DNA from: Desulfovibrio sp. 86
GTDB taxonomy: Bacteria > Desulfobacterota > Desulfovibrionia > Desulfovibrionales > Desulfovibrionaceae
Direction: 5' to 3'
NCBI RefSeq assembly: GCF_902702915.1
Contig: NZ_LR738849.1
Location: forward strand, 1,178,001-1,242,000
Length of the DNA stretch: 64,000 nt
This document shows, piece after piece, positions 1 to 64,000 of the stretch. Made by a program: the position numbers and the translations under genes. The stretch's first letter is position 1. Every line of letters starts with the position of its first letter. The notes under the pieces are model-generated. The model searched no databases. It was not told the DNA's origin and saw nothing but the letters and a program-made list of their open reading frames with translations.

Positions 1-12
1 CAAAGGATTCCC

Positions 13-1008
13 GTGAGCAAGGCATTTTCTCTGCCCCCCTGTCCCTGCAACCCCCCAACCCTGCCCATGGGCCGTGAGCATCCCTGGCTGGCCCCCCTGG
101 CCGGATACAGCGACCTGCCCTTCCGGCTGCTCTGCCGCGAATACGGAGCCGCCGTCTGCGTGACGGAAATGGTCAGCGCCAAGGGGCTGGTCTATGAAAG
201 CCCCGGCACCAACGAACTCTTGATGAGCCTGCCCGAAGACCAGCCGCTGGTGGTACAGCTTTTCGGGGCTGAAGCCGCCTTTCTGGGCAGGGCCGTCACC
301 CTGTTGCGCGAGGCCGGATACGGCTGGTTTGACCTCAACATGGGCTGCTCGGTTTCAAAGGTGCTGCGTCAGGGCGCGGGCGCTGCCATGCTCGGCGACA
401 CGGACAATATTCTTGAGGTGGCCCGCGCCATGCTGGCCGCCGCCGGGCCGGGAAGGGTGGGCTTCAAACTGCGCCTGGGCCTGGACGATGCGCGCCCCGT
501 TTTGCCTGATCTGGCCCTGAGGCTGGAAGACGCCGGAGCTGGCTGGCTTGTGCTGCATCCGCGCACGGCCCGTCAGGGTTTTGGCGGCACGGCCCAGTGG
601 CAGGCTCTGGCCGATCTCGCCCCGCGCCTTTCCATCCCCCTCATGGCCAGCGGCGACCTGTTTACCGCCGCCGACGGCATGGCCTGTCTCGCGCAGACAG
701 GCGTTACGGGGCTCATGTACGCGCGCGGGGCCATGCACAATCCGGCCATCTTTGCCGAGCACGCGGCCCTGTGCGCGGGCGGCCAGCCCCAGGCCCAGGA
801 CGCGGCCGGGCTCAAGGCCATGATCTTGCGGCACATGGAGCTTGCCCGGCTGCACTGCCCCGGCAATGCGGCCGTGTGGAAAATGCGCAGCGTAGTGCCG
901 CGCTATGTACGCGCCCTCCCCGGCGCGCGGGCGCTGCGCCAGGAGCTTTGCCGCTGCTCGAACTGGGAAGAACTTGAAGAAGCGCTGGACAGATGCCTGA
1001 CTGTTTGA
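13..1008 (+). CDS. dus: tRNA-dihydrouridine synthase
   Basis: FMN-dependent enzyme that reduces uridines in tRNA D-loops (Dus family, TIM barrel). The N-terminal stretch WLAPLAGYSDLPFR and the motif FDLNMGCSVSKVLRQGAGAAML-like block place the catalytic cysteine at residue 112. Further on, the GDL and ARGAMHNPAIF region matches the family's FMN phosphate-binding part. Length (331 aa) is normal. The start is GTG at 13, with AAAGGA five bases upstream; an ATG at 67 is a less likely alternative. It is followed by a run of intergenic repeat fragments and then ispH. The Dus subfamily (A, B or C) cannot be told by eye. Confidence 0.88.
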   Translation: MSKAFSLPPCPCNPPTLPMGREHPWLAPLAGYSDLPFRLLCREYGAAVCVTEMVSAKGLVYESPGTNELLMSLPEDQPLVVQLFGAEAAFLGRAVTLLREAGYGWFDLNMGCSVSKVLRQGAGAAMLGDTDNILEVARAMLAAAGPGRVGFKLRLGLDDARPVLPDLALRLEDAGAGWLVLHPRTARQGFGGTAQWQALADLAPRLSIPLMASGDLFTAADGMACLAQTGVTGLMYARGAMHNPAIFAEHAALCAGGQPQAQDAAGLKAMILRHMELARLHCPGNAAVWKMRSVVPRYVRALPGARALRQELCRCSNWEELEEALDRCLTV

Positions 1009-1059
1009 GACGCTACCTTTACAGCATCGTCGATGATGACGGTCAGGGCCGTTGGCCGT

Positions 1060-1150
1060 TAGAGCATTTCCGCATTGAGAATGAATATTTTCAGTGTAAA
1101 AAGGTTCTAGGGAAGCACTGCTTAAAGAACCTTCTGGAAACGGCACTGCA
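1060..1150. repeat. Repeat fragments: TAGAGCA-type element abutting a TAGGGAA-type element
   Basis: Bases 1060-1109 start TAGAGCA and hold a loose inverted repeat (TTGAGAATG / TATTTTCAGTG) ending TTCTA. Bases 1108-1150 (TAGGGAAGCACTGCTTAAAG...) match the left end of the ~155-bp element seen complete at 26907 and 61548. The two share the TAG at 1108. This fills the dus-ispH gap. Confidence 0.6.
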
Positions 1151-1159
1151 GGAGAATAC

Positions 1160-2026
1160 ATGAAAGTTTGCCGCGCCAAAACAGCGGGTTTTTGCATGGG
1201 GGTCAGCCTGGCCCTGCAAAAGCTCAATTCCGCGCTGGAAGGATCATCAGGACGCTCCAAAAGCGCCGAACCGCCCCGCATATGCACCCTAGGCCCCATT
1301 ATCCACAATCCGCAGGTACTGGCGGAGTATGAAAGCCGGGGCGTGGCCTGCGTCAATGAAGCCTCGCAGTTGCGGCCGGGGGACGTTGCCGTCATCCGCG
1401 CCCACGGCATCACCCGCCAGGTGGAGCGGCAGGTCTTTGAAAGCGGGGCCACTGTGGTGGACGCCACCTGTCCCAAGGTCAAAAAGGCGCAGCTTTCCAT
1501 CGCCCGCGCCACTTCGAACGGGGCGACCCTGCTGCTTTTCGGCGAAGAGGACCACCCTGAGGTACGCGGCCTCATTTCCTATGCCAGCGGCCCTGCCCAC
1601 GTCTTCGGCAACGCGGACGAACTGGCGGCCCTGCACCTTGACCCGGCCGGCACCTACGTGCTTGCCTCGCAAACCACGCAGGATCGTGAAATTTTCACTG
1701 GCATACGTGAGTCGCTTTCTTCCTCGCTCAATAATCTTGCTGTATTGTCCACTATTTGCGACGCAACCCGTGAACGGCAGCAAGAAGCCAGGAACATTGC
1801 TTCCAAGGTGGATGTCATGGTAATCGTTGGGGGACGGCAAAGCGGCAATACGCGACGTCTGGCAGATGTAGCCGCCCTCAGCGGCATTGCCACCTACCAT
1901 GTGGAAAGCGCGGAAGAGCTTGAAACGGCCAATTTTACAAATAAATCACAGGCAGGTCTTACGGCGGGGGCATCCACGCCGAAAAGTCTTATAGACGCGG
2001 CCGAGGCATGGCTTTCGTCGCTCTAG
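1160..2026 (+). CDS. ispH: 4-hydroxy-3-methylbut-2-enyl diphosphate reductase (IspH/LytB)
   Basis: Last enzyme of the MEP isoprenoid pathway; it makes IPP and DMAPP from HMBPP with an Fe-S cluster. The three cluster cysteines of the family are visible at residues 12 (AGFCMGVS), 104 (DATCPKVKKAQ) and 200 (TICDATRERQ), along with the HG motif near residue 82. Length of 288 aa is typical. A Shine-Dalgarno AGGAG lies just before the ATG. The stop TAG at 2024-2026 is also the first three bases of a TAGAGCA-type palindromic element, so the repeat begins exactly at the stop codon. Confidence 0.95.
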   Translation: MKVCRAKTAGFCMGVSLALQKLNSALEGSSGRSKSAEPPRICTLGPIIHNPQVLAEYESRGVACVNEASQLRPGDVAVIRAHGITRQVERQVFESGATVVDATCPKVKKAQLSIARATSNGATLLLFGEEDHPEVRGLISYASGPAHVFGNADELAALHLDPAGTYVLASQTTQDREIFTGIRESLSSSLNNLAVLSTICDATRERQQEARNIASKVDVMVIVGGRQSGNTRRLADVAALSGIATYHVESAEELETANFTNKSQAGLTAGASTPKSLIDAAEAWLSSL

Positions 2027-2074
2027 AGCAGATTTGCTTTGAAATGCTACACATTTCAAAGTGAAATTGCTCTA
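2024..2074. repeat. Short palindromic element, TAGAGCA family
   Basis: 51 bp bounded by TAGAGCA and TGCTCTA, with the inner inverted repeat CTTTGAAATG / CATTTCAAAG. It starts with the ispH stop codon. The same ends and core recur at 3138, 3457, 11746, 41449, 42120 and 62572. Confidence 0.8.
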
Positions 2075-2111
2075 ATGACCCGCACATAAGGCACGACCCT
2101 GGAGAGGCAGT

Positions 2112-3140
2112 ATGTCCCAGTCCAATATCTTACTTGAAGCCGGAACCAACGAACTGGAAGTAGTCGAATTCTATCTGGATGAATTCGTGCCTCCGTCCGA
2201 CGCCGCGCCGCAGAACGATGAAAACGGCCAGCCCGTCGCCGAGCCCTCCTATCGAGGCTACTACGGCGTCAACGTGGCCAAGGTGCTTGAAATCATCCGC
2301 ATGCCCAAGGTCACCGCGCTGCCCGAAGTGCAGCACCCCAGCGTGCGTGGCGCGTTCAACCTGCGCTCGCGCATCATTCCGCTGGTGGATCTGGCCATGT
2401 GGCTCGGCAAGGCCCATCCAGACAATGAAGAACAGCCCAAGACCATTGTGACGGAATTCAACAACGTCACCACGGCCTTTATGGTGTCCGGCGTCAACCG
2501 CATCCACCGCATCAGCTGGGAGCAGGTTGAACCGCCGAACAAATACGTGGCCGCTGTCTCCAACAACACGGTCATCGGCGTGGTCAAGCTTGAAGACCGC
2601 ATCATCTTTCTGCTGGACCTCGAAAAGGTCGTGGCCAACCTCAATCCCAAACTGGGCCTGCGCCTGGACGACCTTGGCAAAGACTGGAGCAACTCCGGCT
2701 ACCGCGCCCTCGTCGCCGATGACTCCGCCCTGGTGCGCGAAATGCTGCGCGACCTGATGGAAAAGGCGGGCTTTACCGTTGAGGTCGTTTCCAACGGCCG
2801 CGCCGCCTGGGAACGGCTTGAGGACTTCAAGCGCCGCTGCGAAGAAGGCGGGCAGCCCATTACGGATTTTGTGCACGTGGTTGTGTCGGACATCGAAATG
2901 CCCGTCATGGACGGCCTCAACCTTACCCACCGCATCAAGACCGACCCCATGCTCAACAAGCTGCCCGTGGTGCTGTTCTCTTCCCTCATTACGGACAAGC
3001 TGCGCCACAAGGGAGACAGCGTGGGGGCTGACGACCAGATATCCAAGCCCGAGGTCACCCAGCTGGCCCGCCGCGCCCTGGCCCTGATCAAGGCGCGGGA
3101 AGAAGATGCCGCCAACGCTGCGGCAGTTCAGAAGCAATAG
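2112..3140 (+). CDS. cheV: Chemotaxis protein CheV (CheW domain plus receiver)
   Basis: Coupling protein that links chemoreceptors to CheA and is tuned by phosphorylation. The first ~190 residues form a CheW-like domain (GYYGVNVAKVLEI, VRGAFNLRSRIIPLVDL, GVVKLEDRIIFLLDLEKV). Residues ~205-335 are a receiver domain with acidic residues in VADDSALVRE, the phospho-acceptor Asp260 in VVSDIEMPVMDG and the conserved lysine in ISKPE. 342 aa is a little long for CheV because of an acidic N-terminal stretch. SD GGAGAGG precedes the ATG. No other che genes are adjacent; a chemoreceptor lies at 32375. Its TAG stop coincides with the start of a TAGAGCA-family element. Confidence 0.92.
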   Translation: MSQSNILLEAGTNELEVVEFYLDEFVPPSDAAPQNDENGQPVAEPSYRGYYGVNVAKVLEIIRMPKVTALPEVQHPSVRGAFNLRSRIIPLVDLAMWLGKAHPDNEEQPKTIVTEFNNVTTAFMVSGVNRIHRISWEQVEPPNKYVAAVSNNTVIGVVKLEDRIIFLLDLEKVVANLNPKLGLRLDDLGKDWSNSGYRALVADDSALVREMLRDLMEKAGFTVEVVSNGRAAWERLEDFKRRCEEGGQPITDFVHVVVSDIEMPVMDGLNLTHRIKTDPMLNKLPVVLFSSLITDKLRHKGDSVGADDQISKPEVTQLARRALALIKAREEDAANAAAVQKQ

Positions 3141-3188
3141 ATCCGATTACCTTTGAAGCGCACAACATTTCAAAGGTAAATGCGCAAA
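3138..3188. repeat. Diverged TAGAGCA-family palindrome at the cheV stop codon
   Basis: Starts with the cheV stop TAG and carries the inner inverted repeat ACCTTTGAAG.. / ..ATTTCAAAGGT. The outer ends are degraded (TAGATCC... TGCGCA). Confidence 0.55.
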
Positions 3189-3279
3189 CGACCCTTCCGG
3201 GCCGCCACCCTGACGCGCCAGCGCCATCGATCGGCCCTCGCCAAAATCCCCCTCCCGGAAGGGATGTCCACAACACCAC

Positions 3280-3307
3280 AGCGGGGCGCTTACGCCCCGC
3301 TTTTTTT
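3280..3307 (+). terminator. Intrinsic terminator after cheV
   Basis: A perfect 9-bp stem AGCGGGGCG / CGCCCCGCT with loop CTTA is followed by seven T. It lies 140 bp after the cheV stop. Confidence 0.9.
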
Positions 3308-3456
3308 CGTCTGCTGCCCGGCGGGTGTTTCAGACTTGTCCGTGACTGAATTGTTTACAGTTCCACCAACGGCACAACCGCAACGTGGTCGCGGCCCCAC
3401 GCGCGACGGAATTGCCCGAGAGCAGTTTACAAAAGAAATGCGTTAACCGCTCCAGC

Positions 3457-3583
3457 TAGAGCAGTTTACGAATGAAATGAGTTAAATGCTCTGCAAGGAT
3501 TTTTCTGAAAATCCTTGCCACGAAATGCGAGTAGGCGGGCTTTTGCCTGCCGTACGCGAGCATTTCAAGTGTTAAATGCTCTA
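3457..3583. repeat. TAGAGCA-family palindromic element upstream of selB
   Basis: 127 bp bounded by TAGAGCA and TGCTCTA. Inner parts include the inverted repeat CAAGGATTTT / AAAATCCTTG around 3494-3520 and GGCGGGCTTTTGCCTGCC. The 3141-3703 gap otherwise holds only the cheV terminator and no convincing gene. Confidence 0.7.
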
Positions 3584-3703
3584 GCAGGGACGTCGCAGCC
3601 TTTGCCGCACCGGGCTTTTTTGTGCAGGAATCCACCTTTCCAAACATTTGCAAATGCCTGTTGCCACATGCTATCCTTACACAACAACTTCAGGGGGTGC
3701 CAT

Positions 3704-5680
3704 ATGGCAGTAGTGCTGGGCACAGCGGGTCACATCGACCACGGCAAAACATCATTGGTTCGCGCTCTTACCGGCATAGACTGCGACAGACTGGAAGAGG
3801 AAAAGCGCAGGGGAATCACCATTGAGCTTGGCTTCGCCTGGGTGGACATGCCCGACGGCGAAAGGCTGGGTATCGTGGACGTTCCCGGCCACGAGCGCTT
3901 TGTAAAAAATATGGTGGCTGGCGCGGCAGGGGTGGATTTTGTCATGCTGGTCATCGCGGCGGACGAGGGCGTCATGCCACAGACGCGCGAACACCTTGAA
4001 ATCTGCTCTCTGCTCGGCATCCGCAGCGGCTTTGTGGCCCTGACCAAGGCCGACATGGTGGAAGCCGACTGGCTGGACATGGTCACCGAGGACGTGCGCG
4101 GCTTTCTTGCGGGCACCTTTCTTGAAAACGCGCCCATCTTTCCCGTATCGTCGGCCACGGGCCAGGGCGTGGACGACCTGCGCGCCCACGTTTTCCAGAT
4201 GGCCAAGGAGTTGCCCGCCCGCCGCCGCTGCGACATTTTCCGTCAGCCCGTTGACCGCGTGTTCAGCATGAAGGGGCACGGTACGGTCATCACGGGCACG
4301 GTCATTTCCGGCGCGGTCAAGGTGGGCGACGAACTGCGCTTCATGCCGCCCGACACTCCCACCAGGGCGCGCGGCCTGCAGCGTCACAACAAGAGCGTGG
4401 ACGAGGTGCAGGCAGGTCAGCGTTGCGCCACCAACGTGCAGGGTCTTGAGGTGGGCGACATCGAGCGGGGCCAGGTTCTGGCCCATCCCGGCGAGCTTTT
4501 CCCCAGCAGGCGCTGGCTCATGCGCCTCACCTGCCTTTCTTCCGCCCCGCGCGCCCTGCGCCAACGAGTGGAAATACACTTTCACCACGGCACGCTGGAA
4601 TGCCCGGCGCGCGTGGTCTTCTGGGACAGGGACAAACTGGCCCCCGGCGAGACCGCCCTGGCGGAAGTGCGCTTCAAGGACGAAATGGTGGGCGTTTTCG
4701 GCGATCACTGCGTCGTGCGCGCCTATTCGCCCCTGCGCACTGTGGCCGGCGGCCTGCTTTTAAGCCCCCTGCCCCCTGACCTGCGCCGCAAAGATCCGCA
4801 ATTGCAGGTAAAGCTGGCCCTGCTGCAAAAACTGCCCACCCTGGATCAGGAAATTGAAACGGCCCCCGCTGGCAAGGCCGGAGCCAAGGTCAGGGACGAA
4901 GCCAGAGCCGGACTTATTGACGCGGTGCTGACCCTGCGCGGAGCCGAAGGCGCGGACGAATCCCGCCTGCGCGTGCTCACAGGCTTTCCCCGTGCGGCGC
5001 TGGAAGCGGGCCTGCAACTGCTTTCCGCCCGTGGTTCGGCCCTGTGCTGGGACAAGGAGGGTCGCCTGTGGATCGGCAGGCAGCCCTTTGAAGCTCTGCT
5101 GCAAGCCTGCCTGGCCCGTGGCGAAGAACTGCACCAGAAAGACCCGCTCAAACCTGGCTTCACCCGTGGCGCTCTTTGCGCGGGCTGGAGCAAGGCCCTG
5201 CCCCCGCGCCTTGTCCAGCGCGTGCTGGACACAGCCCTCAAGCAGGAACAGCTCGTTCTTGAAGGCGAAGGGCTGCGCCTGGCAGGGCACAAGGTCAGCC
5301 TTGCGGCGGATCAGGTCGGGCTGCGGCAAAAACTGCTGGACGCCCACGTTGCCGCGCAACTGACCCCGCCCAACCTCAAGGACGTGCTTGAAGAACTGGG
5401 CGTCAGCGCCAAGGAGGCCGCGCCCGTCATGCGCCTGCTCTGCGAGGAGGGAGCCCTTGTAAAAATCAAGGACGGCCTCTACTACCACGGCCCCGTGCTC
5501 AGCGATATTCTGGAGCGCGTGCGCCGCTGGTTTGAAAGCAACGATAACCTTGATGTGGGCAGCCTCAAGGAAATATTGGGGCTTTCCCGCAAATATCTGA
5601 TTTCTCTTCTTGAGTATATGGATAACGAACGCATCACCGTGCGCGTGGGCGACCAGCGGCGTTATCGCGGGCGCGGATAG
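3704..5680 (+). CDS. selB: Selenocysteine-specific elongation factor SelB
   Basis: GTPase that brings Sec-tRNA to in-frame UGA codons marked by a SECIS hairpin. The protein opens with the G1 loop [17 protein letters not shown], then has [15 protein letters not shown] (G3) and ALTKADM (G4). The EF-Tu-like domains II/III follow, and the C-terminal half is helical winged-helix repeats, the SECIS-binding part of SelB. The reading frame is open from 3515, but the ATG at 3704 has GGGGG at 3692-3696 and gives the canonical N-terminus at 658 aa. No selenoprotein gene with an in-frame UGA was recognised in this window, and selA/selC are not adjacent. Confidence 0.93.
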
Positions 5681-5784
5681 AGGCCCTGCCCAAAGATGAC
5701 GGCGACAACAAACCGTCGCGCCTTTGCCCGGCCTGCTGAAAGATGGTAAAAATATCGGCTCTCAGCTACTGTTCTTGTTGCGAA

Positions 5785-5837
5785 CCATGCTCATTATACG
5801 GTAGTAATGCTCATTTGCTCATAATACATTCAAGTAA
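5785..5837 (+). promoter_or_regulatory. Possible promoter/operator region with GCTCAT repeats
   Basis: Three GCTCAT hexamers occur within about 35 bases (near 5789, 5808 and 5817). Two are extended as GCTCATTATAC and GCTCATAATAC. The AT-rich stretch ATAATAC could serve as a -10 element for the reductase gene that starts at 5849. This is inference from pattern only. Confidence 0.3.
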
Positions 5838-5848
5838 GGAGCGCAGAA

Positions 5849-7558
5849 ATGGCTGAAAAAATTCTGGTTGTGGGCGGCGTCGCCCTTGGCCCCAAGGCTG
5901 CGGCCCGGTGCAAACGCCTCATGCCTGATGCTGAAGTGACTCTGGTGGATGAAAACGTCTTTATTTCTTACGGCGGCTGCGGCATCCCCTACTACGTGTC
6001 AGGCGAAATCCAGAACCTGAACGACCTGCGCTCCACGCCCTACCATACCGTGCGTGACGCGGAATTTTTCCGTGACATGAAGGGCATCACCGTCCGCACG
6101 CAAACGCGCGCCACGGCCATTGACCGCGCAGCCAAAACCCTTGCCGTCAAAAACGTGGTCACCGGGCAGGAAGAAAAACTGCCTTATGACAAGCTGGTGC
6201 TGGCCACCGGCGCCAGCCCCCGCGTGCCCCCTGTTGAGGGCAAAGACCTCAGGAACGTCCTTTCCCTCACCCGCCTTGAAGCTGCCGGAGCCATCCGCAG
6301 CGCCTGCGAAGAAGGCAAGATCACTGAGGCCGTCATCGTGGGCGGCGGTTTTATCGGTCTTGAAGCCGCCGTTGCGCTGGCCGACATGTGGGGCGTCAAG
6401 TGCAGCGTGGTGGAAATGGTGGACCAGATCCTGCCCGGCGTCCTTTCGCACTCCGTGGCCCAGATGGCTGCCCACGACTGCGCCGCGCACAAGGTGGACG
6501 TGTACACCAGCGAAAAGGTCGTGCGCCTTGAAGGCAAGGACGGCGCGGTGAGCAAGGTTGTCACCGACAAGCGCGAGCTCAACGCCCAACTGGTCATCTT
6601 TGCCGCCGGCTTTATCCCCAACGGACAGATCGCCAAGGACGCAGGGCTGGAAGTGGCCCCCTTTGGCGCCATTGTCGTCGATCAGCACATGCGCACCTCT
6701 GACCCCGCCATCTATGCTGGCGGCGACTGCGTGGCCATCAAAAACATCATCACCGACAAAATCGGCTACCTGCCCCTGGGCAGCATGGCCAACCGCCAGG
6801 GCCGCGTCATCGGCACCAATCTGGCTGGCGGCAATGCCAGCTTCCCCGGCTATGTGGGCTCCTGGGCCGTGAAACTCTTTGACCTTTCTTTCTGCGGCGT
6901 GGGCCTTACCGTCGAGCGCGCCCGCAAGGAAGGCTTTGACGCCCTCAGCGTCAGCGTGGAACAGTTCGACCACGCCCACTTCTACCCGGAAAAAGCCATG
7001 ATGACGCTGGAACTGGTTGTGGATAAAGCCACCAGCCGCGTGCTTGGCATGCAGGGCGCCTGCGCCGACGGCGATTCCCTCAAGGCCCGCGTGGATGCCG
7101 TGGCCGCCGCGCTGCAATACTCCAAGCCCACCGTGGAGGACATCTCCAACCTTGAAATCGCCTACGCCCCGCCCTTTGCCTCGGCCATGGACGTGGTCAA
7201 CGTGGTGGCCAACGTGGCCGACAACGCTCTGGCCGGACGCTTTACTCCTGTCACCGGCGACCAGTTCATAGAACTGTGGAAGAACCGCAAGGAAAACCAC
7301 GTGTTCTTCATCGACGCCCGGCCTGCCGCCGCTGGCCGCGCCGTGCAGGAAAAACACCCCGACTGGCACGCCATCCCGCTGGAAGAAGTGGCCGCACGCG
7401 CCAATGAGGTTCCCAAAGACCGCCCCGTGGCCATTATCTGCAACACCGGTCTGCGCTCCTATGACAGCCTGCTTGTTCTGGCCCGTCACGGCGTCACCGA
7501 TGTGGTGAACTCCACCGGCGGCATGCAGTCGGTCATAAAGATGGGGCTTTCTGTCTAG
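5849..7558 (+). CDS. FAD-dependent CoA-disulfide/persulfide reductase with C-terminal rhodanese domain
   Basis: Pyridine-nucleotide:disulfide oxidoreductase of the CoA-disulfide reductase / NADH-dependent persulfide reductase (Npsr-like) type. The FAD motif VVGGVALGPKAA opens the protein. The single active-site cysteine is Cys44 (SYGGCGIPYY), followed by a second nucleotide-binding motif VGGGFIGLEAA and the GGDC flavin motif. From about residue 470 there is a rhodanese domain whose active loop carries Cys531 (IICNTGLRSY). The family uses NAD(P)H to reduce CoA disulfides, persulfides or polysulfide. SD AAGGAG lies 8 bases before the ATG. It is monocistronic, followed by a terminator cassette. 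Which substrate it uses cannot be read from sequence. Confidence 0.85.
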   Translation: MAEKILVVGGVALGPKAAARCKRLMPDAEVTLVDENVFISYGGCGIPYYVSGEIQNLNDLRSTPYHTVRDAEFFRDMKGITVRTQTRATAIDRAAKTLAVKNVVTGQEEKLPYDKLVLATGASPRVPPVEGKDLRNVLSLTRLEAAGAIRSACEEGKITEAVIVGGGFIGLEAAVALADMWGVKCSVVEMVDQILPGVLSHSVAQMAAHDCAAHKVDVYTSEKVVRLEGKDGAVSKVVTDKRELNAQLVIFAAGFIPNGQIAKDAGLEVAPFGAIVVDQHMRTSDPAIYAGGDCVAIKNIITDKIGYLPLGSMANRQGRVIGTNLAGGNASFPGYVGSWAVKLFDLSFCGVGLTVERARKEGFDALSVSVEQFDHAHFYPEKAMMTLELVVDKATSRVLGMQGACADGDSLKARVDAVAAALQYSKPTVEDISNLEIAYAPPFASAMDVVNVVANVADNALAGRFTPVTGDQFIELWKNRKENHVFFIDARPAAAGRAVQEKHPDWHAIPLEEVAARANEVPKDRPVAIICNTGLRSYDSLLVLARHGVTDVVNSTGGMQSVIKMGLSV

Positions 7559-7580
7559 CGCCTTCTATTCTTTTTATTTG

Positions 7581-7618
7581 TGTGGGAGAGACCCTTTTGC
7601 AAAAGGGTCCCTCCCACA
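7581..7618 (+). terminator. Terminator cassette, GTGGGAG...CTCCCAC type (copy 1)
   Basis: Long inverted repeat TGTGGGAGAGACCCTTTT / AAAAGGGTCCCTCCCACA with loop GC, 23 bases after the reductase stop. The same hairpin recurs six more times in the window. Confidence 0.75.
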
Positions 7619-7628
7619 CCCCACCCCT

Positions 7629-7778
7629 TAGACAGTGTCGTCACGAGCGCCTTTCCAGTTATTTCTGCGTCGGACTTCGCTTTTTATTCCGGTCGAGTAC
7701 CATCAGAGTACACTCCCTGCATAAAAAGCTCGTTCTTCGTGATATGACTGGAAATTCATCTCGTTACGCCACTGTCTG
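7629..7778. repeat. 150-bp element with terminal inverted repeats (TAGACAG family, copy 1)
   Basis: Starts TAGACAGTGTCGTCACGAG and ends GTTACGCCACTGTC. About 33 bp at each end form an imperfect inverted repeat that includes CACGAG...CAGTTAT. The same 150-bp sequence lies inverted at 45968-46117. It encodes no credible protein. The rest of the 7559-7980 gap holds a terminator. Confidence 0.8.
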
Positions 7779-7910
7779 AAATTTTTAGGTGTAACTTGAA
7801 ACTTGGATTTTAGGAACTGCGCCTTTCAGGCAGATCGCCATCGCAAGGTTATCCGCTCCAGAAAGGGCACACGCACCGCATATTTTCAATAAAATCAGAA
7901 AGAAAAACAA

Positions 7911-7948
7911 AACCCGGCCTTCGTTTGCACGAAGGCCGGGTTTTTTAT
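7911..7948. terminator. Bidirectional intrinsic terminator
   Basis: A perfect 14-bp stem AACCCGGCCTTCGT / ACGAAGGCCGGGTT with loop TTGC, A-rich on its left and followed by T6 on its right. It most likely ends the minus-strand lipoprotein gene that stops at 7981. Confidence 0.9.
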
Positions 7949-7980
7949 ATTTTGCGCGAGCACAACTGCCCGCTACGGCG

Positions 7981-8418
7981 TTATTCCTGCGTAAAACGGT
8001 GCAGGCGCACGGCCAGCGGCTGCATGCTGCCCCTGTGCATGGCCGCCACCACAAAGGCGAAATCCCTGGCCTGCCCACTGGGGGGACAGGGGCCGCGATA
8101 GTGGCGGGTCAGGCCGCCTTCGGGTATGGTACCGGAACCGTCACTGTCCCACGTGCCGCCGCCGAGAAGAAGTTCCTGGGAATCCCCGGTGTATTCCACC
8201 AGGTGTACATCAAAGTAGTCCGTTCCTTTAGGAGCCTGGTCTACTGTTATTTCAGGAGAAATACGTGAACAACGGTGAACGTCGCGCAGATTTACCGTAA
8301 CGCCCATACCGGGGGGCGCTTCCGCTGTTTCTTTGGCGGCGCAGGCCGGCAGCAGCAGGGCCGCGCACAGCGCGGGCATCAGGACGCGCAGGGCTTTGCC
8401 GAAAATATCAAAACGCAT
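7981..8418 (-). CDS. Putative PEBP/YbhB-like lipoprotein
   Basis: 145-aa predicted lipoprotein. A signal peptide ends in the lipobox LLPAC, which would anchor it in a membrane. The mature part recalls the phosphatidylethanolamine-binding (YbhB/YbcL) fold: CSRISPEITVDQAPKGTDYF resembles the CxGxSPpLxWxxxPxGT block, and HYRGPCPPSGQARDFAF resembles the ligand-site GPCPPSG..H.Y.F motif. The central Asp-His part is shortened, so any ligand is uncertain. SD GGAGG lies five bases before the ATG. It is divergent from the aminotransferase gene. The fold call is by motif only. Confidence 0.6.
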   Translation of the reverse strand: MRFDIFGKALRVLMPALCAALLLPACAAKETAEAPPGMGVTVNLRDVHRCSRISPEITVDQAPKGTDYFDVHLVEYTGDSQELLLGGGTWDSDGSGTIPEGGLTRHYRGPCPPSGQARDFAFVVAAMHRGSMQPLAVRLHRFTQE

Positions 8419-8506
8419 CAGAGCCTCCAAATGACATTTGCTTTATGCAGCTTTTGGAAGCATAACCAATAGTCATGTTGAATACAACAACCACTGGGAG
8501 TCGTTT

Positions 8507-9703
8507 ATGTCTATTCTTGCCGACAGCGTTACCGGCTATCTTGAACACGCATCCTGGATACGCCGCATGTTCGAAGCCGGGGGACAGCTTAAGGCCCGTT
8601 ATGGCGCGGACAAGGTTTATGATTTCAGTCTCGGCAACCCCGACCTGCCCGCCCCGTCCGCTGTGGCCGAAGGCCTGACCGCCTTTGCCCAACATGCGCG
8701 CGAACCCTTTGCCTTTGGCTACATGCCCAACGGCGGCTACCCCTGGGCGCGCGAAAAGCTGGCAGCGCACCTGAGCCAGGAACAGGGCGCGCATATAACG
8801 GCGGAAGACGTCATTCTCGGCTGCGGCGCGGCAGGCATGCTCAACGCCTTTCTGCGCGCCGTTCTCAACCCCGGCGAAGAAATGCTCGCCTTTGCCCCGT
8901 ACTTTGTGGAGTACGGCTTCTACGTCGCCAACCACGGCGGCGTGTTCAAGGCAGTGCCCAGCGTCAAGGACACCTTCGCTCCAGACCTGGACGCCCTTGA
9001 GGCCGCCATCAATGAAAAAACCCGCGTGGTGCTCATCAATTCGCCCCACAACCCCACGGGCGTCGTCTACAAGCGCAAGGAAGTGGCGGCCATAGCAGAC
9101 CTTCTGCTCAACAAGAGCCAGCAATTCGGCAAGCCCATCTGGCTGGTGTCTGACGAGCCCTACCGCTTTCTGGCCTATGACGGAGTGGAAGTGCCTTCCG
9201 TGCTGCCACTCTATCCCTACGCAGTGGCCATCAGTTCCTTTTCCAAGAGCCTCTCCCTGCCGGGCGAACGCCTGGGCTACGCCGCTGTTTCTCCCCATCT
9301 GCCCAAGGAAGAAAAAGCCCAGCTCATGGCGGGCCTTACCCTCACCAACCGCATCCTCGGCTTCGTCAACCCGCCTGTGGTCGGCCAGCACATCATGGCC
9401 GCCGCCCTGGGCAGTCAGGTGGACCTTACGGTCTACGCCGCCCGCCGCAAGGCCATGGGCGAGGTGCTCAGCCAGGCTGGCTATGAATTTCAGATGCCCG
9501 CCGGGGCCTTTTATTTCTTCCCCAAAGCGCCCGGCGGCGACGACGTGGCCTTTGTGAACGCCCTGCTTGAAGAACGCATTCTGGCCGTGCCCGGCACGGG
9601 TTTTGGCTGCCCCGGCCATTTCCGCCTGGCCTTCTGCGTGGATGAAAGCGTTATCCGCAACGCGGCCCAAGGCTTTGCCAAGGCCCGCGCCACAGTAAAA
9701 TAA
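8507..9703 (+). CDS. Pyridoxal-phosphate aminotransferase, class I/II
   Basis: 398-aa fold-type I aminotransferase of the aspartate-aminotransferase superfamily. It has NSPHNPTGVVY, the SDEPYRFLAYD block with the PLP-ring aspartate, and the Schiff-base Lys247 in SSFSKSLSLPGERLGY. The C-terminal FRLAFCVDE supplies the carboxylate-binding arginine. Substrate is not determinable; aspartate, tyrosine/phenylalanine or alanine specificity are all possible. The ATG at 8507 has GGGAG at 8496-8500. An exported rhodanese gene follows 53 bases later on the same strand. Confidence 0.87.
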   Translation: MSILADSVTGYLEHASWIRRMFEAGGQLKARYGADKVYDFSLGNPDLPAPSAVAEGLTAFAQHAREPFAFGYMPNGGYPWAREKLAAHLSQEQGAHITAEDVILGCGAAGMLNAFLRAVLNPGEEMLAFAPYFVEYGFYVANHGGVFKAVPSVKDTFAPDLDALEAAINEKTRVVLINSPHNPTGVVYKRKEVAAIADLLLNKSQQFGKPIWLVSDEPYRFLAYDGVEVPSVLPLYPYAVAISSFSKSLSLPGERLGYAAVSPHLPKEEKAQLMAGLTLTNRILGFVNPPVVGQHIMAAALGSQVDLTVYAARRKAMGEVLSQAGYEFQMPAGAFYFFPKAPGGDDVAFVNALLEERILAVPGTGFGCPGHFRLAFCVDESVIRNAAQGFAKARATVK

Positions 9704-9756
9704 CGTAGGCAAATAGCGCCAGCAAAATACGGGAAAGCAGATATTTGGGAAGTATC

Positions 9757-10164
9757 ATGAAAAACACGCACCACCGCATACCGCGCCATATGTTCCGCCT
9801 TTGGGTTCTACTCCTGCTTGTGCTGCTGGCGGTTCCCGCCCTGGCCAGGGACGTCAGCGTGCAGGACGCCGCCGCCCTTCTGCAAAATCCGCCTCAAGGG
9901 CTGGTCATCGTGGATGTACGCACTCCGGCGGAGTTTCGTGAGGGCCATCTGCCCGGCGCGGTGAATATGGACTACTTTGGCGGGCCGTTTGAAACGCAGA
10001 TCCAAAGCCTGCCCAAAACCGCCCCTGTTCTGCTCTACTGCCGCACGGGCAACCGTTCGGCAAGCGCCTATGACGCCATGACCAAGGCGGGCGTTGGGAA
10101 TATTTTGCATATGCACGAAGGCATCACCAAGTGGCAACAGCTTGGTCTGCCTCAGGAAAAGTAA
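9757..10164 (+). CDS. Exported rhodanese-like protein
   Basis: 135 aa. An N-terminal signal peptide (basic start, then LWVLLLLVLLAVPALA) is followed by a single rhodanese domain: VIVDVRTPAEFREGHLPGAVNMDY and the active-site loop LLYCRTGNRSASAYD, whose cysteine can carry a persulfide. It is predicted to act in the periplasm, perhaps handling sulfane sulfur. GGGA lies just upstream of the ATG at 9757. An upstream in-frame TTG at 9745 is less likely. It may be co-transcribed with the preceding aminotransferase. Confidence 0.85.
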   Translation: MKNTHHRIPRHMFRLWVLLLLVLLAVPALARDVSVQDAAALLQNPPQGLVIVDVRTPAEFREGHLPGAVNMDYFGGPFETQIQSLPKTAPVLLYCRTGNRSASAYDAMTKAGVGNILHMHEGITKWQQLGLPQEK

Positions 10165-10251
10165 TCTTTCACTGACTGGCACGCTCTCTGCATCTCCAGG
10201 GGCGGGGAGGAATCTTTTTCCTCCGCCGCCCCTATTTTTTTGGAGGCCAGC

Positions 10252-11748
10252 GTGAACTCGTCATTATATATAGGCGCCACCGGCATGAAAGGCCTGGCTG
10301 AGGGCATGAATGTTACCACCAATAACATCGCCAACATCAGCACCATAGGCTTCAAGCAGCAGGGCATCCTGTTTTCCGACATTTTCTATGCCCAGCAAGG
10401 CGGCATGGGAGACTGGTGGAACGCGCAGGAAAACTCGCGTGTGGCTCTGGGCCAGGTCGGCATGGGCCTTCAGGTGGAGTCCGTGCGCACCATGTTCGGC
10501 CAGGGTTCTTTTGACTCCAGCAATACGGTCACGGACATGGCCATCAGCGGCAAGGGCTTTTTTCAGGTCACGGATGGCGTGAAGCTGTACTATACCCGTG
10601 CCGGCGACTTTCGCACGGATGATCAGGGTGTTCTGCGCACGCCTTCGGGCATGGCCCTCAACGGGTATAAGTACAATGCCGACGGCTCCAAGGGCGGCCT
10701 GCAACAGGTCACCATTGACAAGTTCGCCAAAATGCCCGCCAAAACAACCACAGCCGTGGACATGCGCTACAACCTCGGCCTGAAAACGCCAAACTCCACT
10801 GACGCGACCAATCCGTATTTCACCCTTCTCAGCAACTACAATGCCTCCAATTCGCCACCCATTTCCAACACGGCCTATGGGTACGCGCAGGGCATCACCA
10901 TGTACGGTGCGGACGGAACCCAGCAACAGGCCACCATCTATTTTGACGCCGCCCCCAGCGGTCAGCCGGACAGTGTGGTGAAATACCTCATCGCCTCCGG
11001 CGACACCGCCAAGGACGGCACGGCCACGGCTGGCACGGGCGCGCTCATGACCGGCACCCTGACCTTTGACTCCAAGGGGCAGCTGAAGGACATGACGGCC
11101 TTTACCCCGGCGGTGGCGGGCAGCACCAATCTGACGGACTGGGTGCCCTCGCAGCTTTCGGCGGACGGCCTGCCCCAGATGACCGTGAACGGGACGCCCA
11201 CCACGGTGGACCTGGGCATCAAGTCCGCTGGCGGCTGGCAGAACGCGCCCGCCAACGCGGCGGCCGTGGGCGCGAACCAGTCCGCCCTGGGCGGCATGGG
11301 CACGGGCGCAACCGTTGCCGTTGACGCCACCACCAACTACACCGGCACTTCGCCGGTCACGCGGCGCAACACCCAGAACGGATACGCCTCAGGCACCTTG
11401 AGCAACATCAGCATTTCCAACGACGGCACGGTGGTGGGCAACTACTCCAACAACCAGAGCTCCAACCTGTGGCAGATACCTGTCTGCCGGTTTACCAGCG
11501 AGGACGGATTGCGCCGTGAAGGCAACAACCTCTTCAGCGCCTCGCCCGATGCCGGAAAAATGGAAATGGGCGTTGCCGGGTCGGAAAACTATGGGACCAT
11601 CCGAGCCTACAACACCGAAAATTCCAACGTGGACATGGCCACGGAAATGACCAATATGATCATTACCCAGCGCGGCTTCCAGTCAAACAGCAAGGTGGTC
11701 ACAACGGCAGACCAGATGCTGCAAAAGGCCGTGGAACTCAAGCGTTAG
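10252..11748 (+). CDS. flgE: Flagellar hook protein FlgE
   Basis: 498-aa hook-type protein, the subunit of the flagellar hook. The N-terminus (SSLYIGATGMKGLAEGMNVTTNNIANISTIGFKQQ) is the hallmark rod/hook/filament D0 helix region, and the C-terminus ends with SNVDMATEMTNMIITQRGFQSNSKVV and the usual helix. The middle is a Thr/Ala/Gly-rich, variable surface domain. The GTG start at 10252 has TGGAGG at 10241-10246. It stands alone, with no basal-body genes next to it. The stop TAG at 11746 is the first triplet of a TAGAGC-type repeat. Confidence 0.9.
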   Translation: MNSSLYIGATGMKGLAEGMNVTTNNIANISTIGFKQQGILFSDIFYAQQGGMGDWWNAQENSRVALGQVGMGLQVESVRTMFGQGSFDSSNTVTDMAISGKGFFQVTDGVKLYYTRAGDFRTDDQGVLRTPSGMALNGYKYNADGSKGGLQQVTIDKFAKMPAKTTTAVDMRYNLGLKTPNSTDATNPYFTLLSNYNASNSPPISNTAYGYAQGITMYGADGTQQQATIYFDAAPSGQPDSVVKYLIASGDTAKDGTATAGTGALMTGTLTFDSKGQLKDMTAFTPAVAGSTNLTDWVPSQLSADGLPQMTVNGTPTTVDLGIKSAGGWQNAPANAAAVGANQSALGGMGTGATVAVDATTNYTGTSPVTRRNTQNGYASGTLSNISISNDGTVVGNYSNNQSSNLWQIPVCRFTSEDGLRREGNNLFSASPDAGKMEMGVAGSENYGTIRAYNTENSNVDMATEMTNMIITQRGFQSNSKVVTTADQMLQKAVELKR

Positions 11749-11896
11749 AGCTTTTTACCTTTGAAAAAGTGTAACTGCTCTAACGCTGTACGAAAGTACA
11801 GCGCGCCACAACGTGGCGTGGATTCAACCGCAAATCGCATTTTTCGGCTGAATGAAAACTTTGAAATGTGAAACATTTCAAAGTTAATCTGCTCTA
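11746..11896. repeat. TAGAGCA-family palindromic element beginning at the flgE stop codon
   Basis: 151 bp starting TAGAGCTTTTTACC and ending TTAATCTGCTCTA. It contains several nested hairpins (CTGTACGAAAGTACAG, GCCACAACGTGGC, CTTTGAAATGTGAAACATTTCAAAG). The part GGCTGAATGAAAACTTTGAAATG recurs inverted at 62585-62635. Confidence 0.75.
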
Positions 11897-11977
11897 GGCA
11901 GAGGAGCCTCTGTGCCGCATGTCTGGCGGGAGAACGCCAGCGTTTTGCCAACAGATTTGTCAAAAAAAACGCATACT

Positions 11978-12017
11978 CCCTGTGCGCGCGGGCCGGATCA
12001 GGCCCGCGCGCACAGGG
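11978..12017. terminator. Strong GC hairpin in the flgE-aroE gap
   Basis: A perfect 17-bp stem, CCCTGTGCGCGCGGGCC and its complement, with loop GGATCA. A run of T lies on the minus-strand side only (AAAAAAAA at 11962 on the plus strand). Confidence 0.5.
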
Positions 12018-12093
12018 GAAAACTGGCGCAGGAAACAAAGTTGTATTGATAAACCAGCATGTTAATCACAGAGCACAGCGCTCAGTATTTACT

Positions 12094-12117
12094 GCCCCTG
12101 CAAAGGGGCTTTTTTAT
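12094..12117 (+). terminator. Intrinsic terminator in the flgE-aroE gap
   Basis: Stem GCCCCT / AGGGGC with loop GCAA is followed by T6. It could end flgE transcription or a short unannotated RNA. The following 12118-12417 segment is AT-richer and, although an open frame runs through it into aroE, shows no recognisable protein. Confidence 0.7.
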
Positions 12118-12417
12118 TATTTTCACAAATGGTATACTACTGACTCCAAATGCACACAATGCGGCATGTTGTGCAAAAATGTCAAATTTGCTAGAGACTT
12201 GCTTTTACTTTCGGGTGTATTGCACGTCCTGTCTTCGGGGTCTGCCTTTTTCCGGCGGGCCTGCCGGAACCACATGGCGTTGCGTGTGGTTGCTGGCCTG
12301 AACATCATCCCGGGCTACGCCACGGGTTACATTGCCGTATCCACCCTTTTCAGACGGCGGCCCTGCCCGCCATCAGGTTGTGAGGCGGCACGGCAACAGC
12401 ATGGAGAAGCCGAAGCC

Positions 12418-13341
12418 ATGAATGCTTCCATACCGTCAGACATCCCTGCTTCAGGCAGGAAAAATCTTCCACCCGAAGCGCAGAGCGCCGCCGAAACAGT
12501 TCTTTACGGCGTCACGGGCTGGCCTCTGGCGCAAAGCCTCTCCCCTCTTCTGCACAATACCGGCTTTACAACGCTCGGGCTGCGCGCCCTGTATCTGCGC
12601 TGGGAAATTCCGCCCCAGCGTCTGCCCGCTTTTGTGGACAGCGTGCGCACCTTGCGTATTGGCGGCTGCTCCGTCACCATTCCCCACAAGGTCGCCCTGC
12701 TGCCCCTGCTGGACGCGGCCAGCCCTCTGGCGCGGCAAGTGGGCGCGGTAAACACTCTCTACTGGCAGGGAGACCGGCTCTGCGGAGAAAATACCGATGT
12801 GGCCGGATTCATGGCCCCCCTGGCGCAGGAAAACCTGCACAACGCAAACGTGCTCCTGCTCGGCGCGGGCGGCGCGGCCAGAGCCGCCGCCGCCGGACTC
12901 ACGAGCCTTGCCGGGGAGCGCAGGCCGGGCACGGTGTTCATCTGTACGCCCTCCGACGCCTCGCACCTGCCCCTGGCCGAAGAATTCGGCCTGACGCCCC
13001 TGCCCTGGGCGCAGCGGCACGAGGTTCCAGCCCGGCTTGTGGTCAACACCACGCCCCTTGGCATGCGCGGCAAGGCCGAAAACGAAACACCCTATCTTTT
13101 TGAGCTCGCGGATAAAAAAAGTGAAAAAGATGCAGCCACAACAACTGCTCTGGCCTATGACATCGTGTACAACCCGCTGCAAACACTCTTTCTGAGCGAC
13201 GCCGCCCGCCACGGCAGGCGCTGCATATCTGGCATGGACATGTTTTTCGGCCAGGGCGACGCCCAGTTCCGCCTGTGGACGGGCCAATGCCTGCCCCAGG
13301 AGTCGCGGCGCGCCCTGGAAGCGGCCCTGGCCGCAAATTAG
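12418..13341 (+). CDS. aroE: Shikimate dehydrogenase
   Basis: Reduces 3-dehydroshikimate to shikimate with NADPH in aromatic amino-acid synthesis. It shows the substrate motif SLSPLLHN, the IPHK block with the catalytic lysine, NTDVAGF with the catalytic aspartate, the nucleotide loop GAGGAARAAAAG, NTTPLGM, and the C-terminal GMDMFFGQGDAQFRLWTG. The ATG at 12418 has GGAGAAG upstream and gives 307 aa. The frame is open for another 372 bases upstream, but that part looks non-coding. aroQ lies 321 bases downstream. The stop TAG coincides with the edge of a TAGGGAA-family repeat fragment. Confidence 0.93.
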   Translation: MNASIPSDIPASGRKNLPPEAQSAAETVLYGVTGWPLAQSLSPLLHNTGFTTLGLRALYLRWEIPPQRLPAFVDSVRTLRIGGCSVTIPHKVALLPLLDAASPLARQVGAVNTLYWQGDRLCGENTDVAGFMAPLAQENLHNANVLLLGAGGAARAAAAGLTSLAGERRPGTVFICTPSDASHLPLAEEFGLTPLPWAQRHEVPARLVVNTTPLGMRGKAENETPYLFELADKKSEKDAATTTALAYDIVYNPLQTLFLSDAARHGRRCISGMDMFFGQGDAQFRLWTGQCLPQESRRALEAALAAN

Positions 13342-13385
13342 TGAAACGCTGATTTATCCCGTTTGGCGGACTTGCTTCACTAGAC
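13339..13385. repeat. Fragment of the ~155-bp TAGGGAA-family element at the aroE stop codon
   Basis: TAGTGAAACGCTGATTTATCCC... continuing to TTGCTTCACTAGAC matches the inverted right end of the complete copies at 26907 and 61548. It begins with the aroE stop codon. The rest of the gap to aroQ (to 13662) carries short repeats of GGGCGAACA (around 13388, 13403 and 13459) and no gene. Confidence 0.65.
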
Positions 13386-13662
13386 TTCGGGCGAACATAT
13401 ACGGGCGAACAACTGCAGGCGGACGGTTAAGCGTGAACGGTTTCGGCCGCAAGTTTCGGGCGAACAACTACGCACGGACGATTTTATACGAACGGCTTCA
13501 GGAGCAGGCAGTCTGACGGGCAGCCGTGCCAGCCCAAGCCGCAAAGTTTGGATCACGACACCATTCCACAGGCGCGCTTGCGGCCGCCGTGGAGTATATA
13601 CAGGGCGCAAGCCCGGGCCGCCGGATTCCCCCCGTCGTCGGCCAGACGCAAGCGAGGTTCAT

Positions 13663-14109
13663 ATGCGCATACTAGTTTTGCACGGCGTCAACCTGAACAT
13701 GTTTGGCAGGCGCGATCCCACCCATTACGGCACAGCCACCCTGGCCCAGATAGATTCCGGGCTTGAAACGCTGGCCGCGGAACTCGGCGTTACGGTGGAA
13801 TGTTTTCAGACCAATCATGAAGGCGAAATGGTGGAGCGCATCCACAAGGTTCTGGACGAAGACATCCAGGCCCTTGTCATCAACGCAGGAGCATGGACCC
13901 ATTACAGCCATGCCATTGCCGAGGCCCTGGCCATACTGAAAATACCTGTGGTGGAAGTGCACATGTCCAACGTGCACGCCCGTGAAAGCTTCAGGCACGA
14001 TTCCGTGCTGTCATGCGCCTGCACGGGCAGCATCTGCGGCTTTGGCCCGGCCAGTTATCTTCTTGGCTTGCGCGCTGCACGCAATGCCGTCATACATATG
14101 AACAAATAA
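13663..14109 (+). CDS. aroQ: 3-dehydroquinate dehydratase, type II
   Basis: 148 aa, the small dodecameric type II enzyme of the shikimate pathway. Motifs in order: ILVLHGVNLNMFGRRDPTHYG with the catalytic tyrosine and the lid arginines, QTNHEGEMVERIH, LVINAGAWTHYSHAI, and VEVHMSNVHARESFRH with the catalytic histidine. The C-terminus ends GFGPASYLLGLRAA. Together with aroE it supplies two consecutive steps. It is closed by a strong terminator six bases after the stop. Confidence 0.95.
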   Translation: MRILVLHGVNLNMFGRRDPTHYGTATLAQIDSGLETLAAELGVTVECFQTNHEGEMVERIHKVLDEDIQALVINAGAWTHYSHAIAEALAILKIPVVEVHMSNVHARESFRHDSVLSCACTGSICGFGPASYLLGLRAARNAVIHMNK

Positions 14110-14114
14110 ACTTG

Positions 14115-14156
14115 AGCTAGTTCCAGTACATTCCTCTACACTGGAACTAGCTTTTT
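14115..14156 (+). terminator. Intrinsic terminator after aroQ
   Basis: A perfect 13-bp stem AGCTAGTTCCAGT / ACTGGAACTAGCT with a 12-base loop is followed by T5. Confidence 0.9.
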
Positions 14157-14182
14157 ACATTTTTCTGCGTTACTCGTTATGC
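14154..14182 (+). promoter_or_regulatory. Possible promoter of the hdr-flx operon
   Basis: TTTACA at 14154-14159, a 17-base spacer and TTATGC at 14177-14182 resemble a sigma-70 promoter 55 bases before hdrC. The -10 is weak, so this is tentative. Confidence 0.3.
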
Positions 14183-14236
14183 CATTATTATTTGTCCTGA
14201 GGGTCCTCCCTCTCAGCCTCTAACCAGAGAGTTCTC

Positions 14237-14818
14237 ATGAACGACGCCATCAATCTGAGCCGGATGCGCGATGCCGCCTTTACGGCGGAAGTGGAGGCGC
14301 TAAGCGGCCAAAACGTGTCTACCTGCTATCAATGCGGCAATTGCACCGCCGGTTGCCCGGCAGGGCTCGCCTATGACCTTCAGGTCAACAAGATCATGCG
14401 GGCCATACAGCTTGGCCTCAGAGATGAAGTGCTCAATTCGCGCTCCATCTGGATGTGCCTGTCCTGTTCCACCTGTAGTCTCCGCTGCCCCAACAATATC
14501 GACGTGGCAGGCATAATGGAGACACTGCGTCACATGGCCCGCAAGGAAGGCCGCGTGACCGTGCCCAAGGTGGAGAAATTCTGGTTTTCCTTTCTTGACA
14601 CCGTGCGCGCCTTTGGCCGCACCTATGAAATAGGCACCATGGCCCTGTTCATGATGCGCTCCATGCGCGTTTTTACAGACGTGGACCTGGCCCCCGAAGC
14701 CCTCAAAAAAGGCAAGCTCGGCCTCAAGCCCCATGTGCTGCCCCAGGGAGCCGCCCCGGTTTCACGCATTTTCCAGCGCTATAAAGAACGCGCCAAACGC
14801 GAGGGGGTTCGCCCATGA
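14237..14818 (+). CDS. hdrC: Heterodisulfide reductase-like subunit C
   Basis: 193-aa cytoplasmic ferredoxin-like subunit with two [4Fe-4S] motifs, CYQCGNCTAGCPAG and CLSCSTCSLRCPNN, the signature of HdrC. It passes electrons between the HdrA flavoprotein and the disulfide-reducing HdrB. It is the first gene of a six-gene operon; its last four bases (ATGA) overlap the hdrB start. In sulfate reducers such a complex likely reduces a DsrC-type disulfide, since CoB-CoM is absent; that is inference from the literature on related clusters. Confidence 0.9.
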   Translation: MNDAINLSRMRDAAFTAEVEALSGQNVSTCYQCGNCTAGCPAGLAYDLQVNKIMRAIQLGLRDEVLNSRSIWMCLSCSTCSLRCPNNIDVAGIMETLRHMARKEGRVTVPKVEKFWFSFLDTVRAFGRTYEIGTMALFMMRSMRVFTDVDLAPEALKKGKLGLKPHVLPQGAAPVSRIFQRYKERAKREGVRP

Positions 14819-15735
14819 ATTTTGTCTACTACCCCGGCTGCTCGGCCAGGGGGTCTTCCAAGGACTATGAACTGTCCACCCAGGCCGTCTGCAAGGCCCT
14901 GGACATCAACCTTGTGGACATTCCCGACTGGAACTGCTGTGGCTCCACCCCGGCCCACGCCGTGGACACCGAGCTTTCTGCCGCGCTCTGCGTGCGCAAC
15001 CTGGACATAGCCGCCCAGCAGGAGGCCGAGCTTGTGCTCACCCCCTGTCCGAGCTGCCTGTCCAACCTCAAGCTGGCCTCCAAACGTATGGAAGACCCCG
15101 CCTTTCGCGTGCGGGTGGACGAACTGCTCGACGGGCCTTCTGCCAAGACCTTCCCGCCCGTGACCTCGGTCATGCAGGGCATTGCCGAAAACTTTGACAT
15201 GGAAGCCATCGCCGCCCGCGTGCGCAAGAGCCTCAAGGGCCTGCGCCTGGCTGCCTACTACGGCTGCCTCATGAGCCGCCCGGCGGAAATCATGAACTTC
15301 GGCGACCCGGAAAATCCCACCCTTATGGAAAGCATGCTGGCCGCCTGTGGGGCCGAAATGGTGGACTTTCCCCTCAAGACGGCCTGCTGCGGCGCGTCCT
15401 TCGGCATACCCGAGCGCCCCATGACGGCCCGCAACTCTGGCCGCATCCTCGACCTTGCCACCCAGCTTGGCGTGGACGCCGTCATCGTGGCCTGTCCTCT
15501 TTGCCAGATGAACCTTGACCTGCGCCAGCCGCAGGCATCCAAGGAAATGGGCACGTCCTTCAACCTGCCCGTGCTCTACTTCACCCAGATGATGGGCATA
15601 GCCTTTGGCCTTGACCACAAGGACCTGGGGCTCGGCAAGCTGCGCGTCAGCGCCGACGGCCTCATCCGCAAGCTGGACGAACTGCGGCGCGACTCCGCCG
15701 CCGGCTCCAAGGCCGCTGAAGGAGGCAGGTCATGA
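14815..15735 (+). CDS. hdrB: Heterodisulfide reductase-like subunit B
   Basis: 306 aa with two CCG domains (DWNCCGSTPAHA...TPCPSCLSNL and KTACCGASFGIP...VACPLCQMNL). In HdrB these ligate the two unusual non-cubane [4Fe-4S] clusters that split a disulfide. It is translationally coupled on both sides: its ATG overlaps the hdrC stop, and its stop overlaps the hdrA start. A full set of CCG cysteines is present, so activity is likely. Confidence 0.92.
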   Translation: MNFVYYPGCSARGSSKDYELSTQAVCKALDINLVDIPDWNCCGSTPAHAVDTELSAALCVRNLDIAAQQEAELVLTPCPSCLSNLKLASKRMEDPAFRVRVDELLDGPSAKTFPPVTSVMQGIAENFDMEAIAARVRKSLKGLRLAAYYGCLMSRPAEIMNFGDPENPTLMESMLAACGAEMVDFPLKTACCGASFGIPERPMTARNSGRILDLATQLGVDAVIVACPLCQMNLDLRQPQASKEMGTSFNLPVLYFTQMMGIAFGLDHKDLGLGKLRVSADGLIRKLDELRRDSAAGSKAAEGGRS

Positions 15736-17693
15736 GAATAGGTGTTTTCGTCTGCCACTGCGGCAGCAATATCGCGGGCACTGTTGACTGCGCCAAGGTG
15801 GCGGAACTTGCCCGCGCCTACCCCGACGTTGTCTATGCCGACGACCCCATGTACACCTGCGCCGAACCCGGCCAGGCCGCCATTGAGGCCGCCATTCACG
15901 AACACAAGCTTGACGGCGTCGTGGTCGCCTCCTGTTCGCCCCGCATGCACGAACCCACCTTCCGCCGCACGGTGGAACGCGCGGGTCTGAACCGCTACAT
16001 GCTTGAAATGGCCAACATCCGCGAACACGTTTCGTGGATCGGCCGCGACATGAACGCCAACACCAACAAGGCCGCAGAGCTCGTGCTGCTGGCCGTGGAA
16101 AAGCTGCGCAACAACAGGCCGCTCCTGGCCAAGAGCTTTGACGTGAACAAGCGCGTGCTGGTCATCGGCGGCGGCGTGGCGGGCATTCAGGCCGCTCTCG
16201 ACTGCGCCGACGGCGGCGTGCCCGTGGTGCTCGTCGAGCGCGACGCCACCATCGGCGGCAAGATGGCCAAGCTGGACAAGACCTTCCCCACTGTGGACTG
16301 TTCCGCCTGCATTCTCGGCCCCAAGATGGTGGACGTGGCCCAGCACTCCAACATCACGCTCTACGCCTACTCCGAAGTGGAAGACATTTCGGGCTATGTG
16401 GGCAACTTCACGGTCAAGATCCGCAAGCGCGCCACCTATGTGGACTGGAGCCTGTGCACGGGCTGCGGGGCCTGCACCGAAAAATGCCCCAGCAAAAAAA
16501 CGCCCGACGCTTTCAACGAACTTGTGAGCGACACCACGGCCATCACCATAGCCTTTCCCCAGGCCATTCCCAAAAAGGCCGTCATCAACGCCGCCCACTG
16601 CCGCCAGTTTGTCAAGGGCAAGTGCGGCGTGTGCGCCAAGATCTGCCCCACAGGGGCCATCAAGTATGACATGGAAGACGAGATCATCACCGTTGAAGTG
16701 GGCAGCATCATCGCCGCCACCGGGTATGACCTCATGGACTGGACAGTGTACCAGGAATACGGCGGCGGCGCGTACCCCGACGTCATCACGTCCCTGCAGT
16801 ACGAACGCCTGCTCAACGCCTCCGGCCCCACCTCCGGGCACATCGTGCGCCCCTCGGACGGCAAGGAGCCCAAGAACATCGTGTTCGTGCAGTGCGTCGG
16901 CTCGCGCGACAAGTCCATCGGGCGGCCCTACTGCTCGGGCTTCTGCTGCATGTACACGGCCAAGCAGGCCATCCTGACCAAGGACCACATCCCCGATTCC
17001 CAGTCCTACGTCTTCTATATGGACATCCGCGCAGCGGGCAAGCTCTACGACGAGTTCACCCGCCGCACCATGGAAGAATACGGCACGGAATACATCCGCG
17101 GGCGCGTCTCGCAGATCTATCCCGACGGGCAGGGCCAGCTTGTGGTCATGGGCGTGGACACGCTCATGGGCCAGGCCATTGAAATCAAGGCCGACCTCGT
17201 GGTGCTGGCCGTGGGCATCGAAGCCAGCAAGGGCGCGCCCCAGCTGGCCGAAAAGCTGCGCATCTCTTACGACAGCTACGGCTTCTTTATGGAAAGCCAT
17301 GTGAAGCTCAAGCCAGTGGAAACCAACACCGCCGGCGTCTATCTGGCTGGCGTGTGCCAGGGCACCAAGGACATTCCCGCCTCCGTGGCCCAGGGTTCCG
17401 CCGCTGCCGCCAAGGTGCTGGCTCTCTTCTCCAAGGACAAGCTTGAGAGTGACCCGCAGATCGCCCAGGTGGACATGCGCCGCTGCGTCAACTGCGGCAA
17501 ATGCATCCAGTGCTGCCCCTTCGGGGCCATCAAGGAAGTGGAAGTACGGGGCGAAGGCAAGGCGCAGGTTATCGAAACCGTCTGCCAGGGCTGCGGCCTC
17601 TGCACGGCCACCTGCCCGCAGGGCGCCATCCAGCTTTCACACGCCACAGACAACCAGATCCTTGCGGAGGTTAACGCGCTATGCCAGTGTTAG
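15732..17693 (+). CDS. hdrA: Heterodisulfide reductase-like subunit A (flavoprotein)
   Basis: 653-aa electron-bifurcating-type flavoprotein. The N-terminus has CHCGSNI and the MYTC-EPGQ motif of HdrA. The FAD loop VLVIGGGVAGIQA lies at about 142-155, followed by VDCSACILGPKMVD. Four [4Fe-4S] sites are visible: CTGCGACTEKCPSK, KCGVCAKICPTGAI, CVNCGKCIQCCPFGAI and CQGCGLCTATCPQGAI. It is the hub between the Flx and HdrBC parts. All expected cysteines are encoded as Cys; no in-frame UGA was seen. The stop region overlaps the next gene by 13 bases. Confidence 0.93.
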   Translation: MRIGVFVCHCGSNIAGTVDCAKVAELARAYPDVVYADDPMYTCAEPGQAAIEAAIHEHKLDGVVVASCSPRMHEPTFRRTVERAGLNRYMLEMANIREHVSWIGRDMNANTNKAAELVLLAVEKLRNNRPLLAKSFDVNKRVLVIGGGVAGIQAALDCADGGVPVVLVERDATIGGKMAKLDKTFPTVDCSACILGPKMVDVAQHSNITLYAYSEVEDISGYVGNFTVKIRKRATYVDWSLCTGCGACTEKCPSKKTPDAFNELVSDTTAITIAFPQAIPKKAVINAAHCRQFVKGKCGVCAKICPTGAIKYDMEDEIITVEVGSIIAATGYDLMDWTVYQEYGGGAYPDVITSLQYERLLNASGPTSGHIVRPSDGKEPKNIVFVQCVGSRDKSIGRPYCSGFCCMYTAKQAILTKDHIPDSQSYVFYMDIRAAGKLYDEFTRRTMEEYGTEYIRGRVSQIYPDGQGQLVVMGVDTLMGQAIEIKADLVVLAVGIEASKGAPQLAEKLRISYDSYGFFMESHVKLKPVETNTAGVYLAGVCQGTKDIPASVAQGSAAAAKVLALFSKDKLESDPQIAQVDMRRCVNCGKCIQCCPFGAIKEVEVRGEGKAQVIETVCQGCGLCTATCPQGAIQLSHATDNQILAEVNALCQC

Positions 17694-19129
17694 AAGGCAA
17701 AGAATTGCGGATTGTGGGTTTTCTCTGCAACTGGTGCTCCTATGGCGGCGCCGACACAGCTGGTGTGGCCCGCGCCACACAGCCCACGGATCTGCGTATC
17801 ATACGTGTGCCCTGCTCGGGCCGCATCGACCCCCTGTTCATCGTCAAGGCCCTGCTTAACGGGGCGGACGGCGTGCTGGTTTCCGGCTGCCATCCGCGCG
17901 ACTGCCACTACGCGGCCGGCAACTTCTACGCCCGCCGCCGTCTTGAGGTGCTCAAGCAGTTTTTGCCCGTACTTGGCATTGACGACCGCCGCTTTGAATA
18001 CACCTGGGTTTCGGCTTCCGAAGGCCAGCGCTGGCAGCAAGTGGTGACGCTCTTTACCGACCGCATCCACAAGCTCGGCCCCGCGCCCAGCCTTGAAGAT
18101 CCCGAACCGCTGCTCAAGATAGCCGACATGGCGCTTACCTCGCTGCGGCCTCTGGGCACAGGGCAAAGCGCCGCCCTCGGCGAACTCAAGGACGCCATCA
18201 AGGCCAAACTGCCCGAACTGGACATGGTGCTCGGCTGGGGCGAAGGCTATGACGCCGCCCATACCGTGCCCATCTTCATGAAGACGCCCGAAGACGTGGA
18301 CAAGCTCGTGTGGGGGCCCTTCAACGTCAACAACCTCGCCGTGTACCTGCCCTCCTTCAAGGGCAAGAAAGTCGGCATCGTGGTCAAGGGCTGCGACTCC
18401 CGCTCCGTGGTGGAACTGCTGCAGGAAAAGCTCATCCGCCGCGAGGACGTGACCATCTTCGCCATGCCCTGCGAGGGCACGCTGGATATGGCCCGCGTCA
18501 ACCAGGGTCTTGGCCGGTACACAAAGATCGACAAGGTGGAGTATGACGAGGCTGGCGTCACCATCACGGCTGACGGCAAGCCCATCCGCTTCTGCATGAC
18601 CGACTACGCCCAGGGCAAATGCTACGGCTGTACCACGCCCTCGGCGGTGCTGGCCGACACGCGCCTCGGCATGCCCGTCAAGGTGGAGGCAGGCCCCTAT
18701 ACCCCGCCGGAACTGGCCCTGCTGGACTCTATGAGTCTTGAAGAACGCATGGCCTTCTGGCGCGGCCAGATGGATCGCTGCCTGCGCTGCTACGCCTGCC
18801 GCAATGCCTGCCCCATGTGCGTCTGCCGCGACTTCTGCGTTTCCGACAGCCGCGACCCGCACTGGATGACGCAGGACGACAGCGTAAAGGAAAAACTGTT
18901 CTTCCAGACCATACACGCCATGCACCTTGCCGGTCGCTGCACGGGCTGCGGCGAATGCCAGCGGGCCTGCCCCGTGGGCATTCCCATCCTTGCCCTGCGC
19001 CAGCAGATCGCCCGCGCCGTGGGTCAGCTCTTTGACGGCTACAAGTCCGGCCTCAATGCCGAGGACGTGCCGCCGCTGCTGGGCTATGAAGTGGAAGAAA
19101 AGAACATCCATGAGAGGGACTGGAAATGA
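17681..19129 (+). CDS. flxDC: FlxD-FlxC fusion: MvhD-like electron-transfer domain plus iron-sulfur domain
   Basis: 482 aa. Residues ~8-130 are an MvhD/FlxD domain with CNWCSYGGAD, VPCSGRID and GCHPRDCHY, which in MvhD bind a [2Fe-2S] cluster and dock to HdrA. Residues ~180-480 match the FlxC/FrhB-like iron-sulfur part: GKKVGIVVKGCDSRSVVELL, then CLRCYACRNACPMC and CTGCGECQRACPVG, two [4Fe-4S] motifs. In described Flx clusters these are usually spoken of as two proteins; here one frame covers both with no internal stop. SD GGAGG lies about ten bases before the ATG at 17681. The last four bases overlap flxB. Confidence 0.8.
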   Translation: MPVLEGKELRIVGFLCNWCSYGGADTAGVARATQPTDLRIIRVPCSGRIDPLFIVKALLNGADGVLVSGCHPRDCHYAAGNFYARRRLEVLKQFLPVLGIDDRRFEYTWVSASEGQRWQQVVTLFTDRIHKLGPAPSLEDPEPLLKIADMALTSLRPLGTGQSAALGELKDAIKAKLPELDMVLGWGEGYDAAHTVPIFMKTPEDVDKLVWGPFNVNNLAVYLPSFKGKKVGIVVKGCDSRSVVELLQEKLIRREDVTIFAMPCEGTLDMARVNQGLGRYTKIDKVEYDEAGVTITADGKPIRFCMTDYAQGKCYGCTTPSAVLADTRLGMPVKVEAGPYTPPELALLDSMSLEERMAFWRGQMDRCLRCYACRNACPMCVCRDFCVSDSRDPHWMTQDDSVKEKLFFQTIHAMHLAGRCTGCGECQRACPVGIPILALRQQIARAVGQLFDGYKSGLNAEDVPPLLGYEVEEKNIHERDWK

Positions 19130-20199
19130 GCATGACCCGATTTGTAACCCCCGACGGTTTGCCCGCCTTTCTGGCCTTTCTCTCGCAACAAGGCAATCGC
19201 GTGCTTGTGCCCGTGGAAAAGCCTGCGGCCAAGCGCTCGGTGGTGTTTGAACCCTGGCGCGAAGGCATGGCCTTCACCCTTGAAAAAGCCACCGTGCCCG
19301 CCAAGGAGGCCGTGCTGCCCCAGAGCGAAACCCTGGTGCGCTACAAAAAAAGCAAGGACCCGGAAAATCCGGACCGCGTAGCCATACAGCTTGACGACAA
19401 GCCCGAGGCCGAAGCCACGGTGGTTTTCGCCACCCGCCCCTGCGACGCGCGCGGCTACGTCGTCCTTGACCGGCCCTATCTCAAGGGACCCTTCGCCGAC
19501 CCCTACTACAAGGCCCGGCGCGAGGCGCTCACCGTCATCAGCCTGACCTGCAACTCCGGCTGCAATACCTGCTTCTGCCACTGGGTTGGCGGCGGCCCCA
19601 CCTCTCCTGAAGGTTCGGACATTCTCATGACCGAAATCGAGGGCGGCTACGTGCTTCAGGCCATCACCCCCAAGGGTGAGGAACTGCTGGCCGCCTCTTC
19701 GCTGGAAGACGGCGCTGACCGCTTCTCCAAGGTTGAGGAAGTGCGCAAGGCAGCCTGGGCCAGCCTTGTGCCCGCCCCCAATCTCAAGGAAGCCCCGGAA
19801 AGACTGGCGGCCCTGTTCACGGATGTGGAGTTCTGGCAAAACCAGACCGACCGTTGCCTGTCCTGCGGCGCATGCACCTACTTCTGCCCCACCTGCTATT
19901 GCTTCAACATCACCGACGAAGGTGAAGGCCTGAGCGAAAAAGGCGGCCGCCGCCTGCGCAGCTGGGACAACTGCATGTCGTCGCTGTTCACGCGTGAGGC
20001 CAGCGGGCATAACCCCCGCACCGTAAAAGCCTTCCGCATGCGCAACCGCGTTTCGCACAAGTACTCCACCTATCCTGAAAACTGGGGTTCGTTCTCCTGC
20101 AGCGGCTGTGGCCGGTGCATCAGCAACTGCCCCGTCTGTCTGGACATCCGCGCCATCGTACTGGCAGCGCTGGAAGCCAAGCAGCCCAAAGCCGAGTAG
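19126..20199 (+). CDS. flxB: FlxB-like iron-sulfur subunit
   Basis: 357 aa related to the beta subunits of sulfhydrogenase and anaerobic sulfite reductase (AsrA-type). An N-terminal metal/Fe-S region has FATRPCDARG and CNSGCNTCFCHWVGG; the C-terminal half has CLSCGACTYFCPTCYC and CSGCGRCISNCPVC, two [4Fe-4S] motifs. It would carry electrons from FlxA to FlxC/D. The start overlaps the previous stop (ATGA). FlxB versus FlxC naming follows domain resemblance. Confidence 0.8.
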   Translation: MSMTRFVTPDGLPAFLAFLSQQGNRVLVPVEKPAAKRSVVFEPWREGMAFTLEKATVPAKEAVLPQSETLVRYKKSKDPENPDRVAIQLDDKPEAEATVVFATRPCDARGYVVLDRPYLKGPFADPYYKARREALTVISLTCNSGCNTCFCHWVGGGPTSPEGSDILMTEIEGGYVLQAITPKGEELLAASSLEDGADRFSKVEEVRKAAWASLVPAPNLKEAPERLAALFTDVEFWQNQTDRCLSCGACTYFCPTCYCFNITDEGEGLSEKGGRRLRSWDNCMSSLFTREASGHNPRTVKAFRMRNRVSHKYSTYPENWGSFSCSGCGRCISNCPVCLDIRAIVLAALEAKQPKAE

Positions 20200-20207
20200 G
20201 AGCAGAC

Positions 20208-21224
20208 ATGGCAACCAAGAAGAATACTACCAAAGCCACAAACGACTCCCAGGCGGCCGCTCCCGCAGCCGCGGCCAAGGCCGCTGAAGTCCAGACCGAA
20301 GCGGCAAAGCCCGAAGCCGCGCAGGCGGCTGCGCCCAAGGGCCAGCCCCAGGCCAAGGGCGGCATGCTGCGTGAAATAACGCCCCGCCCGCAGCCTGCGG
20401 GCAACCCGTACCTGCCCATGCCCGCCACCGTGGCTGAAGTTATTCAGGAGACAGGCAACATCCGCACCCTTCGCGTGGTGCTCGACGACGCCGACGCCAT
20501 GAAAAACTTCACCTACGAACCCGGTCAGGTGGGGCAGTTCTCCGTCTTTGGCGCGGGCGAATCCACCTTTGTCATCAACTCGCCGCCGTCGCAGAAGAAC
20601 TATCTGCAGTTCTCCGTCATGCAGGCAGGGGAAGTCACCGCCGCCATCCACCGCCTGTCGCCCGGCGACAAGGTGGGCGTGCGCGCGCCGCTGGGCAACT
20701 TCTTTCCCTACAATGACTGGAAGGGCAAGGACATCTTCTTCGTGGGCGGCGGCATCGGTATGGCCCCCATCCGCACCATCATGATGCACATTCTGGAAAA
20801 CAGGAAGGATTACGGCAAGGTGAGCCTGCTCTACGGCGCGCGCACCCCCCGCGACATGGCCTTCAGCTATGAAACTGAAGACTGGCTGCGCCGCGACGAT
20901 CTGGACTGCACCCTGTGCATCGACGCGCCCTTTGAAGGATGGGAACACAAGGTCGGCCTTATCCCCAACGTGCTCACCGAACTGAATCCCGATCCCAAAA
21001 ACTGCGTGGCCGTGCTCTGCGGGCCGCCCATCATGATCAAGTTCACGGTGCAGGCTCTGGAAAAACTCAAGTTCGCCCCGGAAAACATCGTCACCACCCT
21101 TGAAAAGCGCATGAAGTGCGGCATCGGCATCTGCGGCCGCTGCAACATCGGCGGGCGCTACGTCTGCGTGGACGGCCCGGTGTTTACCTGGAAAGAACTG
21201 CAGGAACTGCCGCCTGAAATGTAG
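20208..21224 (+). CDS. flxA: FlxA: FAD/NAD(P)-binding oxidoreductase subunit
   Basis: 338 aa, the NADH-reacting subunit of the Flx-Hdr complex. After an unusual Lys/Ala-rich N-terminal tail of ~60 residues comes a ferredoxin-reductase FAD domain (YEPGQVGQFSVFG, FVINSPPS), a NAD domain (FVGGGIGMAPIRTI, LLYGARTPRDM), and a C-terminal cysteine cluster CGIGICGRCNIGGRYVC like the [2Fe-2S] site of PyrK-type proteins. The ATG at 20208 follows AGGAG by five bases. It is the last gene of the operon; two terminator cassettes follow. Confidence 0.85.
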   Translation: MATKKNTTKATNDSQAAAPAAAAKAAEVQTEAAKPEAAQAAAPKGQPQAKGGMLREITPRPQPAGNPYLPMPATVAEVIQETGNIRTLRVVLDDADAMKNFTYEPGQVGQFSVFGAGESTFVINSPPSQKNYLQFSVMQAGEVTAAIHRLSPGDKVGVRAPLGNFFPYNDWKGKDIFFVGGGIGMAPIRTIMMHILENRKDYGKVSLLYGARTPRDMAFSYETEDWLRRDDLDCTLCIDAPFEGWEHKVGLIPNVLTELNPDPKNCVAVLCGPPIMIKFTVQALEKLKFAPENIVTTLEKRMKCGIGICGRCNIGGRYVCVDGPVFTWKELQELPPEM

Positions 21225-21248
21225 AGAGCGTTGATGCTGGAATGATTT

Positions 21249-21287
21249 GTGGGGGAGGGACCTTTTGATAAAAGGCCCCTCCCCCAC
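21249..21287 (+). terminator. Terminator cassette (copy 2), after flxA
   Basis: GTGGGGGAGGGACCTTTT / AAAAGGCCCCTCCCCCAC inverted repeat, 25 bases after the flxA stop. Confidence 0.8.
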
Positions 21288-21337
21288 GTTTATTTATATG
21301 CCATGTGGCAAGGGCAAGTGGAGTGTTGCACTGATCT

Positions 21338-21378
21338 GTGGGGGAGGGACCCTTTTGAAAAAGGGTCTCCTCCCCCAC
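21338..21378 (+). terminator. Terminator cassette (copy 3), tandem to copy 2
   Basis: GTGGGGGAGGGACCCTTTT / AAAAAGGGTCTCCTCCCCCAC, followed by the conserved tail CCCCCACCCCCTAAAACTTTTA found beside other copies. Confidence 0.75.
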
Positions 21379-21407
21379 GCCCCCACCCCCTAAAACTTTT
21401 ATTTTTT

Positions 21408-21555
21408 GGGAAATGCGCAGTTATTCCGTTTGGCGGCCTTGCTTCACTTTTTTTGAAACAGTCGAGGACGGAAGAGTCCGCTCCTGCTTCAAAAAAAGAT
21501 CGCCCCTTGCCAAACGAAACAGCTGCGCGTTTCCAAGAGGCTCTTTAATCAGTGT
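21408..21555 (-). repeat. ~155-bp TAGGGAA-family element (copy A, reverse orientation)
   Basis: Reverse complement of the elements at 26907 and 61548, with the same central palindrome (TTTTTTTGAA ... TTCAAAAAAA flanking TCGAGGACGGAAGAGTCC) and inverted arms GTTTGGCGG / TTGCCAAAC. The element ends are more worn here. 21556-21792 holds no other recognisable feature. Confidence 0.8.
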
Positions 21556-21792
21556 TTTCTTTTATTCCTGTCTCAGTCTCTTGCAAAAAACCTGCTGCCT
21601 CCAACAGGACCCGCAGAAGGCTGAACGCACATCACTCAAAGATAAAACTACCCTAATTAACAGTGATTTTTCTCTCCTCAGACAGAAGAGAAAAACACTG
21701 GAAATAATTCCTGAAATGTGTTTCCATACTAAAAAGATATGAAAACACGCGATCACACATCGCAAGCCACTACAGACAATTATGGAGAAGAC

Positions 21793-22320
21793 ATGCGTCA
21801 CCCCCACACCACAGGATATTCCACCGCCAAGGCCCTGCCGTTGCCCTTTGACCGGCAGGTTCGCGCCCTGCTTCTGACGGCCCTTGCCCTTTGCTGTGCC
21901 CTCTTTGCAGCCCCTGCCCAGGCCGGGCCTTTCGGCAACCTCTTCAGCAAGGAAACCGTGCTGGAAGTCAAGGACGGGGCCGTTTCGCTGCCCGTGTCCG
22001 GCGTGAGCGTCAAGGCTTCTTTTTATAAGGTCAAGATTGACGGAACCGACGTGATCTTTTTTGCCCTGCTGGATTCCGCCGGAAAGGTCCGCGTGGCTCT
22101 GGATGCCTGCGATTCCTGCTGGGCTTCGGGCAAGGGGTACAAACAGCAGGGCGATTCAATGGTCTGCCAGAACTGCGGCATGGCTTTTCACGCCGACCGC
22201 ATCGGCCTCCGCAAGGGCGGCTGCAATCCGCACCCCGTGGCCTACAGCCTTTCAGACGCTACCGTCGTCATTCCGGCAACGGAACTTCAGGCTGGCGTCA
22301 AGTTTTTCGGGTCCCGGTAA
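21793..22320 (+). CDS. DUF2318 (FtrD-like) exported Fe-S/metal protein
   Basis: 175 aa. A signal-peptide/anchor segment (LLLTALALCCALFAAPAQA) is followed by a DUF2318 domain: LDACDSCWASGKGYKQQGD, then MVCQNCGMAF and GGCNPHP. DUF2318 proteins accompany periplasmic iron-handling systems, and the CxxC pairs suggest metal or redox chemistry outside the cytoplasm. The ATG at 21793 has GGAGA upstream; the frame is open from 21739. The permease gene starts three bases after the stop, so these form one operon. No ftr1 or p19 gene is present nearby. Confidence 0.8.
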   Translation: MRHPHTTGYSTAKALPLPFDRQVRALLLTALALCCALFAAPAQAGPFGNLFSKETVLEVKDGAVSLPVSGVSVKASFYKVKIDGTDVIFFALLDSAGKVRVALDACDSCWASGKGYKQQGDSMVCQNCGMAFHADRIGLRKGGCNPHPVAYSLSDATVVIPATELQAGVKFFGSR

Positions 22321-22323
22321 TAC

Positions 22324-23928
22324 ATGAACATCATAACCATTCCCTTACGCTGCCTGCGGCAGAAATGGGGGCGCTCCGCCGCGCTGCTGTCGGTCTTTCT
22401 GCTCGGCGTGGCGGCCATTACCGCCCTCAACAACGTGTCTTCCTCCGTGGCCGAAGGATTTGAAAAAAAACTCAGCGCCTTCGGAGCCAACATCGCCATT
22501 ACCCCCAAGAGGGAAACCCTCCAGATTTCCTATGGCGGCATCCCTCTTGGCAACGCCACGGTGGACAACGGCTATATTCCCCTGGCCGAAACCCAGCGCG
22601 CCATTGAGGGCATCCCCCTCCGGGACAGAATATCCGTGGTGGCCCCCAAGCTCGCGGGCCTTGTGGCCTTTGCCGCAAAGGCAGGCGAAACCCCAGTGCT
22701 TGTGCCCCTTGTGGGCGTCAATTTTGAGTCCGAAGTGGAGTTAAAGCAGTTCTGGCATGCGCAAGGTTCCATCCCCGGCGTTGCAACCATGCAGGCCCCC
22801 GACCCGCTCATGCAGCGCCTTGAAGGGCAGCACGCCAAACACGCCAGCCAGGCTGACACCCCCGGAGCTCCCGCGCCCGGCCCCAACATGGCAACCACCG
22901 GCACGGCGGGCACAAATATGTCGGGCGCGAACATGACGGCCCCAGCCATGACAGGCACAGCCGTGGCTCCCGTGCCCGGCTCCAGTGCTCCCAATGCCTT
23001 TTCCTCCGCAGCCGATAACGACGACTGCTGCGCGGGCATTATGGACATCCCTGATTTCCATGCGGGACAACCAGGACACGCTGGGCAGGATTTCAACCCC
23101 GCGCAGGCCGACATGGGCCATACCGCCATGCTGGACGCCGCACGACCTGACGCGCCCGACGGGCAGCATACCGCAGCACAGCACCCGGATCAGACGCTTA
23201 CGCCCGAGCGCCATTTGCTGGCCGGAGCAACCGTGGCGGAGCGTCTCAAGCTTGGCCCTGGGCAGACAATCTGGCTCAATGGCGCGCAGTACCTTGTGGA
23301 GGGCGTGCTGCAACCCACGGGCAGCGATGACGACAGCGTTCTTTTTGCCCATCTGCCCGAAGCGCAGAAACTTTTTCACGCGCCCGACGCGGCCAGTTTT
23401 ATCGAAGCGGCCGCGCTCTGCTCCGGCTGCCCCATTGAGGATATTGTCAACGAACTGGGCGCGGCCCTGCCCGGCCAGGACATCCGGGCCTTGCGGCAGG
23501 TGGTGGCCCAGCGCATGTACTCCATTTCCTTCGCGCAGAACATGGCCCTTGTGGTGACGGTGGTCATCCTGTTCTCCGCATGCGTTATGGTGGTCATGTC
23601 CATGCTGGTTTCCGTCAACGAACGCCGCAAGGAAATCGGCCTGCTGCGCGCTGTGGGTTTTTCGCGCCGGGCGGTTTTCTTCATCTTTGCCGCCGAAGCC
23701 CTTGTTATCGGCTTTCTGGCTGGCGTGGCGGGATATGCGGCGGGATACGCGGCTGGCAGCAAGGTGCTTGTGGCCATGCAGATAGAGGCTGCGGCCTATC
23801 CGGCCTTTTCCTTCGCGGCCCTGTTCGGCTACGGACTGATGGCAAGCGCCCTGGCGGTGCTGGCCGCCGCCTTTCCCGCATGCAAGGCGGCCCGCGCCAA
23901 TCCGGCGGAAGCGCTCACCTCGCTGTAG
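22324..23928 (+). CDS. ABC transporter permease (FtsX/MacB type) with Met/His-rich insertion
   Basis: 534 aa. One N-terminal membrane helix (~18-38), a large extracytoplasmic domain and three C-terminal helices (~395-530) with the FtsX signature ERRKEIGLLRAVGFSRRAV. Related permeases are ~400 aa. The excess is an insertion at about 155-292 rich in Met, His, Pro, Ala and Gly (MATTGTAGTNMSGANMTAP, DCCAG, DFHAGQPGHAG, ADMGHTAML), which looks like a flexible metal-binding loop. Operon with the DUF2318 gene before and the ATPase after. The cargo is unknown; iron, copper or haem are guesses from partners and composition. Confidence 0.82.
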   Translation: MNIITIPLRCLRQKWGRSAALLSVFLLGVAAITALNNVSSSVAEGFEKKLSAFGANIAITPKRETLQISYGGIPLGNATVDNGYIPLAETQRAIEGIPLRDRISVVAPKLAGLVAFAAKAGETPVLVPLVGVNFESEVELKQFWHAQGSIPGVATMQAPDPLMQRLEGQHAKHASQADTPGAPAPGPNMATTGTAGTNMSGANMTAPAMTGTAVAPVPGSSAPNAFSSAADNDDCCAGIMDIPDFHAGQPGHAGQDFNPAQADMGHTAMLDAARPDAPDGQHTAAQHPDQTLTPERHLLAGATVAERLKLGPGQTIWLNGAQYLVEGVLQPTGSDDDSVLFAHLPEAQKLFHAPDAASFIEAAALCSGCPIEDIVNELGAALPGQDIRALRQVVAQRMYSISFAQNMALVVTVVILFSACVMVVMSMLVSVNERRKEIGLLRAVGFSRRAVFFIFAAEALVIGFLAGVAGYAAGYAAGSKVLVAMQIEAAAYPAFSFAALFGYGLMASALAVLAAAFPACKAARANPAEALTSL

Positions 23929-23946
23929 CCATAAGGATACATATAT

Positions 23947-24627
23947 ATGCTTGAAGCAATTGATATAGTTAAATCCTACCGGGCGGGCGTTCAGGCCGCG
24001 CCCGTGCTGCGCGGCGTAAACCTGCGCATTGAAGAAGGCGAGTTTGTGGCAGTGACGGGCCGCTCCGGGTCCGGAAAATCCACCATGCTCAATGTGCTCT
24101 CCACCCTTACGGAGCCGGACAGCGGCCAGGTGCTGTTTCAGGGGGCCGATCTTGCCGCCATGCGTGAGCAGGAGCGCGACCGCCTGCGCAACAACGCCTT
24201 TGCCATGATCTTTCAGGCCCACCACCTTATGCCCTACCTGTCGGTGCTGGAAAACGTCCTGCTGCCGGGGGCCAACGGCTTTCGCGGCATAAGCGCGCAG
24301 CAGCGCCAAAGGGCCGTGAGCTGCCTTGAGCGCGTGGGCCTGGAGCACAAGCAAAACAGCCTGCCTTCCGAGCTTTCGGGCGGCGAACAGCAGCGCGTGG
24401 CTATCGCACGGGGCCTGGCATCCGGCCCGCGCATGCTTTTTGCCGACGAGCCCACGGGCAGCCTGGACATGACCACGGGCGATGCCATCATGCAGCTCTT
24501 GCGTGAACTCAATGGTGAAGGGCTGACCATCGTCATGGTCACCCACAACCCCGACTATGCGGCGCTGGCCGGGCGTTGCGTCCAGATGCGTGAAGGGCGC
24601 GTGCTGCCGGACGGCATTCCGGCATAG
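23947..24627 (+). CDS. ABC transporter ATP-binding protein (LolD/MacB family)
   Basis: 226-aa ATPase that energises the permease encoded just upstream. Walker A GRSGSGKST, signature ELSGGEQQRVAIARG, Walker B MLFADEPTGSLD and the H-loop VTHNPD are all intact. It belongs to the family that pairs with FtsX-type permeases for mechanotransmission rather than classical import. AAGGA precedes the ATG. The three-gene set resembles the DUF2318-permease-ATPase part of Campylobacter-type P19/Ftr1 loci. Confidence 0.9.
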   Translation: MLEAIDIVKSYRAGVQAAPVLRGVNLRIEEGEFVAVTGRSGSGKSTMLNVLSTLTEPDSGQVLFQGADLAAMREQERDRLRNNAFAMIFQAHHLMPYLSVLENVLLPGANGFRGISAQQRQRAVSCLERVGLEHKQNSLPSELSGGEQQRVAIARGLASGPRMLFADEPTGSLDMTTGDAIMQLLRELNGEGLTIVMVTHNPDYAALAGRCVQMREGRVLPDGIPA

Positions 24628-24824
24628 GCCACAAAGGATAGGGGCAGCGGTTGCAAGGCCCAAAAAGGGGGGTACAGGCTGGCTAACGCGCGCGCCTTGC
24701 CTGTGTGCGGGGCATGCCTTGTGCGCGACCGCGCCAGCGGCAGCCCCTGTGGCAAGGTATTGCCTGTTGACAGACGCGCCCCTGTGGGTAATGGAAGAAC
24801 GAGTCTTTCACCAAGGGAGTATCC

Positions 24825-25364
24825 ATGAAGAAAGTTCTTGTTCTCTGTTGCCTGCTGATGGGTCTGCCTGTGGCGGCCCAGGCCGCCAATGACAAAATCT
24901 CGCCCAATAGCTTTATTTGCGCCGAGCTTGTGACCATGCCCATGACGGACGGCGGCCAGCCGCCCATATTTGAAGCGCTTCAGATCGACGGCTACGTCAG
25001 CGCCGGTGCGGGCGACACCGTGGCCCATCCCGACATTCTGGCCCCTCTGCTTACCGGAGTATACACATACTGTCAGAGCCACCCCACCGAAAAGGTTGCC
25101 GACATCTGGGCCAAGGCGCGCAAGGCCCAGGACATTCCCGAAGGCGACACCTGGCAGGCTGACAAAACCAAGTGCAGCGACTACAATGCCGACCCTGACA
25201 ACGGCAGCGGCTTTGTGATCTGGCTGGACGGTTACAACCGCAGCAAAAACAAAACCGAAGCCTCTGTGCTTAACAGCGACGCCACCATCAAGGCATTTCT
25301 GGACGCCTGCACCAAGCAGCCGGACGCCCTCATGCTGGACGTGCTGGCCAAGAGCGCCAAGTAG
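24825..25364 (+). CDS. Exported protein with two HdeA/HdeB-like domains
   Basis: 179 aa with a clear signal peptide (cleavage near AQA/AND at 20). The mature part looks like two tandem copies of the acid-chaperone fold. Domain 1 (~27-100) has Cys32 and Cys83 (SFICAEL ... VYTYCQSHP). Domain 2 (~112-175) has Cys117 and Cys162 (KTKCSDYN, VIWLDGYN, LDACTKQP). The spacing, the W-x-x-GY block and the C-terminal Cys match HdeA/HdeB, which are normally single-domain ~90-aa proteins with one disulfide. A periplasmic acid-stress holdase role is inferred. GGGAG lies before the ATG. Monocistronic with its own terminator. Confidence 0.65.
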   Translation: MKKVLVLCCLLMGLPVAAQAANDKISPNSFICAELVTMPMTDGGQPPIFEALQIDGYVSAGAGDTVAHPDILAPLLTGVYTYCQSHPTEKVADIWAKARKAQDIPEGDTWQADKTKCSDYNADPDNGSGFVIWLDGYNRSKNKTEASVLNSDATIKAFLDACTKQPDALMLDVLAKSAK

Positions 25365-25403
25365 CCCACATAAAGAATTCTTTGCCGCTCAAAAGAGCAG
25401 ATC

Positions 25404-25431
25404 AACGTTGAGAATGTACATTCTCAACGTT
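25404..25431. repeat. 28-bp perfect palindrome
   Basis: AACGTTGAGAATGT and its exact complement, preceded by AGAGCAGATC. It looks like a variant of the TAGAGCA-family core (compare 1072 and 45941). Confidence 0.7.
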
Positions 25432-25486
25432 TAAGATACGCCCGCTCCGGCGCCCAACCGCGCAAGCAACTAGCGTTACTGTCTGC

Positions 25487-25526
25487 AAAAAAAGCAGCCG
25501 TCTCCAAAGAGACGGCTGCTTTTTTT
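25487..25526. terminator. Bidirectional terminator after the HdeA-like gene
   Basis: AAAAAAAGCAGCCGTCTC pairs with GAGACGGCTGCTTTTTTT around loop CAAA. Confidence 0.92.
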
Positions 25527-25691
25527 CGCGTGTTCCGCGCGGGCTTTGACGCTTTTCCCCTTGGGGCATTTACCATTTGCAATGTTCGCATTCGCATTTC
25601 GTGACAAGGATTTTCAGAAAAATCCTGCAGGGCAGTTAACCCTTTTCATCCATTACCCGCCCTAAAAATAAAAGTTTTAGGGGGTGGGGGC

Positions 25692-25732
25692 GTGGGGGAG
25701 GAGACCCTTTTGCAAAAGGGTCCCTCCCCCAC
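25692..25732 (-). terminator. Terminator cassette (copy 4)
   Basis: GTGGGGGAGGAGACCCTTTT / AAAAGGGTCCCTCCCCCAC. The tail AAAAGTTTTAGGGGGTGGGGG lies on its left, so this copy is inverted and sits just after the stop of the minus-strand transporter gene. Confidence 0.8.
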
Positions 25733-25751
25733 AAAGTATTTCAAAAGCACA

Positions 25752-26687
25752 TCACAAAATGGTCATGTACAGGGGCACGGTAACAATGCAGAGCAAGGTA
25801 GACATGGTCACGGCCTTGGCGCCGAACTCCGCGTCCGTGTGGTAATAGGCGCTCAGAATGGCCGCCTGGGCCATTACCGGCAGCGAGGATTGCATGATGA
25901 AGACCTTGCCCATAAGCCCTGCCACGGGAAAGAAGGTCAGCAGCGTGTACATGACCAGCGGGCCGAGCAGTATGCGGCCCGACAGGGCCAGGGCCAGATC
26001 GCGCGAGATCGTGATGCCGCGCAGGCCCATGTCGTGCATGGTGATGCCTATGAAGATAAGCGCCAGGGGCGTGGTCATGTTGCCGAGGTAGCGGGCCGCG
26101 TCCTGGAGGAAGAAGGGCAGCTCCACATTGCAGAGTATCAGCAGCAATCCTGTCAAAAAGCCCAGCAGGGGCGGCGAAAAAATCTGCATGACGCGGGTGC
26201 GCAGAGGAATCAGCCGAGCCTCGCCCTCAATGTCCCGCGTGATGGCGTACTGGCCCACTGTCCAGAAAAACACGGTGCTGGCGAAATAATACAGCAGCAC
26301 ATAGGGCACGGCCTCTTCGCCAAACAGGGCCAGATTGACGGGAATGCCCACAAAGATGGTGTTGGAATTGGCCACGCTGGCGCAAAAAAGGCCAAAATGC
26401 TGCCGCCTCACCCTGGCGATCTTGCCGATAATGATGGCCAGCACAAAGGTCAGCGCCACTGCGGCCAGGGGCAGCAGCGCCCCCTGAATGAAATCCAGCA
26501 GGCCGTCGCGGCGGAAGGCCCGCATGATGGTGGACATCAGATAGGGCGGCAGGGCCACATAGGTAATGAGCCGGGGCAGCAGAATGCGGGTTTCTGGGCC
26601 AAACCACCCCTTGCCCGCCAGCACGTAGCCCACCATACCCATAAGAATGAGGCCGAAAACGCCCCCCATTGCGTGCAAAAAAGCCAT
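25752..26687 (-). CDS. AEC-family transporter (auxin efflux carrier superfamily)
   Basis: 311-aa inner-membrane carrier with about ten hydrophobic helices in two inverted halves, separated by a charged loop. The first helix (GGVFGLILMGMVGYVLAGKGWF) and the mid-protein block NSNTIFVGIPVNLALFG, with its helix-breaking Asn/Pro, are typical of AEC/malate-efflux proteins. Substrate is probably an organic anion or amino acid but cannot be fixed. The ATG at 26687 has GGAGAG upstream on the minus strand. A terminator cassette closes it. Confidence 0.82.
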   Translation of the reverse strand: MAFLHAMGGVFGLILMGMVGYVLAGKGWFGPETRILLPRLITYVALPPYLMSTIMRAFRRDGLLDFIQGALLPLAAVALTFVLAIIIGKIARVRRQHFGLFCASVANSNTIFVGIPVNLALFGEEAVPYVLLYYFASTVFFWTVGQYAITRDIEGEARLIPLRTRVMQIFSPPLLGFLTGLLLILCNVELPFFLQDAARYLGNMTTPLALIFIGITMHDMGLRGITISRDLALALSGRILLGPLVMYTLLTFFPVAGLMGKVFIMQSSLPVMAQAAILSAYYHTDAEFGAKAVTMSTLLCIVTVPLYMTIL

Positions 26688-26906
26688 GGCGCTCTCCGTA
26701 TAAGAACTTTTGGGCGGGCATCCGCCCAACGCAAAACACCCCGGCAGATGCGCCGGGCCATTTCAGGCCGTCCTCCGCGAGGTCTTCCAGGGGAGCGCGG
26801 TCATAAAACCCCACAGGCAGAACAGCCCGTGGGGTCAGCAATTATATAAGGCTGCGGGCGACTGCTCACGCAATCTCCGGAGCAATTTCAAACCGAAATT
26901 GCTCCA

Positions 26907-27061
26907 GGGAAGCACTGATTAAAGAGCCTCCTGGAAACGCGCAGTTATTTCGTTTGGCAAGGCGCGAACTTTTCTTGAAGCTGGAGTGGACTCTTCCGTC
27001 CTCGACTGTTTCAAAAAAAGTGAAGCAACACCGCCAAACGGAATAAATCAGCGTTTCCCTA
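26907..27061 (+). repeat. ~155-bp TAGGGAA-family element (copy B) abutting ilvD
   Basis: Runs from GGGAAGCACTGATTAAAG to CAGCGTTTCCCTA. Its ends are imperfect inverted repeats, inner arms TTTCGTTTGGCAAGG / CCGCCAAACGGAATAA also pair, and the core is palindromic (CTTGAAG ... TTTCAAAAAAAG). The last three bases (CTA) are the minus-strand stop codon of ilvD. 26870-26906 carries a small separate palindrome GAGCAATTTC / GAAATTGCTC. Confidence 0.85.
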
Positions 27062-28735
27062 GATATCCCGGTATCTCGCGCCATTGGCCGCAGAGCTCAC
27101 AAGGTGGGCGTAGCGGCGCAGCACGGGATAGGGGCTGCGTTTTTCCACAGGCTTGTGCCCGGTGCTGCGGCGTTGCAGTTCGTCGGCGTCAACCATGAGG
27201 TCAAGCTTGCGGTTGGGAATGTCGATATGGATCATGTCCCCTTCCTGCACCAGGCCGATGATGCCGCCGTCCGCCGCTTCGGGCGAAATGTGGCCGATGG
27301 CCGCGCCGTTGGTGCCGCCGGAGAAGCGCCCGTCCGTCAGCAGGGCCACGTCCTTGCCAAGGCCCATGCCCGTGATGGCCGCTGTGGGCGAAAGCATTTC
27401 ACGCATGCCGGGGCCGCCGCGCGGACCTTCGTAGCGGATGACCACGCCGTCGCCGGGCTTGATCTTGCCGTCAAGAATGGCCTTCATGGCGTCTTCTTCA
27501 GACTCGAACACCCGAGCGCGCACGTCGCGGCACATCATCTCCGGAGCAACGGCGGCCTGCTTGACCACCGCGCCGTTGGGGGCGAGGCTGCCCCGCAGGA
27601 TGGCAATGCCGCCCTGTTTGGAATAGGGGTTGTCCACACTGTGGATGACGTCGCTGTCCAGCACACGGGCGTCGCGCAGGTTTTCGCCCACGGTCTTGCC
27701 GGTGACCGTCATGCAGTCTTTATTGATAAGGTTCAGCTTGTCGAGTTCCGTCATAACAGCGGGGATACCGCCCGCATTGTCCAGATCCACCATGTAATGC
27801 TTGCCCGCCGGGGAAAGCTTGCACAGGTTGGGGCTCTTGCGGCTTACCTCGTCAAAAATTTCCAGGCCAAGGTCAAGCCCGGCCTCGCCGAACACGGCGG
27901 GCAGGTGCAGCACTGTGTTTGTGGAACAGCCGAGGGCCATATCCACAGCCACGGCGTTGGCCACGGCCTTGGGGGTCACGATGTCCCTGGGCTTGATGCC
28001 GCGCTCAAGCATATCCATAACGCGCATGCCAGCCGTTTTGGCCAGACGGATGCGCGCGCCGCTCACGGCGGGAATGGTGCCGTTGCCGGGCAGAGCCACG
28101 CCGATGGTTTCGGCCATGCAGTTCATGGAGTTGGCCGTGAACATGCCCGCACAGGCTCCGCAGCCGGGACAGGCGCGCTCGGCCATGTATTCCAGTTCCT
28201 CTTCGGTGATGGCGCCGCTGCGCACCTTGCCCACGGCCTCAAACACGGTGATGAGGTCGCCGCGCTGGTTCGGGCCGATATTGCCGGGCAGCATGGGGCC
28301 GCCGGAAACCATGACGGAGGGAATGTTCAGACGCATCATGGCCATGAGCATGCCGGGCACGCACTTGTCGCAATTGGGTATGAACACCAGAGCGTCAAAA
28401 GCGTGTCCACGGGCCATGATTTCAATGGAATCCGCAATAAATTCGCGTGAAGGCAGCGAAAAACGCATGCCTTCGTGGTTCATGGCCAGGCCGTCGCATA
28501 CGGCAATGGCAGGGAATTGCAAGGGCGTGCCGCCAGCCATGCGCACACCAGCCTTGACTGCGTCCGCCAGGGCATTTAGGTGCAGATGCCCCGGTACCAC
28601 TTCACTGGCAGCATTGACCACGCCAACCAGCGGGCGGTCCATTTCTTCTCTGGTCAGACCCAGAGCATAAAGCAGGGAACGATGGGGGGCTTTTTCAAGG
28701 CCGGATTTCATTTTTTTACTGCGGCTCTCATCCAT
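27059..28735 (-). CDS. ilvD: Dihydroxy-acid dehydratase
   Basis: 558 aa; dehydrates 2,3-dihydroxy acids in valine, leucine and isoleucine synthesis using an Fe-S cluster and Mg2+. Family motifs are intact: [16 protein letters not shown], the cluster block [29 protein letters not shown] and the C-terminal [16 protein letters not shown]. The ATG at 28735 is preceded by AAGGA; an upstream in-frame ATG at 28795 gives a non-conserved extension. The TAG stop falls on the terminal triplet of repeat copy B. 28736-29066 between it and the divergent flippase holds no gene I can see. Confidence 0.96.
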
Positions 28736-29066
28736 GACGGCATCCTTACGTTGTGATAACAAACTCTCCCGCCGCCACACTCGGCGTGCGGGCAACCGTC
28801 AAGTCATACGGCAAAATATTACGCTCGTAAACAATATCGGTTCCTGTCGGCCCGGCGGGGCGCGGGTCCCAGGGCTACCCCTAGGGCGGGCAGATCTCCT
28901 TCAAAAATAACTATTCCCTGATGTTACCGTGCGCCCATTGCTGCGCGCAACACGCAGAAAAATGGCGCTTGCGCCTTCACGGCGCGCGCCGCCACGGCCC
29001 CACTTTTTTTACAACAGAGGGCTGCCCGCTATTGAGGGCCGTAAGGAAGTGGGGTAGTTTCCGGGC

Positions 29067-30620
29067 ATGCAAAGCTCCACCCCGACGCTGGCGCGCCGCT
29101 ACATCTTCAAGCTTTTGGCAAACATCGCCACTGTACCCGTCTACCTGGTCATGGAGGCGATCCTTCCGCGCGCCCTGGGCCCGCACATGTACGGCAACTA
29201 CAGCTTTGCCACCAACCTTTTTCAGCAGCTTACCGGCTTTCTGGATATGGGCACCTCCACCTGCTTTTACAATGCCCTGTCCCGCCGACAGAACGAAACC
29301 GGTCTTGTGGGATTCTACGCCCGTGTGACCGTACTGGTCTTCGGCATCATCCTGCTGGCGGCGCTGGCCCTGCAAGCGCCCGCACTGGGTGATCTGCTCA
29401 TGCCGGACGTGCCCCTGTGGCTGGCCCCCCTGGCGGCGTTGTGGGCCTTTCTTACCTGGTGGGGACGGGTGCTGCGCTCAATGAACGACGCCGTGGGAGC
29501 CACTGTGGCCTCGGAAATGGTGCGCACGGTGGTTTCGCTGTTCATGGTGGCCCTGCTGGGCCTCATGTTCTGGCAGGACTGGCTGAACATACACACCCTT
29601 TTCGCACAGCAGTACCTCATGCTGGGGCTTATGGCCCTTGGCTACTGGCTGGTGACGCGCCGCCACTGGCGCAGCCGCGAGGTGGCCCTGGCGTTCAGCC
29701 TGCCCGACGGGCAGAGCAAGGCCTACCGCCGCGAGTTTTTCAATTACAGCCATCCGCTTTTTGTGCAGGCGCTGCTCTCGTTCCTGCTGCTCACCGCCGA
29801 ACGCTGGCTCTTGCAGTGGTTTGACGGCAGCGTGCAGCAGGGCTTTTTTGCCCTGTCGCAAAAGGTCAGCATGGCCTGTTTTCTTTTTGTTTCGGCCATG
29901 ACGCCGCTCATCATGCGCGAGCTTTCCATAGCCTGGGGGCACAATGACCGCGAGGCCATGGGACGCCTGCTCACGCGCTTCGCTCCTCTGCTCTATGTTG
30001 TTGCGGCCTATTTTTCCTGCTTTACGCTGGTGGAAGGCTCCGCCCTGGTGGACTTTTTTGGCGGGGCGGAATTTGCCGCAGCCACACTGCCCGTGCAGAT
30101 CATGGCTCTTTACCCGCTGCACCAGGCTTACGGCCAGTTGGCCGGATCGGTCTTTCACGCCACAGGGCGCACGCGCGTACTGCGCAACATGGCGGCCCTT
30201 GAGTGTGTTTACGGTTTCACCACTGCATGGTTTCTGCTGGCCCCGCCGGAGTATATGGGACTGAACCTGGGAGCCGTCGGCCTTGCCATCAAAACAGTGG
30301 CCGTGCAGATCATCACGGTCAACGTTTATTTATGGCTGGCTTCGCGCTTTCTGCCCCTGAGCTTTTGGCGCAATTTCGCCCACCAGATATGGAGCCTCGC
30401 CGTGCTGCTCACCCTGGCGTGGCTGTGCCGTGAAGGAACCATCATGGTTGGCCTGGGCGACCTCAACACCTTTTCGCGTTTTCTTGTCTCAGGCGTGCTG
30501 TACAGCGTTGGGGTCGGGGTAGTCTGCGTGGCCATGCCCGCCTTGCTCGGACTTTCGCGGCAGGATGTGCGGGAGCTTGTGGCCCGCTTCAGGAAGTCCC
30601 GTCAAAAGTCCGGGGAGTAG
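29067..30620 (+). CDS. Polysaccharide/lipid-linked oligosaccharide flippase (MOP superfamily, Wzx-like)
   Basis: 517-aa polytopic membrane protein with roughly 12-14 hydrophobic helices. The N-terminus (LARRYIFKLLANIATVPVYLVMEAILPRALGP...YGNYSFATNLFQ) is typical of O-antigen/capsule flippases of the polysaccharide-biosynthesis family. It is predicted to move undecaprenyl-linked glycans across the inner membrane. No glycosyltransferases or other surface-sugar genes are adjacent, so it stands outside a normal locus. Downstream is the long repeat region. The SD is weak (GTGGGG about 13 bases before the ATG). Confidence 0.78.
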   Translation: MQSSTPTLARRYIFKLLANIATVPVYLVMEAILPRALGPHMYGNYSFATNLFQQLTGFLDMGTSTCFYNALSRRQNETGLVGFYARVTVLVFGIILLAALALQAPALGDLLMPDVPLWLAPLAALWAFLTWWGRVLRSMNDAVGATVASEMVRTVVSLFMVALLGLMFWQDWLNIHTLFAQQYLMLGLMALGYWLVTRRHWRSREVALAFSLPDGQSKAYRREFFNYSHPLFVQALLSFLLLTAERWLLQWFDGSVQQGFFALSQKVSMACFLFVSAMTPLIMRELSIAWGHNDREAMGRLLTRFAPLLYVVAAYFSCFTLVEGSALVDFFGGAEFAAATLPVQIMALYPLHQAYGQLAGSVFHATGRTRVLRNMAALECVYGFTTAWFLLAPPEYMGLNLGAVGLAIKTVAVQIITVNVYLWLASRFLPLSFWRNFAHQIWSLAVLLTLAWLCREGTIMVGLGDLNTFSRFLVSGVLYSVGVGVVCVAMPALLGLSRQDVRELVARFRKSRQKSGE

Positions 30621-30689
30621 GGCTGCGCCGCTGATGGCGTTTGCGCTGTGCGCGGCGGGGGGGCGAAATCTTCGCCGTAGATACTTAAA

Positions 30690-31180
30690 AGAAGGCAAAA
30701 CAGGGCTTGCCCTTTGAGAATAAGCTTCTGTGCCCTGCGGGCACGGCGGCTTTTCTTTTATTTAGTTTGGGCCGCCTGCGCGGGAAGGCGTGGGGTATGC
30801 GCGACGGGCGCTCTGAAGAAATAAAGCAGGGCTTGCCCTCTGAGAATAAGCTTCTGCGCCCTGCGGGCGCGGGGGCTTTTCTTTAATTTAATTTGGGCCG
30901 CCTGCGCGGGAAGACGTGGGGTATGCGCGACGGGCGCTCTGAAGAAGGCAAAGCAGGGCTTGCCCTTTGAGAATAAGCTTCTGCGCCCTGCGGGCACAGG
31001 GGCTTTTCTTTTATTTAGTTTGGGCCGCCTGCGCGGGAAGGCGTGGGGTATACGCGACGGGCGCTCTGAAGAAGGCAAAACAGGGCTTGCCCTTTGAGAA
31101 TAAGCTTCTGTGCCCTGCGGGCACGGCGGCTTTTCTTTTATTTAGTTTGGGCCGCCTGCGCGGCGGGCGGCAGATGGGGG
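30690..31180 (+). repeat. 127-bp tandem repeat array, about four units
   Basis: Units recur with CAGGGCTTGC at 30701, 30827, 30954 and 31081 (periods 126, 127, 127). Each unit has CAGGGCTTGCCCT, GAGAATAAGCTTCTG, a GCCCTGCGGGC hairpin followed by GGCTTTTCTTT, then GGGCCGCCTGCGCGG and a GGGCGCTCT end. The hairpin plus T-rich tract makes each unit terminator-like on the plus strand. Units differ by only a few bases. Unit length and lack of unique spacers rule out CRISPR. Confidence 0.9.
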
Positions 31181-32290
31181 CCTGTTAGGGGCTGCCGCCC
31201 CTCCGAGGCCCCCTCTGCACTCCCCCCGGACGACCCCGCTGGGCTTGTCGTATATTCCCACTCCCACGGATTGACCTTCAAGGGCCTTCCATATCCCGCC
31301 ATTCCACGAGGGCTGCGCGGCCTCTGCTTCGGGAGCTTCCTCGCTGCGCTCGGCGATCTCCCTGCGCGCCGCGCAATGCCAGCGTGCGCCTCCGCGTTGT
31401 ATGCAAGGCCGAGGCCACCGCGCTGACTTGGGACATCATTGAGGATTTAGGTTTTATAGCTGATCGTTGTGTTACGGACAAACGTGCCGCAGTTGTTGTG
31501 TGGTTCAGCCCCAAAAAATCTGTCGCACAAGCAACACAGTGGGGTCTGCGCAGTTTCTCAGGCAGAGAGCGGATTGATGCCGGGGGCGGCGTCATAAAGA
31601 ACCGAAGCCGACACGTCGGCGAGGTTCGTGCGTAGCCGCCCCCGAAAAAACACATTTATCGGTCAGGGTAGGACAGCGGGGTGCTTCGGGGGGGATGCAA
31701 GGGGGGCCGAGAAGGGGGCGCAGCCCCATAACCTACCCCGCCTTGCCGCACGCCGCGAAGGCGGCCAAAACAACAGGAAAAGAAAGCCGCCGTGCCCGCA
31801 GGGCGCAACACCCACCTCTCAGAGGACAAGCTCGGCTTGATTCTCCAGAAACCGCAGCTACGTATACCCCCTCACCACAACGTGCTTTCCCCAACAATAA
31901 CCCACCATTCCCGAAGCTCCATACCGTCAACACGACGCCCCCAAGCCCTCATGCAGCGCGAAGACGCACGCTGGCATTGCGCGGCGCGCAGGGAGATCGC
32001 CGAGCGGAGCGAGGAAGCTCCCGGAGCAAAAGCCGCGCAGCCCTCGGACAATGGCAGAAACGGGAAAGCCCAGCGGGGTGCTTCGGGGGGGATGCAAGGG
32101 GGGCCGAGAAGGGGGCGCAGCCCCATAACCGGCCCCGCCTTGCCGCCCGCCGCGAAGGCGGCCCAAGCAACAGAAAAAGGAAAGCCCCCGTGCCCGCAGG
32201 GCACAACACCCACCTCTCAGAAGACAGGCCCTGCTTTGCCCTCTTCAGAGCGCCCGCCGCGCATACCCACGCCGCGTCGCACGCCGCGCA
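31142..32290. repeat. Imperfect long inverted repeat enclosing the tandem array's right side
   Basis: 31142-31250 (GGGCCGCCTGCGCGG...CGACCCCGCTGGG) is the inverse of 32075-32165. 31290-31395 (CCATTCCACGAGGGCTGCGCGG...) is inverse to about 31950-32060. Right-side segments 31675-31830 and 32070-32225 are direct copies of each other (GCGGGGTGCTTCGGGGGGGATGCAAGGGG...), and each ends with a diverged inverse of the 127-bp unit. The centre, ~31420-31670, is unique, with a small open frame (31384-31635) of no recognisable family. No credible gene lies in 30621-32374. Confidence 0.8.
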
Positions 32291-32310
32291 GAGCACAGAA
32301 ACCGCTTTTC

Positions 32311-32350
32311 AACGCAAAAGGCCCCGCCGTTCGGCGGGGCCTTTTGCGTT
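32311..32350. terminator. Perfect bidirectional terminator downstream of the chemoreceptor gene
   Basis: AACGCAAAAGGCCCCGCC pairs with GGCGGGGCCTTTTGCGTT around GTTC. It lies 25 bases past the minus-strand stop at 32375. Confidence 0.85.
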
Positions 32351-32374
32351 GTTCCGTCTAAACTATATGAAGCC

Positions 32375-34702
32375 CTACCCATTCGCACTCAAACTCGTGA
32401 TAAGCCTTTCCAGTTCATTCGCCTGTCTGGACAGATCGGCAATGGCGGTACTGCACTGCGCCATGCCCTGATCCGTGGCATCGGCAATACTGCTGATGGA
32501 GCTGATGGCCCTGTTGATTTCTTCTGACGTTGCAGACTGCTGTTCAGCAGCCGCCGCGATGGAATGCACCTGATCTCCGGCGGTTTCCACCATACGCACC
32601 ACCTGGGCTATGGCCTCGCCGGAGCGTTGCGCCAGGCTGGTGGCCTCGGCCACGCGCTGCACCGCCGCTTCCATCTGGGTTACGGCGTCCTTGGTGCCTT
32701 CCTGTATGCCGCCAACGGCGTGGCGCACTTCCGTGGTGGCCTGAGCGGTTTTTTCGGCCAGCTTGCGCACCTCGTCGGCCACAACGGCAAAGCCCCGTCC
32801 GGCATCGCCCGCGCGGGCGGCTTCGATGGCGGCGTTAAGGGCCAGCAGGTTCGTCTGGTCGGCAATATCGGATATAACGCCCATAACGGCCCCAATACCC
32901 CGCGCCTGATCCCCGAGCTTGTCCATTATGCTGGTCAGCCGTGAAGCTTCCGTGTGGATGGACTGCACCGCTGCGGTCACCTCGGCCACCATGTGCGCGC
33001 CGTTCTGGGCTTCGACCTTGGTCGCGTCCCCGGTTTGCGAGGTGGCGGCGGCATTCTGCGCCACTTCCATAATGGTGGCGTTCATCTCTTCCACGGCCGT
33101 GGCGGTCTGGGCTACGCGTGAGCTTTGCTCGCGCGCGCCCTCACTGGAGTGGGCGATCTGATCCGAAAGCTGTTTCGAGGCCTCGGCCATATGCTCAACC
33201 ACCTGCGAAGCCTCGTGGGCCGCCTGGGCAATGGCCGTGTTCTGGGCTTCAATACGGCTTTTCTGGTTGTATATCTCTGTCAGATCATTCCAAAAAGTTA
33301 TGGAGCCAAGAAGCGTGCCGTCAAGGTTGTAAAATGGCGTGGACTGCGCGGCTATGCGCAGCTGGCGGCCCGAAGCTGACATATAGTCGAATTCCAACAT
33401 AAGAGTCTTACGCTCCCTGATGGCCTGATCGGACAAGGTCTCGCGTGTCGAGTCATTCTGGAAAAACAGGCCGGAACGCTGCCCGACATAGGATTCACGC
33501 GAGCCTGTTTTTTCAAGCATCTTACATAGTTCGTCATTGATCCAGATCATGTTGAAATCCGGCCCCACAATGCCGCAAGGCGTGGGGATGCCGTCCAGCA
33601 CGCCCTGCGAAAAGCCGAGGCGCTTCTTGAGTTCTTCCACCATGGTGTTCAGGTAGCCGGCAAATGTCGCCATTTCGGCCCTGAACTGGCCGTGCATGGC
33701 AGCCTTGAGGTCACCGGCCGCCACCCTGGCGGTAAAGTCCGACAGGGCGCGCAGGGGCTTGAATACCAGACGCTGATTGATAACGGTCAGCAGCACGGCC
33801 AGGAACACGATGGCCGCAAGGCCCACGCCGCACAGTACTGTTCGCTGGGTCAGGGCGGGGGCCGCCAGTTCTGCGTCATAGGCGCTCATGCACACGAGCC
33901 AGCCCGTGGCCGTAATGGGCGCCACGGTCATAAATTTTTTCTCGCCTTCCCAAGGATATTCGATGATACCCTTCTGGGCCTTCAAGGCTTTCTGGATAAA
34001 GTCCTGTCCCGAAAGATCGGTGAGCAGCAGCTTTTTATTGGCGCCGTGGGCGATAATGCGCCCCGTGGCGTCCAGGGCGAAACCGTAGCCCCGCTTTCCA
34101 AGCCGGATGGGGTCAATGGTTTTGGCGGTAAAGTCGCTCCAGCGCGGACACACGGCCACGGCTCCCATCAGGGTGCCGTCGGCGGCGTACACCGCCTTGG
34201 CCACAACGTATATGAGCATGCCCGCATCCGTGGTGGCCGTCATGACGCTGCCGCTGAAGGCGACACTTTTACCGCTGAAAATGGCCTTGCTGTAATCGCG
34301 GTCAAAACGGTCGCCGCCTGCCATGTCCTTGAGATCGGCATTAAGCCCGGCCACGATGCGGCCTTTGACGTCAAAAACGAAAAATGACCAGTAGGCCGGA
34401 AAGGCTTTTATATATGTATGTAGAAGCTGCTGCACGTCCTGCTTTGCCAGGGTTGAACCGTCCAGCGCGTCACGGATAACTTCCTGACCGGCCAAGGACG
34501 AGGCCACACTGACGGACTGCTCAATATAGTTCTCTGCGGACTGGGCCACGATCATGGCCGTCTGGTCCAGAGCGGCACTCTGCACCCCGGACACCATCCG
34601 GTAGGATGATGAGGACACGTACGCGATCAGAACCGCTATGATGATAAAAATGGATGCTGTTATGGAAACAGTGCAAATGGTATTTATGCGAAGCTGCCGC
34701 AT
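32375..34702 (-). CDS. Methyl-accepting chemotaxis protein with Cache and PAS domains
   Basis: 775-aa chemoreceptor. An N-terminal membrane helix (~10-32) is followed by a periplasmic dCache-type sensor (~35-285, with [19 protein letters not shown] and [16 protein letters not shown]), a second helix (~290-320), HAMP (~322-375), a PAS domain (~385-490, [18 protein letters not shown]-like) and the signalling domain. The conserved tip is [30 protein letters not shown]. The ATG at 34702 is chosen over one 66 bases upstream because the helix begins right after it. The ligand is unknown; dCache domains often bind amino or organic acids. 34703-35088 shows no gene. Confidence 0.92.
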
Positions 34703-35088
34703 GGTGCGCCCCCAGACGCTAAGGTGAATCAGAACTTCGCATGTATGCCAAGCTGACAGCATTGGCAACTGCTTTTCATTTGTAATAAGGGCTGTCCGCC
34801 GGGGTTCAGCCGGACCGCCTACGGAATTACTGCCAGAAAATCAGAGGTCTGCGCATTCCCGCCTGGTTGCGCCGACCCGAGTGTGTTTTTACCTACGAAG
34901 CTGATAAGGACTAAAATCGTTACAGAACGAAAAAACATTAGCGCTCGAAAAAAATCTTTCTGACCATGGCGCTCAGCCCCTGACCGCCAGTTTTTTATAT
35001 GGCATTAACCATAGTTTCATGATTATATGGGGGGGCTTGCAAAGACGTTCCAAGGGCAACGCATGACGACATAAATGAAGGAGGGGGC

Positions 35089-35373
35089 ATGAGTACGCAT
35101 GTAACATGGGCGCTGGTGGGTTTTGGCATCGCCCTGCTTTTTGTGTGGGTGTACCAAATGCTCAAACGGCGCAATTTCAAATTTTTCTGGTACCATCCGC
35201 TTTTTACGGGCCTGTTTTTGCTCTTTCTTCTTTATCTGCTTGAGCGCATGTTTGCCGACCTGTCAGACTTTGAAGTGCAGGAAAGCTGGAACATGCTGAC
35301 TTATCTGGGTGTTCCGCTGGCCGCAGCAGCCATTTTCTTTCTGTTCTGGGGCTTCAAGTCCAGAAAAAAATAG
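35089..35373 (+). CDS. Small membrane protein of unknown function
   Basis: 94 aa with three hydrophobic segments (WALVGFGIALLFVWVYQM, HPLFTGLFLLFLLYLLERMF, LGVPLAAAAIFFLFWGF) and a basic tail FKSRKK. I recognise no family. A strong Shine-Dalgarno GGAGGGGGC stands directly before the ATG, which supports it being real despite its size. It has no same-strand partner within 800 bases. Confidence 0.6.
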   Translation: MSTHVTWALVGFGIALLFVWVYQMLKRRNFKFFWYHPLFTGLFLLFLLYLLERMFADLSDFEVQESWNMLTYLGVPLAAAAIFFLFWGFKSRKK

Positions 35374-35679
35374 CGCGCGCCTGCGAGGGGCGTTTTTTTC
35401 AGTGCCGGGCACGCCGGTACAAATGCTGGAAGCGCAGGGTCACCGCCCTGCCCTTCTTTTTTTCCGGCATAACACTTGCAGCGCACCTTTTCGGCGAGGC
35501 GTTAGCTGCAACGCAGCCATCATTGCCGAGACGCTGCTGGCCCAGTTGCACTTCCGCCCATTCCCAGGCTTCAGGCAACCCGCCGCCCCATAAGGAGATA
35601 TAAAAACCATGTCGGCGCAACATCCCCCCGTTCTTTATGCCTGCCCCGCCTTGACCGTTGGCACAGGTGGGGGAAAACT

Positions 35680-36235
35680 ATTTTGCGCCCAAAAAATCAA
35701 CCTTTTTGTAGAAACCACATTGCATGCTTAATTAGCTAAATTATAAGCTCTTTCTATCAAAAAATCTGTATTCCATTCTTTTCTGCGCTAAATTTTCTAC
35801 ATAAATGTAAATACGTTTTTGCCCTCTTTCAAAGTCTATATAAATGTAAACACTTAATGATTTTAGCTGGTTGTATACTCATACAGCCCAAAAGTGGCGC
35901 ACCTCCCTCACTCAAGCCAGACCTTATTCGTCTTGATTATTTTATGTAATAAAATTGTAGTGTTATACATATTTGTTTGTTATTTCACAATGTTTTCCTC
36001 TCTGTCCTTAAAAACACGCTCTTCCCTTCTGTGACAAATTCTGTCGAAATCCACATTCTTTCTACGTTTACGTAGAAACAAAATAAGGCAAACTACGATT
36101 GTGTAGTTTTATTTTTCTATTGCACGATATTTATTGTATAAAAACAGTATATTACAATAATGGAACTCTTCTTGCTTATATGTCTTCCAAGGGTCGAGAT
36201 TTTTCAATCCGCACGTAAACCACTGGGAGGCTTTC
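35680..36235 (+). promoter_or_regulatory. AT-rich liv upstream region with a 20-bp palindromic site
   Basis: This stretch is far more AT-rich than its surroundings and has no gene. It contains the inverted repeat TTTCTACGTTTACGTAGAAA at 36059-36078 and the direct repeats TCTACATAAATGTAAATAC (35796-35814) and TCTATATAAATGTAAACAC (35835-35853), with further TGTAGAAA/GTAG half-sites at 35706 and 36100. It is probably the control region of the liv operon. TTGTAT and AATAAT near 36137 and 36159 are a possible core promoter. Confidence 0.5.
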
Positions 36236-37405
36236 ATGAAATTGTTCAAGTTGGCGACTGCTTGTGCTCTCACACTCTTTATGGGGCAGGCGGCCCTTGC
36301 GGCGGAACAGCCCATCAAGATAGGCTTCCCCATTCCCCTTACCGGCGAAATCCCCAAGGTAGGCGAAGGCTCAAAATTTGCGGCCGAAATGTTGAAGGAA
36401 GAAATCAACGCCAAGGGCGGCCTCAAGGTTGGGGATAAACTCTATCCCCTCGAATTTATTTATGAAGACAACGAGTCCAAGCCCGAATCCGCAGTCAACG
36501 TCACCCTCAAGCTCATTGAGCGCGACAAGGTTCACGCCATCGTGGGCCCGCAGTCTTCGCGTCAGGCCGTTCCCGCCGGTGGCGTGGCCAATGACGAAGA
36601 AGTGCCGCTGATCACTCCCTGGTCCACCAATCCTGACGCCACCAACGGACGCCCCTGGGTGTTCCGCGGCGCATTTCTTGACCCCTTCCAGGCGCCTGTA
36701 GCGGTGGACTTCGCCACCAAGCAGTTCAAGGCCAAAAAGGCCGCTGTGCTCTTTGAAGTGTCCAACGACTACTCCAAGGGTCTGGCCGACAACTTCAAGA
36801 CTGCCTTTGAAAAAGTGCACGGCAAGGGCTCCGTGGTCGCCATGGAATCCCACGGCCCCAAGGATCAGGACTTTTCTGCCCAGTTGACCAAGATCATCGC
36901 GGCCAAGCCCGACTTTATCTTTGTGCCTGAAAACTACAGCTTTGCGGCGCTTATCGTGCCCCAGGCGCGCGACCTTGGCTACAAGGGCCCCTTCATGGGT
37001 TCCGACGCCTGGGGTTCCGCCGAACTGTTCAACCTTTGCGGCAAAGACTGCGTGGGCCAGTATTTCTCCACCCACTACACGGCTGAAGGCGCAACGGGCA
37101 AGACCAAGGAATTCATCGACAAGTACAAGGCCAAGTACGGCTATGTGCCCGACGATGTCGCCGCCCTTACCTGGGACTCCATCAACATCGTGCTCAAGGC
37201 CATTCAGAACGCTGGCAAGGTTGACCCCGACCTCAAGAAGGAACGCAAAATTATCCGTGACAACATGGCTTCTCTTGCAAACTTTGACGGCATCACTGGC
37301 AGCATGAAGTTCGACGCCAACCACGACCCCATCAAATGCGCCGTCATCGTGCGCGTTACCGAAAGTGGCAGCTTCGCCTTCGTTGAATCCGTCTGCCCCA
37401 AATAG
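36236..37405 (+). CDS. livK: Branched-chain amino-acid ABC transporter, periplasmic binding protein
   Basis: 389 aa. A signal peptide (LATACALTLFMGQAALA) is followed by a type I periplasmic-binding fold: IKIGFPIPLTGEIPKVGEG, FIYEDNESKPESAVN, AIVGPQSSRQAVPAG, VPLITPWSTNPDAT and FMGSDAWGSAELF. It captures the ligand, probably leucine/isoleucine/valine or a related amino acid, and hands it to LivHM. It is the first gene of livKHMGF, with GGGAGG before the ATG. A hairpin between it and livH probably lets it be made in excess. Confidence 0.9.
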   Translation: MKLFKLATACALTLFMGQAALAAEQPIKIGFPIPLTGEIPKVGEGSKFAAEMLKEEINAKGGLKVGDKLYPLEFIYEDNESKPESAVNVTLKLIERDKVHAIVGPQSSRQAVPAGGVANDEEVPLITPWSTNPDATNGRPWVFRGAFLDPFQAPVAVDFATKQFKAKKAAVLFEVSNDYSKGLADNFKTAFEKVHGKGSVVAMESHGPKDQDFSAQLTKIIAAKPDFIFVPENYSFAALIVPQARDLGYKGPFMGSDAWGSAELFNLCGKDCVGQYFSTHYTAEGATGKTKEFIDKYKAKYGYVPDDVAALTWDSINIVLKAIQNAGKVDPDLKKERKIIRDNMASLANFDGITGSMKFDANHDPIKCAVIVRVTESGSFAFVESVCPK

Positions 37406-37440
37406 CCAAACCTGCTGACAAGCCTGGGATGGCAGGCCGT

Positions 37441-37465
37441 GTGCGCCCGCGGGGGGCGGGCGCAC
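37441..37465 (+). terminator. Hairpin between livK and livH
   Basis: GTGCGCCCGC / GCGGGCGCAC with loop GGGGG and no clean T-run. It may stabilise the livK message or partly terminate. Confidence 0.5.
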
Positions 37466-37586
37466 GCGGCGCACACTGCCCGAGGGTTTTTTTGGCGCAC
37501 GCCGCGCATATGGGCCAAGGCCCATCCCCTCTGTGCGACCTGAAGCCGAAACAAACCCCAACTGCTGATACCGAATCGGGTGCCCT

Positions 37587-38501
37587 ATGGACTTTTTTTT
37601 GCAGCAGATGCTCAACGCACTGCAATGGGGAAGTTTTTACGCGCTTATAGCCTTGGGTTACACCCTGGTTTACGGCGTTCTTCGGCTCATCAACTTTGCC
37701 CATGGCGATATTTTCATGGTGGGCGCATACATCGCGTTTTTTGTCTCAACCTGGCTCATTTCCGGTAACGGCCTTGGCCTGCCGCAGCATACCGTGCTTT
37801 GGCTCACCATTCCCCTGACCATGATTCTTACGGCCTTTGTGGGCGTAACCATCGAGCGCGTGGCTTACCGGCCTCTGCGCCGCAAGGGCGCGCACCGCCT
37901 GTACGTGGTCATTACGGCCCTCATGTGCGGCCTTATTCTTGAAAACGGCAACCTGGCCCTTTTGGGGGCCACCAAGCGCAAACTTCCCGAGCTCATCGAC
38001 AAGACCGTCTACTCCATCGGTCCCCTGGTCATCACCAACCTCAAGCTCTGGGTTATTGCGGCGGCCATCCTTGTTTTCATAGCCTTGCAGACCATCGTCA
38101 CGCGCACCAAGGTGGGCATGGCCATGCGCGCCGTGTCCTGGGACCGCTTCGCCCTGCCCCTTATGGGCATACCTCTGGACAGCGTCATTGTGGTCACTTT
38201 TATTCTCGGCTCCGGCATCGCCGGGCTGGGGGGCATGCTCTTTGCCATGTGCTATCCCACACTTGAACCCTACATGGGGGCCATGATCGGCTGGAAAGCC
38301 TTTATCGCCGCCGTGGTGGGCGGCATTGGCGACATACGTGGAGCATTTGTGGGCGGCTTTTTGCTGGCGTTTGTGGAGATTATGGTGGTGGCTTTTCTGC
38401 CTTCAACCTATATGGACCTGTTCTCCTTCACCATCCTGCTGCTCATTCTGTGGATGCGGCCCACAGGCATTTTCGGAACCCCCCAAACGACCAAAATCTA
38501 G
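37587..38501 (+). CDS. livH: Branched-chain amino-acid ABC transporter permease LivH
   Basis: 304-aa inner-membrane permease with about eight helices. Family blocks include LQWGSFYALIALGYTLVYGVLRLINFAHGD at the start and the coupling-helix region GMAMRAVSWDR...LMGIPLDSVIVVTFILGSGIAGLGG. It forms the membrane channel with LivM. livM starts 13 bases after its stop. Confidence 0.93.
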   Translation: MDFFLQQMLNALQWGSFYALIALGYTLVYGVLRLINFAHGDIFMVGAYIAFFVSTWLISGNGLGLPQHTVLWLTIPLTMILTAFVGVTIERVAYRPLRRKGAHRLYVVITALMCGLILENGNLALLGATKRKLPELIDKTVYSIGPLVITNLKLWVIAAAILVFIALQTIVTRTKVGMAMRAVSWDRFALPLMGIPLDSVIVVTFILGSGIAGLGGMLFAMCYPTLEPYMGAMIGWKAFIAAVVGGIGDIRGAFVGGFLLAFVEIMVVAFLPSTYMDLFSFTILLLILWMRPTGIFGTPQTTKI

Positions 38502-38513
38502 CCGGAGTCTGAG

Positions 38514-39674
38514 ATGCTCACCATTGTGCAAATATTGCTTGCTATCCTCGCCCTGCTCTGCTTCGGATATGCTATAAAACGGGTCGTCTGTCAGAAGAAA
38601 ATCGATTGTCTGCTGTTCCTGATCCTCGGCGTGGCGCTCATCTGCGCCGAGCACTTCGCATGGCTGGACGGCTACTGGCTTTCCGTACTCAAATTTATGG
38701 GCATCAACATCGTCTTTGCCGCCAGTCTCAACCTGGTCAACGGCTATATGGGCGAATTTTCCTGTGGTCACGCGGGCTTCATGTGCGTTGGAGCCTACGT
38801 GGGCGGCCTTATTTCCATCATCCTGTTTACACAGAACAAGCTGCTGGGCGCTCCGCTGCTCCCGCCCGAGATGGCTCCGCTGCTCTTTCCCCTGATCATT
38901 CTGGTGGCGGGCTGCGCGGCGGCCATCTTTGGCCTGCTGGTGGCCCTGCCCTCGTTCAAGACACGTGACGACTACCTGGCCATCATCACCATCGCGGCCA
39001 ACTACATCATCATCGCCGTGATCATCAATATCGACGTCGTGGGCGGCCCGCGCGGCCTTTCGGGCATGCGCGCCACCGTGCGCGCCATGGAGCGCGTGGC
39101 CGACGTGCCCTGGATGATGATCTGGGTCGTGCTGCTTGTCATGGTGTCTGTCATGATGCTCTTCAGGCTGGTCAACAGCACTCTGGGCAAGGGCATACCC
39201 GCCGTTTGCCAGAACGAGGTCGCCGCAGAAATCATGAGTGTCAACACCAAGAAGGTCAAACTTGTGGCCTTTATGGTTTCGGCAGGCATCGCCGGCATGG
39301 CTGGCGCGGTATACGCCCACATGTTCAGTTCCATTTACGCCAACAGTTTCGGCATCATGAAGTCCACGGAGGCCATGGTTATGGTCTATCTGGGCGGCAT
39401 GGGCTCGCTTTCCGGCTCCGTCATGGCGGCCATCCTCTTTACCCTGCTCATCGAAGTGCTGCGCTTCGCGCTGCCCGCCCTGAGCGACCTCTTGCACACC
39501 CTGCCCTTTGTGCCCGACAGCTTCATGATCAGCCAGGAATGGAAGTGGGTGCTTATTCCCCTTATCCTCATCCTGCTCATGCAATTCCGTCCCGAAGGGC
39601 TTTTGGGCAACCGCGAACTTACCCAGGTCTTTCCCCGGCTGAAAAGACTGCTCACCACCGCCCGCGTAGAATAA
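38514..39674 (+). CDS. livM: Branched-chain amino-acid ABC transporter permease LivM
   Basis: 386-aa polytopic permease partner of LivH. It shows the LivM blocks NLVNGYMGEFSCGHAGFMCVGAYVGG, the ATPase-docking stretch (TLGKGIPAVCQNEVAAEIMSVNTKKVKL) and MVYLGGMGSLSGSVMAA. The first ~45 residues are an extra hydrophobic leader. It is preceded by livH and followed by livG after 68 bases. Confidence 0.92.
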   Translation: MLTIVQILLAILALLCFGYAIKRVVCQKKIDCLLFLILGVALICAEHFAWLDGYWLSVLKFMGINIVFAASLNLVNGYMGEFSCGHAGFMCVGAYVGGLISIILFTQNKLLGAPLLPPEMAPLLFPLIILVAGCAAAIFGLLVALPSFKTRDDYLAIITIAANYIIIAVIINIDVVGGPRGLSGMRATVRAMERVADVPWMMIWVVLLVMVSVMMLFRLVNSTLGKGIPAVCQNEVAAEIMSVNTKKVKLVAFMVSAGIAGMAGAVYAHMFSSIYANSFGIMKSTEAMVMVYLGGMGSLSGSVMAAILFTLLIEVLRFALPALSDLLHTLPFVPDSFMISQEWKWVLIPLILILLMQFRPEGLLGNRELTQVFPRLKRLLTTARVE

Positions 39675-39742
39675 CCGGCGGCGGCAAATCATGGTTGTAC
39701 GGACAAAATCCCTGATGACCGACAACATACTGGGGGCAAACC

Positions 39743-40513
39743 TTGGCACTGCTTGAAATGAAAGACGTGACGCAACGCTTCGGCGGACTTATCGCGCTGT
39801 CATGCTTCAACATACGGATTGAGGAAAACAGCCTGACGGGCCTTATCGGGCCCAACGGCGCTGGCAAAACCACTGTGTTCAACCTGGCTTCTGGATTTTA
39901 TCACGCCAGCGAGGGCGGCATTATCTTTGACGGCTACAAGTACGACTCCAAACTTGAGCCGCATGAGGTCACAAATCTGGGCATGGCCCGCACCTTTCAG
40001 AATATCCGCCTGTGGAGCGACATGACGGTTCTGGACAATATCTGCGTGTCGCAATACAGCCGCCTCGGCTATGGCCTGCTGGACGCGTGGTTCAATACGG
40101 GCCGTTACGGCCGCGAAGAAAAGCGCGTGAAAGACAAGGCCTCCCACATCCTGGAGGTAATGGAACTCAGCGACGTGGCGGAGGAAATGCCCAAGAACCT
40201 GCCCTATGGTCTGCAACGCCGTGTGGAACTGGCCCGCGCCCTTTCCACGGACCCCAAGCTGCTCCTGCTGGACGAACCGGCGGCCGGGCTCAACTCCTCG
40301 GACGTGGACGGTCTGATCAAGCACATCGGCTGGATTTACGACCAGTTCAAAATCGCCATCTGGATGATCGAACACCAGATGAAGGTGGTCATGTCGCTGT
40401 GTCAGCACATCACCGTGATGGAGTTCGGGCAGATCATCGCCAGCGGCACGCCACAGGAAATCCAAAGCAACCCGGATGTCATCAAGGCATATCTGGGCGA
40501 CGAAAACGTGTAA
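39743..40513 (+). CDS. livG: Branched-chain amino-acid ABC transporter ATPase LivG
   Basis: 256 aa. Walker A GPNGAGKTT, signature YGLQRRVELARAL, Walker B LLLLDEPAAGL and the LivG-type C-terminal extension QIIASGTPQEIQSNPDVIKAYLG are present. The chosen start is TTG at 39743, with TGGGGG six bases upstream, which gives the usual MALLEMKDVTQRFGG opening; an ATG five codons later is possible. Confidence 0.93.
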   Translation: MALLEMKDVTQRFGGLIALSCFNIRIEENSLTGLIGPNGAGKTTVFNLASGFYHASEGGIIFDGYKYDSKLEPHEVTNLGMARTFQNIRLWSDMTVLDNICVSQYSRLGYGLLDAWFNTGRYGREEKRVKDKASHILEVMELSDVAEEMPKNLPYGLQRRVELARALSTDPKLLLLDEPAAGLNSSDVDGLIKHIGWIYDQFKIAIWMIEHQMKVVMSLCQHITVMEFGQIIASGTPQEIQSNPDVIKAYLGDENV

Positions 40514-40522
40514 GGGGGCGAC

Positions 40523-41245
40523 ATGTTGCTGGAAGTTGAAAATCTCTACGCGGGATACGGCAAGATCGAAGCCCTGCACGGCATCTCCTTTCATGTGAAC
40601 GAAGGCGAAATTGTCACGCTCATCGGGGCCAACGGCGCGGGCAAGTCCACTACGCTCAAGGCAGTCATGCGGCTTACGCCGCCGGAATCGCCCACGGTGT
40701 TCAGCGGCGACATCCGTTTCAAGGGCAAATCCATCCTCAAGACCGAGGCGCACAACGTGGTGGCCCATCTGAAAATGGACCTCGTGCCCGAAGGCAGACA
40801 CATTTTCGGCAACCTCACCGTGCATGAAAACCTCAAGCTTGCCACGTGGACACGCAAGGGCAGCGGCATTGAAAAGGACATGGACAGGGTTTTTGACCTG
40901 TTCCCCCGTCTTCAGGAACGCATGCACCAGCGCAGCGACACCCTCTCCGGCGGCGAACAGCAGATGCTGGCCGTTGGCCGGGCGCTCATGACGGACTGCT
41001 CTGTCATTCTTCTGGACGAACCCTCCATGGGGCTTTCGCCCCTGCTCATGTACGACATGTTCCGCACTTTCAAAAAGCTCAACAGCGAAGGACTCACGGT
41101 TGTCGTTGTGGAGCAGAACGCCCGCCTGGCCCTCCAGGTGGCAGACCGGGGGTATGTGCTGGATACAGGATCCATCGTGGCCCAGGGCACGGCGGCGGAA
41201 CTGGCCGATACCCCTGAAATAAAAGCGGCCTATCTGGGCGCGTAA
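40523..41245 (+). CDS. livF: Branched-chain amino-acid ABC transporter ATPase LivF
   Basis: 240 aa. Walker A GANGAGKST, signature LSGGEQQMLAVGRAL and Walker B VILLDEPSMGLSP, with the LivF block DLVPEGRHIFGNLTVHENL. It pairs with LivG to drive uptake. It begins nine bases after livG and ends the operon. Confidence 0.95.
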   Translation: MLLEVENLYAGYGKIEALHGISFHVNEGEIVTLIGANGAGKSTTLKAVMRLTPPESPTVFSGDIRFKGKSILKTEAHNVVAHLKMDLVPEGRHIFGNLTVHENLKLATWTRKGSGIEKDMDRVFDLFPRLQERMHQRSDTLSGGEQQMLAVGRALMTDCSVILLDEPSMGLSPLLMYDMFRTFKKLNSEGLTVVVVEQNARLALQVADRGYVLDTGSIVAQGTAAELADTPEIKAAYLGA

Positions 41246-41258
41246 CAGCAGGCACAAC

Positions 41259-41294
41259 TGCCGGATTCCGTCCTACCTTTCCGGAATTCCGGCA
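41259..41294 (+). terminator. Weak hairpin after livF
   Basis: TGCCGGATTCCG pairs with CGGAATTCCGGCA (one bulge). No T-run follows. The remaining gap to 41603 holds only the repeat at 41449. Confidence 0.35.
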
Positions 41295-41448
41295 ACAACA
41301 GCCAAGCGGAGCCAGCATCCCTCCGCCCCCACAAGAAGCCATGGCTTTCTGTACAGGGGCGACACAAAGGGGTATGCTGGCTCTGCTGCTTTTCTGTATT
41401 TGAGCAATGTAACTTTTACATTGCCCTAGTGGCCGCGTGAGCAGACGT

Positions 41449-41541
41449 TAGAGCAATTTCAAAGTGAAATTGCTCTAAAAATTGCATCATCCGGCAGAAT
41501 GACAACTTGAAATGTACAGCATTTCAAGGATACTCTGATCT
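41449..41541. repeat. TAGAGCA-family element
   Basis: A 29-bp perfect core TAGAGCAATTTCAAAG.../...TTGCTCTA at 41449-41477, then a half-element with CTTGAAATG / CATTTCAAG to 41541. Confidence 0.75.
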
Positions 41542-41603
41542 GACATTTCTGTGCACTGAAACGCCCACCGTACCTCGGCACTGGCTACGCACACGGAGGA
41601 AGC

Positions 41604-42008
41604 ATGAAACAAGAACACGCCATCAATCCCGCCCTGACCCAGCTTACCCAATGGCTGCGCCAACGCCACGCTCAGGTGCTGCAGGCCGAGGCAAAAGCCC
41701 TGCAATATCTTGACGAGGGCGACGCCACCAGCCACAATGCCTGCATGCGCCAGAAGGCCGAACTGCTGAGCACCATGGCTGAAGACGCCAAGCCCATGCT
41801 TGAATTTCTGCCCGGCGAACTGCGGTTCAATCTGGCCATGGCTCTGGAAAAGTTTTCCTCCAGCGCCCGTATGGCTCTACGGCTCAATTCCATATTCTAT
41901 ATGGGCGCCCTGCTTTACCCGGACGACCACGTAAAAGGCGAGCCAGACAACCTGATACTGTGCATTGAACGCATTGAAAAACAGGGCGAAGGCTTCCAAC
42001 ACGACTAG
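41604..42008 (+). CDS. Conserved-looking hypothetical protein
   Basis: 134 aa, soluble and mostly helical (LTQLTQWLRQRHAQVLQAEAKAL; ELLSTMAEDAKPML; LIILCIERIEKQG-like end). I recognise no family. GGAGGA lies before the ATG, and composition matches neighbours. It is flanked by repeats on both sides, so it is probably transcribed alone. Confidence 0.6.
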   Translation: MKQEHAINPALTQLTQWLRQRHAQVLQAEAKALQYLDEGDATSHNACMRQKAELLSTMAEDAKPMLEFLPGELRFNLAMALEKFSSSARMALRLNSIFYMGALLYPDDHVKGEPDNLILCIERIEKQGEGFQHD

Positions 42009-42119
42009 GCTTCGCCGTTTGCAACGCCCCAGCCGCGTGTTCAGTCGTCAGCCGTAAAGGCGCAGACCCGGTTCAGCTCTGGCCCCAAAGCCTGCGGATA
42101 AAGCACGCACCGCCCTGCC

Positions 42120-42392
42120 TAGAGCAATTTCACTAGCGATGCTGTCGCCATCCGTAAGGCTTCTTCGTCGCCTAACGGCTGCCGCTTGAAATTGCTCTGC
42201 TGACGCGAAGGCGGCAGCCGCCACGAAGTGGCGTGGATTCTGGCGAGCTTTAGCCGTTGCGACGAAGGAAGCTACGGATTAAGACAGCAATTGGTTAATA
42301 GAGCGAGCAGCCTGCTGATGGCTGGCGCAAACCACGCTTTTCGCCTGAATGATGCGTTGAAACAAGGAGTGTTTCAAAAGCAAACTGCTCTA
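42120..42392. repeat. Large (273-bp) TAGAGCA-family element
   Basis: Bounded by TAGAGCAATTTC and CAAACTGCTCTA, with nested inverted repeats including CCACGAAGTGG and GTTGAAACAAGGAGTGTTTCAA. It shares the GGCGTGGATTC and CGCCTGAATGA blocks with the copy at 11746. It fills most of the 42009-42577 gap; no gene is seen there. Confidence 0.7.
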
Positions 42393-42577
42393 GTGTCCCG
42401 TGGCACGCTGAAGCCAGCACCTGCCGCACCGATCTAAAACAGCGGATGACAGAACACTTGTCAAAGGTCTTTGTGGACTTATTTCAAATTTACACGCTGC
42501 CCGCAGGGCGGCGCAACTAGCATACAACCCCGCCCGGCATGGGGCCGCGCGGCTTCAGAACCTCCAAGGAGTACCGC

Positions 42578-43003
42578 ATGACGCGCACCCTAGATTTACC
42601 CGATATATCGGCCATGCTGAAAATATCTCTGCTTCCCCTTCTGGCGGCCCTCATCCTCATGGCATCCCCAGTCCATGCCATGCCCGGCATGGGCAGCGGC
42701 GAAGGCGGCGGCATGGGCGACAAGTTCAGCCAGATGGATACCAATAAAGACGGCAAGGTCAGCCGTGAAGAGTTCAAGGCGGCCTTTCCCAACATGAGGG
42801 ATGAAGCCTTTGTGGCCATAGACAAGGACGGCGACGGCTTCATTTCCGTTGACGAATGGAATGCCTTCATGAAGGACCATTCTTCCGGCATGCGCCCCAA
42901 TACCATGAATAATGGCCCCATGCCCACTGTTCCCGGCAATCCGATGATGCCCAATCCCGGCAGTCCCGAACTGCCGCTGGTCACGCCGCCCAATGGCAAC
43001 TAA
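42578..43003 (+). CDS. Exported EF-hand calcium-binding protein
   Basis: 141 aa. A signal peptide (SLLPLLAALILMASPVHA) is followed by a Gly/Met-rich linker and two EF-hands: DTNKDGKVSREEF and DKDGDGFISVDEW, each with the full set of Ca2+-ligating positions. The tail is Pro/Asn/Met-rich (NNGPMPTVPGNPMMPNPG), suggesting an unstructured extension. AAGGA lies before the ATG; an ATG at 42614 is an alternative. Its 3' end overlaps the next gene by 11 bases. Function is unknown beyond probable periplasmic Ca2+ binding. Confidence 0.8.
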   Translation: MTRTLDLPDISAMLKISLLPLLAALILMASPVHAMPGMGSGEGGGMGDKFSQMDTNKDGKVSREEFKAAFPNMRDEAFVAIDKDGDGFISVDEWNAFMKDHSSGMRPNTMNNGPMPTVPGNPMMPNPGSPELPLVTPPNGN

Positions 43004-45386
43004 GCGCTCTGGACCGGCCTTTTCCGAGCCCCGGCGTTCCACTGCGAATGCCGGGGCCGCTTCTGTTTCCGGGCCTCAGTCCCGGTCTGAGTCGAGGTCT
43101 GAGTCACGATCACAACACGGCGCACAATCTAAGGCGCAACACAGGCCAAAGCATGGGCATCAGCCCGGGCCGCAGTCCAGTTCATTGGCCGGGGTGCAGT
43201 CTGCGGTACAGTCCGGGCCGTTACCCGCCGGGGAACAGCCCCTCTTTGTGCCCATGAGCGCGGCCGAAATGCACGCTCTTGGCTGGGACAGTCTGGACGT
43301 GCTCTTCATCACCGGCGACGCCTATGTGGATCACCCCTCCTTCGGCAGCGTTCTGCTGGCGCGCTGGCTGATCCACCACGGCTACCGCGCGGGCATTGTG
43401 GCCCAGCCGCGATGGGAAACCCCCGACGACCTTCTGGTCATGGGCAGACCACGCCTGTTCGCCGGCGTCAGCGCTGGCGCGCTGGATTCCCTGCTGGCCC
43501 ACTACACGGCCTTTCGCAAAAAGCGCCATGACGACGCCTACACCCCTGGCGGTCAAGCGGGCGCGCGCCCCAACAGGGCCTGCCTGGTATACGCCAATCT
43601 GGCGCGCCGGGCCTTTCCCGGCCTGCCCCTGGTGCTTGGCGGCATTGAGGGCAGCCTGCGGCGCGTGAGCCATTACGACTTCTGGACAGACTCGCTGCGC
43701 AAGCCCATTCTTATGGACGCCAAGGCCGACCTGCTCATCTGGGGCATGGGAGAGCGCGCCACCCTGGAATGCGCCCAGCGGCTGGACGCCGGGGAAAATT
43801 TGCGCGGCATACCCGGCACAGCCTGGTTGGACAAGCTGGAGCAGACCCCCGACGGCCCGCGCCCGGCCAACCTGCCGCCGAAAATGACCCAGGCCCCCTG
43901 CGTGCCCCTGCCCGGCCACGAAGAAATCCTGGCTGATCCCGTCAAACTGCTGACCATGACGCAGGAGCTGGAACGCCAGGTGCACAGACTGGACGCCTGG
44001 GCCTTTCAGCCCGTGGGCGACCGCGCCGTGGTGCTGGCCCGCCCGGCTCCGCCCCTGACCACGCAGGAAATGGACGCCCTGTATGAAATCCCCTTTACCC
44101 GGCGGCCTCACCCCAGCTACAAGGAAGCCATCCCGGCGGCGGAAATGATGCGCACCAGCATTACCAGCCATCGCGGCTGCGGCGGCGGCTGCTCCTTCTG
44201 CTCGCTGGCCCTGCATCAGGGCCGTCGCATCAGCTCCCGGTCCGAAGCTTCCGTGCTGGACGAGGCACGTCAGCTTGGGCAGGAAAACATGGCCCGTGGC
44301 AAGGGGCCTGTGGCCATTTCGGACGTGGGCGGACCCACGGCCAACATGTGGCAGGGCTATTGCGCCCTTGACCGGGCGGAAATCACCCGCGAAGATCATA
44401 CGCCGCCCGTTGAAACCTCCACGGTGCAAAGCCCCGAACACCACAGCGCCGCGCACGCCCCGGCAGACGCGCCCGCCAGGAGCCGCTGCCGACGGGCAAG
44501 CTGCTGTTACCCTACGGTATGCAAATTTTTCACAACGCCGCAAAACAGGCATGTGGGCCTGCTGCGCAAGGTCGCGGCACTGCCCGAAGTCAAGCAGGCC
44601 CGCGTTGCCAGCGGCGTTCGCGCTGACCTGGCCCTGCGTGACGCCGCCGCCCTGGCCGCCTACACGGGCGAGTTCACGGGCGGGCAACTCAAGGTCGCGC
44701 CCGAACACTGCGCCACCGGCGTGCTCTCGCTCATGCGCAAGCCGCCCCTGGAAGTCTTTGAGGCCTTTCTGGCCAGCTTTGTGCGCCAGAGCAAGGCGGC
44801 AGGACGCGAACAGTACGTTGTTCCCTACCTTATGAGCGGCTTCCCCGGCTGTACGGACGACGACATGCGCACCCTCGCCCACTGGCTGCGCCAGCGCAAC
44901 TGGAATCCACGCCAGACCCAGTGCTTTATCCCCACACCCGGCACCATTGCCACGGCCATGTTTTACTGCGGCAAAAACGAGGCCGGGGAAGACATCTACG
45001 TGGCCCGAACCGATGCCCAGCGCCTGCGGCAGCACGGCCTGCTCATGCCCGGCAGAAGTCCGGGTGACGAGGACGGCAACCGCCCACGGCGCGGCAACGA
45101 AGGCCACGCCCGCAACAATGACGCCAATGCCCGTCGCCAAACACCCGGCGGCAGACAAGGTCGTGATGATCGGCCCGACGCCCGACGTGACGGCCGACCC
45201 GATACCCGACGTGACGCCCAACATGATGCCCAACATGACGCCCGACGTGCCCCCAGGCGTGATGCGGACGCGGCCCAGGCCAGACCCCCGGAAAAGACGG
45301 GCCAGAAACCCGGCAGACAGGGCGGTCGCTCAAATGAAAACAGGCAGGATAGTCGCAAGCTTCCGGCCCCTGGACGCCGCGCCTGA
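42993..45386 (+). CDS. YgiQ-family radical SAM protein
   Basis: 797 aa. The UPF0313/YgiQ core starts near residue 85 (DVLFITGDAYVDHPSFG), includes YANLARRAFPGLPLVLGGIEGSLRR, and has the radical SAM cluster motif CGGGCSFC within TSHRGCGGGCSFCSLALHQGR. The family's reaction is not established. Both termini are unusual: residues ~20-60 are Ser/Arg/Gln/His repeats, and the last ~120 residues are an Arg/Asp/Ala/Gln low-complexity tail (RRDGRPDTRRDAQHDAQHDA). An Ala/Pro/His/Arg-rich insert also follows the central block. It overlaps the EF-hand gene's stop; ATG at 42993. Confidence 0.87.
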   Translation: MATKRSGPAFSEPRRSTANAGAASVSGPQSRSESRSESRSQHGAQSKAQHRPKHGHQPGPQSSSLAGVQSAVQSGPLPAGEQPLFVPMSAAEMHALGWDSLDVLFITGDAYVDHPSFGSVLLARWLIHHGYRAGIVAQPRWETPDDLLVMGRPRLFAGVSAGALDSLLAHYTAFRKKRHDDAYTPGGQAGARPNRACLVYANLARRAFPGLPLVLGGIEGSLRRVSHYDFWTDSLRKPILMDAKADLLIWGMGERATLECAQRLDAGENLRGIPGTAWLDKLEQTPDGPRPANLPPKMTQAPCVPLPGHEEILADPVKLLTMTQELERQVHRLDAWAFQPVGDRAVVLARPAPPLTTQEMDALYEIPFTRRPHPSYKEAIPAAEMMRTSITSHRGCGGGCSFCSLALHQGRRISSRSEASVLDEARQLGQENMARGKGPVAISDVGGPTANMWQGYCALDRAEITREDHTPPVETSTVQSPEHHSAAHAPADAPARSRCRRASCCYPTVCKFFTTPQNRHVGLLRKVAALPEVKQARVASGVRADLALRDAAALAAYTGEFTGGQLKVAPEHCATGVLSLMRKPPLEVFEAFLASFVRQSKAAGREQYVVPYLMSGFPGCTDDDMRTLAHWLRQRNWNPRQTQCFIPTPGTIATAMFYCGKNEAGEDIYVARTDAQRLRQHGLLMPGRSPGDEDGNRPRRGNEGHARNNDANARRQTPGGRQGRDDRPDARRDGRPDTRRDAQHDAQHDARRAPRRDADAAQARPPEKTGQKPGRQGGRSNENRQDSRKLPAPGRRA

Positions 45387-45431
45387 CACACAGAAGCGTA
45401 GTGAACAGAAAAATGACGGGCAGGAGAATCT

Positions 45432-45659
45432 ATGCCGCAAAATCTTGAAGATCGCCTTACCAGACTGGAAGAACTGACTTTTTTCCAGGAAGAGCGCATC
45501 GAAAAACTCGACGCGGCCCTTATGGCCCAGCAAAGCCAACTGGACGCCGTGGAGCAGGAATTGGCCAGCGCCCGCACAGTCATTCGCGCCCTGCGCGACA
45601 AGATGGCCGAGCAGCCGGAAAACGGCCTGCCGCCGCACTTTATGCCCGAGCGCTGGTAA
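45432..45659 (+). CDS. slyX: SlyX-like protein
   Basis: 75 aa forming one coiled coil (LEDRLTRLEELTFFQEERIEKLDAAL) and ending LPPHFMPERW, close to the PPHY-type SlyX C-terminus. SlyX's role is unknown. AGGAG precedes the ATG; it lies 45 bases after the radical SAM gene and may share its transcript. Confidence 0.85.
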   Translation: MPQNLEDRLTRLEELTFFQEERIEKLDAALMAQQSQLDAVEQELASARTVIRALRDKMAEQPENGLPPHFMPERW

Positions 45660-45690
45660 TATGAAATCGCTGTTGTAGGGAAAATGCTCT

Positions 45691-45731
45691 GTGGGGGAGG
45701 GACCCTTTTAAAAAAGGGTCTCCTCCCCCAC
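45691..45731 (+). terminator. Terminator cassette (copy 5), after slyX
   Basis: GTGGGGGAGGGACCCTTTT / AAAAAGGGTCTCCTCCCCCAC, followed by the CCCCCTCCCCCTAAAACG tail. Confidence 0.8.
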
Positions 45732-45854
45732 ACCCCCTCCCCCTAAAACGTTTATGTGTAGGTGAGTCAACGCTGAAGATGACCAGGTCTGAAACGATTC
45801 CCTACAGTGGCGTCTTCCAGAGTCACGCAATTTCAAAGACAGTTGACTCTACAG

Positions 45855-45893
45855 AAATAGGCCCGCACTTCGAAGAAGTGCGGGCCTATTTAT
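45855..45893. terminator. 17-bp perfect hairpin, bidirectional terminator
   Basis: AAATAGGCCCGCACTTC pairs with GAAGTGCGGGCCTATTT around GAA. Confidence 0.7.
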
Positions 45894-45967
45894 TCATAAA
45901 AGCTGGCTGCGATTGCGACAGCCTCCGTCAGGTCAGAAGAGTGAATATTCTCAATGCGAGAATGCTC

Positions 45968-46117
45968 TAGACAGGGTCGGCACGAGATGAATTTTCAGTT
46001 ATATCAAGGAGAACGAGCCTTTTATGCAGGGAGTGTACTCTGATCGTACTCGACCGGAATAAAAGGCGAAGCTCGACGCCGAAATAACTGGAAAGGCGCT
46101 CGTGACGGCACTGTCTA
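45968..46117. repeat. 150-bp TAGACAG-family element (copy 2, inverted relative to 7629)
   Basis: TAGACAGGGTCGGCACGAG... to ...GTGACGGCACTGTCTA: both ends are intact here and form ~33-bp terminal inverted repeats. The interior (GGGAGTGTACTCTGATCGTACTCGACC) matches copy 1 in reverse complement. Confidence 0.85.
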
Positions 46118-46128
46118 GGGGTGGGGGC

Positions 46129-46168
46129 GTGGGGGAGGGACCCTTTTACAAAAGGGTCCCTCCCCCAC
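46129..46168 (-). terminator. Terminator cassette (copy 6), downstream of qmoD
   Basis: GTGGGGGAGGGACCCTTTT / AAAAGGGTCCCTCCCCCAC with the G-rich tail on its left, so it is oriented to end the minus-strand qmo transcript, 29 bases after the qmoD stop. Confidence 0.8.
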
Positions 46169-46196
46169 AGAACTCTTCACCCCAAACAACTTTGTT

Positions 46197-46922
46197 CTAG
46201 AAACCGAAACCGTCAGAACTCGCGCCGGAAGCTCCGAAGCCGAAATCGTCGGGCACGGCGTTTTCTTCAATGGCTTCAGCCGCGGCTTCGTCGCCGGAGG
46301 CGGTCAGGGCCGCGCCAGCGCCGCCAGCCATGACCATGCCCTTAAGGCCGTCCTTGATGGCGTCTTTGATATTCATGAGCAAATCGTCATGGTTGACGGC
46401 GATCTTGCCCTGGTATTCGGCCGTCTGACGGCGCAGGCCGCCGATATCGGCGTTCAGGGTCTTGATCTTGGCTTCCAGTTCATCAACCTTTTTGGACAGC
46501 GCTTCGGCGCGGGCTTCCGTGGGCTCGAGGGCGCGTACGCGTTCTTCAAGAGCCGTGGCGGCGGAAGTCTGGGCAACCATGCTGTCATAGACTTCGCCCA
46601 GGAAGTCCAGCACCTTGTCAACCATGGCCTTGGTGTGACCGTCCATGGCGGGGAGGGAAACATTGTCGCCAAGCAGGCTTCTGCCGTTGCTCACAAAGGC
46701 GTCCCAGGACTGGCCTTCTTTCCATTCCAGTTCCAGAAACTTGGGGAAGCAACGGGCCAGCCAGGTGGCGGCGAAGGGGCCCACGGCCTTGGCGCAGGTG
46801 TCACAGACAACGGTGCGCCCGGCCACAAAACCGGCGATTTCCTTTACGTCCACGCCATCCTTGCCCACCACCAGGGCAAGCACGGACTCCACAGGAAAAA
46901 CTTTGCGAGATGTATCGGACAT
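46197..46922 (-). CDS. qmoD: QmoD-like protein, promoter-distal gene of the qmo operon
   Basis: 241 aa. Position right after qmoC and overall character match the fourth qmo gene of Desulfovibrio, a conserved cytoplasmic protein reported to matter for growth on sulfate. The N-terminal part holds CDTCAKAVGPFAATWLARCFP; a coiled coil (~125-185, LEERVRALEPTEARAEALSKK) follows; the C-terminus is Ala/Glu-rich and ends with the repeats DFGFGASGASSDGFGF. The ATG at 46922 has GAGGAGGAGG upstream; an in-frame ATG 36 bases earlier is less likely. No enzymatic motif is seen. Confidence 0.8.
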   Translation of the reverse strand: MSDTSRKVFPVESVLALVVGKDGVDVKEIAGFVAGRTVVCDTCAKAVGPFAATWLARCFPKFLELEWKEGQSWDAFVSNGRSLLGDNVSLPAMDGHTKAMVDKVLDFLGEVYDSMVAQTSAATALEERVRALEPTEARAEALSKKVDELEAKIKTLNADIGGLRRQTAEYQGKIAVNHDDLLMNIKDAIKDGLKGMVMAGGAGAALTASGDEAAAEAIEENAVPDDFGFGASGASSDGFGF

Positions 46923-47029
46923 GGCGGCCTCCTCCTCGGAGATCGTATTTTTATTCATGAAAACTCTGTTCCAACAGTCCAAACGTTGGCGTCGCCCCGG
47001 CCGGCATGAAGCCAGCCGGGGTCCGTCAG

Positions 47030-48211
47030 CTAGCTCCTGCCGTACATGCGGGCGTACAGCAACGCCACTGTGCGGTATAAAATATGCCCGAGCTTGGACC
47101 AGGGCAGATAGGCGAAAAGCATCCACACACATACCAGGTGCAGGTAATACACGACAAAGGCAGGCACAATGGCGTCCGCCAGGCGGAAGCCCTGAGCCAT
47201 CACGCCCGTGAGCGCGATTACCCATATGATGCCCAGCAGGTACCAGTCGTACCAGCTTGAGCCCTGGAACTTGGGATTCAGACGCAGACGGCGAACCGTC
47301 AGCAGGCCCAGGCCCAGCAGCAGCATGAACGCGCCGATGTTGGCCAGAATCTTCACCGGGAAGGTCAGCGGCATGGGCGTTTCAATCTTGATGAGCGGAA
47401 TGACCTTGCCGCCCCAATGGCCCAAAGCCACTACAGCCGTCACAAAGGCCAGGATGGCGAAGCTCCACACCAGAAGGAAGTGGCCGTTTTTGCGGCTGGG
47501 CGTTTCCTTGCCGGTGACGGGGCCGTCTTCGCAATCGTCGAACTTGCGGTGGGTGATGATTTCATCCCACAGCACGTCCCACAGATGCCAGACCCAGCAT
47601 TTGGTCTTGCCGATAACGGTCATCTTGCCTTCAGGCTTGAATTGCGCCCACAGCTTCATGGCCCCCCGCGCCAGTATGAACAGCGCGGTGAAGAAGGTCA
47701 GCATGAAGATGGGGTCAATGGTGTAGTCGCCGTAGAATATCTGGCCGAAGACGATTCGGCCGTCGGCGGCGCGGGGGAACCACTGGCCGCCGTTAAAGCC
47801 GGCGCGGATCCACCACACCACAAGCCAGAGCACCGCCGGGATGGCGAAGAGAATGGGCAGGCCAGCGGGCTTGCTCATCCACTTGCCCACGATGGAAGGC
47901 TCGGTCAGATCTTTATAGATGACATTGCGTGCCGCGCCCATGAGGTCGGCAGGCTTGGCGCCACGGGGGCACAGGTCGGAGCAGTTGCCGCAGTTGTGGC
48001 AGAGCCACAAGTCTATATCAGCGCGCAGCTTGTCCTTGAGGCCCCAGGAGGCCCATACCATTTCCTTGCGCGGATAGGGCGCGTTGGCAGGAGCCAGGGG
48101 GCAGGCCACGGAACACGTGGCGCACTGGTAGCACTTCTTGAGGGACTCGCCCCCCGCTTCTTCCAGCGCCCTGGCGAACTCCAGGTCAGGTTTGATTGTA
48201 ATTTGTGCCAT
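47030..48211 (-). CDS. qmoC: QmoC, membrane subunit of the quinone-interacting oxidoreductase
   Basis: 393 aa, a natural fusion of HdrC-like and HdrE-like parts. The first ~110 residues carry two [4Fe-4S] motifs, CYQCATCSVACPLAPA and CHNCGNCSDLCPRGA. The remainder has about six membrane helices of the cytochrome b (NarI-like) type with several helix histidines (ALGHWGG, YYLHLVC). It takes electrons from menaquinol and passes them to QmoAB. The ATG at 48211 is 13 bases after the qmoB stop, with GGAGG-like sequence between. Confidence 0.93.
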   Translation of the reverse strand: MAQITIKPDLEFARALEEAGGESLKKCYQCATCSVACPLAPANAPYPRKEMVWASWGLKDKLRADIDLWLCHNCGNCSDLCPRGAKPADLMGAARNVIYKDLTEPSIVGKWMSKPAGLPILFAIPAVLWLVVWWIRAGFNGGQWFPRAADGRIVFGQIFYGDYTIDPIFMLTFFTALFILARGAMKLWAQFKPEGKMTVIGKTKCWVWHLWDVLWDEIITHRKFDDCEDGPVTGKETPSRKNGHFLLVWSFAILAFVTAVVALGHWGGKVIPLIKIETPMPLTFPVKILANIGAFMLLLGLGLLTVRRLRLNPKFQGSSWYDWYLLGIIWVIALTGVMAQGFRLADAIVPAFVVYYLHLVCVWMLFAYLPWSKLGHILYRTVALLYARMYGRS

Positions 48212-48224
48212 TGCTGCCTTCCTC

Positions 48225-50510
48225 CTACATGCCCTTGAACGGGTTGGGGCCCATTGCCATGATGCGGTCCACAAAGCCGTCGATGAGGTTGGGGACCTTG
48301 TCGTACTCGTCAATGGCCACTTCAAGCAGTTCCACCCGTTCAGGCTGCACGCCCAGGCGGTTGAGAGTCTCGGCTATGTTGTCCTTGCGCTTGGCGCAGA
48401 TTTCGGAGCCTTTCACAAAGTGGCACTGGTAGTCGTCGCCATACTTGCAGCCCAGCAGCATCACACCGTCATAGCCCTTGCTCATGGCGTCGGACACCCA
48501 GATGGCGTTGACCGAACCAAGGCAGCGCACGGGGATGATGCGGCAGTAGGGGCTCCAGGGCTTGTGGCGCTCACCGGCCATATCCAGGGCGGGGTAGGCG
48601 TCGTTTTCGCAAGCCAGGATCAGCACGCGGGGGCCGTCTTTCTTGAAGTCCTTGGGCACCTGCACTTCACGTATCATGGAGCCGATCTGGTCGATATTGT
48701 AGTTCGCGAAGGAGATGACGCGCTCGGGGCAGGCCCCAAAACAGGTGCCGCAGCGGCGGCAGCGCGTGGGGTTGAGCCTGGGCGTACCCTTTTCGTCATC
48801 GTCCAGCGCGCCAAAGGGACATTCCTCGGTGCAGCGCTTGCACTGGGTGCAGCGAACCATGTTGAACAGCGGGTAGGACAGGTCGCCCGAACGCGGGTGC
48901 ACGGCCACGCCGTGGCTTGCCGCCTCAATGCACTGCACGGCTTTGAGCACCGCGCCCTTGGCGTCTTCTTCACAGGCGTCCATGGTCAGGGGCTGACGCA
49001 CGCAACCCGCCGCGTACACGCCGGTGCGGCGCGTTTCGTAGGGGAAGCAGATGTAGTTTGAGTCGGCAAAGCCGTCAAACAGCGCCAGATCGGGAAAATC
49101 CGGGCCCTGACGATAGTCGAAATGGATGGTCACGTCCTTGGCCGTGGTGGGCACAAGGCCCGTAGGCAGAACAACCATGTCCACATCAAGGTCAAAATCC
49201 ATGCCCAGCAGCGTGTTTTTGCACTCAACGACCATGTGGTTGCCAGCCTCACGGATGTCCGTGACGTCGGCCTTGGTCATCATGACGCCCAGGCGTTCCT
49301 GCATCTTCTTGTAGAAGCGCTCCAGGATGCCGGGAACAGTCATGTCCTTGTAAAGGATGAAGGTCTGACAGGCATCGTCGGTCTTTTCACAGACGGTATT
49401 GGCCAGACGCAGCATGCCCACGCTGTTGACGGCGTTGGAGTACGCCAAGTGGCGGATGCTTTCGAGGTCTTCTTTCACAAAGACTTCTTCGCCTTCAGCG
49501 GCAGGGGCTGCGGCAGGGGTTGCGCCAGACTCTGGGGCAGGCGCTTCGCCCTCAAGGGGGCAGCCTTCCACAGCCTCGGTCACGGCCTTTTCGGCCATGG
49601 TGGTATCAAGCACAAAGGCTATGCGGTTGGCCTTGACCTGGTCGGCGACCAGCATCTTGCCAAAGGTGGCGGCGTCCACCACCATGGGGCTTTTGCCCAG
49701 GCCCATGGGAGCGAGGTACTTCTGGTCCAGGGCCACCCAGCCCGTGGCCAGCACAACAGCGCCCACTTCCACTTCCACCGTGCCGGAGGCTGTGTCGATG
49801 GCGGCCTTGAATTCGCCCGGCTGGCCTTCCAGCTTCTGCATCCGGGCGCTTGTGTAAATCTTGATCTTGGGGCTGCCCATGGCCTCGCTGACCTTGGCCA
49901 CGAGGTTGGTGGACTGCTTGTTTTCCCAGGGCGAAGCCAGAGGTGAGGCCATGGGAATGTTGTTGGCCGCGCCGCCCAGCTTGTCGCTTTTTTCCACCAG
50001 CACCACTTCATAGCCGGTGGCCGCAGCTTCAAGGGCCGCCGTAAGGCCGGTCCAGCCGCCGCCAATAACCAGAATGCGCTGCACGCCCGCCACCGAAGCG
50101 GCTTCGGGAGCCTCGCTCTTCTGCAGTTTCACCACGCCCATGTTCACGTAGTCGCGGGCCATGAGCCGCAGCAGTTCAGGCGCGCCCTTGGCTGTATCCA
50201 CAGGGCTTCTGTCGGGATTTTTGTATGCCTGCACGCATTGTTCGCGCAGGTTCACGTGTTCGATCAGCACGGGCAGGCGATAGAGTTCGCCGTCCACGCG
50301 CGGGGAAGCGCCGCAGAGCAGCACGCCGTCAAGGCCCTGGGCCTCGATGTCAGCCTTGATTTCATCCAAGGCCAATGCCAGCACGGGAACCACCTTAACC
50401 ACGGCAGTGAGATCGCCCCACTTTTCCGCAGTTTGGGCGGCAAGCGCCTCTACGTCGAGGCCGCCGCCGATGTTCTGCTGGTCAAAATAGACGCCAATCT
50501 TACCGGCCAT
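48225..50510 (-). CDS. qmoB: QmoB, HdrA/MvhD-like flavoprotein subunit
   Basis: 761 aa. An HdrA-like flavoprotein with the FAD loop ILVIGGGWTGLTAALEAA near residue 142, then two [4Fe-4S] motifs (CTQCKRCTEECPFGAL, CRRCGTCFGACPERVI). The last ~140 residues form an MvhD-like domain (VLILACENDAYPALD, PVRCLGSVNAIW, GCKYGDDYQCHF). It relays electrons from QmoC towards AprAB in the cytoplasm. The stop of qmoA is four bases away. A Pro/Ala/Glu-rich linker (APAPESGATPAAAPAAEGE) interrupts the flavoprotein part. Confidence 0.94.
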   Translation of the reverse strand: MAGKIGVYFDQQNIGGGLDVEALAAQTAEKWGDLTAVVKVVPVLALALDEIKADIEAQGLDGVLLCGASPRVDGELYRLPVLIEHVNLREQCVQAYKNPDRSPVDTAKGAPELLRLMARDYVNMGVVKLQKSEAPEAASVAGVQRILVIGGGWTGLTAALEAAATGYEVVLVEKSDKLGGAANNIPMASPLASPWENKQSTNLVAKVSEAMGSPKIKIYTSARMQKLEGQPGEFKAAIDTASGTVEVEVGAVVLATGWVALDQKYLAPMGLGKSPMVVDAATFGKMLVADQVKANRIAFVLDTTMAEKAVTEAVEGCPLEGEAPAPESGATPAAAPAAEGEEVFVKEDLESIRHLAYSNAVNSVGMLRLANTVCEKTDDACQTFILYKDMTVPGILERFYKKMQERLGVMMTKADVTDIREAGNHMVVECKNTLLGMDFDLDVDMVVLPTGLVPTTAKDVTIHFDYRQGPDFPDLALFDGFADSNYICFPYETRRTGVYAAGCVRQPLTMDACEEDAKGAVLKAVQCIEAASHGVAVHPRSGDLSYPLFNMVRCTQCKRCTEECPFGALDDDEKGTPRLNPTRCRRCGTCFGACPERVISFANYNIDQIGSMIREVQVPKDFKKDGPRVLILACENDAYPALDMAGERHKPWSPYCRIIPVRCLGSVNAIWVSDAMSKGYDGVMLLGCKYGDDYQCHFVKGSEICAKRKDNIAETLNRLGVQPERVELLEVAIDEYDKVPNLIDGFVDRIMAMGPNPFKGM

Positions 50511-50515
50511 GCCGC

Positions 50516-51751
50516 CTACCTCCCTTTCACCGTTTGTACCGCCTTCAGGGCGGCGGCTGTGCCGGACTGAGCCGAGCGCATCACATCAAGGGGCATGCGA
50601 GCGCAACCGGCTGCAAAAATACCGGCCTCTTCACCGCCCGCCACAAAGCCTTCTTCATCAAGAGGCAGGGGCAGAGGCGCGTCTTCACCGGCCAGCGAGG
50701 GCTGCATGCCCGTGGCCAGTACAACAAGGTCATAATCAAGGGTGAGTTTTTCACCGCTCACGGCGTCCTCGGCGGTCAGGCGAACCTTGTCGCCTTCGGC
50801 CTGCACGGCGTCAGCCACTTTGCCCTTGACAAAATGCACATTGGGCATGGCCTTGACCTTTTCAAGCACCTTCACATAGCGGCCAGGGGCGCGCAGGTCG
50901 ATGTAGTACACCGTGATCTGCGTTTCAGGGCTTTGCTCGGCCAGATACTGGCAGTGCTTGAGCGTGGCCATACAGCAGATATAGGAGCAATAGTTCAGGT
51001 GGTTCTGGTCGCGGGAACCCGCACACTGCACAAAGGCCACATGGTGCGGCCTGCGCCCGTCAGTGGGACGCACTATGCGCCCGCCGGTGGGCCCGCTGGG
51101 CGCGGCAAGGCGCTCAAGCTGCATGTTGGTAATGCAGTTTTTCACGGCGCCGGCGCCAAGGTTGGTGAGGCGGGTCACGTCGTAGGGCTTCCAGCCGGTG
51201 GCGACGACCACCGCGCCAACGCTGAGCTCGATTTCGCGAGGCCCTTCATTCACGTCCAGAAACTGGTTGCCCGCAACGCGGGCCGCGTCGGCCTTGGAAA
51301 GCCCCTTCATGTCCAGCGTGTAACGGCTGGGGAAGGCAAAGGGCATGGCCTTGAAAAGGGCCTTGCGCTTGGAAAGGCCGAAGTCAAATTCGCTGGGGGT
51401 TTCACCGTCCAGACTGGAAGCCAGCAGGCCGAAATCCACATTGTGGGGCGCCGTGTGGCGCGGTTCGATGCGCACCTTCACGGTGTAGTCGCCCTTGACC
51501 CCGCGAAAGCCGACCACTTCTGCCTGGGTAAAGAACTTCACACGGGGATTTTTCCTGATACGCTGGAACTGGATTTCCAGGCCGCAGGAGGGAGGACAGA
51601 GTTTTGGGAAATATTTGTTGAGCTGAGCCACGCGGCCCCCGAGCCAGGGCGACTTTTCGACGATATAGACGTCGTGGCCCAGTTCCGCCGCTTCAATGGC
51701 GGCTGTAAGGCCTGCAAAGCCGCCGCCCACGACGAGAATGGCATTGGACAT
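50516..51751 (-). CDS. qmoA: QmoA, HdrA-like flavoprotein subunit
   Basis: 411 aa, a shorter HdrA relative. FAD loop ILVVGGGFAGLTAAIEAAE at the N-terminus, EKSPWLGGRVAQLNKYFPKLCPPSCGLE, and the CAGSRDQNHLNYCSYICC block that HdrA-type proteins share. First gene of qmoABC; the ATG at 51751 has AGGAGGA nearby, and an upstream extension of the frame is rejected. The 433-bp gap to aprA (51752-52184) holds hairpins only (CCCGCTGACGG / CCGTCCAGCGGG at 51957-51984 and one at 52138). Confidence 0.94.
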   Translation of the reverse strand: MSNAILVVGGGFAGLTAAIEAAELGHDVYIVEKSPWLGGRVAQLNKYFPKLCPPSCGLEIQFQRIRKNPRVKFFTQAEVVGFRGVKGDYTVKVRIEPRHTAPHNVDFGLLASSLDGETPSEFDFGLSKRKALFKAMPFAFPSRYTLDMKGLSKADAARVAGNQFLDVNEGPREIELSVGAVVVATGWKPYDVTRLTNLGAGAVKNCITNMQLERLAAPSGPTGGRIVRPTDGRRPHHVAFVQCAGSRDQNHLNYCSYICCMATLKHCQYLAEQSPETQITVYYIDLRAPGRYVKVLEKVKAMPNVHFVKGKVADAVQAEGDKVRLTAEDAVSGEKLTLDYDLVVLATGMQPSLAGEDAPLPLPLDEEGFVAGGEEAGIFAAGCARMPLDVMRSAQSGTAAALKAVQTVKGR

Positions 51752-52137
51752 CCTGGATATCCTCCTGCGTTGTTGCATAGCGGCTGAAGAAGCGCCAAAG
51801 GGCTTCCGCCGCAGAAAAAAGGGTGGCCGCATCCGGCCTGTCTTAACGGGCTCCGGCTCTAACCGGCTGCCGACGATCAATCGCCCTGCCTGAGTGCGAT
51901 GATCCTGAGCCGTCCACGCGCCCTCAAGACACTGCCTCCCCATAACCGGCAAAACTCCCGCTGACGGTCTTGCCGTCCAGCGGGGAGCGTGAGGGCCAAA
52001 CATGCCGTAAAGCTGTTGGTCTGGCATCCGGGCTGCATGCCTTGGCCTGGCAGCTTCCGCGCTGTGCGGCGGCTGCTCTTATTTTCACGCTCTCTGTGTT
52101 TCTTTCGCACGCCCCTTGACTGAACATGCGTACAGCC

Positions 52138-52165
52138 AAGGGGGCGGCCTTACGGCCGCCCCTTT
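52138..52165. terminator. Hairpin between aprA and qmoA
   Basis: AAGGGGGCGGCC / GGCCGCCCCTTT with loop TTAC, 20 bases past the aprA stop. On the minus strand no T-run follows, so read-through into qmo is plausible. Confidence 0.6.
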
Positions 52166-52184
52166 AGTGCTGTAATGCCGCCGA

Positions 52185-54173
52185 CTAGTCGGGGATGATC
52201 TGGTAATAGGGCTTCTTGAAGATCTTGGTCTCGCCAGTGGCGGGATCGTACTTGGAGTTCACGAAGCACTTCCACTTGGTGTCGTCCAGGCCCATGAAGT
52301 CCGCACGATAGTAGAAGCCGGGATAACGGGATTCTTCGCGGAAGGAGATGTGCTGCATGTGCAGGCGCACCGTCCACAGGCGATGGTAGTTTTCCCAGCA
52401 GCGCAGCAGTTCGTGCAGGTCACGGGAGGCCAGCTTGAGGGAGTCTTCTTCCATCATGGCAAGCAGGTTGAAGCCCGTGTCGAGCAGAGCCTTGGAGGTG
52501 GTGTAGTAGGTGCTCACGCCGCCGCCGTATTCGTCGGTGCACTTCACAAGACGCATCATGAAGTTCTTGGGCGTGATGTAGTTGGGGTTGACCACGGGGT
52601 CGGTGGAGGCGTCCTTGCCAGCGAGGAAGTTGTAGTAAGGACGGTAGATCAGCTTCTTCAGTTCGTCGGCGGTTTCCTTGACCTCGGGCTTGAAGTCCTT
52701 GTGGTCAAGGCACCAGCGCACCATCTGCTTGCCGGCGATGCGGCCTTCAGCATGGGAACCGGAAGAGAACTTGTGGCCGGAAGCGCCCACGCCGTCGGCG
52801 CAGGTGAACAGACCTTCAACGGTGGTCATGCGGTTGTAGACTTTGCCGTTGGCAGCGCGAACCTTGTAGTCTTCGGGCACCCAGGCTTCGTCGGGACCGG
52901 ACACCCAAATGCCGCAGCAACCGGAGTGGGAGCCGAGCAGGTAGGGTTCGGTGGGCATGATTTCGGAACCGCGTTCTTCAGGAGCGGTATTGGTGCAGGC
53001 CCACAGGTTGGCCTGGCCAACGCACATGTCGAGGAAGTCTTCCCAGGCTTCGGACTCAAGTTCCTTCTGCTGCTCTTCGTTCAGAGTGGCGAAGGTGGTC
53101 TGCAGGGCAGTCTTGGTGTCCATGTAGATGGGGCCGCGACCTTCGCGCATTTCGCGAAGCATCATGTGGTTACGCAGGCAGGTCGGGATGACATGGCCCT
53201 TGGCGTAGCCGCGATCTTCGTAGGGCTTCAGCATGGCACGGTTGGTCACGCAGTAGTCTTCGCCCTTGCTGTTGGTGGCTTTGGCCTTGAACAGAAGGAA
53301 CCACGCGCCCACGGGGCCGTAACCGTCCTTGAAGCGGGCGGGCACGAAGCGGTTTTCCATCATGGTCATTTCAGCGCCGACTTGAGCGCACATGGTATAG
53401 GTAGAACCGGCGTTCCACACGGGATACCAGGCGCGGCCCATGCCTTCACCGGTGGAGCGGGGACGGTACACGTTCACCGCGCCGCCAGCTGCCACCATAA
53501 CGGCGTTGGCTTTAAAGATGTGCACTTCGTTGGCGCGCAGGTTGAAGCCCACGGCGCCGGCGATGCGGTTGGGGGTATTTTTGTCGAGCAGCAGCTTCAC
53601 GATGAAGATGCGCTCCATGATGCGGTCTTCACCCAGGGCATTCTTGGCAGCTTCGGCCACGATGCACTTGTAGGATTCACCGTTGATCATGATCTGCCAG
53701 CGACCGGAACGCACGGGGGCGTCGCCCTTACGCAGGCTCTTGCCGGCGGCCTTGGCGGCAGCGCCGTTCATGTTGTGGCCGTCTTCACCCTTGATCCAGC
53801 AGGGCAGACCCCAGTCTTCGAACAGATGCACGGAGTCGTCAACGTGACGGCCGCAGTCGAAGATAAGGTCTTCGCGGACCAGACCCATAAGGTCGGTGCG
53901 GACCATGCGCACGTAGTCGTCGGCGCTGTTGTCGCCCAGGTAGGTGTTGATGGCGGAAAGGCCCTGAGCCACGGCGCCGGAGCGCTCGAGGGAAGCCTTG
54001 TCGCAAAGCATAATTTTCAGGCCATGCTTGTCGCCCCAGCGCACTGCTTCAAAAGCGGTGCCGCAGGAACCCATGCCGCCGCCCACGATGAGCAGGTCAA
54101 CCGCATGTTCTTTCACTTCGGGTTCGGCAATGGCTACGCCCTTGGTCGCTTCCTTGACGGGAATCATAGGCAT
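52185..54173 (-). CDS. aprA: Adenylylsulfate (APS) reductase alpha subunit
   Basis: 662-aa FAD subunit that reduces APS to sulfite and AMP, the second step of dissimilatory sulfate reduction. The FAD loop is DLLIVGGGMGSCGTAFEA, and the substrate-site regions typical of AprA follow (ENRFVPARFKDGYGPVGAW, SHSGCCGIWVSGPDEAWVPEDYK, GVGASGHKFSSGSHAEGRI). Length and motifs are those of Desulfovibrio AprA. It lies 37 bases after aprB, with AAGGAG before the ATG. Confidence 0.98.
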   Translation of the reverse strand: MPMIPVKEATKGVAIAEPEVKEHAVDLLIVGGGMGSCGTAFEAVRWGDKHGLKIMLCDKASLERSGAVAQGLSAINTYLGDNSADDYVRMVRTDLMGLVREDLIFDCGRHVDDSVHLFEDWGLPCWIKGEDGHNMNGAAAKAAGKSLRKGDAPVRSGRWQIMINGESYKCIVAEAAKNALGEDRIMERIFIVKLLLDKNTPNRIAGAVGFNLRANEVHIFKANAVMVAAGGAVNVYRPRSTGEGMGRAWYPVWNAGSTYTMCAQVGAEMTMMENRFVPARFKDGYGPVGAWFLLFKAKATNSKGEDYCVTNRAMLKPYEDRGYAKGHVIPTCLRNHMMLREMREGRGPIYMDTKTALQTTFATLNEEQQKELESEAWEDFLDMCVGQANLWACTNTAPEERGSEIMPTEPYLLGSHSGCCGIWVSGPDEAWVPEDYKVRAANGKVYNRMTTVEGLFTCADGVGASGHKFSSGSHAEGRIAGKQMVRWCLDHKDFKPEVKETADELKKLIYRPYYNFLAGKDASTDPVVNPNYITPKNFMMRLVKCTDEYGGGVSTYYTTSKALLDTGFNLLAMMEEDSLKLASRDLHELLRCWENYHRLWTVRLHMQHISFREESRYPGFYYRADFMGLDDTKWKCFVNSKYDPATGETKIFKKPYYQIIPD

Positions 54174-54210
54174 AATGGTATCTCCTTATCGCACTAGCGG
54201 TTGCAAAAGC

Positions 54211-54699
54211 CTAGCGGCCGATTTCCATGCAGGTAAGAGCCTTATCGGCTTCCAACATTTCGAACTTCTTGCCGAGAGCTTCCTTGGGGGCAACCAGGGC
54301 GGTTTCGGTGAAGAGCAGTTCGTCTTCGATGTTGGCGCCTTCGGGATGACCTTCAAAAGGCTTGATGGAACCTTCCGGCGTGGTGCGAATGGGGAACTTG
54401 AAACGCTTGACATTGCCGTTCCGGAACTGAACCGTCCACATGATCGAGTCGGCCGAGCGCATGGGGATACAGGTTCCGCCCATGGGAGCGAAGTCGGCGT
54501 AGGGGCGGGCCGTAATGGCGCCCTGGGGGCAGATCTTCACGCAGGAATAGCATTCCCAGCAGGCATCGGGTTCCTGGTTGTAGGCCTTCATTTCCTCTGC
54601 ATCGAGGATCATGAGGTCGTTGGGGCAAATGTACATGCAGGCCGTCTTTTCGCCACCCTTGCAGCCGTCACATTTGGACGGATCGACATAAGTCGGCAT
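54211..54699 (-). CDS. aprB: APS reductase beta subunit (ferredoxin-type)
   Basis: 162 aa. Two [4Fe-4S] sites, CDGCKGGEKTACMYICPNDL and CWECYSCVKICPQGAI, route electrons to the AprA flavin; the C-terminal ~60 residues form the tail that wraps AprA. The ATG at 54699 follows GGAGG by seven bases. It is the first gene of aprBA and is preceded by a good promoter candidate at 54828-54857. Confidence 0.97.
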   Translation of the reverse strand: MPTYVDPSKCDGCKGGEKTACMYICPNDLMILDAEEMKAYNQEPDACWECYSCVKICPQGAITARPYADFAPMGGTCIPMRSADSIMWTVQFRNGNVKRFKFPIRTTPEGSIKPFEGHPEGANIEDELLFTETALVAPKEALGKKFEMLEADKALTCMEIGR

Positions 54700-54797
54700 A
54701 CGTATCCTCCAACTCTTTAAAAGTGTTTGAAAACCCACCGGGTTCGGCGTGGCGTGGCGGCAGATTCCGACACGCCGGGGTTAGCCGAGCGCTTTCG

Positions 54798-54857
54798 CAA
54801 CAATTGTTGGGCGAATGGCTTGCGCAATTAGTAACAAGCACTTAGCGTCCGAGTCAA
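54798..54857 (-). promoter_or_regulatory. Predicted aprBA promoter with downstream palindrome
   Basis: On the minus strand, TTGACT (54857-54852), an 18-base spacer and TACTAA (54833-54828) form a near-consensus sigma-70 promoter about 130 bases before aprB. Just past the expected start is the 12-bp palindrome CAACAATTGTTG (54798-54809), a possible operator. The remaining stretch to 55147 is AT-rich with no gene. Confidence 0.6.
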
Positions 54858-55147
54858 GCCCCCTCTGCAAAAATTCGTGGAAAGTCTACAGCGCCAAACA
54901 TCAATTCTTTTTAAATTTAAATAGGTTAATCGTCTTGTGAAAAAAAAATTAATCCCCGTTTCAAACCATCCCCCGCAGAGTCCTCGCGAGCCGACCCTTG
55001 CAAGAGAAGCCATTTCAAGCTAACACGCATGCGCAGAGAAAGGAAGACTGTGACACTGAATTGTTACACATTTCTGCCAACCCTCTGTTATTCCATACAA
55101 CGTATAAGCATTTGCATATCCCTTCCATTTTTCTCACAGGAAAGAGC

Positions 55148-57043
55148 ATGACTGACCATTCCAACGATTCACGCGGCTCCCGCCCTTCTCGAGACGCCCG
55201 CGACGCGCGCGATTCACGCGGCCCCCGCACTCCCCGTGACGCTCGCGATTCTCGCGATTCACGCGGGCCACGTCCCCCCAGGGATGCCCGTGACTCACGC
55301 GACTCGCGCGGCCGTGATGACGCGCCTGTGCGCCGCCCCCTGCGCGAAACTGTTTGCGAGATTGACCGCGACATTCTGCGCCTTTTGCTGCGCCGCCATA
55401 ACATTCTGGCGCGCATGCGCGGCGACAAGTCGCATCTCGACTCCGCCGAAGAAAAATTGCTGCGTGAATCGTGGGAAGGCGCAGTGGCCCGCATCAGCCG
55501 CGACGCTCGCCTTTCGGGCCATTTTTTTTCCCTGATGCAGGAAGTGGAATTTCTGCCCCGCCCCGCAGGCGAGCGCCCCGCTGAAAGCGCCGAAGGCCAG
55601 GACTCTGCCGACGGCCGCGCGGGTGAAGGCCCCGCTGCTCAGGAAGGGCCGGACAAACGCACTGCCTTTAACCTCGCCCCGCCCTCAAAGCCCGTTCGCC
55701 TGCGCATGCCGGCGCCCCTGGCCTGCCGCTCCACCCGCGCCTGGCTTATGCTGGCCGCAGCCACGGGACAGCCCACGCGCGTGAGCCCCTGCCTCATGAA
55801 CGACCCCATTGTGGATTGCGTGAAGATGCTCATCCAGATCGGCGCATCCCTTACCCGTGAGGACGACGGCGTCACGGCGCGGCCCTCCGTGCCCGTGAGC
55901 GCGCCCGACAAGGTGCTGTACGTGGGCGACAGCGCATGGAACTTCTTTTTGCTGCTGGGGCACTACCTGGGCCGCCCCTCACGCGCGAAATTCATGGGCG
56001 AAACAAGCCTGAAACTGGCCGACCTTTCCGCAGTGCGCCACTTTCTGCCCGCCATGGGCGCCCGCCTTGTGCATGTGGTGCCCAAGAGCGACGGACTGCC
56101 CGCCCGCCTGGAGTGTTCCGGCATTATCCCCGACGCGGTGGTCATGCCCGCCGATACGCCCGCGGAACTGGCCGAAGGCATACTGCTGGCCGCGCCTGGC
56201 TACGAGCACAGCCTCATGATGGATTTGACGGGCCACCCCGCCCAAAAGACCATCTTTGCCCGTACCTTGCCCATACTTCGGGCAGCAGGGGCCGAGGTGA
56301 GCGTGGACGGCGGCGTGGTGCGCATTCATCCGACTAAGCTGGAAATCCCCGCCCTGCCCGACCTGCCCATGGAGCCTGAACTGGCGCTCTTCCTGCTGTC
56401 CCTGCCCCTGGCCATGGGCGGCGAAACCCGCCTTGCCGGACACTGGCCCCAGTGGCCCGCAGCCGAGGCTGGATGGGATCTCCTGCACGGCCTGGGCCTT
56501 GACCTGCGCCAGCAAAAAGGCGCGGATGGCGGCGAAGTGACCGCCAGCAGCACGGCCCCCCTCAAGAACTTCACTCTTGCCGCCCTGCCCGAAAATCTGC
56601 CTTCCGACTGGGCCCCGCTGGCCGTTGGCCTGGCCGCCTGTGCCGCCCTGCGCGGCGCACAGGTCAGCCTGCCCACGCTCCCGCAGGATATGGACGTGCA
56701 TGAAGTGGAGAGTTTCCTCCATGCCCTCGGACTGGAACAGAACAGTGAAGGCAGATTGTGCAAAAATGAACAATCTGGCGTCAAAGCGGGCTGGAATGCC
56801 CCCACCCCTGTCTGGGCCATGGCCCTTGCCCTGGCGGCCTGCGCCAAGCCGCACCAGAAGCTGGGCAACCCCGGCGTCATGACGGGCCTGTACCCGGCCT
56901 TCTGGGCCCTGTACAATGCCCTGCCCGAACCGCCGCAGCGCCGCGCCGCAGCCGAGGCCGCTCCGGCCGCCCCGGCCCGCCGCCGTATTATCACCTCGGT
57001 TGTGGCCGTGCCGCCGGAACTCAAGGAAGATGAAGACTTTTAG
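55148..57043 (+). CDS. Chorismate mutase domain fused to a degenerate EPSP-synthase-like domain
   Basis: 631 aa. Residues ~8-58 are Arg/Asp/Ser repeats (RDARDSRDSRGPR). Residues ~66-135 fit an AroQ-type chorismate mutase helix bundle (LRETVCEIDRDILRLLLRRH...GDKS). From ~190 to ~600 the order of elements follows EPSP synthase: LACRSTRAWLMLAAATGQ, then VGDSAWNFFLLLGHYLG, FMGETSLKLADL, and ALFLLSLPLAMGGETRL. The EPSPS hallmark residues are missing, though: no PGSKS lysine, NAGT replaced by DSAW, no SSQ. So the second half is probably not an active AroA. ATG at 55148 with AGGAAAG upstream. Confidence 0.7.
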   Translation: MTDHSNDSRGSRPSRDARDARDSRGPRTPRDARDSRDSRGPRPPRDARDSRDSRGRDDAPVRRPLRETVCEIDRDILRLLLRRHNILARMRGDKSHLDSAEEKLLRESWEGAVARISRDARLSGHFFSLMQEVEFLPRPAGERPAESAEGQDSADGRAGEGPAAQEGPDKRTAFNLAPPSKPVRLRMPAPLACRSTRAWLMLAAATGQPTRVSPCLMNDPIVDCVKMLIQIGASLTREDDGVTARPSVPVSAPDKVLYVGDSAWNFFLLLGHYLGRPSRAKFMGETSLKLADLSAVRHFLPAMGARLVHVVPKSDGLPARLECSGIIPDAVVMPADTPAELAEGILLAAPGYEHSLMMDLTGHPAQKTIFARTLPILRAAGAEVSVDGGVVRIHPTKLEIPALPDLPMEPELALFLLSLPLAMGGETRLAGHWPQWPAAEAGWDLLHGLGLDLRQQKGADGGEVTASSTAPLKNFTLAALPENLPSDWAPLAVGLAACAALRGAQVSLPTLPQDMDVHEVESFLHALGLEQNSEGRLCKNEQSGVKAGWNAPTPVWAMALALAACAKPHQKLGNPGVMTGLYPAFWALYNALPEPPQRRAAAEAAPAAPARRRIITSVVAVPPELKEDEDF

Positions 57044-57069
57044 CAATAACTTCCTGATTGCTGACAGGA

Positions 57070-57094
57070 GAGGGCCGCCCATCGGGCGGCCCTC
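57070..57094 (+). terminator. GC-rich hairpin after the chorismate mutase fusion gene
   Basis: AGGGCCGCCC / GGGCGGCCCT with loop ATC; only a short T-run follows further on. Confidence 0.55.
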
Positions 57095-57208
57095 GCGCGT
57101 TTGACGCCCTACCTGCATTAGCGCAGAGTGATTGGAGCAGGCTTTTTCGCAGGTGTTTTTGGTATGTTGTGGTGGTTTGCAGGGTCTTGCAATGTTTTGC
57201 AGTGTTTT

Positions 57209-57249
57209 GTGGGGGAGGGACCCTTTTGCAAAAGGGTCGCCTCCCCCAC
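57209..57249 (+). terminator. Terminator cassette (copy 7)
   Basis: GTGGGGGAGGGACCCTTTT / AAAAGGGTCGCCTCCCCCAC, with the CCCCCACCCCCTAAAACTCTTA tail. Confidence 0.8.
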
Positions 57250-57354
57250 ACCCCCACCCCCTAAAACTCTTACGAACCCCTTTTCCGCCATGCCGCCGTC
57301 CCCCCAGGAAAAACAATCCGAGGCACTACGACTAGCCACAGGAGAATGCCCACC

Positions 57355-58260
57355 ATGCCCCGCAGCCTTTTACGGATCATCCTCCCGCCCCTGATGTCAG
57401 TTTTGGTGTGTTTTCTGCTTGCCGCGCCCCCCGCGCGGGCCTGCACCCTGTGGGCCGCAGCCGGTGACGCCGTTCAGGGGGGCGGCGCCATCATCGTAAA
57501 AAACAGGGACTGGACGCCGGGGGAAAGCCAGCGCATCGAGATTTTCAGACCAGCGGGCGGCTATGCCTACGCGGCGCTCATGGCCACACGCGAAGCCCAA
57601 AAAAGCACGGGAGTGCAAGTGGAGATTGACCGCCCGGTGGCGGGGGTCAATGAAAAGGGACTTACGGTCGTCAGCGCGGCGGCGAGCAGCCTGCCACGAA
57701 GGGACAGGCAGGCCTCCACGGCCAATCACAAGCTTATGGCGCAGATACTCACCCTCTGCGCCTCGGTGGATGAGGTCATGGCCCTGGATCCGTCCCGGTT
57801 TCGCGGGCCGCTCTTTCTGATGCTTGCGGACAGGGAAAAAATTGCGCTTGCTGAAATCGGACTGGAAGGAATGGTGGCCTGGCGCACGCAGACCAACGGC
57901 GTGCTGTACCATACGAACCACTATCTTGAACCGGCCCTGCAACGCTTCAACAGAAAACTTGGCGAAAGCAGCCATGCCCGCTACGCGCGCATTGCCCATC
58001 TGCTGCAAACCAGCCCCAAACCCTACACCTTTGACAGCCTGCTGGCCTTCACACGCGATCACGTCGCCGGGCCGGACGACAGCATCATGCGCACGGGTTC
58101 TACGCCGACCTCAGCGCGAACCGTAGCCGTATTCGCCGTATCCCTGCCAGGATCAGGTGAAGCCGAGGTCTATGTGCGCCTGCTTCAGGAGGGCAAACCC
58201 GAACATGAGGAAACCTACAAACTGGATTCGTTGCTGACGCCCGCCGCTAGAGGCCGGTAG
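57355..58260 (+). CDS. Exported Ntn-hydrolase (choloylglycine hydrolase/penicillin acylase-like)
   Basis: 301 aa. A signal peptide ends PPARA, and the next residue is Cys30 (ACTLWAA), so cleavage would expose an N-terminal cysteine nucleophile as in linear-amide C-N hydrolases (bile-salt hydrolase, penicillin V acylase). The supporting motif IIVKNRDWTPGE has the conserved Arg-Asp, and VAGVNEKGLTVVSAAAS matches the mid-domain Asn-Glu-Lys-Gly block. Predicted to act in the periplasm on an amide such as an N-acyl amino acid; a bile-salt substrate is possible but unproven. GGAG at 57341 suits the ATG at 57355 better than that at 57346. Confidence 0.75.
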   Translation: MPRSLLRIILPPLMSVLVCFLLAAPPARACTLWAAAGDAVQGGGAIIVKNRDWTPGESQRIEIFRPAGGYAYAALMATREAQKSTGVQVEIDRPVAGVNEKGLTVVSAAASSLPRRDRQASTANHKLMAQILTLCASVDEVMALDPSRFRGPLFLMLADREKIALAEIGLEGMVAWRTQTNGVLYHTNHYLEPALQRFNRKLGESSHARYARIAHLLQTSPKPYTFDSLLAFTRDHVAGPDDSIMRTGSTPTSARTVAVFAVSLPGSGEAEVYVRLLQEGKPEHEETYKLDSLLTPAARGR

Positions 58261-58270
58261 CTGCGGCAGG

Positions 58271-58375
58271 GATGGCTATGCCGCTTTGCTGAAGATTCCT
58301 CTCTGCGTCTTCTTTCTGGTACTTGTTCTCGCCCCCACTATTGTCACACTGCTGCTTTTCATTTTCGGCATGTGA
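58271..58375 (+). pseudogene. 3'-end remnant of a duplicate of the membrane-protein gene at 58530
   Basis: Reads DGYAALLKIPLCVFFLVLVLAPTIVTLLLFIFGM-stop, nearly the same as the end of the intact gene (…VTLLKIPLCIFFLVLVLEPT…LLLFIFGM). The similarity continues past the stop (TGAGG(C/T)GACGCCTGCTGAAGGGCGGACATTTTTCCGCCC) to about 58455, matching 59004-59090. The upstream part of the copy is missing. Confidence 0.8.
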
Positions 58376-58529
58376 GGCGACGCCTGCTGAAGGGCGGACA
58401 TTTTTCCGCCCTGCACCAGACACCTACGGAAGCACCAGGGTTTATCTGTGGTTTCATATTGCTGTGTTGTTGCAGTATTGCTATAAAAATATAGTCGTCA
58501 AAGCCGGAAGCCGAAACAATGGAGACCCG

Positions 58530-59006
58530 ATGACTCTGGAAAAACTTGACGATTCCGCACGAGCCTTCATACGCGGCGCATGGCCCCTGTGCCTCATTGC
58601 AATACTTAACTTGTGGTGCCTGATGCCCACTGCCCATCCCTATGCGGTTTTCTCCTTCCTGTACGGTTTTGCAGGCTGCCTGATTTTTGTGCGCGGCTTC
58701 GGCCTTGCCACTTTCTGGCCCATATATTGCTTGGCTTTTGCGGCCCTTCTTACTACGTCCCCATCAGACAATGAAATAGAGCAGTTGCAGATTATACTGC
58801 GCCTTGAACGTATGGACAGTGACTACCTGGGGTATCTCGTCAGGGCCTTCAAGGCTGCCCTGATGACTGTGCCTTTTTCCCTATTTTTCTTCGACCGTAT
58901 GGGCGGCTATGTCACGTTATTAAAGATCCCCCTTTGCATCTTTTTTCTGGTGCTTGTCCTCGAACCTACCCTTTTATTCCTGCTGCTCTTCATTTTCGGC
59001 ATGTGA
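58530..59006 (+). CDS. Small integral membrane protein, unknown function
   Basis: 158 aa with hydrophobic segments at about 17-45, 50-85, 115-130 and 130-157 (LLKIPLCIFFLVLVLEPTLL). I recognise no family. GGAG lies six bases before the ATG at 58530; the frame is open further upstream but runs into the duplicate remnant. A close duplicate of its last 34 codons lies at 58271, so this was once a tandem pair. GGGCGGACATTTTTCCGCCC just after the stop is a hairpin that may terminate it. Confidence 0.6.
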   Translation: MTLEKLDDSARAFIRGAWPLCLIAILNLWCLMPTAHPYAVFSFLYGFAGCLIFVRGFGLATFWPIYCLAFAALLTTSPSDNEIEQLQIILRLERMDSDYLGYLVRAFKAALMTVPFSLFFFDRMGGYVTLLKIPLCIFFLVLVLEPTLLFLLLFIFGM

Positions 59007-59055
59007 GGTGACGCCTGCTGAAGGGCGGACATTTTTCCGCCCTTCAGCAGGTCAG

Positions 59056-59361
59056 CTACGGAAGCACCAAGGGCTTATCAGCGGTTTCGTATCGTTGCGC
59101 TTTTTGCAGGATTTCAGCGAAATAATGCTGGCAGTTATTTAACAGAAAATTGTATCGTACTGGGGTAAACTCCGACTGAAATGCCTCATTTTTCTCTTTC
59201 TCCCATTCCTCCTCAAGAGCCTGTCGCGCACGATCAACATATTCTTTTCTGTATTTGGGCGCTTCGACTTCGTAGGTGAGAAGCTTTTTTGTATTCTCCA
59301 CAAGCAAACCCTCTCCCTTGGACAAACCGAAATTGCTTCCATCACTGCCCACAAACTGCAT
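59056..59361 (-). CDS. Possible truncated papain-like (LRAT/NlpC-type) protein
   Basis: 101 aa. The stretch YNFLLNNCQHYFAEIL looks like the catalytic NC-x-H-F block of LRAT/NlpC-like cysteine hydrolases, and the start (QFVGSDGSNFGLSKGEG) resembles the β-strand after the first catalytic histidine. The frame remains open for nine codons upstream of the ATG (…QQHFEH) to a stop, and no good SD is visible, so the gene may have lost its N-terminus. It sits opposite to, and just after, the duplicated membrane-protein gene. Very uncertain. Confidence 0.4.
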   Translation of the reverse strand: MQFVGSDGSNFGLSKGEGLLVENTKKLLTYEVEAPKYRKEYVDRARQALEEEWEKEKNEAFQSEFTPVRYNFLLNNCQHYFAEILQKAQRYETADKPLVLP

Positions 59362-59398
59362 ATGCTCGAAGTGTTGCTGACTATTCCATCAATGCAGC

Positions 59399-59430
59399 AA
59401 GCCCGGCATGTCTTTGGACATGCCGGGCTT
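59399..59430. terminator. Terminator for the cytochrome b gene
   Basis: A perfect 14-bp stem AAGCCCGGCATGTC / GACATGCCGGGCTT with loop TTTG, 30 bases past the minus-strand stop at 59460. Confidence 0.75.
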
Positions 59431-59459
59431 GCAAATCAGTGACCGTAACGAAGGCGCCG

Positions 59460-60035
59460 CTACTTTTTGGGCGCGGTCTTTTTTTGCCATATGGCAAAGT
59501 GGGCCAGAGCCATGCCTCCGTGGCCAACCAGATACAAGGCCAGGGACCAGGCAAAAAACTTGTGCACGCTGTAGGCCGTCAGCAATGAGCGGTGGTTGCT
59601 CCAGTTGTCAAACCACCACAGGCCGGAAGCAACAGTCAGCAACAGAGCCCACATGCCAAGCCCCTGCACGCAGGCGGGCAGGCCCTTGGGCCGGGGGCCC
59701 ACAACCTTGAACTGCGCCGCCGCGCGCAGGTCCTTGATCAGCTGGTCGTTATCACCCCAGAGATAGGGAAAGAAATTGCGCAGGCCGCGCTTTTTGACGC
59801 TGAGAACCACAAGGGTCACGCCGAAAACGCACAGGAACATGCCCAGGATGATATGTATCCAGACTAAGGGCGAGAGGCCGGATGGCAGTACAACCATGCC
59901 GAAGCTGAGCAAGATTTGCAGTAATACCAGCGTTATGACGCTGGCATGAATACAGCGCAGCAAGGGTGGCTGAAAAAAACCCAAAAATTTCCACAGCAAT
60001 GCGCCCTGGGCCACAACTTTTTCTTTCACGGTCAT
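59460..60035 (-). CDS. Cytochrome b/b6-domain membrane protein
   Basis: 191 aa with four hydrophobic helices. Histidines sit in or at the helices where b-type haems are usually bound: RCIHASVITL, LVWIHIILGMF, YSVHKFFAWSL and VGHGGMALAHF. It resembles bacterial cytochrome b561 or hydrogenase/formate-dehydrogenase b subunits, but no catalytic partner is encoded nearby. AGGAG lies eight bases before the ATG at 60035. A role in passing electrons to or from quinone is inferred. Confidence 0.7.
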   Translation of the reverse strand: MTVKEKVVAQGALLWKFLGFFQPPLLRCIHASVITLVLLQILLSFGMVVLPSGLSPLVWIHIILGMFLCVFGVTLVVLSVKKRGLRNFFPYLWGDNDQLIKDLRAAAQFKVVGPRPKGLPACVQGLGMWALLLTVASGLWWFDNWSNHRSLLTAYSVHKFFAWSLALYLVGHGGMALAHFAIWQKKTAPKK

Positions 60036-60180
60036 GCAGTCGCTCCTGAATTCCGGGCCCGGATTCATGCCGCTGCCAGCCCGTTGTTTCCAATCGCGGC
60101 ATGACTAGCGTGTCGCAAGAAAAGTCCGGGCCAGATTAGTAAAAGACAATCCTCCACAATGACGCCATGAAAAACACGCT

Positions 60181-60274
60181 CCCGGCGGGATTCTTCACCC
60201 CGCCGGGGGCAATATTCATTTCCAGGAACTCCCAGGACGCGCCGCGAGGCTGTCCCGGGGCCGGGACAGCCTCG
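60181..60274 (-). terminator. Two hairpins after ribBA
   Basis: CGAGGCTGTCCCGG / CCGGGACAGCCTCG (60245-60274) starts 12 bases past the ribBA stop; CCCGGCGGG / CCCGCCGGG (60181-60207) follows. Confidence 0.7.
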
Positions 60275-60285
60275 CTAAAGCTGCC

Positions 60286-61500
60286 CTAATGGCTGCACGA
60301 GCAGTGCAGCATGTGTTCCATCTTTTCTTTCTTGGTGCGCAGGTAGTATTCGTTTTCGGGGCAGGCTTCCATTTCGATGGGCACACGCTCGACAATTTCG
60401 ATGCCGTAGCCTGAAAGGCCCACGATCTTCTTGGGATTGTTGGTCAAAAGCCGTATTTTGTGAATACCGAGGTCAACGAGGATCTGCGCGCCGGTGCCAT
60501 AGTCGCGCAAGTCCGGGGGAAAGCCCAGCTTGCGGTTGGCTTCCACCGTGTCATAGCCCTGATCCTGCAAGGCATAGGCGCGGATTTTGTTGGCAAGGCC
60601 GATGCCCCGCCCTTCCTGACGCATGTACAGCAGCGCGCCGCGCCCTTCCTTTTCAATCTGGCGCAGGGCCGCGCCAAGCTGTCCGCCGCAGTCGCAGCGC
60701 AGGGAGCCCAGGGCGTCGCCCGTGAGGCACTCGCTGTGCACGCGCGTGAGCACGGGTTCCGGCCCGCTGAGATCGCCCTTGACCAGGGCCAGATGCGTGC
60801 CCTGATCGGTTTCGCTCTCATAGGCGTAGACGGTGAAGTCGCCAAATCTGGTGGGCAGGTGGGCCTTGTCCACACTGCGCACGGAAACCTGACCACGATT
60901 CAGACGGTGACGGATGATATCCTTGACAGCCGCTATCTTGAGGCCGTGCTCTTCGGCAAAGACTTCCAGATCGGGCATGCGCGCCATGGTGCCGTCATCG
61001 CGCATGATTTCGCAAATGACCGAGGCAGGCTTGAGCCCTGCCAGCTTTGAAAGATCCACGCCGCCTTCGGTCTGCCCGGCGCGTGAAAGCACCCCGCCCG
61101 CCTTGGCGCGCAGGGGAAAAACGTGCCCCGGCGTCACGAGGTCGTCGGAGCGCACGTTGTCGGCCACTGCCGCCAGAATGGTCGTGGCGCGGTCAGCGGC
61201 GGAAATACCGGTGGTGACGCCCTCGCGGGCTTCGATGGATATGGTGAAATTGGTGCCGAAGCGTGAACCGTTGCGCTGCGTCATAAGGGGCAGGTCAAGA
61301 CGGTCGATAAGTTCCGGAGCCATAGGCAGGCAGATCAGACCCCGCCCGTACTTGGCCATGAAGTTGATGGCCTCCGGAGTGACAAATTCGGCGGCCATGG
61401 TCAGGTCGCCTTCATTTTCCCTACCCTCGTCGTCCACAAGAATGACCATCTTGCCCTGCCTGATATCGGCAACGGCTTCCTCAATGCTGCACAGTGGCAT
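60286..61500 (-). CDS. ribBA: Bifunctional DHBP synthase / GTP cyclohydrolase II (RibBA)
   Basis: 404 aa; supplies both branches of riboflavin synthesis. The N-terminal half is DHBP synthase ([34 protein letters not shown]-like; [22 protein letters not shown]). The C-terminal half is GTP cyclohydrolase II with the zinc site [20 protein letters not shown] and [10 protein letters not shown]. An extra CSCSH ends the protein. The ATG at 61500 has GAAGGAAG upstream. The frame is open far upstream only because it passes through repeat copy C. No FMN riboswitch was seen in its leader. Confidence 0.95.
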
Positions 61501-61547
61501 GATGCTTCCTTCGTTTGGCCCGCGTGCGGGCTGTGAATATATAATTG

Positions 61548-61704
61548 GGGAAGCACTGATTAAAGAGCCTCCTGGAAACGCGCAGTTATTTCGTTTGGCA
61601 AGGCGCGATCTTTTTTTGAAGCAGGAGTGGACTCTTCTGTCCTCGACTGTTTCAAAAAAAGTCAAGCAACGCCGCCAAACGGAATAAATCAGCGTTTCCT
61701 TAGA
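61548..61704 (+). repeat. ~155-bp TAGGGAA-family element (copy C) upstream of ribBA
   Basis: GGGAAGCACTGATTAAAGAG to AATCAGCGTTTCCTTAGA, close to identical to copy B at 26907, including the TTTTTTTGAAGCAGGAGTGG core. It lies between ribBA and the cysteine-cluster gene. Confidence 0.88.
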
Positions 61705-61746
61705 TAACTATGGCTGGCTGGCCCTTCTGTCAACCGCGCGGGCTGC

Positions 61747-62514
61747 TCAAACCTCGTCGGCGGCCGTGGGCCTGAGGCCGACTTCGGCCAGCAGGTCGCG
61801 CAACGCGCGCCCCAGAAGAAAGGGCAAAATGGCCTCGGGCACGCCCGCGCGTTCCACGCACAACTGGCGGAACGCGGCCTCGGTGCGCACGGTTTCGCCC
61901 AGGTGGGCAAGCAGCGTCTGGCGTTCTTCCGCGTCCATTGCGCCAGCGTCGTGAACCTGCACGCCCTGCGGGGCAAAGCCCAGCCTGGCGGCGGTTTCCA
62001 GCACGGGAGCCGCAGGGCTCTGCTCTTCATGCGCGGCCATAAGATCTGGCAAGAGCGCGCGGGTTCCGGCGTCCAGAGCGGGAAAACCGGGCAGATGCGC
62101 TTCGCTGGCCAGAATCCTGAAGGCTTCGGCCCTGTCCATCAGAGGCGTGCCGGACAAAAGGTCTTCCAGAGGGGTCGTGTCCATGCAAAACAGCGCGGAG
62201 CACTGCACCGGTCGCTGGGCATAGATGGCGCAGCCAGAACCGTCGCGGTAATAGCGGCAGCGCCAGGGATGCGCCTGCCCGCCAAGACCGGCCACCTTGA
62301 TATGCTCCTGTTCCAGAGGCCACAGGCCTCCACGCACGTCATCGCGCGCCCACTCTCCCTTTCTCAGGCAGACCAGGCTGTCCAGGGTCAAAGCGCCGCT
62401 CACCAGCCGCGAGGCGTCGTCCACCATGAGGGTGGGGCCGCCGCGCAGACAGCACATGCCGCAACGGCGGCAAACGGGCGCCTCTAGGGGCGAAGACATA
62501 TCCTGTGAAATCAT
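61747..62514 (-). CDS. YkgJ-type cysteine-cluster protein
   Basis: 255 aa. The N-terminal cluster CRRCGMCCLRGGPTL, followed by CRYYRDGSGCAIYAQRPVQCSALFC, is the pattern of the YkgJ/CxxCxxCC family, thought to bind iron or zinc. The C-terminal ~130 residues are helical and unassigned. GGAGG precedes the ATG at 62514. Function is not established for the family. Confidence 0.78.
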   Translation of the reverse strand: MISQDMSSPLEAPVCRRCGMCCLRGGPTLMVDDASRLVSGALTLDSLVCLRKGEWARDDVRGGLWPLEQEHIKVAGLGGQAHPWRCRYYRDGSGCAIYAQRPVQCSALFCMDTTPLEDLLSGTPLMDRAEAFRILASEAHLPGFPALDAGTRALLPDLMAAHEEQSPAAPVLETAARLGFAPQGVQVHDAGAMDAEERQTLLAHLGETVRTEAAFRQLCVERAGVPEAILPFLLGRALRDLLAEVGLRPTAADEV

Positions 62515-62571
62515 GACGCCTCCGAAACCGGCATGCCCGCCGGGCCCGAAACCCTGGCACATGCCGGCGAC

Positions 62572-62637
62572 TAAATCAGATTAACTTTGAAATGCTTCAC
62601 ATTTCCAAGTTTTCATTCAGCCGAAAAATACGCGCCT
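62572..62637. repeat. TAGAGCA-family remnant
   Basis: AACTTTGAAATGCTTCACATTTCCAAG followed by TTTTCATTCAGCCGAAAAAT, the inverse of 11837-11885. The rest of the 62515-62897 gap holds no gene I can see. Confidence 0.65.
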
Positions 62638-62897
62638 GGGCAGAACCCGCGCTACTTGTGGCGCACTGCGCACCTCGCGGGCATGCCTTTAGGCAACATG
62701 CCGTCAGCCATATGCGCCAGCCGCGAGCCGTCAAAATGACATGCCGTACAGCTATAGATACACGCATGCGCGCGCTGCGCCAACTGGTCTCAGACTGCCA
62801 GCCCCAGATTGTGCGGCAAACTCCCGGCAGCCCAGACTTTATGAAGAGCGTCAGGCCGGCCTACGCGCCAGATCCCGTCCAATGCAGCCGTGCCGGT

Positions 62898-64000
62898 TTA
62901 TGCGGCAGTGCCGCCCGCCTCTGCACTGGCAGTCTCGCCCGTTCCGCCAGTCTTCACGTCCTTGTGGAACCGTCCGCCCCAGCGCCTGCCAAGGGCGCGA
63001 GAGAGCTTTTCCATATAGTAATAGTAAACGGGCGTAATGTAGAGCGTCACTATCTGCGAAAAACACAGTCCCCCCACCACGGCCATGCCCAGGGGCCTTC
63101 GGGCCTCGGCCCCCGCGCCCACGCCGATGGCAATGGGCAGAGCGCCCATCAGCGCCGCCACCGTGGTCATCATGATGGGCCGAAAACGCACATGACAGCC
63201 CTGCCTGATGGCCTCCAGCGGTTCCAGGTCCGGGTTATGGCGCTGCGCCTCAAGGGCGAAGTCCAGCATCATGATGGCGTTCTTCTTCACGATGCCAAGC
63301 AGCATGATCACGCCCACAAAGCCATAGAGGTTCAGGTCCATGCCGAACAGCCAGAGCGTGCCCAGCGCGCCGAAGCCCGCCGAGGGCAGGCCGGAAAGGA
63401 TGGTCAGGGGATGGATGAAGCTTTCGTACAGAATGCCCAGCACCAGATAGATAACCACTATGGCCAGCACCAGCAGCCAGCCCATGCCCGTGAGCGAGCT
63501 TTGAAAAGCCTGGGCCGTGCCCTGGGATTCGGCGGTCACCGTATCGGGCAGCAGCGGCTGCGCGGCGGCCTCCACGGCAGCGACGCCCTGCCCCAGCGAC
63601 ACGCCGGGGCGCAGGTTGTACGAAATGGTCACCGAGGGGAACTGGCCGTTGTGGTTCACGGCAATGGGTCCCACGCCCGGCTCCATTTTGACCAGGGTGT
63701 CCAGGGGCACAAGGTTGCCGTTGGCGGCGCGCACATAGAGGCGCGACAGAGCCGAACTGTCCTGCTGAAATTTCTTCTGTAATTCCACAAAAACCGTGTA
63801 GTCATTGGTGGGCGCGTAGATGGTGGATATTTCACGCGAGCCGTAGGCCGACTGAAGCGCCAGGTCTATCTGGTGCGGGCTGACGCCCAGGGCCGCCGCG
63901 CGGTTACGGTCAATGGAAACGCGCAGTTCGGGGTTTTTCAGCTGCAGGTCGCTGTTCACGTCCTGTATTTGCGGCAGGGCGCGCAGGGCGTTCTCTATTT
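62898..64000 (-). CDS. RND efflux transporter, inner-membrane pump (partial; runs off the window)
   Basis: C-terminal ~367 residues of an HAE1/AcrB-type pump; the N-terminal part lies beyond 64000. It includes the periplasmic porter/docking segment (ALGVSPHQIDLALQSAYG, NLVPLDTLVKM), then the membrane block VVIYLVLGILYESFIHPLTIL, GVIMLLGIVKKNAIMMLDFAL and RFRPIMMTTVAALMGALPIA, and the ending TLYITPVYYYYMEKL. It exports drugs or other toxic compounds using the proton gradient with a MFP and an outer-membrane channel. The cytoplasmic tail is Gly/Thr/Ala-rich. Its substrate class is not determined. Confidence 0.93.
   Translation of the reverse strand, partial: IENALRALPQIQDVNSDLQLKNPELRVSIDRNRAAALGVSPHQIDLALQSAYGSREISTIYAPTNDYTVFVELQKKFQQDSSALSRLYVRAANGNLVPLDTLVKMEPGVGPIAVNHNGQFPSVTISYNLRPGVSLGQGVAAVEAAAQPLLPDTVTAESQGTAQAFQSSLTGMGWLLVLAIVVIYLVLGILYESFIHPLTILSGLPSAGFGALGTLWLFGMDLNLYGFVGVIMLLGIVKKNAIMMLDFALEAQRHNPDLEPLEAIRQGCHVRFRPIMMTTVAALMGALPIAIGVGAGAEARRPLGMAVVGGLCFSQIVTLYITPVYYYYMEKLSRALGRRWGGRFHKDVKTGGTGETASAEAGGTAA

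Follow-up and report, generated by a model that had tools for sequence, protein, structure and literature searches.

Architecture of the Locus

The window, a stretch of 64,000 nt of the Desulfovibrio sp. 86 chromosome (contig NZ_LR738849.1, positions 1,178,001 to 1,242,000), contains a long intergenic element at 30,690-32,243, between a gene for a polysaccharide flippase-like protein and one for a methyl-accepting chemotaxis protein. The 3' ends of both flanking genes point at the element, within which a codon-usage gene caller finds no gene. The nearest named relatives of the flippase-like protein belong to Desulfovibrio, namely MES5 (98% protein identity) and STF2_171 (93%). An earlier note had placed the region beside a surface-glycan flippase; the polysaccharide-synthesis domain PF01943 agrees with that description of the gene, but no tie between element and flippase follows, since such elements adjoin many unrelated genes. 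The parts of the locus are as follows.

29067..30620, + strand: left flanking gene, polysaccharide flippase-like (PF01943); gene caller, domain match
30690-30787, 30818-30913, 30943-31040, 31070-31170 (overall 30690..31170), + strand: left arm, four tandem A modules; repeat analysis, profile models
31188..31246, + strand: left-arm module B, GC-rich; profile model
31300..31408, + strand: left-arm module C, self-complementary; profile model, folding
31546..31670, + strand: inner module D; profile model, own-genome matches
31676..31744, - strand: variant B ("b") adjoining D; second B model
31746..31844, - strand: inverse A on the side of D; profile model
31946..32053, - strand: right-arm inverse C; profile model
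32066..32141, - strand: right-arm inverse B/b; profile models
32143..32243, - strand: right-arm inverse A, outermost on the right; profile model
32310..32351, no strand: separate perfect 20-bp hairpin; inverted-repeat search
32375..34702, - strand: right flanking gene, methyl-accepting chemotaxis protein (PF00015, dCache_1); gene caller, domain match

The 127-bp tandem array of four close copies that had been reported from this gene-free stretch is recovered by Tandem Repeats Finder at 30,689-31,163, with a period of 127, 3.7 copies and 92% matches; its score of 838 compares with 158 for the runner-up among the window's five rows. Over 132 nt, copies 2, 3 and 4 are respectively 89, 96, and 77% identical to copy 1, the fourth matching it at 100% for the first 95 bases and then departing from the array. 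Each left-arm A carries a hairpin (GTGCCC or GCGCCC, loop TGC, GGGCAC or GGGCGC) followed by a T-rich tail, and at least one terminator-like match is found in each of the four units. The inverse unit copies announced for the right side were also found, at 31,746-31,844 and 32,143-32,243, as were the duplicated GGGGTGCTTCGGGG blocks, which are GC-rich and form part of a 112-nt direct repeat (94% identical, spacing 397 nt). The same note missed the long inverted arms at 31,282-31,403 and 31,950-32,071 (122 nt, 86% complementary); the six longest inverted pairs within 30,001-33,000 measure 86-122 nt and are 76-86% complementary. Altogether, the repeat and inverted-pair structure of the window is far beyond chance. 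The D module, at the centre of the element, contains a dyad core of 36 nt (31,594-31,629). Regarding the separate hairpin at 32,310-32,351, it is probably the terminator of the right-hand gene and probably lies outside the element, because a similar hairpin occurs at the corresponding STF2_171 locus, where the element is absent.

Two further sets of tandem repeats lie within open reading frames of the window: a 45-nt repeat of 3.3 copies at 55,165-55,313, in a long ORF (54,998-57,043), and overlapping repeats with periods of 24 and 12 nt at 45,162-45,249, near the end of a 797-aa ORF (42,993-45,386).

A Dispersed Family in Desulfovibrio

Within the own genome (G000), the 127-nt unit, hereafter A, has at least 57 matches, the B-C stretch (31,188-31,420) at least 40, and the centre, D, at least 8, so that the centre (31,420-31,670), which had been described as unique, is not wholly so: its part 31,546-31,670 is a repeated module. 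Among the matches listed, these make up 19 elements in 18 stretches of the 3.46-Mb chromosome, window included, the structure being present, whole or in part, at 18 other own-genome places. With two partial A matches of 40 nt by rRNA operons, the mapped own-genome clusters number 21. Twenty stretches of 20 kb taken across the own chromosome gave no further element copy at E 0.01.

Related elements are present in sister Desulfovibrio species. The D core, searched with at most three mismatches, is present in six genomes, all from one genus, out of 288 in the family; a control pattern is present in none. Twenty-four D-core copies are listed, and 16 of them, from five genomes and as many species, are exact; these 24 were selected by the three-mismatch limit, and more diverged or partial D copies exist. 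The C model matches 16 of 79 genus genomes under stricter filters, which lose weak matches, the own genome accounting for 28 matches and G017 for 45. C is thus more widely distributed than D. The one-armed A-B-C form may be the older one, the D-bearing form having come later. No prior description of such a repeat in Desulfovibrio was found in the open-licence literature, including the consulted parts of PMC12306157, PMC10888264, PMC1525189, and PMC2267715.

An unrelated dispersed repeat of 146 nt, made of several hairpins, is also found in the window (11,746-11,891, - strand) and at L098:5248-5393. It has 17 near-full-length copies in 595 kb of own-genome sequence, most of them 87-98% identical and some 76-81%, and is also found in G106. 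At L139:12683-14010, a place in the own genome matching the left flank and a short right-flank piece of the G102 locus L165, a copy of this 146-nt repeat is found instead of an element.

Order and Orientation of the Modules

Profile models of A, B, C, and D were built from the first hits and run on 32 loci from G000 and G017, on the window and on one MES5 locus; together with a second B model, they were then applied to 31 loci from five more genomes. The 71 elements thus mapped in eight genomes comprise 36 two-armed ones and 35 that are one-armed or consist of a single module, counts to be read with the knowledge that the models derive from G000 and G017, that loci were found by similarity to modules and that sister-species loci are not independent of each other. 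In all 36 two-armed elements, every + module lies to the left of every - module, D being left out as it is found both ways round. Of 107 arms, 101 have A as their outermost module. Among 288 pairs of module neighbours less than 70 nt apart, read inward, 282 are AB (105), BC (93), or AA (84), the others being CA (4) and CC (2). The inverse variant b lies 6-8 nt from D in 19 of 30 D copies, and several of the other D matches are partial.

The same order is found in five more distant species, where 16 loci were picked as C-model matches: A-B-C stand in order at 11 of them, and the other five, three without an A match and two without a B match, keep their remaining modules in the same order. Four of these 16 loci are two-armed, all with the orientation of the main set. 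The repeating half is an ordered A-B-C with A on the gene side, and many elements are two such halves facing each other; in one species group, the facing halves surround a D-bearing core. On the inner side of C, several loci of distant Desulfovibrio genomes (L173, L174, L177-L180, L184, L022) carry a repeat that can be read as a short peptide, with SGEFKEG close to the end. This stretch, which occupies the position held by D in the window's species group, is probably another intergenic repeat.

Placement at Gene Ends and Terminator-Like A Modules

Gene orientation was taken from the codon-usage gene caller, 11 of the 71 elements having no assigned gap. Of the 60 assigned gaps in all genomes, 30 are convergent, 30 co-directional and none divergent. 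In the own genome, 8 of 13 assigned gaps are convergent and 5 co-directional (8 further are unassigned), against 36 convergent, 119 co-directional, and 37 divergent among 192 background gaps longer than 100 bp. At L006, one of the unassigned places, the nearest called genes on both sides point away, one from a distance of 1.1 kb. Of the 97 outermost modules that have a called gene within 700 bp, 75 face a 3' end and 22 a 5' end; a further 28 element sides near a gene, 19 of them next to a 3' end and 9 next to a 5' end, have no outward module. rRNA operons are the upstream neighbours of three own-genome elements, at distances of 0.15-1.6 kb. Since the two-armed shape is also present where one neighbour starts at the element, it belongs to the element itself rather than to the surrounding genes alone.

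The terminator-like hairpin noticed earlier in the units holds as a strand-specific tendency of A. Under a simple rule for intrinsic terminators, which asks for a GC-rich hairpin with a T tract behind it, 85 of 203 A copies pass on the sense strand and 3 on the antisense strand, with 16.5 expected from shuffled sequences; in G026, none of nine A copies passes. Changes on both sides of the stem are found at one of seven A pairs, where C-G has become U-A in 3 of 48 copies. As sequence evidence, these hairpin data support, without proving, that A may terminate incoming transcripts.

Comparison of Orthologous Sites

The gap occupied in the window also holds an element in MES5 (L028) and in G102 (L168), while in STF2_171 (L023) it is nearly empty, with only about 65 bp between the flanks. 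A relic of A suspected by eye in this near-empty gap was rejected, as the A model gives no match there. The left-hand A units number four in the window and two in each of L028 and L168, in agreement with the recent amplification of the tandem units proposed earlier. Among the nine D-bearing loci of G102, seven (L162, L163, L164, L166, L168, L169, and L170) share their gap with elements of G000 and/or G017, the G000 site of L164 being a single A; L165 and L167 have no shared gap within the sequence examined. Flanks at shared sites have 82-92% identity. None of the 12 orthologous site sets compared side by side has the same module content throughout, and in some relatives the same gap contains a lone A unit or no module that could be detected.

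Seven sites offer two or more D copies for comparison. At three of them the D core has opposite orientations in the orthologues (the window, L002, and L008 as against L168, L169, and L163), and at four it is unflipped. L014 retains only the outer ends of both arms; it was considered as a single-A seed, but its alignment instead reads as that of a collapsed element, apparently an internally deleted form of L094.

The likeness of copies was compared for C, among 91 copies. Loci within G000 have a mean identity of 0.849; for G000 compared with G102, the mean is 0.788 over 12 orthologous pairs and 0.786 over the other pairs. C copies are thus more alike within G000 than at sites orthologous with G102, which suggests concerted evolution. 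Homogenisation within the genome probably best explains this likeness, the alternative being a recent re-spreading. Between G000 and G017, orthologous C copies are more alike (0.878, 31 pairs) than non-orthologous ones (0.847), so that homogenisation would be incomplete between close species.

Rearranged Gene Blocks and Position on the Chromosome

Own-genome element flanks were matched to the available G017 loci (REARRANGEMENT). Eight sites are collinear with G017 on both sides (L001, L002, L003, L008, L009, L011, L012, and L014), while the flanks of L004, L005, L006, and both L010 elements meet different partners there; the remaining flanks are matched on one side, or by rRNA only. The rearrangement evidence comes from one set of blocks. 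Block X, consisting of recD2, a small ORF and the chorismate synthase gene aroC, adjoins the metK block in G017 and G106 with an element in between, and likewise in G102 with element L170; in G021 and G023 it lies about 300 and 190 bp, respectively, from metK. In G021, G102, and G023, just the metK half of its block is beside X, the other half being elsewhere. In G000 the two are separate: X occupies 1.763-1.767 Mb and the metK block 1.524-1.529 Mb. Because recD2-aroC adjoins metK in G017, G106, G102, G021, and G023, it is the own genome that seems to have the derived order. A misassembly behind the exchange was discarded as an explanation, as G106, G102, G021, and G023, four genomes beyond the pair compared, keep recD2-aroC by metK. 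The block ends in G000 lie within 0.3 kb of an element, with the exception of the metK end, about 1.25 kb off. In G017, the metK-side block end follows a different repeat, X has the opposite orientation with respect to its G000 neighbours, and some 2 kb next to X are unexplained.

In samples along the chromosome, GC skew stays mostly below zero as far as 1.617 Mb and mostly above zero from 1.650 Mb on, which by the usual rule would place the replication origin between these positions; the location can only be an inferred one, since the best DnaA match lies at 2.876 Mb, away from the skew switch, with a weaker one at 1.650 Mb. The midpoint of the X and metK block positions falls near 1.646 Mb. 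The 19 elements are closer to 1.633 Mb than expected by chance (mean 491 kb, P = 0.0004), also when neighbours are merged to 14 elements (P = 0.026), and 8 of the 19 lie within 140 kb of it, as compared with 1.5 expected. With regard to the recombination hotspot suggested previously, the movement of core-gene blocks next to elements and the flipping of the D core at three of seven sites are in its favour, but they do not amount to a demonstrated hotspot.

Searches for RNA, Coding and Mobile-DNA Features

No family of Rfam 15 matches above its gathering score in the window, and the eight Rfam matches in 17 own-genome loci are seven rRNAs and one FMN riboswitch. The tRNA scan finds none in the window and none in 32 loci, and no sigma-70-like promoter was detected in 30,400-32,500. 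Consensus folds reach -53.3 kcal/mol for C and -52.9 kcal/mol for D, values that carry no shuffle control, and covariation is slight, with 2 of 21 pairs in C and 1 of 16 in D changed on both sides. No genes were called inside the elements of G000 and G017. D was also considered as a coding remnant, a candidate set aside on the weak basis of a stop seen by eye in one reverse frame of the L004 copy.

Phage and plasmid collections contain no match to the element, viral contigs contain no exact match to the D core, and a dif-like pattern gives in the own genome only three-mismatch matches, no more than its reversed control. The transposase domain Y1_Tnp (PF01797) is not matched in the element-rich G017; in G000 it is matched six times, always more than 30 kb from any element, and in G021 twice. 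A REP/RAYT origin was set aside on the ground that no Y1_Tnp gene is near the elements, as judged with the PF01797 model rather than one of the RAYT subfamily. Three of the Y1_Tnp matches, at G000:C1:972806-974568, share strand and score and are spaced by about 700 bp. By eye, no target-site duplication is seen at L023 or at L014/L094, where the boundaries are eroded.

Relation to Known Repeats

Several known repeats share some of these traits. The BOX elements of Streptococcus are intergenic and made of ordered modules, one of them in variable number; they are one-armed and shorter than the Desulfovibrio element, and we know of no two-armed BOX form with an inner dyad. The RU elements of enterobacteria, according to the portion of the source consulted, are small dispersed non-coding sequences likened to MITEs (PMC2759123). 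Unlike these, the Desulfovibrio element has tandemly amplified ends, with neither target duplication nor parent transposase shown, and compared with the terminal inverted repeats of MITEs, inverted arms are found in 36 of 71 elements.

As described in the parts of the sources consulted, the BIMEs built of REP units are intergenic palindromic mosaics occurring in both orientations, often between convergent genes, and have been tied to transcription attenuation, gyrase binding and strain-specific loops (PMC1525189; PMC2267715). Like the BIMEs of Enterobacteria and Pseudomonas, the Desulfovibrio element is intergenic, has modules in two orientations and is enriched in convergent gaps (8 of 13 in the own genome against 36 of 192). 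It differs from them in its modules of 59-125 nt, compared with REP units of about 20-40 nt, in its 19 elements in G000 among the matches listed, compared with a hundred to hundreds per genome, in its fixed outside-to-inside order with one orientation switch where BIMEs simply alternate, and in having no Y1_Tnp gene nearby. On account of unit size, copy number and the missing Y1_Tnp neighbour, it is not classed as REP or BIME. TRIP1 of E. coli consists of few long repeats at fixed loci, causing inversions and flank exchange, and no ordered modules of the present kind are described for it in the part of the source consulted (PMC10888264). In Desulfovibrio, unlike in this E. coli type, orthologous sites differ in unit number and in the orientation of the core. 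By analogy, the Desulfovibrio element may work most like BIMEs and, as far as flank exchange is concerned, like TRIP1.

Interpretation

Taken together, the sequence comparisons are probably best read as those of a palindromic, non-coding mosaic repeat that occurs dispersed in the genus Desulfovibrio, a BIME-like island with terminator-like traits that recombination maintains and remodels. We would class it as a form of bacterial interspersed mosaic repeat not described before. The A modules would end transcripts leaving the flanking genes, from both sides in convergent gaps. Unequal recombination between tandem A or A-B-C units would alter unit number, and recombination between the two inverted arms would flip the core. 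Between dispersed elements, gene conversion and an occasional crossover would keep the copies alike, and the same exchange would move or invert intervening genes.

It is also conceivable, if somewhat unlikely, that the element is a neutral, decaying intergenic repeat, whose grammar and placement are leftovers of its mode of duplication and of its removal from promoters. The very variable unit numbers and the one collapsed copy would fit such decay, as would the presence of D in 6 of 288 genomes in the family and of C in 16 of 79 in the genus, and the existence of diverged or partial D copies; the fixed grammar, the strand-specific terminator-like signal, the D core exact in five species and the occupation of the same gaps across species, with flanking DNA 82-92% identical, speak against it. 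Dispersed intergenic copies with inverted ends and an inner part, together with gaps that in some relatives hold only an A unit or no detected module, recall instead a non-autonomous, MITE-like transposable element with long inverted A-B ends and a transposase acting in trans. This reading is unlikely in view of the lack of genes called inside the G000 and G017 elements, the distribution of Y1_Tnp, the transposase family searched (none in G017, none within 30 kb of G000 elements, two in G021), and the lack by eye of target-site duplications at L023 or L014/L094, whose edges are eroded; in addition, positions are largely common to the species, which suggests age rather than current movement.

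That structured non-coding RNAs such as C or D are selected as RNA appears improbable. The stable consensus folds (-53.3 and -52.9 kcal/mol, without shuffle control) and the D core, exact in 16 of 24 copies with at most three mismatches and in five of six genomes, speak for it, while the lack of an Rfam match and of a sigma-70-like promoter, the little covariation in C and D, and a D orientation that differs relative to the flanks between some orthologues speak against it. A more far-reaching proposal, which we regard as very improbable, is a new class of chromosome element: a two-sided terminator-like island whose conserved 36-nt D dyad would be bound by a dedicated host protein, which would pair up the inverted arms, turn the core round and connect distant islands across the origin, the islands serving as joints for the symmetric exchange of core-gene blocks. 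The odds of a dedicated D protein are reduced by the fact that the 16 exact copies out of 24 came from a three-mismatch selection and that more diverged copies exist.

Under the favoured reading, that of a recombining mosaic repeat, the family stands out among bacterial intergenic repeats, which are usually short and loosely ordered: it is long, has a strict module order and occupies addresses common to the species. Its stages are visible side by side, from A only through the one-armed A-B-C to the two-armed form with D, so that the formation of palindromic repeats, their likeness within a genome and the reshaping of chromosomes can be studied directly. If exchange mediated by the elements is true, it would provide a traceable cause for changed core gene order in Desulfovibrio.
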